A stretch of 35,952 bases of DNA from positions 1 to 35,952 of the IMG/VR virus record IMGVR_UViG_3300044692_000039; one strand, given 5' to 3'. This document shows positions 1 through 35,952 of the stretch, one piece after another (positions within the stretch are counted from its first letter, which is position 1; each line of letters begins with the position of its first letter). The position numbers were made by a program, and so were the translations under genes. The notes beneath the pieces are model-generated. The model did not search any database and was not told the origin of the DNA. It was given only the letters and a program-made list of their open reading frames with translations. The DNA comes from a virus.

Positions 1-477
1 CGGATGCGTGGCGAGGTCACCGTGGCACCGTTCGACAGCCACCGGCCGCTTCAGCGCCTCAAGGTCGCCGCGCTGCTGGCCTTGCTGGAGTCCCGCTGGA
101 ACGTGAGCGAGGAGGACTGGCAGCTGGCCGAGGTTTTCGTGGCCAACTCGGACGCCGTCCGGGACGCGCTGCTGGTGTACGCCCGGACCGAGGCGGCGAA
201 GGAGAAAGAGCGGAAGGTCGCCGAGCAGGTCGACGTCGCTGTCCGTACGGCCGCCGAGGTGACCCAGATACCGGCTGCGGTCGAGCGGGTCGCGCGGAAC
301 ATCGCTCGCCGGGTCCATGCCGCCGAGGCGGCCGTGTGCAGTCGGGGCGATGTCCGCCGGGCGCAGAAGTCGTCCGACCGTAAGTTCGTGGACGCCGCCA
401 TCGACTTCGCGGAGCAGCGCGGGTGGCTCCGGGCAGAAGACACGATGCTCGCCGCCGGTGGGTCGAGGCCGTCATGA
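1..477 (+). CDS. C-terminal end of a phage/plasmid replication protein (primase-helicase, DUF3987-like), partial
   Basis: The reading frame is open at the left edge, so the gene starts outside the window; 158 codons remain, ending in TGA at 475-477. The segment LKVAALLALLESRWNVSEEDWQLAEVFVANSDAVRDALL resembles, from memory, the helical C-terminal tail of DUF3987/primase-helicase proteins of actinobacterial mobile elements, where a K-x-A-x-ALALL-(D/E) helix is followed by V-(S/T)-EEDW. The rest (about residues 60-157) is Lys/Arg/Ala-rich and helical, perhaps a winged-helix DNA-binding end. It lies next to a CHC2 zinc-finger gene, which fits a replication module. The catalytic part is not visible, so the assignment is inference from the tail and the neighbour. 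Confidence 0.5.
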   Translation, partial: RMRGEVTVAPFDSHRPLQRLKVAALLALLESRWNVSEEDWQLAEVFVANSDAVRDALLVYARTEAAKEKERKVAEQVDVAVRTAAEVTQIPAAVERVARNIARRVHAAEAAVCSRGDVRRAQKSSDRKFVDAAIDFAEQRGWLRAEDTMLAAGGSRPS

Positions 478-502
478 CGATAGTGGTCAGTCATCGTGCC
501 GA

Positions 503-657
503 ATGTGGACTGTGGACGCGTCCACATGACCTCCGTCTCGCGCGCGTCACGCGAGTCAGACTTCTATATCTATATCTGCTGGTAGCGAGCATATGCGCGA
601 TCAAGCATGTATGCGCGCGACCCCGTCCCCATGTGGACGCGTCCACATCGTCCACAT
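503..657. promoter_or_regulatory. Two mirror-arranged palindromes flanking an AT-rich stretch; candidate origin or operator
   Basis: A perfect 16-bp palindrome TGTGGACGCGTCCACA lies at 511-526 and a perfect 18-bp version ATGTGGACGCGTCCACAT at 631-648. The first is preceded by one half-site (ATGTGGAC, 503-510) and the second is followed by the opposite half-site (GTCCACAT, 650-657), so the block is mirror-symmetric. Between them, 562-577 is the only AT-rich run nearby (CTTCTATATCTATATC), followed by two TATGCGCG direct repeats (592-599, 611-618). The position between two replication genes and the iteron-like arrangement suggest a replication origin or a binding site for a dimeric initiator or repressor. 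No gene is supported in 478-700. Confidence 0.6.
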
Positions 658-700
658 GCCTGGGCCGATCTTGTAGAGATCAACATTAGGGAGTTCTGAA

Positions 701-1300
701 ATGACCATCGAGTACCAACCCACCAACGTCACGCCAGTCGAGCCCGGCCTCGTAGCCCGCTACTGGGACCGGGACGGCGAACGCATCGTCCGCACCGAGC
801 CCGTCGTGGCCTGGATGGTCCGGGAGCGATACGAGGTCGTCGCCGACGAGCCCACGGCGCGGATCTACCGAGGCACGGAGGTCGTCGCCGCTGTGCTCGA
901 TCCGGAGAGCGGCACTCTGGTGGCAGCGTCCACGGCTCACCCGAACTTCGGCGACGTGCGGCACGAGGACGATCTCAACAGGACCGTGCGGCGCATCGGA
1001 GAGGCGGACATCGTCCTGCTGCGCGACCACAACCCGATCGAGAAAGTCCTCGCCGACTACGGCGTCACACTCGAACCTCGCGGCGAGAAGGGCGACCTGG
1101 CCGGCGTGTGCCCGATCCACCGAGGCAAGGCCGACTCGCTCGTCGTGAGTCCCCGTCGCGGGATGTTCCACTGCAATGGCTGCCAAGAGGGCGGCGACGT
1201 CATCACGCTCGTGAGTCGGATCGAGCAGGTCGGTTGGCACGAGGCCGCCATCCGGCTCGCCGACCGGGCCGGCATCGAACTGTCCGCGAACCCGGCCTGA
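701..1300 (+). CDS. CHC2 zinc-finger, primase-like DNA-binding protein
   Basis: 199 aa, started at ATG 701 behind AGGGAG at 689-694. The C-terminal half carries a DnaG-type CHC2 zinc finger: C137-P-I-H140 followed by C158-x2-C161, in the context VCPIHRGKADSLVVSPRRGMFHCNGCQEGGDVITLV, then a helical end (HEAAIRLADRAGIEL) exactly as in primase zinc-binding domains. The N-terminal 120 residues have no recognisable fold. The toprim catalytic domain of a full DnaG is absent, so this is a free-standing zinc-binding subunit that probably works with the replication protein upstream to recognise template DNA for priming. The zinc domain is confidently seen; the partnership is inferred from adjacency. 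Confidence 0.85.
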   Translation: MTIEYQPTNVTPVEPGLVARYWDRDGERIVRTEPVVAWMVRERYEVVADEPTARIYRGTEVVAAVLDPESGTLVAASTAHPNFGDVRHEDDLNRTVRRIGEADIVLLRDHNPIEKVLADYGVTLEPRGEKGDLAGVCPIHRGKADSLVVSPRRGMFHCNGCQEGGDVITLVSRIEQVGWHEAAIRLADRAGIELSANPA

Positions 1301-1366
1301 CGACCGCGGCGACAACCCGGATCAGGCTGCGACCCGGGTTGCCGCCCACATCCATTGTGACCGAGT

Positions 1367-1388
1367 AATGCGCAACGCGTTGCGCATT
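1367..1388. promoter_or_regulatory. Perfect 22-bp palindrome, candidate operator
   Basis: The half AATGCGCAACG is followed directly by its reverse complement CGTTGCGCATT, with no central spacer. It sits between the CHC2 gene and the next gene, ending ten bases before the Shine-Dalgarno of the latter. The centre (ACGCGT) is the same as in the palindromes at 511-526 and 631-648, but the flanks differ. A gapless perfect palindrome suits a dimeric DNA-binding protein better than an RNA hairpin; the protein is unknown. Confidence 0.55.
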
Positions 1389-1413
1389 GACAACCCGAAG
1401 GAGATCGATCGAC

Positions 1414-2001
1414 ATGCACCAGGCCGACCAGCCGAGCATGGCCGCCGAGGATGAACTCGTCGACTTCGCCGGCACGCCGTTCGAGCAGCGCACGCCCCGA
1501 CAGGTCCGCGACCACTACCACCGGCGGTACCCGCTGCTGCGCGCCGCCGACGAGCTGATCGAGGTCCACAACGGCCGGCTACAGCACTCGATCAACGAGC
1601 CATGGGTGAGTGGCCTCACCGACCGGGAGATCACCCGCCGGGCACTGGAGGCGATCGGGCGCCCGCCGCGCGACGAACACGACGTCGCGATGGCCGTGAG
1701 CTACATCGACCGGCTCCGGGACGAGATGCGCGACATGTGCCCGGCACCCCAACCGGACCTGGTCGACGCCATCATCTCGGCCGAGTTCCAGTCTTCGGGC
1801 TGCGTGACCACGGCCCAGGAGTTCGTCGCGATGAGCGAGGCGGACCGGCAGGACCACGTCGAGTTTCTCGCGGCCGAACTGATGCAGCGGGGCGACGTGG
1901 AACACCACCTCCAGGAACTGCTCACCGCCGCACTGCCGATGATCTACATCGCCATCACCGAGGCCGACGAGGCCAGGCGCCAGACGGCGAGCAACCGGTG
2001 A
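1414..2001 (+). CDS. Conserved-looking phage protein of unknown function, 195 aa
   Basis: Started at ATG 1414, which has AAGGAG at 1398-1403 at good spacing; a TTG at 1387 in the same frame lies inside the palindrome and has no ribosome site. The product is acidic and mostly helical, with no signal peptide or membrane segment and only two cysteines. The middle (HDVAMAVSYIDRLRDEMRDM) and the end (HHLQELLTAALPMIYIAITEADEARRQ) look like amphipathic helices. It overlaps the following gene by GTGA, so they are translationally coupled. I do not recognise the family; position in the early operon suggests a role around replication or takeover. Confidence 0.75.
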   Translation: MHQADQPSMAAEDELVDFAGTPFEQRTPRQVRDHYHRRYPLLRAADELIEVHNGRLQHSINEPWVSGLTDREITRRALEAIGRPPRDEHDVAMAVSYIDRLRDEMRDMCPAPQPDLVDAIISAEFQSSGCVTTAQEFVAMSEADRQDHVEFLAAELMQRGDVEHHLQELLTAALPMIYIAITEADEARRQTASNR

Positions 2002-2291
2002 CGGCCGGCCTGGACGCCTTCCGCGGGCGCGTCGACTACTACGTCGACCAGCTCCTTACCAACCCGTCCCAGAAGGCGCTGATCGCTCAGTTGATCGGCG
2101 GCGAGGTCGAAATCCTGCTGACCCAAGGTGAGGACGGCTACCGCCGGTACCTCGACGCGGTCCACCTGGTCCAGGACGCGGCGCTGGGCATCGACCTGGA
2201 CGACCTCGGCGACGAGCAGCCCCCGGCCAAGCGCTCACCCCTCCGCGTGATCTCCGAGGAAGGACTCGCATGCCCACCTTCAGCCAAGTGA
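1998..2291 (+). CDS. Small acidic helical protein of unknown function, 97 aa
   Basis: GTG at 1998 overlaps the preceding stop (GTGA). The product begins MTAGLDAFRGRVDYYVDQLLTN and is helical and acidic in the middle (IDLDDLGDEQ), with a basic end. The stop lies 21 bases inside the next gene, which starts at 2270. No family recognised. Support for being real comes from coupling on both sides and from consistent G/C-ending codons. Confidence 0.65.
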   Translation: MTAGLDAFRGRVDYYVDQLLTNPSQKALIAQLIGGEVEILLTQGEDGYRRYLDAVHLVQDAALGIDLDDLGDEQPPAKRSPLRVISEEGLACPPSAK

Positions 2292-2482
2292 CCGCAGCGC
2301 AGGTGCCGTGCGCGATGCCCACCAAGGACAACCAGCCATGCGGCAAGCCGGGTGGCCTGGGGTTGCCCGCCGGCATCTGTGAGCAGCACGCGATCCAGGT
2401 CTACAGGGCGATCGTCGCGCTGGGCGCCGCATCGCAGCCGGACGCCCCGCGACGCCGTACCGGTAGCCGGAGGGCGTCATGA
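2270..2482 (+). CDS. Small Cys/His protein, probable metal binder, 70 aa
   Basis: ATG 2270 follows GAGGAAGGAC (2256-2265). The pattern C14-x8-C23 and C37-x2-H40 (CAMPTKDNQPCGKPGG then GICEQHA) is a plausible single zinc site, a pattern common in very small actinophage proteins. The C-terminus is Arg-rich. It overlaps the previous gene by 22 bases and the next by ATGA. Function unknown; a nucleic-acid-binding role would be a guess. Confidence 0.65.
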   Translation: MPTFSQVTAAQVPCAMPTKDNQPCGKPGGLGLPAGICEQHAIQVYRAIVALGAASQPDAPRRRTGSRRAS

Positions 2483-2778
2483 CTGCGATCGGCCGAGCTA
2501 TCAGCAAAACCGCAGGTCGCGCTGAATCAGCGCAGGTCCCGCCGCCGCCCGCCGAGGTGATGGCCGCCTGGGATGAGGCATGTCAGATCGCGTTCGAGAC
2601 TGGACAGGAGCCGGTCATTAACCTGCCACGCGGCCTGATCGACAGCCGGATCAAGTCGCTTCGGAACGTGATGACCGGCCAGTGGGTGGACATCAACTGG
2701 CTGCCACCCGACCGCTTCCCGTCCGACCTGCCGGCCCAGTACTTCAATCCGGACCTGATCCTGCGGGAGGGAGCATGA
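2479..2778 (+). CDS. Unknown small protein, 99 aa
   Basis: ATG 2479 overlaps the upstream stop and is preceded by GGAGGG at 2469-2474. The product has a proline-rich stretch near residue 25 and a C-terminal half rich in Trp and Pro (GQWVDINWLPPDRFPSDLPAQYF). No cysteine motif other than a lone C34, no membrane segment. It overlaps the next gene by ATGA. I do not recognise it. Confidence 0.65.
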   Translation: MTAIGRAISKTAGRAESAQVPPPPAEVMAAWDEACQIAFETGQEPVINLPRGLIDSRIKSLRNVMTGQWVDINWLPPDRFPSDLPAQYFNPDLILREGA

Positions 2779-3065
2779 GCACCATCGCCGACGCGGATGT
2801 CCCACTCATCCTCAAGGCTCTGCTCGCCAAGGCTCGCATCCCCGGCCCGGCGTTGCAGACGATGGAGCATCGTGACACGCACGACGGTGGCGCCGACCTA
2901 GTCACCGTCCGCAGCTATCCGGGCCTGCCGAACGATTGGACCGTGCTCTCCTCCGAGTTCGTTGCTTGGGACTGGCACGGACACGTCCATGTCAACGATC
3001 GTCAGGTGTGCTGCCACACGTGGTGGCGTCGCGCCCTGGCTCGGATGCTCCGGAGGCACGTATGA
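2775..3065 (+). CDS. Unknown His/Trp-rich small protein, 96 aa
   Basis: Start ATG 2775 overlaps the previous stop and has GGGAGGGAG just upstream (2765-2773). The last third is rich in His and Trp with a CC pair (WDWHGHVHVNDRQVCCHTWWRRALARML), which could bind metal. It overlaps the next gene by ATGA. No family recognised; the tight coupling in a five-gene chain supports expression. Confidence 0.65.
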   Translation: MSTIADADVPLILKALLAKARIPGPALQTMEHRDTHDGGADLVTVRSYPGLPNDWTVLSSEFVAWDWHGHVHVNDRQVCCHTWWRRALARMLRRHV

Positions 3066-3715
3066 CCGTCGTCCGCTCCTGCGTCCTACCCGGCCAGCGT
3101 CACGACGAGCTGCCGCCGGACTCCTACGCCTGCCGGTCGTGCTGGCGTGGACTGGTCCGCAAGCTCGGCGAGGTGGAAAGCTACTTGGCCACCGTCACGG
3201 CGGTACCGGTCCGGTCCGGGCACCTGGGACCGCTCACCCGGCAGTTCACGAGCCGGCCGCCGGCGGACCTCACCGTCGTGTCGATGTTCGACCACCGGAC
3301 CGGCATCACCGGGTCCGGCCCGGATGACCGGCTGGACGAGATCCCGAACATCCACGCCGATCTGTTCGGCTGGCTGCGCATCCTGATCGCGGAGCACCCG
3401 GATTGGCTGGAGCCGCCGGACAACCTGATCGACAGCGTGGCCCTGCTCAGGTCTCGATGTGACTGGATCTGCTGCCAGGCGTGGGTCGACGAGTTCGCGG
3501 CGGACATCATGCGCGTCCACGGCGCGCTCAGGGCCGCGTGCGGCGACAACCCGCCGCGGGCGTTCGCCCCGTGTCCCCAGGTCGTCGACGGCGACGTGTG
3601 CGGCGGCCCGCTGGTCATGTACGACGACGGCACCGGCGCTCACTGCCGCACCTGCCGCGCCTCGTGGCGACGCGACCAACTGCTCGACCTGATGCTGCTC
3701 ATGGGGACCGCCTGA
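3062..3715 (+). CDS. Two-ended zinc-ribbon protein, 217 aa, unknown function
   Basis: ATG 3062 overlaps the upstream stop. The N-terminus carries C7 and a C24-x2-C27 pair (ACRSCWRGL), where a short Cys pattern leads into a long helix (LVRKLGEVESYLATV). The C-terminal 45 residues hold C-x7-C then C-x2-C (CPQVVDGDVCGGPLVMYDDGTGAHCRTC), a classic zinc ribbon. Proteins of this layout are frequent in actinophage early regions and are usually left unnamed. Probably a nucleic-acid or protein-binding factor; the partner cannot be read from the sequence. Confidence 0.75.
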   Translation: MTVVRSCVLPGQRHDELPPDSYACRSCWRGLVRKLGEVESYLATVTAVPVRSGHLGPLTRQFTSRPPADLTVVSMFDHRTGITGSGPDDRLDEIPNIHADLFGWLRILIAEHPDWLEPPDNLIDSVALLRSRCDWICCQAWVDEFAADIMRVHGALRAACGDNPPRAFAPCPQVVDGDVCGGPLVMYDDGTGAHCRTCRASWRRDQLLDLMLLMGTA

Positions 3716-3734
3716 GTTGGGAGGGGATGGACGC

Positions 3735-3944
3735 ATGGTCGTCGTCAAGCGGACTGAGATGGTCCTCATGGACCGGCCGGCGCTGGCCGAGTGGACCCGC
3801 CGATCCGTGCGCGTGATCCGCCAGCATTGCGTGGTGATCGAGTACGACTCGGCGGGCCGTGCGCTCTACGACGCTCGCGCGTCGGCTGACCTGCTGTTGA
3901 CGGTGCCTCAACGCCGGCCGCGAGTCGCCTTGACGAAACGTTAG
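3735..3944 (+). CDS. Small putative helix-turn-helix protein, 69 aa
   Basis: ATG 3735 follows GGGAGGGG at 3719-3726. The sequence LAEWTRRSVRVIRQHCVVIEYDSAGRALYDARASADLLLTVPQRR has the layout of small MerR/excisionase-like folds: a helix that chooses a tool (ADLLL) after a short strand pair (VIEYD..GRALYD). It is the last gene before a terminator-like hairpin, closing the early operon. DNA-binding is inference from shape only. It may be an excisionase or recombination directionality factor, but nothing proves this. Confidence 0.6.
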   Translation: MVVVKRTEMVLMDRPALAEWTRRSVRVIRQHCVVIEYDSAGRALYDARASADLLLTVPQRRPRVALTKR

Positions 3945-4007
3945 GGCACCCCCATCATGTGAAAGTGAGTGATCTGTCGAACTGACCGACTCACGTCCAA
4001 GCCCACC

Positions 4008-4035
4008 AAACCCCGGACCTATGCGGCCGGGGTTT
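4008..4035 (+). terminator. Stem-loop terminator after the early operon
   Basis: AAACCCCGG (4008-4016) pairs with CCGGGGTTT (4027-4035) across a 10-base loop, giving a 9-bp stem ending in T residues. It lies in the 112-bp gap 3945-4056, the only real break among the small genes. A second weaker dyad (GTGAGT at 3965, ACTCAC near 3989) precedes it. It probably separates early from packaging/virion transcription. Confidence 0.6.
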
Positions 4036-4056
4036 CCTGCTGCTTGGGGGGTGGGC

Positions 4057-4251
4057 ATGGCCGGATTCCTCGCCTGGTTCTGGTCCGCCGTCTTCCCCAA
4101 CCTCGTCGCCTCGGCCATCACCGGCAGCGCCGTGTGGCTGTGGGCACGCCGCAAGATCCTGCACCTGCACCGGCGCCTCGACCACCAGGACAGCCGGCTC
4201 GCCGCCATCCACCAGCAGACCGTAGGAGGTAGCGATGCCGCAGCCCGGTGA
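4057..4251 (+). CDS. Single-helix small membrane protein, 64 aa
   Basis: Start ATG 4057 behind GGGGGGTGGG. Residues 3-26 (GFLAWFWSAVFPNLVASAITGSAV) form one membrane segment, followed by a basic cytoplasmic-type tail (ARRKILHLHRRLDHQDSRLAAIHQQ) that may be a short coiled coil. Similar tiny Trp-rich membrane proteins occur just before the terminase genes in many actinophages. It overlaps the amidase gene by 17 bases. It may help export or anchor the amidase, or act as a holin-like or superinfection factor; this is inference from context. Confidence 0.7.
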   Translation: MAGFLAWFWSAVFPNLVASAITGSAVWLWARRKILHLHRRLDHQDSRLAAIHQQTVGGSDAAAR

Positions 4252-4738
4252 CTTCTTCCTGCTCGTCGGCACCGACACCATCGGCCGGCTGATCCGCGTC
4301 GGCGAGTGGCTCAACGGCGACGGCTGGTCCACCTACAGCCACGCCGGCCTGCTGCTGGACGACGGCACCATCCTCGAAGCCGAACCCGGCGGCGCGCGCA
4401 TTCGCCCGGCCAGCGAGTACCCGACCGAGCTGATGCGCTGGTCGTCCTGGACACTGTCCGGCGCGGCCCGACACTCGCTCGTCCTGCACGGCCGCCAACT
4501 GGTCGGCGTGCCGTACTCGTTCCTCGACTACGCCAGCCTCGCGCTGCACCGGTTCCACCTACGGCCCCCCGGCCTGAAGTCCTACATCGCCAGCACGAAG
4601 CACCTGATCTGCTCCCAGCTGGTGGACGAGGTCTACTGGCGGGCCGGCCTGCACATGTTCGCCGACGGCCGCTGGCCCGGCGACGTCACACCCGCCGACC
4701 TGGCTGCCGTCCTCACCGGACCGCAGGTGACGACGTGA
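4235..4738 (+). CDS. Permuted papain-like (NlpC/P60 superfamily, YiiX-type) hydrolase
   Basis: 167 aa, ATG 4235 behind TAGGAGGTAGCG. Opening motif PGDFFLLVGTDTIGRLIRVGEWL and the pair H36 (YSHAGLLLDDGTILEAEPGG) and C126 (LICSQLVDEVYW) fit the permuted papain fold, in which His precedes Cys. Such enzymes hydrolyse amide or ester bonds in cell-wall peptides or lipids. There is no signal peptide, and the gene lies upstream of the terminase rather than in the lysis block with the endolysin. It could assist wall entry, virion maturation or lysis. Fold assignment is good; substrate is open. Confidence 0.8.
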   Translation: MPQPGDFFLLVGTDTIGRLIRVGEWLNGDGWSTYSHAGLLLDDGTILEAEPGGARIRPASEYPTELMRWSSWTLSGAARHSLVLHGRQLVGVPYSFLDYASLALHRFHLRPPGLKSYIASTKHLICSQLVDEVYWRAGLHMFADGRWPGDVTPADLAAVLTGPQVTT

Positions 4739-4959
4739 CCGCCGGGACGCCGTCGGCCTGCCACGCCTGCGACAAGCCGGCAACCCAGCAGTGGCAGCGG
4801 CCAGCCACCGACGACGAAACCACCGCCTACCACACCGCCATGGACGAGTGGCGCAAGTCGCAGGGCCTACCCCCGATGCCCGACACGGCAGCCGTCCGGC
4901 AGACACCGGCGCTGGTCGTGGTGTATGGCTGCGCCGAGCACGGCGAGGTGTCGGCATGA
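4735..4959 (+). CDS. Small protein with Cys/His metal site, 74 aa
   Basis: GTG 4735 overlaps the amidase stop (GTGA). C9-x2-C12 near the start (ACHACDKPATQQW) and C67-x2-H70 near the end (VVVYGCAEHGEV) make a likely single zinc site bracketing a helical middle. This pattern is common in small actinophage proteins beside terminases. Coupled to the next gene by ATGA. Function unknown. Confidence 0.65.
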   Translation: MTAGTPSACHACDKPATQQWQRPATDDETTAYHTAMDEWRKSQGLPPMPDTAAVRQTPALVVVYGCAEHGEVSA

Positions 4960-5063
4960 CGGAGATCGCGTTCGGTGAAGGTGAGCGCGTCTATGTGTCC
5001 AAGCTGTGGGCTGAGGACTGGGACAGCGCCGAGGACGCGGTCTACGACGAGCACGGCCAGTAA
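4956..5063 (+). CDS. Very small acidic protein, 35 aa
   Basis: ATG 4956 overlaps the preceding stop (ATGA). The product MTEIAFGEGERVYVSKLWAE and following residues are strongly acidic with an even spread of aromatic residues. It is too short for homology by eye. The coupled start and good codon use support it, but it could be non-functional. Confidence 0.45.
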   Translation: MTEIAFGEGERVYVSKLWAEDWDSAEDAVYDEHGQ

Positions 5064-5128
5064 GATCAATCTTCCGCATAATCGCAGGCGGTACTCGATT
5101 CAGATGGCGTGACCATGGGGAGGTAGCC

Positions 5129-5659
5129 ATGGCAGGGCCAGGCCGCGGCAAGAACGGCAAGTTCACCCGCAGCGTCGACACCGCAGCCAGGGACGCCGAG
5201 GCCGCTCACCTGCGCTCCCGTGGCCTGAGCTATCGGCAGATCGCCGAGCAGGTCGGCTACCAGGACGACAGCGGCGCCTACCGGGCCGTGCAGCGCGCAC
5301 TGGTGGCGACCGTGACCGAACCGGCCGAGGAGGTCCGGGCGCTCGCGCTCGCCCAGCTCGACCAGTTGGCGCTCGCCGCGCTCGGCGTGCTGGAGCGGCA
5401 GCACGTCACCGTGTCGCAGGGCCGGATCGTCCGGGAAGAGGACGGCACTCCGATCCTGGACGACGCGCCGGTGCTGGCCGCGATCGATCGTCTGGTCAAG
5501 ATCCAGGAGCGGCGGGCGAAGCTGCTCGGCCTGGACGCCCCTGCGCGTCATGAGGTGGTGAGCCTGGATGCCCTCGACGCTGAGATCGCCCGACTCACCG
5601 CAGAGCTTGGCCGAACTCCGGCTGGAGAAACTGCTCCGGCTCCGGCAGCTCCGGAATGA
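5129..5659 (+). CDS. Terminase small-subunit-like DNA-binding protein
   Basis: 176 aa, ATG 5129 behind GGGGAGG (5117-5123). The N-terminus is basic (GRGKNGKF); residues 20-60 form a helix-turn-helix (AAHLRSRGLSYRQIAEQVGYQDDSGAYRAVQRAL), followed by helices (residues 65-130) and an Ala/Pro-rich end. Small terminases bind the packaging start site and hand DNA to the large subunit. It lies directly upstream of the large subunit and overlaps it by 92 bases. Family membership is judged by layout and position. Confidence 0.75.
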   Translation: MAGPGRGKNGKFTRSVDTAARDAEAAHLRSRGLSYRQIAEQVGYQDDSGAYRAVQRALVATVTEPAEEVRALALAQLDQLALAALGVLERQHVTVSQGRIVREEDGTPILDDAPVLAAIDRLVKIQERRAKLLGLDAPARHEVVSLDALDAEIARLTAELGRTPAGETAPAPAAPE

Positions 5660-7055
5660 ACTGGCCGCACGTGACGTAGCCGTCGACGAGTCGGTCGGCG
5701 CGATGACGTGCCGTCTGGACCCGACAACGCGACAGACTCCGGCACTGGACCTGCTGGACGCCAAGCTCCGCGCGGTTGCCGAGGGCCGGATCACCCGCCT
5801 GATCTGGTCGATGCCTCCCCAGGAGGGCAAGTCCGAGCGGGTGTCCCGGCGGTTCCCGGCGTGGCTGCTGCGCCGCAATCCGGATCTACGCATCGCCATC
5901 GCCTCCTACGAACTCGGCGTGGCCCGCCGGTGGGGCCGCGCGATCCGCAACGACACCGTCGAGCACCCCGATCTCGGCCTGCGTGTCCGGTCCGACACCT
6001 CGGCGGCGCACGAGTGGCAATTGGACGGTCACCGCGGCGGTGTCTACTCGGTCGGCATCGGCGGCCCGCTCACCGGCCGTCCGGTCGACGTGCTCGTCAT
6101 CGACGACCCGGTCAAGGGCCGCGCCGAAGCGGACAGCGAGATCATCCGGGAGAACTGCTGGGACTGGTGGACGAACGTCGCCCGCACCCGGCTGGCGCCC
6201 GGCGCGCCGGTAGTGCTGATCCTCACCCGGTGGCACGAGGACGACCTGGCCGGGCGGCTCATCAAGGCCGGCGGCTGGGAAGTCGTCAACATCCCCGCGC
6301 AGGCCGAAAACAACGACCCGCTCGGCCGGCCACCTGGCGAGTATCTGGAGTCAGCGCGCGGCCGCACGCCGGACGAGTGGCAGGCCATCGAACGCGACGT
6401 CGGCCCGCGGGTGTGGGCGGCGCTGTACCAAGGCCGGCCGTCGCCGGCAGAGGGCAGCACGTTCAAGCGCGGTTGGTGGCGCTACTACCGGGCACCGCAG
6501 TGGCGTCAACAACCTGACGGGTCCATGCGTATCTCGGACGAGTTTGACGAGGTGATCGCCTCGTGGGACATGACGTTCAAGGACACCAAGGGCACCGACT
6601 ACGTCGTCGGCGGCATCTGGGCGCGGCGCGGCGCCGACGCCTACCTACTGGACCTCGTGCGGGACCGGATGGACTTCCCCACCACCTGTCGCGCGGTGGC
6701 CGCGCTGGCCGTGAAGTGGCCGCAGGCGCACGCCAAACTGGTCGAGGACAAGGCCAACGGCAGCGCAGTCATCGCGCAGCTTCGATCCGTTGTAGCCGGC
6801 CTGATCCCGATCAACCCGACCGAGTCCAAACAGGCCCGCGCCGCTGCCGTGTCGCCGTTCGTCGAGTCCGGCAACGTGTACCTGCCCGACCCGTCCCTGG
6901 CGCCGTGGGTCGGCGCGTTCGTCGAGGAGCACGCCGGGTTCCCCAATGGCAGCCACGACGACCAGGTGGACATGACCTCGCAGGGCCTGAACCGGTTACT
7001 GGTCAACACCAGTGCCGCAGCGACGTTCCTACAGCAACTGACTATCGGGAGGTGA
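5568..7055 (+). CDS. terL: Phage terminase large subunit (DNA-packaging ATPase/nuclease)
   Basis: 495 aa. ATPase: Walker A-like PPQEGKSER (about residues 83-91, Lys 88), Walker B VLVIDDP (about 174-180) and a coupling motif LILTRWHEDDLAG. Nuclease: D-containing SWDMTFKDT (about 332-340) and a final HDDQVD (about 464-469), giving the metal-binding Asp residues of the RNase H-like domain. The enzyme translocates DNA into proheads and cuts concatemers. The chosen start overlaps the small subunit gene by 92 bases; the first 55 residues are weakly conserved in such proteins, so a later start cannot be excluded. Confidence 0.93.
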   Translation: MPSTLRSPDSPQSLAELRLEKLLRLRQLRNELAARDVAVDESVGAMTCRLDPTTRQTPALDLLDAKLRAVAEGRITRLIWSMPPQEGKSERVSRRFPAWLLRRNPDLRIAIASYELGVARRWGRAIRNDTVEHPDLGLRVRSDTSAAHEWQLDGHRGGVYSVGIGGPLTGRPVDVLVIDDPVKGRAEADSEIIRENCWDWWTNVARTRLAPGAPVVLILTRWHEDDLAGRLIKAGGWEVVNIPAQAENNDPLGRPPGEYLESARGRTPDEWQAIERDVGPRVWAALYQGRPSPAEGSTFKRGWWRYYRAPQWRQQPDGSMRISDEFDEVIASWDMTFKDTKGTDYVVGGIWARRGADAYLLDLVRDRMDFPTTCRAVAALAVKWPQAHAKLVEDKANGSAVIAQLRSVVAGLIPINPTESKQARAAAVSPFVESGNVYLPDPSLAPWVGAFVEEHAGFPNGSHDDQVDMTSQGLNRLLVNTSAAATFLQQLTIGR

Positions 7056-7056
7056 G

Positions 7057-9030
7057 ATGTCGCGCAAGCTGGGCATCCGCCGTCCCCGTGTCGCCGGCAT
7101 GCCGGCTGGCCCGCTCGTCAAGGCCAGCTCCACCGTTGCCACGCCGACCGCGCTGCCTGGTGGGCTCGCGCTGCCGGCCGGGTCCACTGTCACTGACGCG
7201 ACGTCGATGCTGGGCGCGTTGCAGGCCCGCACCGCGGGCGCCATCGACGGTGCCACGCCGCTGCCTCGGGACGTGGGGTTCTGGGCGCTGTTCGGGCCTG
7301 GCTCGCCGCTGTACCCGTCTCCGCTGAACACCCCGAACCCGACGACCGGGCAGCAGGACCCGCGCCGCTGGGAGTTCCCGGTCAGCTGGAACCTGACCAA
7401 CAAGAACCGGGTGGTGGACTGGCAGACGCTGCGGGACGCGGCCGAGAAGGTCGACATCATCCGGCTGTGCCTGGAAACCCGCAAGGCCGAGCTGACCGAG
7501 CAGGAATGGGACATCACCGTCACCGCCCGCGCGGCGCAGCAGGCCGGGGCGGTCACGCCGAAGGACAAACAGGAAATGCGGGAGCAGTTTGCCCCGATCA
7601 TCGACCGGCTGATCGACTGGTGGACCGTTCCGGACAAAGTCAACGACATGGAGTGGTCGTCGTGGATGATGATGCTCTGGGAGGAGTATCTCGTCCTGGA
7701 CGCGCCGTCCGTGTTCCCGCGCATGACCTACGGCGGCCAACTGGCCAGCCTGGAGATCATCGACGGGTCCACGATCAAGCCTCTGCTCGACGAGTACGGC
7801 AACACCCCCATGGCCCCGGCGCCTGCCTACCAGCAGTGGTTGTACGGCTTCCCCCGCGGCGAGTACACGGCCGCGTCCGGCGCGGACTGGGAGGCGCCCA
7901 AGGGTGGGCTGATCTACAAGCCGCGCAACATCCGCACGTTCACGCCCTACGGCTACTCGGTGGTGGAGCAGGCCCTGATCTCGGCAGAGATCTACCTGCG
8001 CCGGCAGGACTGGATGCGGCAGGAATACACGGCCGGCACCCTGCCGACCACGTGGCTGAAGTCCGATGTGTCGCTGGGCCAGTTGACGCCGGAGCAGTAC
8101 CGGGCGTGGAACGCCGCCCTGAACGACCTGCTGTCCGGGGACACCACCAACCGGCACCGCAACCAACTGCTGCCGCTCGGGTTCGACCCGGTACCGACGG
8201 CTGACGCGGCCGAGAGGTATCGGCCCGAGTACGACGAATTTCTGATCAAGCTACTGTGTGCGCACATCGGTGTGCCGCCGGAGGAGATCGGATTCACCCA
8301 GCAGCGCGGACTGGGCGGCTCTGGCCACGCCGAGGCCCAGGACGCCGTCAACAAGCGCAAGTCGATCCGGTCGGCGAACTCGTGGTTCGTCGACGTGTTC
8401 AACTCGATCTCCCGCCGCTTCCTCGGCATGCCACCGCAGTTGACGCTGCACTTCCTCACCGGCGAGGCCGAGGACGAGGCAGCAGCCGACGGCGTGGCGG
8501 ACACCCGCGTCAAGGGCGCGCGGATGACGTTCAACGAGGACCGCGACCGGCAAGGCATGCCCCGCTACGAGGCCGAGTGGGCGGACTCGCCGATGGTGAT
8601 GACCGCGACCGGCCCGGTGTGGCTGGACAAGGCGTGGGAAGCCGCGAACGAGCCACCCGCACCGGTGCCGCCCGCGTTGGCCGCGCACGCCGGTGTGCCG
8701 CCGGACCAGCCGGACACCGAGCCCGACGAACATCCGGACGGTAGCGACGCGGGCGGCCAGCCGGACGGCGGCCAGGGCGACGCGGCGAAGGCCGAGTTGG
8801 CCGCGTACCGGCGGTTCGTCGCCAACCCGCGCGGTTTCGCGCGGGGCCGGCCGTTCGAGTTCACCGCGGTCACGAAGACTGAGGCGCTCGCGGCCGGGGT
8901 GGACTTGACGCGGGTGACGTTCAAGGCGGTCGATGCCAGGGGGCGAGGAGGAGCGCCTGCGGGCGCACGACGCGGTGACCGAGCGGAATACGCCGGCTAT
9001 CCGATCGGCGCTGCGGGCGCTCGTCCCTGA
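7057..9030 (+). CDS. Phage portal protein
   Basis: 657 aa, ATG 7057 one base after the terminase stop, behind GGGAGGTGAG. The N-terminal 85 residues are Ala/Pro/Thr-rich; the portal fold begins near WALFGPGSPLYPSPLNT and includes helices such as VDIIRLCLETRKAELTEQEWDI and the stem region YGYSVVEQALISAEIYLRRQDWMRQEY, with IGVPPEEIGFTQQRGLGGSGHAEAQ later. Portals form the dodecameric ring through which DNA enters and leaves the head. The tail after residue 530 is Pro/Asp/Gly-rich, and the end runs 98 bases into the next gene in another frame. Confidence 0.9.
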   Translation: MSRKLGIRRPRVAGMPAGPLVKASSTVATPTALPGGLALPAGSTVTDATSMLGALQARTAGAIDGATPLPRDVGFWALFGPGSPLYPSPLNTPNPTTGQQDPRRWEFPVSWNLTNKNRVVDWQTLRDAAEKVDIIRLCLETRKAELTEQEWDITVTARAAQQAGAVTPKDKQEMREQFAPIIDRLIDWWTVPDKVNDMEWSSWMMMLWEEYLVLDAPSVFPRMTYGGQLASLEIIDGSTIKPLLDEYGNTPMAPAPAYQQWLYGFPRGEYTAASGADWEAPKGGLIYKPRNIRTFTPYGYSVVEQALISAEIYLRRQDWMRQEYTAGTLPTTWLKSDVSLGQLTPEQYRAWNAALNDLLSGDTTNRHRNQLLPLGFDPVPTADAAERYRPEYDEFLIKLLCAHIGVPPEEIGFTQQRGLGGSGHAEAQDAVNKRKSIRSANSWFVDVFNSISRRFLGMPPQLTLHFLTGEAEDEAAADGVADTRVKGARMTFNEDRDRQGMPRYEAEWADSPMVMTATGPVWLDKAWEAANEPPAPVPPALAAHAGVPPDQPDTEPDEHPDGSDAGGQPDGGQGDAAKAELAAYRRFVANPRGFARGRPFEFTAVTKTEALAAGVDLTRVTFKAVDARGRGGAPAGARRGDRAEYAGYPIGAAGARP

Positions 9031-9619
9031 CGTCACCAGCCTGGCCGCGAAGCTCGTCGATCAGCAGGGCAAGGTCAAGTCGCTGGTGAAAGCGGGGATG
9101 GCAGACCCGGACCCTGGCGCACTGGAGAATCTGTACCGGGATGCCTGGCAGACCGGCCAGACCGCCGCTCGCGCGCTGGTGGACGTGTCCAAGGCGGACG
9201 CCGGAACGCCGACCGTGTTGGACTCGCTGCTCGCGCTGGCCGGGGAGATCTGGCAGGCCATCGCCGGCTGGACATCCGACCGCATCGCCACGGTGGTGAC
9301 CGAGGCGCTGACGAGCGGCGAACACGCTGATGTCCGATCCATCGCTCAGCAGATCAACGAGATCGTGGACGACCCGGACCGGGCGCACATGATCGCGCAG
9401 ACCGAAACCACACGGGCGATGACCGGCGCGGCGATGGCCACCTACCGGGAGTTCGGCACCGAGCAGATCGAGTTCCTCACGGCCGACGACGACCACGTCG
9501 ACGAGCTGTGCGGGCAGAACGAAGACCACGGCCCGGTGCCGATCGACCACACCGACCAGTTGCCCCACGGCCTGCCGCCGGTGCATCCGCGTTGCCGCTG
9601 CACGGTGGTTCCTGCGTAG
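8933..9619 (+). CDS. MuF-like head morphogenesis (minor capsid) protein
   Basis: 228 aa. The C-terminus carries the MuF signature: a long helical bundle, ADVRSIAQQINEIVDDPDRAHMIAQTETTRAM, followed by the end block HGLPPVHPRCRCTVVPA, typical of Mu gpF/SPP1 gp7 proteins that bind portals inside the head. The ATG at 8933 lies inside the portal gene (98-base overlap, +1 frame), where GGCGAGGAGG follows the start rather than preceding it, so the true start may be different, for example a GTG slightly downstream. No fused toxin domain is present, unlike some MuF proteins. Confidence 0.85.
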   Translation: MPGGEEERLRAHDAVTERNTPAIRSALRALVPDVTSLAAKLVDQQGKVKSLVKAGMADPDPGALENLYRDAWQTGQTAARALVDVSKADAGTPTVLDSLLALAGEIWQAIAGWTSDRIATVVTEALTSGEHADVRSIAQQINEIVDDPDRAHMIAQTETTRAMTGAAMATYREFGTEQIEFLTADDDHVDELCGQNEDHGPVPIDHTDQLPHGLPPVHPRCRCTVVPA

Positions 9620-9629
9620 GAGGTGCGCC

Positions 9630-11372
9630 GTGGCCGAGTCCCGCTTGCAGGTCGGCCAGGGCAAGCACCTTTGGCGGTATTGGACCAAGGGCGCCGGCCT
9701 GGCCCGCTGGGCCGACGCCGCACACCCGTGGACCGCGTTGCGTGACGCGCTGCTGTCCGAGGGCGTACCAGCCGACCAGGCGGATGGGTTGGCAACGAAC
9801 ATCTTCCACCACGTCACGGGCACATACCCGAAGCACACGAAGAAGGCTGAGGACGCCATGACGACCACCGTTGTCGGCTTCACGCCGATCACGAAGGCGG
9901 AGAAGCAGGACGACGGCACGCTCGTCGTCACCGGCAAGATCGCGTCATCCGCCGTCGACCGTGACTACCAGATCGCCGACCCTGCGTGGCTGGCGAAGTC
10001 GCTCGGGAAATGGTTCGCCGAGGAGGACGGCGGCAACATTCGCGAGCAGCACGACGGCAAGCGCGCGGTCGGCACGGCGCTGACCTACAAGGCCGACGAC
10101 CACGAGGTCAGCGCGTTGATCGTCGACCCGATCACGATCAAGAAGATCGAGAACCGGGTCCTGAAGGGCTTCTCGTGGTCGGCACGCAACGGCAAGGTGC
10201 AGGTCGACAAGGCGGCGGCGGGAGGCCGGATCGTGGCTGGTGACATCTACGAGGTGTCCGTCGTGGACCGGCCAGCGAATCCCGAGTGCCTGTTCACCAT
10301 CGCCAAGGCGGATGCCGGCGGCGAACTGCGTGTCGTCGAGGACCCCGAGTTCGTCGAGGTTGACACCACCGACAAGGCCGACATCACTGACGTGGACGTG
10401 ATCGAGAAGGCCGACGAGCCGATGTTCAGCCCGACACAGCTCGCCGAGATCCTGAAGGCGCACGGCAAGGCAACCGGCGCGGTCGCGGCCGGTGACATCG
10501 AGAAGCGCGACTACTCGGACAAGCAGCGGCAGAAGCTGGCCGACAAGGGCCATGCCCTGCCGGACGGCAGTTTCCCGATCGCCAACAAGGCCGACCTCGC
10601 GAACGCGATCAAGGCGTACGGCCGGGCGAAGGACAAGGCAGCCGCGAAGAAGCACATCATCCAGCGCGCCCGTGACTTGGGTGCCGTGGACATGCTGCCC
10701 CAGTCGTGGGGAGTGTCCAAGGCGGATGGCATCCTCACCGACCTGGCCGACCTCGCGCCGACCATCCGTAAGGACGACGACCCGGACGTGCTGGCCGACG
10801 TCGGTGAGACCGAGGACATCTCCGACGGCAAGGCCGCGATCGCCGCGATCGCCCGCCTGATCATCTCCGAGGCCCAGTCCCTCGCCACCGGGCGACTGGA
10901 CGAGCTGTTCGACATTCAGATGCTGTGCGAGGCCGCGTCGGCCTTGCGCTACTTCGTGGACCACGAAGCCGACGAAACGGAGTACCTCGTGACCCCCAAG
11001 GCCGACGACGCGACCGGCACCACCACGACCGAGGCCGACGCCACGTCGGCCACCGAAACCGAGACGACCGCCGCCAAGGCGGACACCACCATCGCGGACG
11101 CCATCACGAAGGCCCTCAAGCCCCTCCAAGACGAGCTGACGCTCGTGAAGGGCGAGTTGGCGAAGGTGCTGGAGACCCCGCAGGCCGGTGGACCGGTGCG
11201 CACGCGCACCAACCAGCAAACCGCAACCGCCGTCAAGGCCGAAGGGCTACGCCGCGACGTGGCGTACCTCGAACAGCAGATCGCCACCACCTCCGGCGAC
11301 ATGCGCAAGGGGTACCAGCAGCGGCTCTCCGACGCCCGGCACGAGCTGTCCAAGCTCGACGGCGCAGCCTGA
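9630..11372 (+). CDS. Prohead serine protease fused to a scaffold-like C-terminus, with a DUF6582-type domain
   Basis: 580 aa, GTG 9630 behind TAGGAGG (9618-9624). Residues about 80-230 form an XkdF/HK97-type prohead protease: IREQHDGKRAVGT (His about 140), KGFSWSARNG (Ser about 181) and YEVSVVDRPANPE. Residues about 290-350 (RDYSDKQRQKLADKGHALPDGSFPIANKADL and following, to KKHIIQRARDLGA) match my memory of the DUF6582 domain. A Thr/Glu/Ala-rich linker follows, then a coiled-coil C-terminus (about 485-580) like a scaffold protein. Repeated KAD tripeptides dot the linkers and may be processing sites. It should mature the capsid and guide its assembly. Confidence 0.87.
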   Translation: MAESRLQVGQGKHLWRYWTKGAGLARWADAAHPWTALRDALLSEGVPADQADGLATNIFHHVTGTYPKHTKKAEDAMTTTVVGFTPITKAEKQDDGTLVVTGKIASSAVDRDYQIADPAWLAKSLGKWFAEEDGGNIREQHDGKRAVGTALTYKADDHEVSALIVDPITIKKIENRVLKGFSWSARNGKVQVDKAAAGGRIVAGDIYEVSVVDRPANPECLFTIAKADAGGELRVVEDPEFVEVDTTDKADITDVDVIEKADEPMFSPTQLAEILKAHGKATGAVAAGDIEKRDYSDKQRQKLADKGHALPDGSFPIANKADLANAIKAYGRAKDKAAAKKHIIQRARDLGAVDMLPQSWGVSKADGILTDLADLAPTIRKDDDPDVLADVGETEDISDGKAAIAAIARLIISEAQSLATGRLDELFDIQMLCEAASALRYFVDHEADETEYLVTPKADDATGTTTTEADATSATETETTAAKADTTIADAITKALKPLQDELTLVKGELAKVLETPQAGGPVRTRTNQQTATAVKAEGLRRDVAYLEQQIATTSGDMRKGYQQRLSDARHELSKLDGAA

Positions 11373-11384
11373 AAGGGGATCACC

Positions 11385-13118
11385 ATGCCTCCTCTGCTCA
11401 AGCAGGACCCGACCCACGCGTTCTTCGGTGGTGTCGACGAAACCCCCGTCGAGAAGTCCGAACGACGCGATCGGTTCATGAAGGCCGTCAACAACATCGC
11501 GTGGGGCCAGTTCGGCCGCCGTGGTGAGCGTGTCGGCGGCTCCCTGTCGCTGGGCCAGTACGAAGACCTGCCCGATGGCCAGAAACTGATCAAGCTGGAG
11601 AAGTTCGAGTCCGCCTCGGATCGGCTGGCGTCGCTGCTGCGCGACGACACCATCAACAAGGCGCTGGGCGCGGACCAGATCGCCGGCATCCAGCAGGCCC
11701 TCTCGCAGGCCGGGGACATCCAGAAGGACATCAGCCTCACCAGTCCGGTGCCGACCGGTCTGACCCTGTACGACCTCAAGCCGGTCGCCGAGGAACTGGT
11801 TCCGGTCGACACCCCGATCCGCAACCGGTTCCCCCGCACCCAGGGCTACGGCACCGCGTTCCACTACAAGCAGATCACGGGGTTCAGCAACGCCCAGACC
11901 GGCACCGGTCTGCCGCTCATCCACCCCGGCATCACCGACACCACGCAGAACAACTTCGCGGTGTCGGGCAGTGCGAACACGCTGTACCTCAACCGCGGTC
12001 CGAAGATCTCCTATACCGGCCAGGACGTCACCGCGTCGTACTTCCAGTTCGGACTGAGCGACGAGGTGACCTGGTCGGCGGCGTTCGCGGCGCAGGGATT
12101 CACCGACCCGCGGTCGCTGTCGCACACCAGTACCCTGTTCGCCAGTTTCCTCGCCGAGGAACGCATGTCGGTGTACGGCCGCTCCTCGGCCACCGGCTAC
12201 TCCGGTGCCCTGACCGCGCCCACCACCGTCACGGCCACCCCGCAGACCACCGGCGGCAACCTGGCCGCGGGCACCACCTACCACGTGTGGGTGGCCGCGG
12301 TGTCCGGGTTCGGCACCACCGCAGCCACCGATTCCGGCGCCATCACCACCACGGGCACGACCGGCTCGATCCAGGTGTACTGGACGCCGGTTGCCGGCGC
12401 TGTCGGCTACCAGGTGTTCTTCGGTTCCTCGGCCGGCGCGGTGAACGCGTTCTTCGTCTCGACCGTGGGCAACAACGGCACCGCGTCCGCTCCGGCGATC
12501 ACCCTGGTCGGCCCGGTGCCGTCCAGCGGCGCGACCGCGCCCACGGTGAACACCTCGGCGCAGGCCAACGGGTACGACGGCATCCTGCCGATCGTGCTGA
12601 GCGCCAACGCCGGCTACAACGCCAACGTCAACGGCAAACTGTCCACCACCAACCCGGGTGCCGAGTTCCAGACCGCGTTCGCCGCGATGTACGCGCTCAA
12701 CCTGGCCAACCCAGATTTCATGCTGTTCAACGGCACCGACCGCAAGCAGCTGTCCGACACGATCAAGTCGGTCGGCAACCCGAACGGCTACCGGATCACG
12801 CTGGACGTGGACAACCGGTCCGGCCGCGTGCTCGGCGAGATCGTCACCGGCATGCAGAACGAGGTCACCGGCAAGGAAGTCGACCTCGACGTGCACCCGT
12901 ACATGCCCCAGGGTGTGGTGCCGATCCTGACCGAGCAGTTGCCGTTCCCGAACAGCAACATCCCGGCGTGCTGGGAGTACCGCAACGTGCAGGACATGAT
13001 GGGCGTGGACTGGCCGCAGATCCAGTTCAGCTACGACTACAGCACGTACTGGTTCGGGACTTTCTTCTGCCACGCCCCGGCCTGGCAGGGTGCGGTGTAC
13101 GGCATCGTCGCCGCCTGA
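11385..13118 (+). CDS. Major capsid protein with inserted Ig/FN3-like domain
   Basis: 577 aa, ATG 11385 behind AAAGGGGATC. The N-terminal 110 residues are helical and charged (delta-domain like). Capsid-like sequence is interrupted at about residues 275-390 by a Thr/Gly-rich beta domain (LTAPTTVTATPQTTGGNLAAGTTYHVWVAAVSGFG, then IQVYWTPVAGAVGYQVFF) that has the strand pattern of a fibronectin type III/Ig fold. Capsid sequence resumes near YDGILPIVLSANAGYN and ends FFCHAPAWQGAVYGIVAA. Long for a HK97-fold capsid (usually 300-400 aa) because of the insert. Order after the protease supports the call. Confidence 0.88.
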   Translation: MPPLLKQDPTHAFFGGVDETPVEKSERRDRFMKAVNNIAWGQFGRRGERVGGSLSLGQYEDLPDGQKLIKLEKFESASDRLASLLRDDTINKALGADQIAGIQQALSQAGDIQKDISLTSPVPTGLTLYDLKPVAEELVPVDTPIRNRFPRTQGYGTAFHYKQITGFSNAQTGTGLPLIHPGITDTTQNNFAVSGSANTLYLNRGPKISYTGQDVTASYFQFGLSDEVTWSAAFAAQGFTDPRSLSHTSTLFASFLAEERMSVYGRSSATGYSGALTAPTTVTATPQTTGGNLAAGTTYHVWVAAVSGFGTTAATDSGAITTTGTTGSIQVYWTPVAGAVGYQVFFGSSAGAVNAFFVSTVGNNGTASAPAITLVGPVPSSGATAPTVNTSAQANGYDGILPIVLSANAGYNANVNGKLSTTNPGAEFQTAFAAMYALNLANPDFMLFNGTDRKQLSDTIKSVGNPNGYRITLDVDNRSGRVLGEIVTGMQNEVTGKEVDLDVHPYMPQGVVPILTEQLPFPNSNIPACWEYRNVQDMMGVDWPQIQFSYDYSTYWFGTFFCHAPAWQGAVYGIVAA

Positions 13119-13137
13119 TCCCCCACACCAGACGCAC

Positions 13138-13175
13138 ACACCGCCCCCGGACACGCTCCTGGCCGGGGGCGGTGT
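13138..13175 (+). terminator. GC-rich hairpin after the capsid gene
   Basis: A 13-bp stem, ACACCGCCCCCGG (13138-13150) with CCGGGGGCGGTGT (13163-13175), around a 12-base loop. No T-tract follows, which is usual for actinobacterial hairpins. It lies 20 bases after the capsid stop and may attenuate transcription so that capsid is made in excess over the tail genes, or stabilise the capsid mRNA end. Confidence 0.6.
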
Positions 13176-13198
13176 CGTGCCCAACCTAGGAGCGCGCC

Positions 13199-13453
13199 AT
13201 GCCGAACCGTCTGGTCGCCGACTTTCGCACCACCGAGATCCGCCGCACCGACGGCACGGTCACCCGCTACCGGCCCGGTCCGGACGGCACCATCACACCC
13301 CGCGATGCGATCGACGAGCGGGCGCTGCGCGAGCATGGCGCGTTCGCTGCGGGCATCGGCACCGGCATGGGCGGCCAGGGCAAGACGTGCGGCTCTTGTG
13401 GCTTCGTCGGCTGGTTCACGAAGTGCGGCCGCTGCGGCGGTGAATGCCGATGA
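13199..13453 (+). CDS. Small zinc-ribbon protein, 84 aa
   Basis: ATG 13199 behind TAGGAG (13187-13192). N-terminal half is basic with short strands (ADFRTTEIRRTDGTVTRYRPGPDG); the end has C65-x2-C68 and C77-x2-C80 (CGSCGFVGWFTKCGRCGG), a compact four-Cys zinc ribbon. Small proteins of this sort lie between capsid and connector genes in several actinophages; role unknown, possibly a head decoration or assembly factor. Overlaps the next start. Confidence 0.7.
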   Translation: MPNRLVADFRTTEIRRTDGTVTRYRPGPDGTITPRDAIDERALREHGAFAAGIGTGMGGQGKTCGSCGFVGWFTKCGRCGGECR

Positions 13454-14310
13454 CCGTGCCGTTCCTGCTCGGCTCCTACATCACCGGCGAGGAGTACCGG
13501 GCCGCGCCGACCGCGCAGAACACCCAGAACCTGATCCCCAACGGCACCCAGGCGCAGCAGGACGGCGAACTGGCCGCGCTGATCCTGAAGGCGTCCCGGC
13601 AGATGGACATCTGGGCTCGGCAGCCGCTGTACGCCACCACGTCCACACAGAACGACGAGGACGTGCCCATCAAGAACGGCGACGCGATCCTCAAAGCCCG
13701 GCAGGACCGCGTCAAGCAACTCACCGCGTTCGCATGGGGCTGCCACTGGACCGCGCTGGCCACGCTGGCCAGCCCGAACTGCTACATCGAGGAAGACCGG
13801 GTTCGGGTCCAGCTCTCGGCCGGGAACCTGCAATGGTCCGGGTCGCTGAACCTCAACCGGCCCTCCTACGGCAAGGCGTTCGTCCAGTGGTCCTACGTGG
13901 CCGGCTGGGCATCAACCCGGCTGTCGGCCATTGCGAACACGGGCGCGTCCACGATCACCGTGGACAACCCGGCCGGGATCGTCGGTCCGGGTCAGGTCGC
14001 GCCGACCGTGCTGGTGCTCACCGACACCGACGGCCTGTCCAAGGCCGAGGTCACTGTGCAGTCGGTGTCCGGGTCCACGGTGACCCTTGCGTCGCCGCTG
14101 CCCCAGGCATTTCAGGCCGGTGCCGGTGTCGCCGAGTCCGAGGACATCAAGCAGGGCGTCATCCTCGCCGTCACGCACTACATCAAGCAGCGCAAGGGCG
14201 GCGGCGTGGTCATGGCCCGCACCCCCACCAACGCCACCACCAGCGACATGGGTGGCGAAATGAAAGAGGCGCAGGCCATCGCCGAACGGTTCCAGCGGAA
14301 GAACCCATGA
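13450..14310 (+). CDS. Head-tail connector-like protein
   Basis: ATG 13450 overlaps the upstream stop (ATGA); an in-frame ATG at 13444 is an alternative. 286 aa. An N-terminal helical part (residues 20-115: LAALILKASRQMDIWARQPLY) resembles gp6/gp15-type connectors, followed by a beta-rich insert (about 155-220: STITVDNPAGIVGPGQVAPTVLVLTD) and a final helix (ESEDIKQGVILAVTHYIKQRKG). Position after the capsid and before the tail completion gene fits a ring that docks the tail on the portal. The assignment rests on order plus fold pattern. Confidence 0.7.
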   Translation: MTVPFLLGSYITGEEYRAAPTAQNTQNLIPNGTQAQQDGELAALILKASRQMDIWARQPLYATTSTQNDEDVPIKNGDAILKARQDRVKQLTAFAWGCHWTALATLASPNCYIEEDRVRVQLSAGNLQWSGSLNLNRPSYGKAFVQWSYVAGWASTRLSAIANTGASTITVDNPAGIVGPGQVAPTVLVLTDTDGLSKAEVTVQSVSGSTVTLASPLPQAFQAGAGVAESEDIKQGVILAVTHYIKQRKGGGVVMARTPTNATTSDMGGEMKEAQAIAERFQRKNP

Positions 14311-14828
14311 GCGCCGAACTCGTGCAGACCGCGGTGGCGAACTACATCATCGCGGCCAACGTGCCGAAGCTGTTCACTGTGTTCGCGGTGCCCCCGTTCG
14401 ACTTCGAGGACATCAACCAGAACACCCTCACCCCGGCCGGGCAAACCACCTCCGGCGTGGGCGTCGTGTACACCGACTCCGACCACGAAGAGGGCGCGGA
14501 CACGTCGTTCGACGGGGCGGGCGGCCGGCGGGTCGTCACCTACCAGATCTCGCTGGAAGTCATGTTCTGGGACGTGTCCGGCAACTACCAGGCCGCCGCG
14601 GCGGCCTACGACGCGGCGATCACCGCGATCAAAACCGCGCTGCGCACCGACCCGCAACTGGGCACGGCCACGACGTCAGGGTGGGCCGGCAACGGGGAGA
14701 TCATCCAGGCGGCCTACTCGCAACTGCACGTGGAGCGCGGCCGGCCGGTGCTGCTCGGCGAGGGCAACGCCCCGACCCGGTGGGCCGGCATCCAGTTCCC
14801 GGTCCAAACCTACGAATACTCCACTTAG
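14307..14828 (+). CDS. Probable tail completion / tail terminator protein
   Basis: 173 aa, ATG 14307 overlapping the upstream stop. The layout is an N-terminal helix (AELVQTAVANYIIAA), strands (GRRVVTYQISLEVMFWDVSGN), a long helix (AAAAAYDAAITAIKTALRTD) and a final strand pair ending in AGIQFPVQTYEY. This alpha-beta pattern and the place just before the tail tube gene match tail terminator proteins (lambda gpU type), which cap the tail tube before joining the head. No catalytic motif is expected. Confidence 0.7.
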   Translation: MSAELVQTAVANYIIAANVPKLFTVFAVPPFDFEDINQNTLTPAGQTTSGVGVVYTDSDHEEGADTSFDGAGGRRVVTYQISLEVMFWDVSGNYQAAAAAYDAAITAIKTALRTDPQLGTATTSGWAGNGEIIQAAYSQLHVERGRPVLLGEGNAPTRWAGIQFPVQTYEYST

Positions 14829-14839
14829 GAGGGATCTTC

Positions 14840-15304
14840 ATGGCGAAGCCGTTCGTGTATCGCGGCGAGCCGCGCGACTACCACTTCCTCGGTCGCGTGG
14901 TGGACGGGGCGATCGCGTTCTTCGAGCATCGGCCACCGGACGAGCGGTGGCAGCCGCACGAGGCCGACGTGGCTACGGACGCCGACGTGGTGGACGCCGC
15001 CCGCGCCCAGCAGCACGACGCGGCCACCGCGGCCGCCGACGCCGCGCAGCAGGCCGGCCAGGGTGACGAGCTGCGGCAGCCGAATAAGGCCGCCTCGGCC
15101 GAGGACTGGAAGGCGTACGCCGCGGCGCACGGCGGGTTCCAGGACGCGACCGGCGTGCACCCGGACGACGCCACCCGCAAGGCGATCGTCGAGCACTACA
15201 CCAACGAGCCGGCCAACGAATCCGCCACCGACTCGGCGACCGACTCGGCGACCGCGACCGAGCCACCGGCCGGGCAGCCGGCGGCCGACACCACCCAGGA
15301 GTGA
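14840..15304 (+). CDS. Unknown virion-region protein with short repeats, 154 aa
   Basis: ATG 14840 behind TAGGAGGG. The first 40 residues form a compact acidic-aromatic domain (FVYRGEPRDYHFLGRVVDGAIAFF); the middle is an Ala-rich helix (ATAAADAAQQAG); residues about 85-125 (NKAASAEDWKAYAAAHGGFQDATG) resemble a small helical module; the end is a Thr/Ser/Ala/Pro tail with tandem ATDS repeats encoded by two exact copies of a 12-bp unit near 15233-15256. It may be a head-tail joining or tail-tube accessory protein. No family recognised. Confidence 0.65.
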   Translation: MAKPFVYRGEPRDYHFLGRVVDGAIAFFEHRPPDERWQPHEADVATDADVVDAARAQQHDAATAAADAAQQAGQGDELRQPNKAASAEDWKAYAAAHGGFQDATGVHPDDATRKAIVEHYTNEPANESATDSATDSATATEPPAGQPAADTTQE

Positions 15305-15307
15305 CCG

Positions 15308-16525
15308 ATGGCGACCGGTAGCACGGCCAGCAGCTTCAAGACAGTCGGCGGTGTCGCGCTGGAACCCCAGCCGGCTACCGGCACGCCAGTCACGGCGACG
15401 GCGTACGTGCCGATTCGCAAGCTGGTCGCGAAGAACGTCGTGGCGAAGCTGGAAGACCAGTCGTGGCGCGGCAGCATGGTGGACGCGGTCGGCGTGCAGA
15501 ACGGTCCACAGTCCGCCGAGCTCACCATGGAAGGCGACGCGTTCCCCACGACCCTGCCGTGGTACCTGGCGGGCATCCTCGGGGACATCACCTACAGCGG
15601 CGGCACGAACTCCGGATCGTCCACCACCACCACGACGACGATGACCGCCGGCTCGACGAGCACCTTCACGGTGGCGTCCGGCACGGGCATCACCGTGGGC
15701 ACGGTGCTGGCGATCGGCACCGGCCCGACGCTGGAGTTGGTCACCTGCATCACCGGCACGACCGGCACCACCGTGGTGATCGCACAGCCGGTCAAGTACG
15801 CGCACTCCGGCACTACGACGGTGCAGCCGGTGACCGCGCCGTTCACCGACACCATGGCACTGCTCAACTCCGGCAACGGCCAGCCCGCATCACACACGTG
15901 GACGGACTCCGACGCGCTGTCGACCCGCCAGTACGCCAGCGCCCGCTACACCGACTTCACCCTCACCTACGACGCGTCCAAGCTGCTCACCTACCAGGCC
16001 ACGGCGCTGTCGTGGGCAACGCAGGGCACCACGTCCGCCCTCGTGCCGTCCTGGGACTCGTTCGGTCCGGCCCCGGCGTGGGAGTGCCAGGCCGCCTATG
16101 GCGGGTCGAACATCGGCGTGGTGCAGATGGCCGAGCTGGCGTTCAAACGCAACAACTCCGAGTGCATCTTCACCTTGCAGAACTCGCAGAACCCGTACGA
16201 GGTGCACGTCGGCCCGCTCGCCCTGACCACCAAGTTGACGATCGTGGCTGCGGACGAGACGTGGCTGACCGACTACCTGTCGAACAACCAGAAGGTCCTC
16301 ACCCTCAACCTCGCCGCCGGGGCCGGGGTGAGCGCCACCCAGATCCAGATCCGCATGTCCGCGCACAACGTGCTGTCGGCGGAGAAGGACAAGGGCAAGT
16401 CCTACATCCAGTTCGCGACCACCGGCAAGGGCTACGGCAACACCACCGACGCCGGCTTGTCCGGCGGGTTCAGCCCGTGTCAGGCCGTGTTGCAGAACAA
16501 TGTCCCCGCGCAGACGTGGGGCTGA
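15308..16525 (+). CDS. Major tail tube protein
   Basis: 405 aa, ATG 15308 two bases after the upstream stop region, behind AGGAGTGACC. Beta-rich throughout with the pattern of siphovirus tail tube proteins: LEPQPATGTPVTATAYVPIRK at the start, then an inserted Thr/Gly-rich domain (about residues 98-185, STTTTTTMTAGSTSTFTV), and a second beta block ending with GYGNTTDAGLSGGFSPCQAVLQNNV. Located just before the frameshifted chaperone, the invariant siphovirus order. It polymerises around the tape measure to form the tail tube. Confidence 0.85.
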   Translation: MATGSTASSFKTVGGVALEPQPATGTPVTATAYVPIRKLVAKNVVAKLEDQSWRGSMVDAVGVQNGPQSAELTMEGDAFPTTLPWYLAGILGDITYSGGTNSGSSTTTTTTMTAGSTSTFTVASGTGITVGTVLAIGTGPTLELVTCITGTTGTTVVIAQPVKYAHSGTTTVQPVTAPFTDTMALLNSGNGQPASHTWTDSDALSTRQYASARYTDFTLTYDASKLLTYQATALSWATQGTTSALVPSWDSFGPAPAWECQAAYGGSNIGVVQMAELAFKRNNSECIFTLQNSQNPYEVHVGPLALTTKLTIVAADETWLTDYLSNNQKVLTLNLAAGAGVSATQIQIRMSAHNVLSAEKDKGKSYIQFATTGKGYGNTTDAGLSGGFSPCQAVLQNNVPAQTWG

Positions 16526-16549
16526 GAACCACCCATCCAGGAGCGCACG

Positions 16550-16963
16550 ATGTCCCACGAGATCAGCCTGCCGTCCGGGGCGACGGCCACCATCAAGGAC
16601 CCCGACGACCTCACTTACGGCGACCGGGAGGACTTTATCGCCTCCATGCGCATCGACCTGGACGGCAAAGCCCAGGGCGTGACCGGCGGCCGGCTGATGG
16701 CCGACCTGGAACGGGGGCTGGTCACCGTCGGTGTGGAAGCGTGGACCGCCACCGACCGCAAGACCGGCGCGGTCCTGCCGATCCCGGCCGTGTCGCCGAA
16801 GTCGCTGCGGCTGCTCGCGGTGAAGGACTTCGCGCGCATCGCGACCGAGGTTCGGTCGTTGCAGCAGCATCTGATGCCGGAGGACTTCGGGCCCACCGCG
16901 AAGATCGTGGACGGGCAGCTGGTGGACGACACGGAGTCCCCTACTACGCCCTCGGTCGCATAG
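16550..16963 (+). CDS. Tail assembly chaperone, unshifted G-type product
   Basis: 137 aa, ATG 16550 behind CCAGGAGCGC. N-terminus SHEISLPSGATATIKDPDDLTYGDREDF is a typical chaperone opening (beta hairpin then a helix). It lies between the tail tube gene and the tape measure gene, where lambda-like phages encode gpG/gpGT. The frame ends at TAG 16961-16963, and a -1 shift just before this yields the longer product. The protein keeps the tape measure soluble and recruits tube subunits; it is not in the virion. Confidence 0.85.
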   Translation: MSHEISLPSGATATIKDPDDLTYGDREDFIASMRIDLDGKAQGVTGGRLMADLERGLVTVGVEAWTATDRKTGAVLPIPAVSPKSLRLLAVKDFARIATEVRSLQQHLMPEDFGPTAKIVDGQLVDDTESPTTPSVA

Positions 16964-17187
16964 ATCACGCCCTGCGGCACGGCGATGCGAGGGCGTTGGA
17001 GTCGGTGCCGGCGCGCATCCTGCGGCACTTCACCACCTACCGGTTGATGCGCGTGTTCCCCGGCATCGACCATCCGGCCGGCGTGAACCGACTGCCGGCA
17101 TCGTTCGCGGCGTGGGCGTTGCAGTTCGACCGGATCGAACGCGAGGTCGAAGCCGAACGCGAAGCGAACAGGTGGGGCGGCACATGA
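16550..17187 (+). CDS. Tail assembly chaperone, -1 frameshifted GT-type product
   Basis: The -1 frame is open from before the zero-frame stop to TGA 17185-17187, encoding about 82 residues (PYYALGRIDHALRHGDARALE, then FTTYRLMRVFPGIDHPAGVNRLPASFAAWALQFDRIEREVEAE) with no ribosome site or good start of its own. The best slip site is the C run at 16938-16942 (codons TCC CCT): the prolyl-tRNA on CCT can re-pair with CCC one base back, giving ...TESP then YYALGR. The helical, charged extension is typical of the T part. The exact slip codon is inferred. Confidence 0.75.
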
Positions 17188-17684
17188 CCACGTTCCGGGT
17201 CGAGTTCGACGGCGTGGACGATCTGGTGGCCGCGTTGGAGGCCAAAGCGGCGGCGTTGGAAGCGGCCGCGGCCGACGCGGCACACGCCATGTCCACGGCG
17301 TTCATCGCCGCGGCGAAGCGGAACGCGACCGGCCCGCCGCGGATCGCGGGTCGGGAACGGCGCACCCGTGCCCGGAAGGGACAGCCGTCCCGGGTTCTGG
17401 CGTGGAGCGTCGGCGGGCCGGGCGTGGTGACCGGGTTCCTGCGCAACTCGATCCAGGTGCGGCAGGACCACGCGACTGGGCCCGGCCGGTGGGAAACCAC
17501 CGTGCATCCGGGCGGCCCGTACTACCGGCGCTTGGAGTTCGGGTTCCGCGGCCGGGATTCGCTGGGCCGCCGCTACGACCAGCCGGCCTACCCGTTTATG
17601 CGGCCGGCGCTGGACACCGCCCACCTCAACCGGTACCGGGCAGCGGCGGTGCGGGTGTTCCGGAAAGCGTTCAGCGGCAAATAA
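17184..17684 (+). CDS. HK97 gp10-like tail/neck component
   Basis: 166 aa, ATG 17184 overlapping the chaperone stop (ATGA). The pattern is: strand-helix start FRVEFDGVDDLVAALEAKAA, a basic central part (RIAGRERRTRARKGQPS), then GPYYRRLEFGFRGRDSLGRRYDQPAYPFMRPALD and a basic final helix. The block YYRRLEFG...PAYPFMRPALD is the hallmark of gp10-like proteins (neck or tail completion). Its place after the chaperone rather than before the tube gene is slightly unusual but seen in actinophages. Confidence 0.75.
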   Translation: MTTFRVEFDGVDDLVAALEAKAAALEAAAADAAHAMSTAFIAAAKRNATGPPRIAGRERRTRARKGQPSRVLAWSVGGPGVVTGFLRNSIQVRQDHATGPGRWETTVHPGGPYYRRLEFGFRGRDSLGRRYDQPAYPFMRPALDTAHLNRYRAAAVRVFRKAFSGK

Positions 17685-17696
17685 GGGGGGTGCGCG

Positions 17697-20135
17697 ATGG
17701 CGGACGAGCTTCCCCCGGCGATCGCGCGCCTCATCGCGGACACGGCCACTGCGGTGGCGCAGATTCGGGAGGCCGGCCAGCAGATCCGGGACTCCCTCCG
17801 CGACGCGGCCAGCTCCACCGACGACGCGTCCCAGCGCATCCAGGACGACCTGGATGACACGGCCGGTCGGTCGGACAACTTTGGTGTCCGCATGGGGCAG
17901 GTGTTCAACCGGCTCGGCGAGCAGGTGGGTGGCGTGTTCGCCCGCACGCTCGGCGGCCTGCGCAAGTCCACCGACGACGCCGCCAAGGGTGTCGAGGATG
18001 TTGCCAAGGGTGCCGAGGACGCGAAGAAGGCGGCGGACGACGCTGGCAGGTCACTGGCCGACCTGGCACGGCAGGCCAACCAAGCCAGCCAGGGCCTGTG
18101 GCAGCTCACCCAGCAGTTCGGCAATGCTGGCCCGGCCGCCGATGCCCTGAAGTCTCACGTAGGCGTGATGGCCGCGGGCATCACGTCGGCGATGGGCCCG
18201 CTGTCCGGGGCGATCCTGCTTGGCCCGGTGGCCGGGTTCGCCGCGCTGGGCGTGGCGGCCGAGAAGTCCAACACGCAGGTGACGAAGGCGTTCACCGCGC
18301 TGGGCACTACCGCGAAGACCACGCTGGCGTCGGCGTTCGCCCCCGTAGTGCCGGTGCTGGTGCAGGTGGCGGGCCTGTTCCAGAAAACCCTGGCTGGCCT
18401 GGCGCCGGCCTTCCGCGAGGCAGCTCAAGCCATCGCACCCATGATCGGCATCCTGGCGCAGGGATTCGCCGGGTTCGCCAAGACCGTCGTGCCCGCCCTG
18501 GCCGGGATGTTGTCGAACCTGACCCCGATCATCCGGGTCATCGCCAGTGGGTTGCAGTCCATCGCCCACGGCCTGGTCGGCTTGTTCCAGAACCTGAACG
18601 TGGGCTCGGCGGTTGAGGGCCTGGCGCAGGTGTTCAACGCAATCGGGAACATCCTGCCCGCTGTCGGACGACTGATCTCCGCGTTGGCTCCGCTGGGTAA
18701 CGCGATCCTCACGAGCGTGATGCCGCCACTGGTCGATTTGATCAACCAGTTCGTGTCCGCGCTGATCCCGGTGATCAAGCAGATCACGCCACTGGTAGGT
18801 CCGCTGGTCGGCGTGTTCGTCTCGCTGGCGCAGACCTTCCTGGCGTTGTTCCAGGCGATAGCACCGCTGATCTCGCCGGTCGTGCAGCTGATCACGTCGA
18901 TGATGTCCATGGACACGGTACTGGAAGCGTTGCAGCCGTTGTTCACCGCGGTGGCGTCGGTGATCCAGTCACTGATGCCGATCCTGCAACAGATCGCCAC
19001 CGCGCTGTCCGGGGCGTTGACGGACGCGTTCACCGGCGTGGCTACCGCATTGAAGCCGATCATTCCCGTGCTCGGCCAGGTGGCGAACACATTGCTCAAG
19101 GCACTCCTGGACGTGGTCAAGGCGTTGGCGCCGGTCCTGTCCACGCTGGTGGGAGCGTTCGGGCAGATCCTGAAGGCCGTGGCACCGCTACTGCCACCGC
19201 TGGCGCAACTGGCCAACGCGGTGATCAGCGCGCTGCTGCAAGTCCTCAAGGCGTTGATGCCGGTATTGCAGCCGATCGTGCAGGTGTTCGTGGCGTTGAT
19301 GCCCGCGATCCAGCCGCTGATCCCGATCATCACGCAGGTGGTTCAGGCGATCACGCCACTGTTGGTGATCCTGGCCCAGTTGGTGGCGGCGATCGCCGGT
19401 CCCGTACTGGGCATCCTCGCCTCGATCATCGGGGAACTGTCGAAGGTCGCGCAGGCATTCCTTGGGCCGACCGTGAAGGCCATTTCGGACTTCGTGAACA
19501 TGGTCAAGGGGTTCATCGGCGGGTTCCTCGACGTGATCAAGGGGATCGTGTCGTTCATCGCCGGAGTGTTCACGGGGAACTGGTCTGCCGCGTGGAACGG
19601 CCTGAAGGATATCGTCTTCGGCGCGATCAAGATGATCGGCTCGATCGTCGGCGGCATCTTCGACATCGGCCGGGACATCATCAACGGCCTGATCAACGGC
19701 ATCAAGGCCGCGGTGGGCGCCCTGTGGAACACGATCAAGTCGATCGGGTCGGGCATCGCCGACGCGTTCAAGAACGTGCTGGGCATTTTCTCCCCGTCGC
19801 GGGTGATGGCCGAGCAGATCGGCGGCCCGATCGCAGCCGGGGTGGGCCAGGGCATCCTGGACAACCTGCACCACGTCACCTCAGCCGCGGCAGCGGCGAA
19901 GGCGGCCGCGTTGTCCGCGCTGGCCGGCGGCGCCACGTCGATCGGACTGTCGGCCACCGTCCGAACAGGCGCGGCTGGTGCGCTGGCCGGCACGGGTAGC
20001 CCGACGATTGTCGTGCAGGGGTCCATCGTCGACACGCAGGGCCTGTTCAAGGCCGTGCAGGTGGGTGTTCTGCGCAACCGCAACGCCAATAACCAGAACG
20101 GGTTGCTGTCCACGTTCCGCAGACCAGGGGGCTGA
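17697..20135 (+). CDS. Tape measure protein
   Basis: 812 aa, ATG 17697 behind AAGGGGGGTGCGCG. The N-terminus (1-140) is helical and charged, with coiled coil (VEDVAKGAEDAKKAADDAGRSLADLARQANQ). Residues about 150-640 are a long series of hydrophobic helices broken by prolines (recurring PVLxPI, PLIPII, LAPVLSTLV type units), as in tape measures that later cross the host membrane. Near residue 700 the conserved end block FSPSRVMAEQIGGPIAAGVGQGI appears. Length sets tail length: at about 0.15 nm per residue this predicts a tail near 120 nm. No lytic domain was seen. Confidence 0.92.
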   Translation: MADELPPAIARLIADTATAVAQIREAGQQIRDSLRDAASSTDDASQRIQDDLDDTAGRSDNFGVRMGQVFNRLGEQVGGVFARTLGGLRKSTDDAAKGVEDVAKGAEDAKKAADDAGRSLADLARQANQASQGLWQLTQQFGNAGPAADALKSHVGVMAAGITSAMGPLSGAILLGPVAGFAALGVAAEKSNTQVTKAFTALGTTAKTTLASAFAPVVPVLVQVAGLFQKTLAGLAPAFREAAQAIAPMIGILAQGFAGFAKTVVPALAGMLSNLTPIIRVIASGLQSIAHGLVGLFQNLNVGSAVEGLAQVFNAIGNILPAVGRLISALAPLGNAILTSVMPPLVDLINQFVSALIPVIKQITPLVGPLVGVFVSLAQTFLALFQAIAPLISPVVQLITSMMSMDTVLEALQPLFTAVASVIQSLMPILQQIATALSGALTDAFTGVATALKPIIPVLGQVANTLLKALLDVVKALAPVLSTLVGAFGQILKAVAPLLPPLAQLANAVISALLQVLKALMPVLQPIVQVFVALMPAIQPLIPIITQVVQAITPLLVILAQLVAAIAGPVLGILASIIGELSKVAQAFLGPTVKAISDFVNMVKGFIGGFLDVIKGIVSFIAGVFTGNWSAAWNGLKDIVFGAIKMIGSIVGGIFDIGRDIINGLINGIKAAVGALWNTIKSIGSGIADAFKNVLGIFSPSRVMAEQIGGPIAAGVGQGILDNLHHVTSAAAAAKAAALSALAGGATSIGLSATVRTGAAGALAGTGSPTIVVQGSIVDTQGLFKAVQVGVLRNRNANNQNGLLSTFRRPGG

Positions 20136-20137
20136 CC

Positions 20138-23100
20138 ATGGCACAGCAGGTCGTGTGGGACGAGGCGATCTCGTTCGGCTCCAACGCGCAGACCGGCACC
20201 CCCCAGTTCTGGGTGTCGGTCGCGCCGCGGGTACGGGACCAGGCCGGGTCCAGCCGCGGGAAGCAGTACGAATGGGACCAGCAGCAGACCGGCCAGTACA
20301 GCCCCACCCTGATCAACACCGACGCCGCGCTGCTACCAGGCAACACGAACAGCCCCTGGTCGCCGAACGTCGGGCTGCGCCGGCCGTACCGCAAGCGGTT
20401 CCAGTACCCGGCCACCGTGAACATGCTGACGATCGACCAGGCCACCGGCGGCAGCACCCAGGCCGCCGGGTCGACGGTAGACAACGTCGTACCGGTGTGG
20501 ATCTCCTACCTCCAGTTCTGGACCGTCAAGGCCGAGCCGGATGCGTTTACCGGGACCAACGTGTTCCAGCAGGTCTTGTCCAGTGCTCCCGGCGCCGGCT
20601 CACCTGTGGCCGACATGGACGGCTGGACCGTGATGCCCGGTGCGGCGCACTCGGCACAGTGCGTGATGCGCGCGACCGCCGGTGGAACCACGCCACAGGC
20701 ACAACTGCTGCTGCTGTGGCGGGACATCAACGGCAACACCATCGCCACCACGACCGGCACCACGGTCACGTTGACCGCGAACTCCCGCACCTGGCAGCAA
20801 CTCACCGTCTCAGGCACCGCACCAGCCAACGCAGCCGGTGCGACGATCCAGATCCGCATGGCCAACTCGGTCGCGGTGACCTGGCAGGCATCCGGATTCC
20901 AACTGGAGTACGCCGCGGCACCGTCCGCGTGGGTACAGCCCGGCGCGTGGGGCGGTGTGATCAACGGCTGGACCGACCGACTACCGCAGCGGTACACCCT
21001 CAACGGCACCTACGCGACCGTGACCCCGACCATCGTGGACACGTTCGCCCGGTTCTCCCAGATCTTCCCGCAACCCGCGTTCTACGCCGACGTGCTCGCG
21101 TTGGGACCGGACTTCTTCTTCCCGCTGGACGACCCGACCGGGTCAACAGTGTTCCGAGACTTGACCGGCAAGCACAACCCAGCACCGGTGGCCGTCAGCC
21201 CGTACGGGGCTGGGACCGTGGCCGCGGGGCAAAGCGTCCAGTCCGCCACCACAAGCGGCACGTTCATCGGCGCACCGGGTCCGGTCGTCACAATGACGAA
21301 CCCGAACACCGGCAGCGGCAACTTCGAAGCATGCTCCTACATCCAACTCGACCGGTCCGGTATCACCGGACCGCCGGCCTCCGGCGGCTGGACACGGCAG
21401 ATCGCCTTCCGGAACACCGGCGCGGGAACCACCGCCGGTGGACTGTGGTCGGCGTCGAACCCGTCCTACTTCGGCGCGCAGAACCAGTTCAACATCACAA
21501 TGGGCTCGGGCGCGTTCGCGGGCATCGCCGTCGAACTGGTCAGCTCCACAGCCGCATCCGTGTACTCGCCCGCGTCCCCGAACTACGCCGACGGCAACTG
21601 GCACCTGCTGCACGCCACACTGTCCGCCGACGGCAAGACGTTCGCGATCTACGTCGACGGCGTGGGCGTCTACACCAACACCACGGCCACCTCGCAGAAC
21701 CCCACCGGCGTCACGGTGGAGGACATTGGGGCCATCACCTACCCCGGTGTCAACCAGTTCTACGACGGGTACAACGGCGACGTCGCACACGTCGCGCAAT
21801 TCCCTACGACACTCACCGCGGCCCAGGTGTCCAAGCTGTACACGTCATGGCGGACCGCGTGGCAAGGCGACTCCTCCGGTACCCGCTACACCCGCATCCT
21901 CGGCTGGGCCAACTACACAGGGCCCACCTCCATCGACACTGGCGCCACCAGCGACATGGGGCCGGCCACCGACGTGGACGGCAAAACCGACCTATTCACC
22001 CTGCTTCAGAACGTGGTGACCACCGAGAACGGTAACCACTACCTCAACTCGCAGGGAACACTCACGTTCGAGGCCCGAACCCGCCGCTACAACCAGCTCA
22101 CCCCGACGTACGTCTTCGGGGCGAACACAGCCGCCGGGGAGTACCCGTTCACCGACCTCGGGTTCAACTTCGACCTCGACCACGTCGCGAACGCCGCCGA
22201 GATCACCCAGCAGTCCACCGGCCAGGTCTTCACGGTGACGAACACGGCCAGCCAGAACTCCTACGACACCCTCACGTTGCAGCGCACCATCAACGTGGTC
22301 AACCCGCAAGAACCCGTCGACTGCGCCAACTACATGGTCAACCGGTTCGACCAGCCACAACTGCGGATCGACTCCATCACCCTCAACCCGTCACGGTCCC
22401 CCGCGCTGTGGGGCGTGCTCGCCGCGCTGGACATCTCCACTCGGATTCGCGCCAACTACCGCGGTGTCGGACCACCCACCGCGACACCGCTGGTGCAGTT
22501 CGACGGCTTCGTCGAACAGATCAACTGGACGATCGACGCCGAGACCGGCGACCACCTGGCGGTATTGCAGGTATCACCGGCCGACCTGAACCTGTACTGG
22601 GTGCTCGCCGCACTGCACACCACGCTGGCCAGCACGGTCACCGTCACGACACTGGACTCCAACCCCACGTTCGAGTCCGGCATCAGCCCGTGGACCGTCA
22701 CCGGCGGCACCGCCGTCCAGTCCACCGCGCAGGCCCACAGCGGGTTCTACGCCGCCCAGCTGACGCCCGACGGGGTCAGCTCGGCCACCGTGTTCACGTC
22801 GGAGCAAGCCGCCGTCAACCCCAACACCACCTACTACGTCTCAACGTGGTCGTGGGTCACCAACGGGTCCGCGAACTGGTCCGTCTCGGTGAACTGGTAC
22901 AACTCCTCGCACACCTTCATCAGCTCCAGCACTGTCACACCGCGAGGAGTCGCTGCTGGCCTGTGGTTCCAGTTCGGGACCCTGTTCACGTCGCCGAGTA
23001 ATGCCGCGTTTGGGCAGATGGTCGTGACCCTCGGCGGAACACCAGCGTCGTCCAACATCTGGTATGTCGACGACGCGTACTGGTCAGCCCAGGTCAACCA

Positions 23101-23395
23101 GTTCACCGTGAACCCGCTGCCCGACAGCGCATCCAACCCGTTCTCCGCGAGCGTCTGTAGCAGCCTGTCGCTCACCCTGGACCCCGGCACGGCGACCGCC
23201 GAAACCATCGGCGTCCTGTCCGTCTCGGCCACGTCGCCGGGCTATTCGTCCTGCACGGTCACCGTGTCGCCGGGACTGCTCCACTCGCACTCGGCCGGCG
23301 CGGTGGTGTGCGAGGCACTCCCGACCGGCATCACCGACCCGACCACGTGGGACGCGGCGTCCGTGATCGGCACCACCACCACTCCGTCCTACTAA
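20138..23395 (+). CDS. Large tail/baseplate protein with LamG-like and two CBM-like beta-sandwich domains
   Basis: 1085 aa, ATG 20138 three bases after the tape measure stop, GGGGG at 20127-20131 upstream. About 141-264 is a jelly-roll resembling CBM4/9 (AQLLLLWRDINGNTIATTTG, then QLEYAAAPSAWV); about 317-575 is LamG/concanavalin-like (FFFPLDDPTGSTVFRDLTGKH, ADGNWHLLHATLSADGKTF, IYVDGVGV); about 585-830 carries the baseplate/hub-like part; about 839-982 is a second CBM4/9-like sandwich (NPTFESGISPWTVTGG, then IWYVDDAYW). It probably links tail tip and receptor binding on cell-wall glycans. Domains are judged from strand patterns. Confidence 0.8.
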   Translation: MAQQVVWDEAISFGSNAQTGTPQFWVSVAPRVRDQAGSSRGKQYEWDQQQTGQYSPTLINTDAALLPGNTNSPWSPNVGLRRPYRKRFQYPATVNMLTIDQATGGSTQAAGSTVDNVVPVWISYLQFWTVKAEPDAFTGTNVFQQVLSSAPGAGSPVADMDGWTVMPGAAHSAQCVMRATAGGTTPQAQLLLLWRDINGNTIATTTGTTVTLTANSRTWQQLTVSGTAPANAAGATIQIRMANSVAVTWQASGFQLEYAAAPSAWVQPGAWGGVINGWTDRLPQRYTLNGTYATVTPTIVDTFARFSQIFPQPAFYADVLALGPDFFFPLDDPTGSTVFRDLTGKHNPAPVAVSPYGAGTVAAGQSVQSATTSGTFIGAPGPVVTMTNPNTGSGNFEACSYIQLDRSGITGPPASGGWTRQIAFRNTGAGTTAGGLWSASNPSYFGAQNQFNITMGSGAFAGIAVELVSSTAASVYSPASPNYADGNWHLLHATLSADGKTFAIYVDGVGVYTNTTATSQNPTGVTVEDIGAITYPGVNQFYDGYNGDVAHVAQFPTTLTAAQVSKLYTSWRTAWQGDSSGTRYTRILGWANYTGPTSIDTGATSDMGPATDVDGKTDLFTLLQNVVTTENGNHYLNSQGTLTFEARTRRYNQLTPTYVFGANTAAGEYPFTDLGFNFDLDHVANAAEITQQSTGQVFTVTNTASQNSYDTLTLQRTINVVNPQEPVDCANYMVNRFDQPQLRIDSITLNPSRSPALWGVLAALDISTRIRANYRGVGPPTATPLVQFDGFVEQINWTIDAETGDHLAVLQVSPADLNLYWVLAALHTTLASTVTVTTLDSNPTFESGISPWTVTGGTAVQSTAQAHSGFYAAQLTPDGVSSATVFTSEQAAVNPNTTYYVSTWSWVTNGSANWSVSVNWYNSSHTFISSSTVTPRGVAAGLWFQFGTLFTSPSNAAFGQMVVTLGGTPASSNIWYVDDAYWSAQVNQFTVNPLPDSASNPFSASVCSSLSLTLDPGTATAETIGVLSVSATSPGYSSCTVTVSPGLLHSHSAGAVVCEALPTGITDPTTWDAASVIGTTTTPSY

Positions 23396-23404
23396 GGGGG
23401 GATC

Positions 23405-23944
23405 ATGGCGCTTTCGCCACCGTCCGAGGCCAACTGGGTCTCGGGCGTGACCGCGTCGGCGGCGTTCATCAACGCCCAGGTGCGGGACGCGATCAACTTC
23501 CTGGCGAACCCGCCGATCTGCGCCTGCTACCAGACCACGGCACAGACCAGCATCGCCGCGAACACGTGGACGCCGATCACCTACACGGTGAACAAGGTTG
23601 ACACCTACTCGGGCCACTCGACCACCACGAACACGAGCCGGTATGTGGCGCAGGTTCCGGGCTGGTACAAGGTGTCCGGCCTGATCGACATGGTGTCCAC
23701 GGGCAACGTGCTGTCTTTCGCGATCGCGAAGAACGGCGCGATCGAGTTGGGCACGATCGGCACCGCCTACGGGCTCAACGGGAACGTCGTGTCCGGTGAC
23801 CTGCCCGACCAGAACGTGTTCCTCAACACCGGGGACTACGTCGAACTGTGGGCGCAGAACGCCGCGACGTGGTCCACGTTCGTCGGCGCGATCGGCGGCA
23901 CGAACGCCGCATCCCGCCTGGACGTCGAGTGGGATCACGTCTGA
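23405..23944 (+). CDS. C1q/TNF-like tail fibre or receptor-binding protein
   Basis: 179 aa, ATG 23405 behind AAGGGGGGATC. The N-terminus (SEANWVSGVTASAAFINAQVRDAINFLANPP) is a short motif widely found at the start of phage fibre proteins encoded after baseplate genes; the rest is a jelly roll (VAQVPGWYKVSGLIDMVSTGNVLSFAIAKNGAIE, then VFLNTGDYVELWAQN and a final strand LDVEWDHV) with the C1q pattern. It most likely trimerises and binds the host surface. Confidence 0.78.
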   Translation: MALSPPSEANWVSGVTASAAFINAQVRDAINFLANPPICACYQTTAQTSIAANTWTPITYTVNKVDTYSGHSTTTNTSRYVAQVPGWYKVSGLIDMVSTGNVLSFAIAKNGAIELGTIGTAYGLNGNVVSGDLPDQNVFLNTGDYVELWAQNAATWSTFVGAIGGTNAASRLDVEWDHV

Positions 23945-23959
23945 CGGATCGGAGGCCAC

Positions 23960-24229
23960 GTGCCCGTGACTGACCACGAGTTCACCGAACTGGCCCGCCT
24001 ACTCGGCCGGGTCGAGGCCAAAGTAGACAAGATCGACGAGAAGCAGGACAACCACGCCGTTGTCTTGGCCGAGTACGGCGTGCGGCTGTCCACCGTTGAA
24101 CGATCGCTGACCGAGGACCGCACGGAACGCGCCGGGCATCGGGTGCAGATCCGCGCCGCGATCGTCACCGGCCTATGCGGACTGATGACCGGCGGGGTCG
24201 GGTCGATCCTGTCTCTCATCCACCACTGA
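23960..24229 (+). CDS. Coiled-coil plus single-TM protein, holin-associated (XhlA-like)
   Basis: 89 aa, GTG 23960 behind GGAGG (23950-23954). Residues 5-55 form a coiled coil (EFTELARLLGRVEAKVDKIDEKQDN), then a short basic stretch and a C-terminal membrane segment (about 67-87, IVTGLCGLMTGGVGSILSLI). This is the layout of XhlA/haemolysin-type lysis accessory proteins that work with a holin. Here a separate two-helix holin lies 2 kb downstream. The role is inferred from topology and position at the start of the lysis block. Confidence 0.7.
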   Translation: MPVTDHEFTELARLLGRVEAKVDKIDEKQDNHAVVLAEYGVRLSTVERSLTEDRTERAGHRVQIRAAIVTGLCGLMTGGVGSILSLIHH

Positions 24230-24248
24230 TCAGAGGAGGCGACGTGCC

Positions 24249-24323
24249 GTGCGCACGATGTCCTGGTCCGATCTGGACCTGCTGTTGCACGATGGCGGCG
24301 ATGTAGTCCAGCCGGTGCTGTGA
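24249..24323 (+). CDS. Possible very small coupled ORF, 24 aa
   Basis: GAGGAGG at 24234-24240 has no annotated long gene behind it. GTG 24249 opens a 24-residue frame, beginning MRTMSWSDLDLLLHDGGDVV, that stops at 24321-24323 and overlaps the next start ATG 24323 as TGATG, like all neighbours here. GTG 24244 at shorter spacing opens another short frame. A leader peptide for translational coupling is possible. Support is only the ribosome site and the overlap. Confidence 0.35.
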   Translation: MRTMSWSDLDLLLHDGGDVVQPVL

Positions 24324-24622
24324 TGCAGTACGGATGGAAGGGTGCCTGCGCCTACCTCGTCGTCGGGCTGCGACTGCTGGCTCTCTCGATGCTGCGCCGC
24401 TTCGGCGTCAAGGCGTACGGCTTCGACGACAACACGGCCGTGCGTGCCTACGTCCTGTCCTGCGCATTCGAGCCGGTGGTGACCGAGCGTGCTGAGACAG
24501 TCCAAGTCGGCTGGCAATGTCCGCACGCCTCAATGACAACCGGCGGCCTCGGTGGCATCGAGGCGTTGAGTTCGACGTGTGGCTGCCGAATGGCACCGGT
24601 CTACGACATGGCGAGGCTGTGA
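24323..24622 (+). CDS. Unknown small protein, 99 aa
   Basis: ATG 24323 (or GTG 24320) starts a frame coupled at both ends by TGATG overlaps. The first 30 residues are moderately hydrophobic (GACAYLVVGLRLLALSMLRRFGVKAYGF), and the end has Cys residues (STCGCRMAPVYDM). It lacks a clear ribosome site of its own. I do not recognise the family. The chain of coupled small genes between 24249 and 25521 suggests an inserted cassette of accessory genes (morons) inside the lysis block. Confidence 0.5.
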   Translation: MQYGWKGACAYLVVGLRLLALSMLRRFGVKAYGFDDNTAVRAYVLSCAFEPVVTERAETVQVGWQCPHASMTTGGLGGIEALSSTCGCRMAPVYDMARL

Positions 24623-24792
24623 TGTCCCGCTGGCGCACCCCGCGCGACTGGTACCGCACCCGTCTGGCGATGCAACGCTCCCAGGCTCAGGAGCCCTGGA
24701 CATGTGGGGCGTGTGGACGCTACCTGTACGGCTACATCCGGCACTGGCACTACACGCTGAGGTGGATCTCGGGATGGAAGGAGCCAGCGTGA
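24622..24792 (+). CDS. Small Trp-rich Cys protein, 56 aa
   Basis: ATG 24622 overlaps the previous stop. The product has basic N-terminus (SRWRTPRDWYRTRLAMQRSQ) then WTCGACGRYLYGYIRHWHYT, with a C-x2-C pair and nearby His residues that could hold a metal ion. Coupled to the next gene by TGATG. Function unknown; codon use agrees with neighbours. Confidence 0.55.
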   Translation: MSRWRTPRDWYRTRLAMQRSQAQEPWTCGACGRYLYGYIRHWHYTLRWISGWKEPA

Positions 24793-25007
24793 TGAACCTC
24801 AACGGCACCAACGATTCGGCCGATCGGATCGCGGCGCTGGAACGGCAGATCGCCGCGATACAGGCCGAACTGGCTCTGCTGAAGGGTGCGCGGGTCGTGC
24901 CGACGGACAGCATGTGCGCGTCGTGTCGGTTGGCGTTGCAGCGCGGCGGGTCGGCGGTGTGCAACTGCACCACGTTCGCCCCGAAGATCATGTGCGCGGT
25001 GACGTGA
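24792..25007 (+). CDS. Small coiled-coil protein with Cys cluster, 71 aa
   Basis: ATG 24792 behind AAGGAGCCAGCGTG. Residues 8-35 form a coiled coil (SADRIAALERQIAAIQAELALLKGA), followed by C48-x2-C51 and C62-x-C64 (MCASCRLAL, AVCNCTTFAP), a compact zinc-binding possibility. An oligomerising helix plus metal knuckle is common in small phage proteins. Role unknown. Confidence 0.6.
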   Translation: MNLNGTNDSADRIAALERQIAAIQAELALLKGARVVPTDSMCASCRLALQRGGSAVCNCTTFAPKIMCAVT

Positions 25008-25330
25008 TGGCTGTTGAACCACTGGACCTCGGGCACGGACACTCGCTGCGCTTCGTGCGCTGGGCACCGGACCGTGCGCTGAACCCGCAATACGAGGGAA
25101 TCCCGGACGACCCGCGCGCAGCCGCGATCGTGGAGCACCCGAAGCCCGACGGTGGAGAGTGCGAGGGCGGCTACATCACCTTCGACTCCGCGCCGGCACC
25201 ACTGCTGTCCAACGGTCGCCCGACGTGGCACGTGGAGTCATGGGAACCGCTGACGATGTCGCCGTCCCTGCTGTGCTCGGCGTGCGGAGATCACGGATTC
25301 ATCAGGTCCGGGCGATGGGAGCCCTGCTGA
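25007..25330 (+). CDS. DUF6527-like small protein, 107 aa
   Basis: ATG 25007 overlaps the upstream stop (TGATG). The C-terminal half PTWHVESWEPLTMSPSLLCSACGDHGFIRSGRWEPC has the look of the DUF6527 family: a W...LTxSPSxxC stretch followed by CG-x-HGFIxxGxW. The CxxC...H pattern may bind zinc. Related small proteins are found in phages beside structural and lysis genes and, in other contexts, near ubiquitin-like systems. Here it is one of a coupled chain; the role is unknown and the family call is from memory of the motif. Confidence 0.65.
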   Translation: MAVEPLDLGHGHSLRFVRWAPDRALNPQYEGIPDDPRAAAIVEHPKPDGGECEGGYITFDSAPAPLLSNGRPTWHVESWEPLTMSPSLLCSACGDHGFIRSGRWEPC

Positions 25331-25521
25331 TGTTCAGGCCCGGAGGACACAACGGCCACACCGTCTACTGGGACGACGAGGGGTCCGATCCGAGCCGGTT
25401 CGTCGCGGTGGCCATGACACCGATGGCGGCGGTGCGGATCGCTGATGCCCTGAACCGGGCGGGCGTCGAAGGGGACTGGATTGACGCGCTGCCGCCAATT
25501 CCGAAAAGGGGGACAGCATGA
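25330..25521 (+). CDS. Unknown small protein before the endolysin, 63 aa
   Basis: ATG 25330 overlaps the previous stop; ends overlapping the endolysin ATG. The product MFRPGGHNGHTVYWDDEGSD followed by a helix (MTPMAAVRIADALNRAG) and GDWIDALPPIP looks like a small alpha-beta fold. Not recognised. Coupling suggests co-translation with the endolysin. Confidence 0.55.
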   Translation: MFRPGGHNGHTVYWDDEGSDPSRFVAVAMTPMAAVRIADALNRAGVEGDWIDALPPIPKRGTA

Positions 25522-26321
25522 GGACTCTCTACGATTCGACCAACTGGTCCGCCATCCCGACCACGGCGCAGATGGTCGCCGGCTACGTCCCTCCGTCCGG
25601 GTTCGCGTGGCCCCAGTCCGCGTGGAACCGGTTCCCGAACAGCATCCATGTCCGGATCACTCCGCAGGTGTCCACCACTGGTGTGGGTGTGCAGGTGCTG
25701 GACGTGGAGCAGGGCGACGCCACTCCGGCGCAGGCCCCCGGCTGGGTGATCACCCAGCGCCGGCTCGGGCAGATCCCGACGGTCTACTGCTCGGCCAGCC
25801 TGTGGGGCACCGTGCAGGCCGCGTTCGTCTCGGCTGGTGTGCCGCACCCCTGCTACTGGATCGCCGCCTACCCCGGCGGCGGCCCGACGCTGCCCACGTT
25901 GAACGGCATCACCGCCGTGGCCCACCAGTACGCCGACCCGGCCACGTCGGGCGGCGACTACGACCTGTCCGTCGTGGCCGACTACTGGCCCGGCGTCGAC
26001 CAAGGAGGAGGAACCGTGCTCGACCCCACCAATCCCACCGACGAGACCGTGATCGCCGGCGCCGAGTCCTGCCTGCCCGGCATCGCCGGCCAGCGCTCGG
26101 CCGGGGACCTGTACCTGCTCTGCTACAACACCCAACAGCAGGTTGCGCAGATCGCGACAGCTCAGGCGGCGCTGACGTCCGTCGTGGCCGACCTGCAGAA
26201 GGCCGTGGCCGCGCTGACGCCGCCGACCGCACTGGCCGGACAGGCAGCCGTGACCATCCAACTCGCCCCACCCGCCGCGAACCCGGCCGCGCCGGCCAGC
26301 ACCCCGGCAGGTGTGGCGTGA
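25518..26321 (+). CDS. Endolysin, GH25-like (glycoside hydrolase-like) domain with helical C-terminus
   Basis: 267 aa, ATG 25518 behind AAAAGGGGGACAGC. Residues 1-165 form the GH25-like barrel common in actinophage lysins: LYDSTNWSAIPTTAQMVAGYV, QVLDVEQGDATPAQAPGWV (carboxylates), PTVYCSASLWGTVQAAF, YWIAAYPGG, HQYADP and GGDYDLSVVADYW. The C-terminal 100 residues hold a helical segment (LYLLCYNTQQQVAQIATAQAALTSVVADLQKAVAAL) and a Pro/Ala tail. It should cut the glycan chain of peptidoglycan. No signal peptide, so it needs the downstream holin. An internal start is described separately. Confidence 0.85.
   Translation: MRTLYDSTNWSAIPTTAQMVAGYVPPSGFAWPQSAWNRFPNSIHVRITPQVSTTGVGVQVLDVEQGDATPAQAPGWVITQRRLGQIPTVYCSASLWGTVQAAFVSAGVPHPCYWIAAYPGGGPTLPTLNGITAVAHQYADPATSGGDYDLSVVADYWPGVDQGGGTVLDPTNPTDETVIAGAESCLPGIAGQRSAGDLYLLCYNTQQQVAQIATAQAALTSVVADLQKAVAALTPPTALAGQAAVTIQLAPPAANPAAPASTPAGVA
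26016..26321 (+). CDS. Probable internal translation product of the endolysin gene, 101 aa
   Basis: Inside the endolysin frame, AAGGAGGAGG (26002-26011) is followed at ideal spacing by an in-frame GTG at 26016. It would give a separate C-terminal polypeptide starting MLDPTNPTDETVIAG and including the oligomerising helix. The site is built from three consecutive GGA glycine codons, unusual in this GGC-rich gene set, which suggests selection for ribosome binding. Similar internal starts make extra binding subunits in some Gram-positive phage lysins. Not proven here. Confidence 0.5.
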   Translation: MLDPTNPTDETVIAGAESCLPGIAGQRSAGDLYLLCYNTQQQVAQIATAQAALTSVVADLQKAVAALTPPTALAGQAAVTIQLAPPAANPAAPASTPAGVA

Positions 26322-26515
26322 GCCGCTACGCCAAGGCCATCGCCGCACTGCTCGGCGGGCTCACCCCGGCCGTGGTGATCGGCATCCTCGCCCTGGTCCA
26401 CGTGCACATCGACCCGACCGTGGTGGCCGGGATCTGCACGGTGCTCGCCACTGTGGCCACGATCATCGCCCCGGCGAACGCACCCGCGAAACCACCGGCC
26501 GCCCCGACGACCTGA
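26318..26515 (+). CDS. Two-helix holin
   Basis: 65 aa, GTG 26318 overlapping the endolysin stop (GTGA). Two membrane segments (about residues 6-26, IAALLGGLTPAVVIGILALV, and 33-53, VVAGICTVLATVATIIAP) with a short turn and a Pro/Ala-rich hydrophilic end. Directly after the endolysin and before the terminator, it is the holin by position; it forms membrane lesions that release the endolysin. r1t-like holins have the same size and topology. Confidence 0.78.
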   Translation: MSRYAKAIAALLGGLTPAVVIGILALVHVHIDPTVVAGICTVLATVATIIAPANAPAKPPAAPTT

Positions 26516-26563
26516 GCCCCACTCCACAGGCTGGCCGGCGACGTCCCCCGCGCCGGCCACGAT

Positions 26564-26601
26564 GCCCCCTCGCTACCACCGTGCTGCGGTGGCGAGGGGG
26601 C
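26564..26601 (+). terminator. Strong terminator closing the virion/lysis operon
   Basis: GCCCCCTCGC (26564-26573) pairs with GCGAGGGGGC (26592-26601), extended by ACC/GGT across a bulge, and is followed by TTTC. It lies 49 bases after the holin stop, between convergent operons (the next gene on the right is leftward and ends at 26628), so it may serve both directions. Confidence 0.75.
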
Positions 26602-26627
26602 TTTCGACGTGCCTGAGGGAAGGTACG

Positions 26628-26978
26628 CTACTTGTCGTCTTTTCGTCCCGGCCGGTTCAGGAACGTGCCGATCAGCACAAGCACTGGGACGCTGAGGAAT
26701 GCCCCACCACCGGCGTTGTTGTGCTGGAAGAAGAAGATAGACGCTAGGGTCATGGCCACGATGACCAAGAGGAATGCTATCGCCTGACCTGTGCGCGTCC
26801 GGTCGATCTCCGCTTGTGCCAGTTCCCTGTCTACCCGGGCGCGTTCCGTGCTATCGGCTTCGGCCATCCGGATGATCCGTTCCGCAGCACCCGGGACGAT
26901 CTCGTCGTAGGCTCGCAATATGTCTGGTGCCGGCATGGGTCCGCGCCATTCGCTGGAGATCTCCAGCCGCTGTAGCAC
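26628..26978 (-). CDS. DUF2335-type membrane protein
   Basis: Core (GPMPAPDILRAYDEIVPGAAERIIRMAEAD) is the DUF2335 signature: P-x-P-x2-L-x2-Y-x3-(V/I)PGAAERII-x-MAE, followed by a charged helix and two membrane segments (FLLVIVAMTLASIFFF and FLSVPVLVLIGTFL). The start is unclear. GTG 26978 gives 116 aa. The same frame is open up to an ATG at 27356, but the stretch 27020-27226 has clearly better codon use in another frame, so the long version is doubtful. Members are found next to phage and defence genes; function is unknown. Confidence 0.75.
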   Translation of the reverse strand: MLQRLEISSEWRGPMPAPDILRAYDEIVPGAAERIIRMAEADSTERARVDRELAQAEIDRTRTGQAIAFLLVIVAMTLASIFFFQHNNAGGGAFLSVPVLVLIGTFLNRPGRKDDK

Positions 26979-27019
26979 TAGTTCAGCAGCGACCTGCGCG
27001 AGTTGCTCCGGCTCCTGGT

Positions 27020-27226
27020 TTACCGCTTGCTGAGGTTGCGGCCGACCGCCCGGACCGCCCGCGCCAGCGCCTTGGCCACGTTGTTCCAGGCGTCGGCGAC
27101 GGGATCGTGATCGCGCAGGTCGCGCCGCATCGCCCGCAACCGGGGCGAGGGATCGAGGCTGATCGTCGCCAATCCGGCCCTCAGGTCCGGCGTCCTGTGC
27201 CGCAGCGTCCGGTCTGTCCGACTCAT
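27020..27226 (-). CDS. Small basic protein upstream of the DUF2335 gene, 68 aa
   Basis: ATG 27226 (or TTG 27244) starts MSRTDRTLRHRTPDLRAGLA and the frame ends NLSKR at TAA 27020-27022. Nearly every codon ends in G or C, whereas the overlapping DUF2335 frame does not, so this is the likelier coding frame here. The C-terminal half is a basic amphipathic helix (DAWNNVAKALARAVRAVGRNL). Probably co-transcribed with the DUF2335 gene. Not recognised. Confidence 0.5.
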   Translation of the reverse strand: MSRTDRTLRHRTPDLRAGLATISLDPSPRLRAMRRDLRDHDPVADAWNNVAKALARAVRAVGRNLSKR

Positions 27227-27562
27227 CCGACCCTGCCTCTCCAAGGCGACCCTGTTCGCCCGATTCGCCAGCCACGTGCGTTTGCCCTTGGTCCGTCTTT
27301 CGAGTGTGACCTCTACCCCCGGGCAATCGCCACACCCGAACGTGGCCGTTACTCATGTCACTCGAACGGAGCCCTGGATGTGTCTACCCGGTCGGGGATC
27401 GGCACACCACTCCACTGGCCACTCATCACCCAGACGAGGTCACGCGCCTGCCCATGCATCCGGACCTAACCCATCGTCACCGACGAACTGCTGGGCGCAC
27501 TGGCCGACCGATGGGCCGACACCAACCCGTGGGTGTGACCGCCCGATCAGCACCCCGCCAGG
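27227..27562. other. 336-bp stretch without a supported gene
   Basis: Several frames are open but lack ribosome sites and third-position G/C bias. A run reading VTDELLGALADRWADTNPWV (27477-27536, rightward) looks protein-like but follows an in-frame stop and has no start; it may be the end of a decayed gene. The stretch should contain the promoter for the leftward genes at 27226. I see no clear terminator or repeat. Confidence 0.4.
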
Positions 27563-27952
27563 TCATGTGCCCTGACCGCACAACCACAGGTGAGTGACGT
27601 GCACGGCGGCGCCCAGTTGGGCCTGCGTCAGGTGGTTGTTCGGCCAAGTGAGCATATTCGCGACCACGCCGGCCTCGTTCCAGCCATGCGCGAGCATGTC
27701 GCAGATCGTCCGGCCAACCGCAACATCGGCGACCCACTGCTGCGCGTCAGGCGCTGGCCAGCCAACCGCCAAGTCCAGCGCCTGGACATAGGCGGCCTCG
27801 GCCGTCGGCCCGCGATCACCCGGCCCGGCCGGTCCGCCAGCAGACGGGGCCGAGAGCGCGGCCGCTACCAGCGCAACCGCAGCCGCCGCAAGCACGGCAC
27901 CGGCAAGACGCAGTGCCGTAGGGTTCCCCAGCAGTCTCTTCCGCACAGCCAT
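27563..27952 (-). CDS. Secreted DUF732-like protein
   Basis: 129 aa, ATG 27952 behind GGGTGAG. N-terminus MAVRKRLLGNPTALRLAGAV and following Ala-rich hydrophobic run is a signal peptide or membrane anchor (to about residue 34). The C-terminal domain TICDMLAHGWNEAGVVANMLTWPNNHLTQAQLGAAVHVTHLWLC has the DUF732 pattern, G-x-x-(V/I)C-x2-L-x2-G followed by a closing Cys, presumably disulphide-linked. Such small secreted proteins are abundant in mycolic and related actinomycetes. In a prophage it would be an accessory (lysogeny-expressed) gene that alters the host surface; that is inference. Confidence 0.72.
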   Translation of the reverse strand: MAVRKRLLGNPTALRLAGAVLAAAAVALVAAALSAPSAGGPAGPGDRGPTAEAAYVQALDLAVGWPAPDAQQWVADVAVGRTICDMLAHGWNEAGVVANMLTWPNNHLTQAQLGAAVHVTHLWLCGQGT

Positions 27953-27953
27953 C

Positions 27954-28382
27954 TCACCCGTCCCACCGCGGCTGAACCTCGGACAACGTGGGATCGATCT
28001 GCTGGGCGCACCACTGCCACGACCGGGCGATCGTGTAGCTGATCGCCGCCGCGTCGTAATCGATCAACGGTGGCGTCCGCACCACGTGCTGGGCGGCCCG
28101 GAGCATCATCTCCGCCGCCGCGTCACCCGGACTCTGCGACAGCAGCAGCCCGGCTGCCTGATCACGCACATCGGCCCGGTACTCCAATAGCGCGGCCGCG
28201 AACAGATCACCCTTGCGCCGCTCCCGCTTGCCGAGCATCCGGTTGTGGAGGGCGTACTCCCGCCACCGCGCGGCCATCGCCTTCGCCGCGCCGGACCGTT
28301 CGCGGATGCGCTCGATCAGCTCGTCCTCGTCCACCTGCGGATCGGCCACCGCAGCCAGGCGGCTCACCAGGCACCCCACCAT
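27954..28382 (-). CDS. Unknown helical protein, about 142 aa, coupled to the DUF732-like gene
   Basis: The frame runs from ATG 28406, ATG 28382 or a GTG at 28367; I used 28382, but the GTG beginning MSRLAAVADPQVDED has the better ribosome site (GGTGGGG). The protein is helical and charged (DELIERIRERSGAAKAMAARWREYALHNRML and following), with YRADVRDQAAGLLLSQSPGDAAAEMMLRAA later. It ends one base before the DUF732-like start, so they form an operon. I have seen similar proteins in actinobacterial elements without assigned function. Confidence 0.65.
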   Translation of the reverse strand: MVGCLVSRLAAVADPQVDEDELIERIRERSGAAKAMAARWREYALHNRMLGKRERRKGDLFAAALLEYRADVRDQAAGLLLSQSPGDAAAEMMLRAAQHVVRTPPLIDYDAAAISYTIARSWQWCAQQIDPTLSEVQPRWDG

Positions 28383-28586
28383 GACTCGTGGGGGCAGGGG
28401 CAGCACTCGGGGTGACCGACGAACTGCCCCTGCCCCGGAACGCGGCGGGTTTGGAGCCCCCTGCCGTCACGGTGGGTGAGACCGCCGCGCGTGTGCAGTG
28501 ACCGCACGGTCCGGAGCCGGGGGATGGAGGACTCGGGCGCAGCCACCACGCCATAGTGAGCCACTGATGCGCAATGGACAAGCAAA

Positions 28587-28601
28587 ACTCGAAATTCGAG
28601 T
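28587..28601. promoter_or_regulatory. Palindromic operator candidate before the DUF6879/XRE module
   Basis: ACTCGAA-A-TTCGAGT is a perfect 7+1+7 inverted repeat, AT-rich at the centre in an otherwise GC-rich 296-bp divergent gap (28383-28678). It lies 78 bases before the GTG of the first gene of the module and between two operons pointing away from each other. It is the natural binding site for the XRE regulator encoded at 29404. TGGACA at 28574-28579 could be a -35 element. The rest of the gap shows nothing definite. Confidence 0.55.
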
Positions 28602-28678
28602 GAGTGACTACCCGGTTGGGGGACTGTGGCCAGTCGGACGACCCGATTACATGGGGCTCACCCCAACAAGGAGGCATC

Positions 28679-28885
28679 GTGCAGCTCACGCACTTGGGCA
28701 CCGAATCCGGCAAGACCGGCTGTCCGTCCGTCTTCGCCACGGATCGCGGCACGTTCGTCGTGCAGGGCTGGAAGATCACCGACGAAGCAGCGCTCACCGA
28801 GCTGCGTCGCCGCGGCCTGCCCGACCACGAGACCGCGATCGAGATCCCCGCCGAGTTGGCCCGACACTTCCCGACCAGCGCGTGA
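28679..28885 (+). CDS. Small conserved protein, first gene of the DUF6879/XRE module, 68 aa
   Basis: GTG 28679 behind AAGGAGG (28668-28674). The product contains CPSVFATDRGTFVVQGWKITD and ends LPDHETAIEIPAELARHF. Small proteins with this ATDRGTxVVQGxxVxD...LPxHExxVEIP pattern are widespread beside DUF6879 and XRE-DUF5753 genes in Streptomyces and Pseudonocardiales. It probably folds as a short beta sheet plus helix. Its stop overlaps the DUF6879 start (TGATG). Function has not, to my knowledge, been shown. Confidence 0.75.
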   Translation: MQLTHLGTESGKTGCPSVFATDRGTFVVQGWKITDEAALTELRRRGLPDHETAIEIPAELARHFPTSA

Positions 28886-29385
28886 TGGGCCTCGCCACAC
28901 GGGCGGAGTTCGAGCGGCTATTCGATCGGTTCACTCGCTCGGCGTGGCGACTGGAGTGCCAGGGCGTCTATAACGAGCCGGAGGAGCGCGAGCCGCTGAA
29001 GCGGTTTCTGGCCGGCGAGCCAGACGACGGCGCCTGGTTCGCCGACTGGCCGGTGTGGATTCGCGCGCAGCGCGCAGCCGGCCGGACCGTCAGCCGGGTC
29101 CGGGTGATGACCGAGCCGTTGACGGACTACCTCCGCTTCCAATTCACGATCACGCCGCCAGCGGTCGAGGCGGGGGAAGACATCCGGCTGCTGCCGGCGG
29201 CCGCGTTCGCCGCGTTGGACCTCCCCCGAGAAGACTTCTGGCTGTTCGATGACACCGTCGTCGCCCTGTTGCACTTCGGCGACGACGGCGTGGCAGGCGT
29301 CGAGATCATCACCGACGACCCGACGGTCGCGACCTTCCGCGAACGACGTCGCCGCACATGGGATGCTGCATTCCCGTACCGGTGA
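28885..29385 (+). CDS. DUF6879 family protein
   Basis: 166 aa, ATG 28885 overlapping the previous stop. Family features: N-terminal FERLFDRFTRSAWRLECQGVYNEPEEREPLKRFLAGEPDD, the block SRVRVMTEPLTDYLRFQF, RLLPAAAFAALDLPREDFWLFDDTVVALLHF, and a final helix FRERRRRTWDAAFPY. DUF6879 proteins are almost always followed by an XRE-DUF5753 regulator, as here. They may be effectors or partners of that regulator. No catalytic residues are evident. The family call is confident; the role is not known. Confidence 0.85.
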   Translation: MGLATRAEFERLFDRFTRSAWRLECQGVYNEPEEREPLKRFLAGEPDDGAWFADWPVWIRAQRAAGRTVSRVRVMTEPLTDYLRFQFTITPPAVEAGEDIRLLPAAAFAALDLPREDFWLFDDTVVALLHFGDDGVAGVEIITDDPTVATFRERRRRTWDAAFPYR

Positions 29386-29403
29386 TCGTCGGATGAGGAG
29401 ACC

Positions 29404-30249
29404 TTGACCAGCTTTCCCGCTCGTCGGATGGAGTTCGCCGACAAGCTGCGCGGTTACCGTGAGCGCGCCGGCCTGACCGGCAAACAGTTCGCCGCGGTGC
29501 TGGGCTGGTCCAACTCGAAGGTCTCCAAGATCGAGACGGCCAAGCAGACGCCCAGTGACGTCGAGCTGGACGAGTGGCTGGCCGCGCTGGATGTCCCCGC
29601 CGCCGACGCGCGCCAGTTGCACAACGAGTTGCGCGAGGTGCGCATCCAGCAGATCACGTGGCGGCGCCAACTCCGTGCCGGCCATCGGGCACGGCAGGAG
29701 CAGGATGCCAAGTCCGAACGCGACGCCACCGTGATCCGCGCCATCGACACCGCCGCAGTGCCCGGCTTGCTCCAGACGCCGGACTACGCGCGGGCGATCT
29801 TCACCAGCCAAGCCGCGCTGCTCGACGTGCCCGACGACATCGAGTCGTCGGTGCGGGCTCGGATGGAGCGTCAGCGCATCCTGTACGAGCCAGGCCGGAC
29901 GGTGGAGATCCTGGTGACCGAGGCAGCGCTGCGGCACCCGGTCTGCCCGCCGGCCGTCCTACTGGCCCAGCTTGATCGGCTCGGCTCCGCGCTCGGCCTA
30001 CCAGGAGTGCGGCTCGGTGTCCTACCGCTGGACGCCGAGCTACCGCACGTGCCGTGGCACGGCTACTGGATCGTGGACGACACCGTGTTCGTCGAACTGG
30101 TCACCAGCGAGGTCCGCGTCACCGACACGGACGAGATCGCCATCTACCACCGGCTCACGGACCGGCTGTGGTCCGTCGCGGTCGAAGGCGACGAGGCGCG
30201 GGCACTGCTGGCGCGCCTCGTCACCGAGTTGGGTCGGCGCGGCACCTGA
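29404..30249 (+). CDS. XRE family regulator with DUF5753 (Scr1-type antitoxin-like) domain
   Basis: 281 aa, TTG 29404 with GAGGAG three bases upstream (short spacing); ATG 29429 is possible but would trim the first helix. Residues about 8-62 are an XRE helix-turn-helix (LRGYRERAGLTGKQFAAVLGWSNSKVSKIETAKQTPS). Residues about 95-275 are DUF5753 (VIRAIDTAAVPGLLQTPDYARAIF, ERQRILYEPGRTVEILVTEAALR, then DDTVFVELVTSEVRV). The family includes Scr1/WhiJ-type regulators in actinomycetes, often paired with small DUF397 proteins; DUF397 is absent and DUF6879 takes its place. It may bind the palindrome at 28587 and act as prophage or host regulator. Confidence 0.88.
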   Translation: MTSFPARRMEFADKLRGYRERAGLTGKQFAAVLGWSNSKVSKIETAKQTPSDVELDEWLAALDVPAADARQLHNELREVRIQQITWRRQLRAGHRARQEQDAKSERDATVIRAIDTAAVPGLLQTPDYARAIFTSQAALLDVPDDIESSVRARMERQRILYEPGRTVEILVTEAALRHPVCPPAVLLAQLDRLGSALGLPGVRLGVLPLDAELPHVPWHGYWIVDDTVFVELVTSEVRVTDTDEIAIYHRLTDRLWSVAVEGDEARALLARLVTELGRRGT

Positions 30250-30259
30250 ACGGCGGACC

Positions 30260-30448
30260 CTAGTCCTTGAAAGATCCATCCGGCCGGCGAGCGTGCCGAG
30301 CAAGCCGATGGTGACACTGCGGGCAGTGCCGCGTGAACAAGCGAAGCATGCCGAGGGTCATGACGGTCAGGGCGAACACCGGGAATGACCTGGCCAGCCG
30401 GCCGATCCCGGACATGGTACAGACCGAGCAGTCACGGCAGCCGGCCAT
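30260..30448 (-). CDS. Small membrane protein with terminal zinc motif, 62 aa
   Basis: ATG 30448 with GGGAGACACC upstream on the minus strand. The N-terminus has C4-x2-C7-x2-C10, the centre a hydrophobic segment (SFPVFALTVMTLGMLRLF), the end CPQCHHRLARHARRPDGSFKD. This N-terminal Cys cluster, one membrane pass and CPxCxHxxxxHxxRxDGSF tail recur in many small actinobacterial proteins without known role. It converges with the XRE gene, whose stop lies ten bases away. Confidence 0.72.
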   Translation of the reverse strand: MAGCRDCSVCTMSGIGRLARSFPVFALTVMTLGMLRLFTRHCPQCHHRLARHARRPDGSFKD

Positions 30449-30558
30449 GGTGTCTCCCGGAAGTCTTGGGACATAGGCGTCATACGCGTCGGGATTGCCG
30501 CACTCGGCGTTACAACTAGCCGATCAGGTCAGTCCGACCGCTCCGGAACCTGCCCCGG

Positions 30559-30843
30559 CTAGAAGCCAGTCGGCTGCACCGGGGTCGGGGTCGAGTGGCT
30601 GGTGACGCCAACCAGGATGGCGACCACGATCAGGATGATCGGGACGATCACCAGGACCCACGCGAGGATGAGCTTGATGATGCGCAGTTCCTGCAACGTA
30701 CGGTAGGCGAGTTCGCGGGCGACCGAATCGCCATCGGTGTGCCGGTCGCTGTTGAGGCTGTTCAGGAGCCGCTTTTCGACATCGGTCGGGTACCTATTGG
30801 GGGACGTGACCCACACCGGTCGCGCGTTGCCTTCAGTGGACAT
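30559..30843 (-). CDS. Tail-anchored membrane protein, 94 aa
   Basis: ATG 30843 begins MSTEGNARPVWVTSPNRYPT; the frame is open up to 30915 but with poorer codons. Residues about 25-55 are a charged helix (DVEKRLLNSLNSDRHTDGDSVARELAYRTLQEL), then one long membrane segment (IIKLILAWVLVIVPIILIVVAILVG) and a short Pro/Thr tail. Topology suggests a cytoplasmic domain anchored at the C-terminus. Possibly superinfection exclusion, as often for such prophage genes, but this is only context. The 217 bp before it (30844-31060) hold its promoter region and the hairpin at 31008. Confidence 0.62.
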   Translation of the reverse strand: MSTEGNARPVWVTSPNRYPTDVEKRLLNSLNSDRHTDGDSVARELAYRTLQELRIIKLILAWVLVIVPIILIVVAILVGVTSHSTPTPVQPTGF

Positions 30844-31007
30844 GGTGTCGCCGTCCCTGCCTCTCGGGATATGGATGCTCCTGACCGGTCGAACAAGGCA
30901 TCGCCCGATAAGCACATTTAGTTAGCGACTGTCCATCTTCTGTCACCCTCCGTGGAGCGGCATTGATTTACTGCCCCTTCCAAGAGGAGTTGGCTCCCAG
31001 GCATCGC

Positions 31008-31037
31008 GGTGCCCCGGTACGTGAGCACCGGGGCACC
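31008..31037 (-). terminator. Hairpin terminator after the DUF6907-like gene
   Basis: GGTGCCCCGGT (31008-31018) and ACCGGGGCACC (31027-31037) form an 11-bp stem with an 8-base loop, 24 bases after the stop of the leftward gene ending at 31061. It belongs to a set of similar GTGCCCC-type hairpins closing each leftward operon here. Confidence 0.7.
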
Positions 31038-31060
31038 GGGGGAAGTGTGACGTCGATCAG

Positions 31061-31474
31061 CTACGCGGGTCCTAGAACGACCCGCTTGGGGTAGCCCTCG
31101 GCCACCTCGGCGAGCAAGCTGGACAGCATCGCGATCAGTTTGGCCACGTCGTCGGCCATGAACGAGATCGTTACATGGTCGCTCGCGTGCAGTTGGAACT
31201 GGGGCCTTCCGCCCTCAACGAGCACGTCGGCGTACAGGGCGCCACACACGTGCCGCCGGTCCGTCCAGTGCTCCACGTCGTTCGGGCCGCAGTGCTCGTC
31301 GCCGCGCTCGCACCAGTCTGGGCAGACAATGACCTCTGGGTTGTCGGTGTCCACGATGGTGGCCGAGCGGTCGCCGTCAGCGGCGAGCACCTGCCCGGCG
31401 CCGGTGGCGACGGCCCCGCTGGCCGCGATGTCGTCCTCGGTCTGGTTGTGCGTTTGTTCCATGATCATCGTCAT
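31061..31474 (-). CDS. DUF6907-like protein
   Basis: 137 aa, started at ATG 31474 behind GGGGAG; an in-frame ATG 31507 is less well supported. The first 45 residues are acidic and flexible. The core IVCPDWCERGDEHCGPNDVEHWTDRRHVCGALYADVL, then RPQFQLHASDHVTISFMADDVAKLIAML, matches the DUF6907 layout: C-P-x-W-C, an H-x2-C/H set, then a strand pair and a C-terminal helix, probably binding zinc. The family is common on actinobacterial mobile elements with no known function. Confidence 0.72.
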   Translation of the reverse strand: MTMIMEQTHNQTEDDIAASGAVATGAGQVLAADGDRSATIVDTDNPEVIVCPDWCERGDEHCGPNDVEHWTDRRHVCGALYADVLVEGGRPQFQLHASDHVTISFMADDVAKLIAMLSSLLAEVAEGYPKRVVLGPA

Positions 31475-31620
31475 GGTCTCGGTCTCCCCGCCTGTGTCCG
31501 ATCCCAAACCTACGGACGTGATCTTGGTGCGCAGATCGTGCCGACGCCGACAAAAACGCAGGTCAGAAGTGCGTTCGAGGGCGAGTAACCACGGGCGGAA
31601 TATTATTGCAGCCGATGTTA

Positions 31621-31940
31621 CTTCTTGAGGTTATCCTCAAGAAGCCCTGGTCAGGGAAGTGTCCGTCCCGTGCGCGGGAGGGCGCGAATCAGTCCGTGCG
31701 GCGACGTTCGGAATTTCCGAACGTCCGTCCCGTGCGCGGGAGGGCGCGAAAGGTTGCTAGTACTTGCAACCTCCGGACGGCTGGTCCGCCCCGTGCGCGG
31801 GAGGGCGCGGCGTCCCGACGGGGCATCGATGCGATTGAGGGACTTGAAGTCCCTCAAATCAGCACTGTGCTCGTCACCGTTCAGGTGTCCTGACCAGCCA
31901 CTTTACGCGATCCCGTAAAGTGGTTCCCCCTGCGAGGGGG
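31621..31940. ncRNA. Hairpin array: about eleven inverted repeats in 320 bp, undescribed element
   Basis: Stems: 31621-31630/31635-31644 (10 bp, loop TTAT); 31645-31649/31652-31656; repeat hairpins at 31666-31679, 31728-31741 and about 31789-31802; 31703-31711/31717-31725 (9 bp); 31751-31757/31766-31772 (7 bp); 31823-31832 (gapless); 31835-31843/31849-31857 (9 bp); 31881-31885/31889-31893; 31898-31907/31914-31923 (10 bp); 31926-31931/31935-31940. Sequences of the stems differ from one another, while loops are mostly 3-8 bases, as expected for RNA or single-stranded DNA hairpins. All six frames here look non-coding. Strand, transcription and function are unknown; ncRNA is a working label. Confidence 0.5.
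31661..31811. repeat. Three 27-28 bp CRISPR-like repeats with 61-62 bp period
   Basis: Copies at 31661-31688, 31723-31750 and 31784-31810. Copies 1 and 2 are identical over 28 bases; copy 3 differs by T to C at position 6 and at its last base. Each has five bases GTCCG, a hairpin TCCCG-TGCG-CGGGA (first pair lost in copy 3) and a tail GGGCGCGA, the same geometry as type I-E CRISPR repeats. The two inter-repeat segments are 34 and 33 bases and each contains a palindrome. No cas gene or AT-rich repeat array beyond three copies is present. Confidence 0.65.
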
Positions 31941-31994
31941 GAGCATCCGACTCGGCTCGTCTGTTGATCCAACTTGGAACTACAGACGCGACGA

Positions 31995-32021
31995 TGCCCC
32001 CGGCCGAGTAGACCGGGGGCA
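31995..32021 (-). terminator. Hairpin terminator of the 32452-32045 operon
   Basis: TGCCCCCGG (31995-32003) pairs with CCGGGGGCA (32013-32021) across nine bases, 24 bases after the stop of the leftward gene. No T-tract. It also insulates the hairpin array on its left from the operon on its right. Confidence 0.7.
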
Positions 32022-32044
32022 CCTGTGGCGGGGTTGGGCACCGT

Positions 32045-32452
32045 TCAGGTCTGCCCGGGGTTGGCACCGCCAGTCTCGCGGTCGATCTCGTCTCGGATCG
32101 TTTCCTGCCCCAGGCGGGCGAAGTCATCGAGCGTGCCGCACGTTGCGTTGGGGTTGGCCACTCTGCCGATTTTCGCCATTCCAAGTAGCTCGCCTATCAT
32201 GCGGTCACGTGCAACCTGAGGGCCGTTCGGGTCGCCGTACTTGGCCATCACCATATTGAGCTCATTCAGGCTGTTCCAGATGCATGCGGCAGTTTTGAGA
32301 TCCAACTGGCAGAACTTGTCCCAGTTGGACAGGAGTCTTACGCCTGCCCGGCCCTCCTGAAGGCCGGCGCCCTCCCGGACCGCGGAACCTAGGTCGCGCC
32401 ATATAGCACGCCACAGGCGATCGATTTCGCTGACGTGACTGCTGTCTTTCAT
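32045..32452 (-). CDS. Unknown helical protein, 135 aa
   Basis: ATG 32452 overlaps the stop of the upstream gene (ATGA). The product is helical (VSEIDRLWRAIWRDLGSAVREGAGLQ, WDKFCQLDLKTAACIWNSLNELNMVMAKYG, LDDFARLGQETIRDEIDRETGG) with three Cys spread along it. No membrane segment or recognised motif. Operon partner of the gene at 32449-32838; the pair has toxin-antitoxin-like size and coupling, but no toxin motif can be named. Confidence 0.65.
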   Translation of the reverse strand: MKDSSHVSEIDRLWRAIWRDLGSAVREGAGLQEGRAGVRLLSNWDKFCQLDLKTAACIWNSLNELNMVMAKYGDPNGPQVARDRMIGELLGMAKIGRVANPNATCGTLDDFARLGQETIRDEIDRETGGANPGQT

Positions 32453-32838
32453 CGACCATCACCCGTGGTCGGGACGTTTCGATTGAGGTACGCCTCGACC
32501 GCGTCAAGGTCGAGCGCTCGGGGCGAGTCGATCTCCCCGGCAACGACAGCGTTGCTGGCGGCGTCCACGATCATGTAGCGGCCGAAGCCAAGGGCACGAG
32601 GGTCACGTCGGCGTGACTTGACCAGTTCGAGACCCTGACGTTTCGCCATACGCCGCAAGCGGTCCTCCCGGACCTTATCGGCGGAGCGTCGGAGGTTCGC
32701 CTCTATCTCCTTGTCCGTCTCATCTTGCGCCTGCTCTCTCTCGGCGTCCGTCATCTGCGCTTGTTGCCGCTGAAAGTGCTCCCGGATAGCTCGCACCTTC
32801 GCACTGGTGCCTATCTTGGGCCTGGCGTTACCGGTCAT
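32449..32838 (-). CDS. Conserved small basic protein of actinobacterial elements, 129 aa
   Basis: ATG 32838 behind GGGAGGGCGAGG. The N-terminal 65 residues are a long charged helix (KVRAIREHFQRQQAQMTDAEREQAQDETDKEIEANLRR); the C-terminal part MAKRQGLELVKSRRRDPRALGFGRYMIVDAASNAVVAGEIDSPRALDLDAVEAYLN resembles a compact alpha-beta module often seen in small actinobacterial proteins, RQGLxLxKSRRRDPxAxGxGxYxLVD. It may be DNA- or RNA-binding given its charge. Coupled to the following gene. Confidence 0.7.
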   Translation of the reverse strand: MTGNARPKIGTSAKVRAIREHFQRQQAQMTDAEREQAQDETDKEIEANLRRSADKVREDRLRRMAKRQGLELVKSRRRDPRALGFGRYMIVDAASNAVVAGEIDSPRALDLDAVEAYLNRNVPTTGDGR

Positions 32839-32955
32839 CCTCGCCCTCCCTCTTCCCTGTGATCGAGCTACGCTTGTCAGTCTGCTGCGGGCCACGCTGG
32901 AAGTCAAGCTGCAGCTTGAGCTGGAAGGCGAACAAGGCCGGTGGGCAGACGTAAC

Positions 32956-32987
32956 GGTGCCCCCGGCACCGAAGCACCGAGGGCACC
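32956..32987 (-). terminator. Hairpin terminator after the three-gene leftward operon
   Basis: GGTGCCCCCGG (32956-32966) pairs with CCGAGGGCACC (32977-32987) with one mismatch, 21 bases beyond the stop at 33009. Same style as the other GTGCCCC hairpins in this region. Confidence 0.65.
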
Positions 32988-33008
32988 TGCACTGGGCGAA
33001 CGTCAGGC

Positions 33009-33215
33009 TCAGGTCTGCGGCGGCTGGTCCTCGTCCAACCTGGCGAGCAGTTCGGCGACCTCGGCCTCGTACTCGGCCTGCTGGTCGGGGTCCTCCAGCG
33101 GGGTGGTGAAGACCTTGCGGGCGATCTCGGCGCCGTTGGCGACGCCGCCCTCGACCAGCACCTCCGCGACGATGGCGACGATCCGGTCGATCGGGTCGAC
33201 GGCCGGCCCGGTCAC
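33009..33215 (-). CDS. Small acidic protein, 68 aa
   Basis: GTG 33215 overlaps the upstream stop (GTGA). Product MTGPAVDPIDRIVAIVAEVL then EIARKVFTTPLEDPDQQAEYEAEVAELLARLDED: acidic helices, no cysteines. Last gene of a three-gene coupled operon transcribed away from the CopG-like regulator. Not recognised. Confidence 0.65.
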   Translation of the reverse strand: MTGPAVDPIDRIVAIVAEVLVEGGVANGAEIARKVFTTPLEDPDQQAEYEAEVAELLARLDEDQPPQT

Positions 33216-33580
33216 CGGGACTCACCGTCCAGTTCCTCGCGGAACTTGGCGAGCAACTCGGCGACCTCCTGCCGGTCGACACTGCCCGCGTCGCCGTCCC
33301 GGAGTTCGGTGATCAGCTTGACGGCGTCGGCCTCCGCTTCGCGGCGCTGGCGCATCTCGCCCAGCAGCAGGTTCTTGAGGTAGACCTCGCCCAGCTCGCC
33401 CAGTTCCCCGGCCGCCCAGTACACCAGTTCCTCGCCGGTCGCCTGGCGCGTCGCGAGCCGCCAATGCTTCTCGACCTGCGAAACCCAGCCCTCCATGTCC
33501 ATCGCCCAGTCGGCGACGGCCGACACCGCAGTGCTCAGTCCGCGGACGGCGGCGTTCACGATGCGCGTTGGCCTGTTCAT
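33212..33580 (-). CDS. Unknown helical protein, 122 aa
   Basis: ATG 33580 overlaps the upstream stop (ATGA). Helical throughout (VRGLSTAVSAVADWAMDMEGWVSQVEKHWRLATRQATGEELVYWAAGELGELGEVYLKNLLLGEM), acidic C-terminus. No membrane segment. Middle gene of the operon. Function not known; the set of three small helical proteins suggests a complex. Confidence 0.65.
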   Translation of the reverse strand: MNRPTRIVNAAVRGLSTAVSAVADWAMDMEGWVSQVEKHWRLATRQATGEELVYWAAGELGELGEVYLKNLLLGEMRQRREAEADAVKLITELRDGDAGSVDRQEVAELLAKFREELDGESR

Positions 33581-33810
33581 CGCGTGCCGTCCTCGTCCTC
33601 GGCGTCCAGCTCGCGGCGGGCCTGGTCCTTCGCCTTCTCGACCATCCGGTCGTAGATGCCGGCCAGGTCGGCCACGATCTCCGCGCGGGTGCGAACGGGC
33701 TCGCCGGCCAGCCAGTCGGCCACGTCGAGCAACTTTCTGGCCGCGCCGCGCACCGCGGCAACGACGGGGCGTCTGGGCAACCTCGGGTTGGGTAGGGCAG
33801 TCTTACTCAT
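33577..33810 (-). CDS. Small helical protein, first gene of the leftward operon, 77 aa
   Basis: ATG 33810 with GGAGG eight bases upstream; the frame is open to 33825. Product starts MSKTALPNPRLPRRPVVAAV and continues as amphipathic helix (RGAARKLLDVADWLAGEPVRTRAEIVADLAGIYDRMVEKAKDQARREL). It shares VADWL/VADWA with the next gene, hinting at distant duplication. The operon faces away from the regulator gene at 33963 across an operator region. Confidence 0.65.
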   Translation of the reverse strand: MSKTALPNPRLPRRPVVAAVRGAARKLLDVADWLAGEPVRTRAEIVADLAGIYDRMVEKAKDQARRELDAEDEDGTR

Positions 33811-33836
33811 GGGTCGGACCTCCACTGTCCGATCAA

Positions 33837-33872
33837 GGCCCCCGGCGGTGTTGTGAGCACCGGCCGGGGGCC
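33837..33872. terminator. Strong hairpin between operators and the leftward operon; possible attenuator
   Basis: GGCCCCCGGC (33837-33846) pairs with GCCGGGGGCC (33863-33872), extended by GGTG/CACC inside with one bulge, loop of seven. Unlike the other hairpins it does not follow a gene: it lies upstream of the leftward operon (start 33810) and beside the operators at 33874-33944. Leftward transcripts starting in the operator region would have to read through it. Confidence 0.6.
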
Positions 33873-33873
33873 G

Positions 33874-33895
33874 ACTTTGTGCCTATGCATAAAGT
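33874..33895. promoter_or_regulatory. Operator copy 1 for the CopG-like regulator (candidate)
   Basis: 22-bp element ACTTTGTGCCT-ATGCAT-AAAGT region: ends ACTTT/AAAGT are inverted and the core ATGCAT is palindromic. It matches copy 2 at 33923-33944 in 18 of 22 positions. It lies on the side of the leftward operon. Confidence 0.6.
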
Positions 33896-33922
33896 AGCAG
33901 CAGGGCACGGTGAGCGGCAAGG

Positions 33923-33944
33923 ACTTTCTGTCGATGCATGAAGT
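33923..33944. promoter_or_regulatory. Operator copy 2 overlapping the regulator promoter (candidate)
   Basis: Second copy of the same 22-bp dyad (ACTTT, ATGCAT, AAGT), embedded in a wider inverted repeat GGACTT/AAGTCC. It sits just upstream of a TANNNT-type -10 box (TAGGAT, 33949-33954), so a protein bound here would block the rightward promoter. The start-to-start distance from copy 1 is 49 bp, between four and five helical turns. Confidence 0.62.
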
Positions 33945-33962
33945 CCGATAGGATGCCGAACC

Positions 33963-34163
33963 ATGGGTGAGCGCCGCAAGATCGGCCGGCCAGCGACTGG
34001 CAAGACGCCGCAGCACACTGTCCGCATGCCGGACGACCGGTGGGACGCCCTCGGCGCGAAGGCGGCGAAGGCTGGGTCGGATCGCGGGAAGGTGATCAAC
34101 GACCTGAGCGCCTGGTATGTCGGCGAGGACGGCGCGGAACTGCCTGAGCGGCCCGAGGTGTAG
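33963..34163 (+). CDS. Small ribbon-helix-helix/CopG-like regulator, 66 aa
   Basis: ATG 33963. The sequence GRPATGKTPQHTVRMPDDRWDALGAKAAKAGSDRGKVINDLSAWYVGED has the RHH pattern: a basic start, one strand (HTVRMP), helix (DRWDALGAKAAKAG) and second helix (DRGKVINDLSAWYV). No Shine-Dalgarno, but TAGGAT ends eight bases before the ATG, so the mRNA is probably leaderless. Probable autoregulator acting at the two dyads upstream, with the leftward operon as second target. Confidence 0.72.
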   Translation: MGERRKIGRPATGKTPQHTVRMPDDRWDALGAKAAKAGSDRGKVINDLSAWYVGEDGAELPERPEV

Positions 34164-34229
34164 CGATCCGTTGCCCCTCCGGCAAACCTGACTAGGCTGA
34201 CCTCAATGTCCGGCGACGGAGATGAGGTG

Positions 34230-34300
34230 CAGTGGCCCGCCGGAACAATAGGCACCACTGGCAACGACTGAACCCGTTGACCCGCTCGCATTGGTACCCT
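34230..34300 (+). promoter_or_regulatory. Region upstream of the integrase: dyad and leaderless-type -10 box
   Basis: In the 144-bp gap 34164-34307, CAGTGG (34230-34235) and CCACTG (34255-34260) form an inverted pair around an AT-richer centre, a possible attP-like or regulator site. TACCCT (34295-34300) fits TANNNT and ends seven bases before the integrase ATG; no ribosome site is present. TTGACC at 34277-34282 is too close to serve as its -35 at normal spacing. Confidence 0.35.
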
Positions 34301-34307
34301 GCCGTGC

Positions 34308-35768
34308 ATGGCGTCCACGCAGCTCACCGGCCGAGAGTACAAGCGGGTCTCGCTCGATAAGTCGAAGCGCGCACGATCCGTCGAGGAGCAGGGCAAGGAG
34401 AACGCAGCCGCCGCTGAGGAGCGCGGCATCGTCCTGCGCGATCCGTACACCGACGTCGATCGCAGCGCATCCCGGTATGCCCGAAAGGCCCGCGAGGGGT
34501 TCGACCAGCTCCTCGCCGACCTGCGCGACGGCACGTTCAACGCCGACTTCTTGATCCTGTGGGAGTCCAGCCGCGGCTCACGGAAGGTTGGCGAATGGTG
34601 CGAGCTCGTCGACCTGCTGGAGAAGCGGCACATCCAGGTGCTCGTCACCTCGCACCGCCGGGTATACGACCCCGCCGTCGCCCGCGACCGCAAGGCGTTG
34701 CTGGAGGACGCGCTCGACGCGCAGTACGAATCGGACAAGAGCAGTGAGCGGTGCCGTCGGGCGCACGCGGCCAACGCCGAGGCTGGCCGGCCTCACGGCC
34801 CGGTCGCGTGGGGCTTCACGCGCCGCTACGACCCCGTGACCAAGGCGTTCGTGTCCCAGGACATCGACGAGACCCAAGCGCCGATGATCCGGGAGTTGTT
34901 CGAGCGGCTGGAGGCTGGCCACAGCCTCAACTCGATCGCTGTCGACTTCGAGCGTCGTGGACTGGTGGGGCGCAACGGGCGGCCGTGGCGGGCGGCACAT
35001 CTCCGCGAACTCGCCCTGCGTCCGGTCTACGCCGGCCTCCGCCAGCATCAACCGAAGGGCCAGGACCGCGCGGTCCTCACGTCGGCGGTCTGGCCGGCCA
35101 TCGTCCCCCTGGAGCGTTTCCTGGCCGTCCAGCGGCTGCTGACCGCCTCCGAACGCAAGTCCACCCGACCGGGCCGGGCCGCACACTTCCTCTCCCTGAT
35201 CGCCATCTGCGACACGTGCTCCGGTCCCCTCACTGCGATCACCCGGGACGGCGACCGTTTTTACCGCTGTCAGCGGAAGGGCTGTGTTCGCATCGGCGAG
35301 GACGAGTTGGACCGGTTGGTGGCCGGGGTCATCAAAGCCTGGGTTAGGCAGCACTACGACTCGCTCACGGTCACGGCCGACGACGACACCGAACTGGCCG
35401 ACGTGCGCGCCAAGCTGGCGAGGGCGCATGCTGAGTTGCGCGAGCTGGAGGACGAGGTCAAGTCCGGCCGGCTGTCCGCACGCTTCGCCGCGGCGACCGC
35501 CCCAGGCATCGAGGAGCGCATCACGCGGCTCGAACAGCAGGAAAAGGACCTCCTCACGCCGGGCGAGCTGGCCGGGCTGATCACGCCGGGCGAGGACATC
35601 GAGGAGTGCTGGAAGAACATGCCGCTACCGGCCAAGAGGCGCGTCGCTCGCCTCGTGCTCGTCCCCGGCCGGATCGGGCAGGTGCGGGTCCAGGCGGTGT
35701 CGGCGGGTCGTCGGGGTGGCGGGCGTCACGTGCCGGCGTGGGAGCGGGTCGACTTCTCGCGGGGGTAG
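34308..35768 (+). CDS. Large serine integrase (phage site-specific recombinase)
   Basis: 486 aa. Resolvase domain: YKRVSLDKSKRARSVEEQ with catalytic S15 flanked by R13, and later the conserved DFLILWESSRGSRKVGEW and RDRKALLEDALDAQYESDKSSERCRRAHAANAEAGRPHGPVAWGF blocks (about 80-170). Recombinase domain about 185-285 (MIRELFERLEAGHSLNSIAVDFERRGLVGRNGRPW). Zinc ribbon: C301-x2-C304 and C321-x4-C326, then a coiled coil (about 365-430) and a basic end. The enzyme integrates the phage at attB by attP x attB exchange. The directionality factor is not identified; candidate small genes lie at 3735 and 33963. Confidence 0.93.
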   Translation: MASTQLTGREYKRVSLDKSKRARSVEEQGKENAAAAEERGIVLRDPYTDVDRSASRYARKAREGFDQLLADLRDGTFNADFLILWESSRGSRKVGEWCELVDLLEKRHIQVLVTSHRRVYDPAVARDRKALLEDALDAQYESDKSSERCRRAHAANAEAGRPHGPVAWGFTRRYDPVTKAFVSQDIDETQAPMIRELFERLEAGHSLNSIAVDFERRGLVGRNGRPWRAAHLRELALRPVYAGLRQHQPKGQDRAVLTSAVWPAIVPLERFLAVQRLLTASERKSTRPGRAAHFLSLIAICDTCSGPLTAITRDGDRFYRCQRKGCVRIGEDELDRLVAGVIKAWVRQHYDSLTVTADDDTELADVRAKLARAHAELRELEDEVKSGRLSARFAAATAPGIEERITRLEQQEKDLLTPGELAGLITPGEDIEECWKNMPLPAKRRVARLVLVPGRIGQVRVQAVSAGRRGGGRHVPAWERVDFSRG

Positions 35769-35952
35769 GGAACTCAGAATATGCCAGATTCCTACCAGGA
35801 CAGATCTAGGAGAGTGCCAGATTTTTACAGAGAATGGTCACTCTCGGTCGCCTGGTCGACTACCCGGGTGACCTCTTCAATTCTCTTCGGAATCTCCGTT
35901 CCACTGGTTTCCACTACGATCCACTGGTTTCCGCTGCACCCTCTGCGCCACC
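35769..35952. other. Lower-GC, repeat-containing end after the integrase
   Basis: No gene is supported in these 184 bases. GC content falls clearly below that of the window. It contains TGCCAGATT twice (35782-35790, 35815-35823), a dyad GAGAGTG (35810-35816) with CACTCTC (35839-35845), and two tandem copies of CCACTGGTTTCC(A/G)CT (35901-35915, 35921-35935, period 20). This could be the attachment site or junction with the chromosome, or the terminator region of the integrase gene. The window ends here. Confidence 0.4.

Follow-up and report, generated by a model that had tools for sequence, protein, structure and literature searches.

What kind of element is a run of some 350 bases in which palindromes follow one another almost without gaps, and would it act as RNA or as DNA? 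The question is raised by a virus record of 35,952 bases (GC content 67.7%), hereafter the window, in which a preliminary description had singled out positions 31621-31940 as a palindrome-saturated array, possibly a structured RNA, possibly a protein-binding stretch of DNA.

The phage and its gene neighbourhood

The window looks like the genome of an uncultivated temperate phage, probably of the siphovirus type and actinobacterial, the relatives of its integrase and of one regulator pointing to an actinobacterial host. A CHC2 zinc-finger primase-like protein is encoded at 701-1300, the terminase large subunit at 5568-7055 and the portal at 7057-9030; head genes come next, and the run of structural genes common to the relative G009 extends up to about 23.9 kb. 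The lysis region contains a probable endolysin (25518-26321; our own reading, with no Pfam match); next to that region, on the - strand, is a gene for a protein with a predicted DUF2335 membrane domain (26628-27356). A DUF6879 gene and then an HTH_31/DUF5753 regulator gene occupy 28498-30249 on the + strand; this pair, familiar from actinobacterial chromosomes, is here phage-borne. Small genes with no family match then form a leftward, - strand run (33825 to 31061), and beyond it are encoded an Arc-like RHH protein (33963-34163) and a serine integrase (34308-35768).

The element thus occupies the lysogeny/accessory region, with the lysis genes on one side and the serine integrase on the other. 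Its two neighbours, 31061-31507 and 32045-32452, are both on the - strand. Neither of their products had relatives in viral contigs or phages, and the 32045 protein had none in 395 genomes. Downstream of 31061-31507 lies a strong 12-bp hairpin, CGGTGCCCCGGT...ACCGGGGCACCG (31007-31038), likely the terminator of that gene. At the other end of the window, just before the primase-like gene, the perfect palindrome TGTGGACGCGTCCACAT is present twice (511-527 and 632-648), with further GTGGAC/GTCCAC half-sites within 503-658; this cluster is likely a replication origin or an operator.

Unrelated hairpins around a repeated unit

Four perfect 10-bp hairpins and one of 7 bp lie in 303 bases. The 10-bp ones are CTTCTTGAGG-TTAT-CCTCAAGAAG (31621-31644, loop of 4), GACGTTCGGA-ATT-TCCGAACGTC (31703-31725, loop of 3; as DNA, an 11-bp palindrome with a 1-nt centre), TTGAGGGACT-TGA-AGTCCCTCAA (31835-31857, loop of 3) and CCACTTTACG-CGATCC-CGTAAAGTGG (31898-31923, loop of 6); the shorter one pairs AGGTTGC with GCAACCT across 8 nt (31751-31772). 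G-U pairs are absent from the long palindromes, no two of which have the same sequence. A stem of nine pairs, GTTCCCCCT/GGGGGGAGC (31923-31944), with two G-U pairs on the + strand, overlaps the 31898-31923 hairpin by one base, so that the two compete. On the 3' side of the core element are found an imperfect hairpin (31952-31994) and a GC hairpin without T tract, TGCCCCCGG...CCGGGGGCA (31995-32021).

Such a density is far above chance, as the preliminary description had proposed: 2,000 composition-matched Markov sequences gave on the average 0.0125 stems of at least 9 bp (maximum 1, in 361 bases) against four observed, and 0.19 stems of at least 7 bp (maximum 4) against five. Its count of about eleven inverted repeats holds if short stems and the three stems of the repeated unit are included; otherwise, there are six local stems of at least 7 bp. 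The array it delimited at 31621-31940 is real, but the coherent element is 31610-31957, with two more hairpins at its 3' end.

Embedded in the array is a 26-nt unit, GTCCGYCCCGTGCGCGGGAGGGCGCG, for which a pattern search gave three matches against none expected, at a pitch of 62 and then 61 nt, all on the + strand. Copy 1, GTCCGTCCCGTGCGCGGGAGGGCGCG (31661-31686), and copy 2 (31723-31748) are identical; copy 3 (31784-31809), which is predicted to form its own stem-loop, differs from them at a single position (C for T at 31789). Within the phage record, the unit is confined to the 31610-31957 array. The DNA between the units is unrelated, though copies 1 and 2 match over all 26 nt, which argues for selection, or recent copying, of the unit as a nucleic acid. 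With these spacings, 62 and 61 nt, copies 1 and 3 have a common reading frame from which copy 2 departs; the conserved entity is the nucleic acid. An orderly succession of hairpin, spacer and conserved unit had also been suggested. The stems do vary while the unit is kept, but the layout is less regular, the hairpin of the first interval abutting the downstream unit and that of the second interval the upstream unit.

The frames across the element are not empty, contrary to what the claim of a non-coding region might suggest: there are ORFs of 95 and 97 aa on the + strand and one of 68 aa on the - strand. Their GC content by codon position is flat (0.67/0.56/0.67 and 0.60/0.65/0.68 for the + strand ORFs, and likewise for the - strand one) when compared with that of the phage genes (0.7/0.5/0.88), and the absence of the usual pattern supports the non-coding assignment. 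The element is non-random, hairpin-dense and non-coding.

Searches for the exact unit and for unit pairs in viral and genome contigs returned just unrelated REP-like or coding repeats. In a Clostridia MAG from horse feces (G053, loci L106 and L107), the REP-like CCCTCCCGTGCGCGGGAGGGG and close variants are present in about 69 dispersed places, some pairs being 67 nt apart. In Streptomyces kebangsaanensis (L104, 2771-2870), five tandem copies of GGGCCGTGCGCGGGAGGGGY are intergenic.

The unit core TCCCGTGCGCGGGA is found in these two and in a Chloroflexi MAG, i.e. in unrelated palindrome families, with tandem core-bearing units in the latter two and dispersed near-matches in the first. These occurrences are what would favour a REP/BIME-like palindrome cluster, acquired from the host and without function for the phage. 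We consider this origin very doubtful, because the unit is restricted to the array within the phage record, the other hairpins are unrelated in sequence and the whole is predicted to form one closed structure.

Predicted fold, strand and possible function

RNA folding of 31610-32030 gave z-scores of -9.5 for the + strand and -8.5 for the - strand, and none of 100 shuffled sequences was as stable. A folding energy equal to that of shuffled sequence, which the preliminary description had named among the outcomes that would count against it, is not what we found. When 150-base windows were scanned over the whole record, 31651-31800 ranked third and 31801-31950 eighth of 239 by z-score; single windows elsewhere thus fold as strongly, and what distinguishes the element is its run of hairpins.

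In the predicted + strand fold, the core element (31610-31957, about 350 bases), a candidate structured non-coding RNA, forms one closed multibranch structure. The minimum free energy over 31608-31960 is -206.5 kcal/mol, pair probabilities are mostly 0.9-1.0 and nearly every predicted helix is above 0.8. A closing helix, 31610-31615/31952-31957 (p=0.99), extended by 31617-31619/31949-31951, encloses the 31621 hairpin, a large domain, the 31898 hairpin and the 31923 stem. The large domain is itself closed by a long-range + strand helix, 31647-31656/31888-31897 (CTGGTCAGGG/TCCTGACCAG, p=0.95), the 9-bp Watson-Crick core of which was equalled in 11 of 200 shuffles and is only weakly beyond chance. 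Inside are the three units. A pairing of unit 1 with unit 2 via UCCCGUGCGCGGGA, 14 bp long (31666-31679/31728-31741, p=0.99) with a further 6 bp, surrounds the 31703 hairpin; the stem-loop of unit 3 comes next, and then two more hairpins.

Signals for expression were sought on both sides. The + strand has a -10-like TATTAT (31601-31606), which the consensus scan did not find, 3-4 nt short of the closing helix, but it lacks a -35-like hexamer. The AT patch to which it belongs, near 31600, reads as a -10 on both strands, and an imperfect palindrome, AGTAAC...GTTACT (31584-31622), is centred on it; this is possibly an operator over the promoter. A scan of the element region found no T-tract terminator. 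The hairpins at 31952-32021 may serve as a terminator both for the element and for the convergent gene 32045-32452.

Since both neighbours are on the - strand, which also folds well and on which the AT patch can be read as a -10, the element could instead be part of the leftward run from 33825 to 31061, as a leader or intercistronic regulatory RNA controlling gene 31061-31507. We judge this unlikely. Initiation at a promoter at 31600 would take place downstream of the element, which would then be missing from the transcript, and the GC hairpin at 31995-32021 separates gene 32045 from the element. The - strand also has lower pair probabilities, several of them 0.6-0.8, and a fold 24 kcal/mol weaker than that of the + strand over 31608-31960. 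The corresponding gap over 31610-32030 is 19.2 kcal/mol, of which shuffles alone give 11.5; the gap is thus partly one of composition and makes for a weak call of the + strand.

The choice between RNA and DNA, both offered by the preliminary description, leans to RNA, best supported by the strong folding, the closing helices, the non-coding character and the variable stems; nevertheless, single-stranded DNA (z-score of -9.0) and the other strand fold almost as strongly. A DNA-level element could consist of binding sites for several dimeric proteins, of cruciforms, or of a sequence that folds back when single-stranded, as in a single-strand origin or a telomere-like array. It would account for the lack of G-U pairs in the long palindromes, two of which, as 11-bp palindromes around a 1-nt centre, have a form often seen in operators. 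The likeness extends to Streptomyces telomeres, which PMC4513846 describes as tightly packed palindromes, the element being likewise GC-rich and from an actinobacterial setting. The candidate differs from such telomeres and from replication iterons in that it is internal, in a phage endowed with a serine integrase, its stem sequences are unrelated, and no terminal protein gene was found among the proteins scanned. An iteron or operator array would be made of palindromes of the same sequence; here the long palindromes all differ, so that no one protein would bind them all, and it is the 26-nt unit that is repeated, to which a protein might still bind. Moreover, the likely replication palindromes are elsewhere and share the sequence TGTGGACGCGTCCACAT, as such palindromes do in relatives. 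On balance, we regard a DNA-level role as rather improbable.

The reading that we put forward, with confidence and doubt about equally matched, is that 31610-31957, perhaps to about 32021, would be a free-standing + strand gene for a structured non-coding RNA, which a temperate phage carries in its lysogeny/accessory region. The AT-rich patch immediately before it would drive transcription, and the operator-like palindrome may control this. Because the hairpins differ while the self-complementary unit is kept, the former are taken as a scaffold and the latter as what may be the working part. The most economical guess is that the unit serves as a multivalent decoy that binds a host or phage protein of the nucleic-acid-binding kind. 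Alternatively, the self-pairing UCCCGUGCGCGGGA might keep the molecule together or allow two RNAs to form a dimer. A role as protein decoy or scaffold is, within this explanation, a tentative proposal; an oligomerising RNA seems quite unlikely.

Relatives and known systems

Relatives of the element were sought in several ways. Blastn gave chance matches only in 50,697 phage records and 72,556 plasmids, and short GC-rich chance matches, the best of which were inspected, in 395 actinomycete genomes. A covariance model of 31657-31816, which, being built on a single sequence, has a limited reach, matched the window alone among 34 virus records, 297 genomes and 48 further loci. Nor was a relative of the element found in 50 records selected as terminase relatives, or in the flanks of integrase relatives (46-48% identity); relatives of the RHH protein had neither such an array nor element-like sequence. 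The phage with the nearest terminase (77%) is represented by a fragment of 18 kb, and the best syntenic relative, G009, has no such array in the 39.5 of 41 kb read. The lack of conservation in related prophages, which the preliminary description had listed as an argument against itself, therefore holds for the relatives sampled, but many of these are fragments, which makes absence weak evidence.

When the fetched loci of terminase relatives were scanned for hairpin clusters, all that emerged were chance clusters and arrays in which the palindromes have the same sequence. Two such arrays are found in related phages, apparently within coding sequence: TCCGGGATTCTGNGTCCCGGA at L153 12571-12830 (G012) and GGGTCACCTCTCAGGTGACCC at L141 19600-19776 (G007). 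They resemble the arrays of an origin or an operator and seem to differ in kind from the element of the window.

The preliminary description had been unable to match the array to a known RNA family, and we were led to the same conclusion: there was no match at gathering score in Rfam 15, which includes GOLLD, ROOL and c4, and with E-values up to 5 a single, spurious, snoRNA match emerged (15.9 bits for a cut-off of 60). The element is most probably an orphan RNA of the phage, which belongs to no known family although its general kind is familiar.

Phage c4 antisense immunity RNAs (RF01695) are small structured RNAs of the prophage immunity region. The c4 antisense RNA is listed in PMC2864571; the candidate resembles it as a small structured RNA in a prophage and differs from it by the lack of an Rfam match. 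A c4-type antisense action on the phage itself was considered and dropped: the longest complementarity between the element and the rest of the phage record is 13 nt, not beyond shuffles (mean 12.2, maximum 15).

RNA anti-CRISPRs (Racr) are the second term of comparison. Racr units are often intergenic in phage DNA, directly downstream of a promoter, and SRUs are defined as solitary repeats (PMC10651486). The candidate is also intergenic, with a GC-rich repeat hairpin, and its pitch of 62 and 61 nt is that of actinomycete type I-E arrays (61 nt). The unit could therefore imitate a type I-E repeat and act as a Racr, or the whole could be a decayed mini-array. The repeats compared were of type I-E, recovered beside cas2 in actinomycete loci (up to 30 loci). 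One of them, read as GGGTCCATCCCCGCGTGCGCGGGGAGCAG, aligns to the unit with 20 matches, one 3-nt and one 1-nt gap. The best local score against actinomycete I-E repeats was 30; of 1,341 GC-rich hairpins that have the shape of the unit but are unrelated to it, 5% align to an I-E repeat equally well or better. Mimicry had looked promising against plain shuffles (best p of 0.003 among 27 repeats) and was dropped as a lead on this structure-matched control. In addition, there are three copies within 150 nt instead of one, and the intervals are palindromic, unlike acquired spacers or those of a type I-E array; no cas gene was found among the proteins scanned. A CRISPR-repeat mimic is thus highly improbable. 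More ambitiously, the element might represent a new class of phage RNA, in which three self-complementary 26-nt units are set at type I-E pitch, with perfect hairpins in place of spacers, and which would capture a host nucleic-acid-binding protein or oligomerise during lysogeny; we hold this to be unlikely.

Few large structured RNAs are known from phages, and what they do is mostly unknown. An example as compact and well defined as this, from a lysogeny region, with a repeated unit hinting at the active part, would be easily testable, and the element stands as one well-supported candidate. Among the nearest known systems, GOLLD and ROOL are large multibranch non-coding RNAs of phages and prophages, of unknown function (PMC12286853). 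Their length ranges from about 660 nt to more than 800 nt, their structures covary and their relatives are numerous, whereas the candidate has about 350 nt and no relative of it was found. They often lie near tRNA islands, a location not shared here, as ARAGORN detected no tRNA in the window, and they form homo-oligomeric cages. What the candidate has in common with them is to be phage-encoded, non-coding and, in its predicted fold, multibranch.
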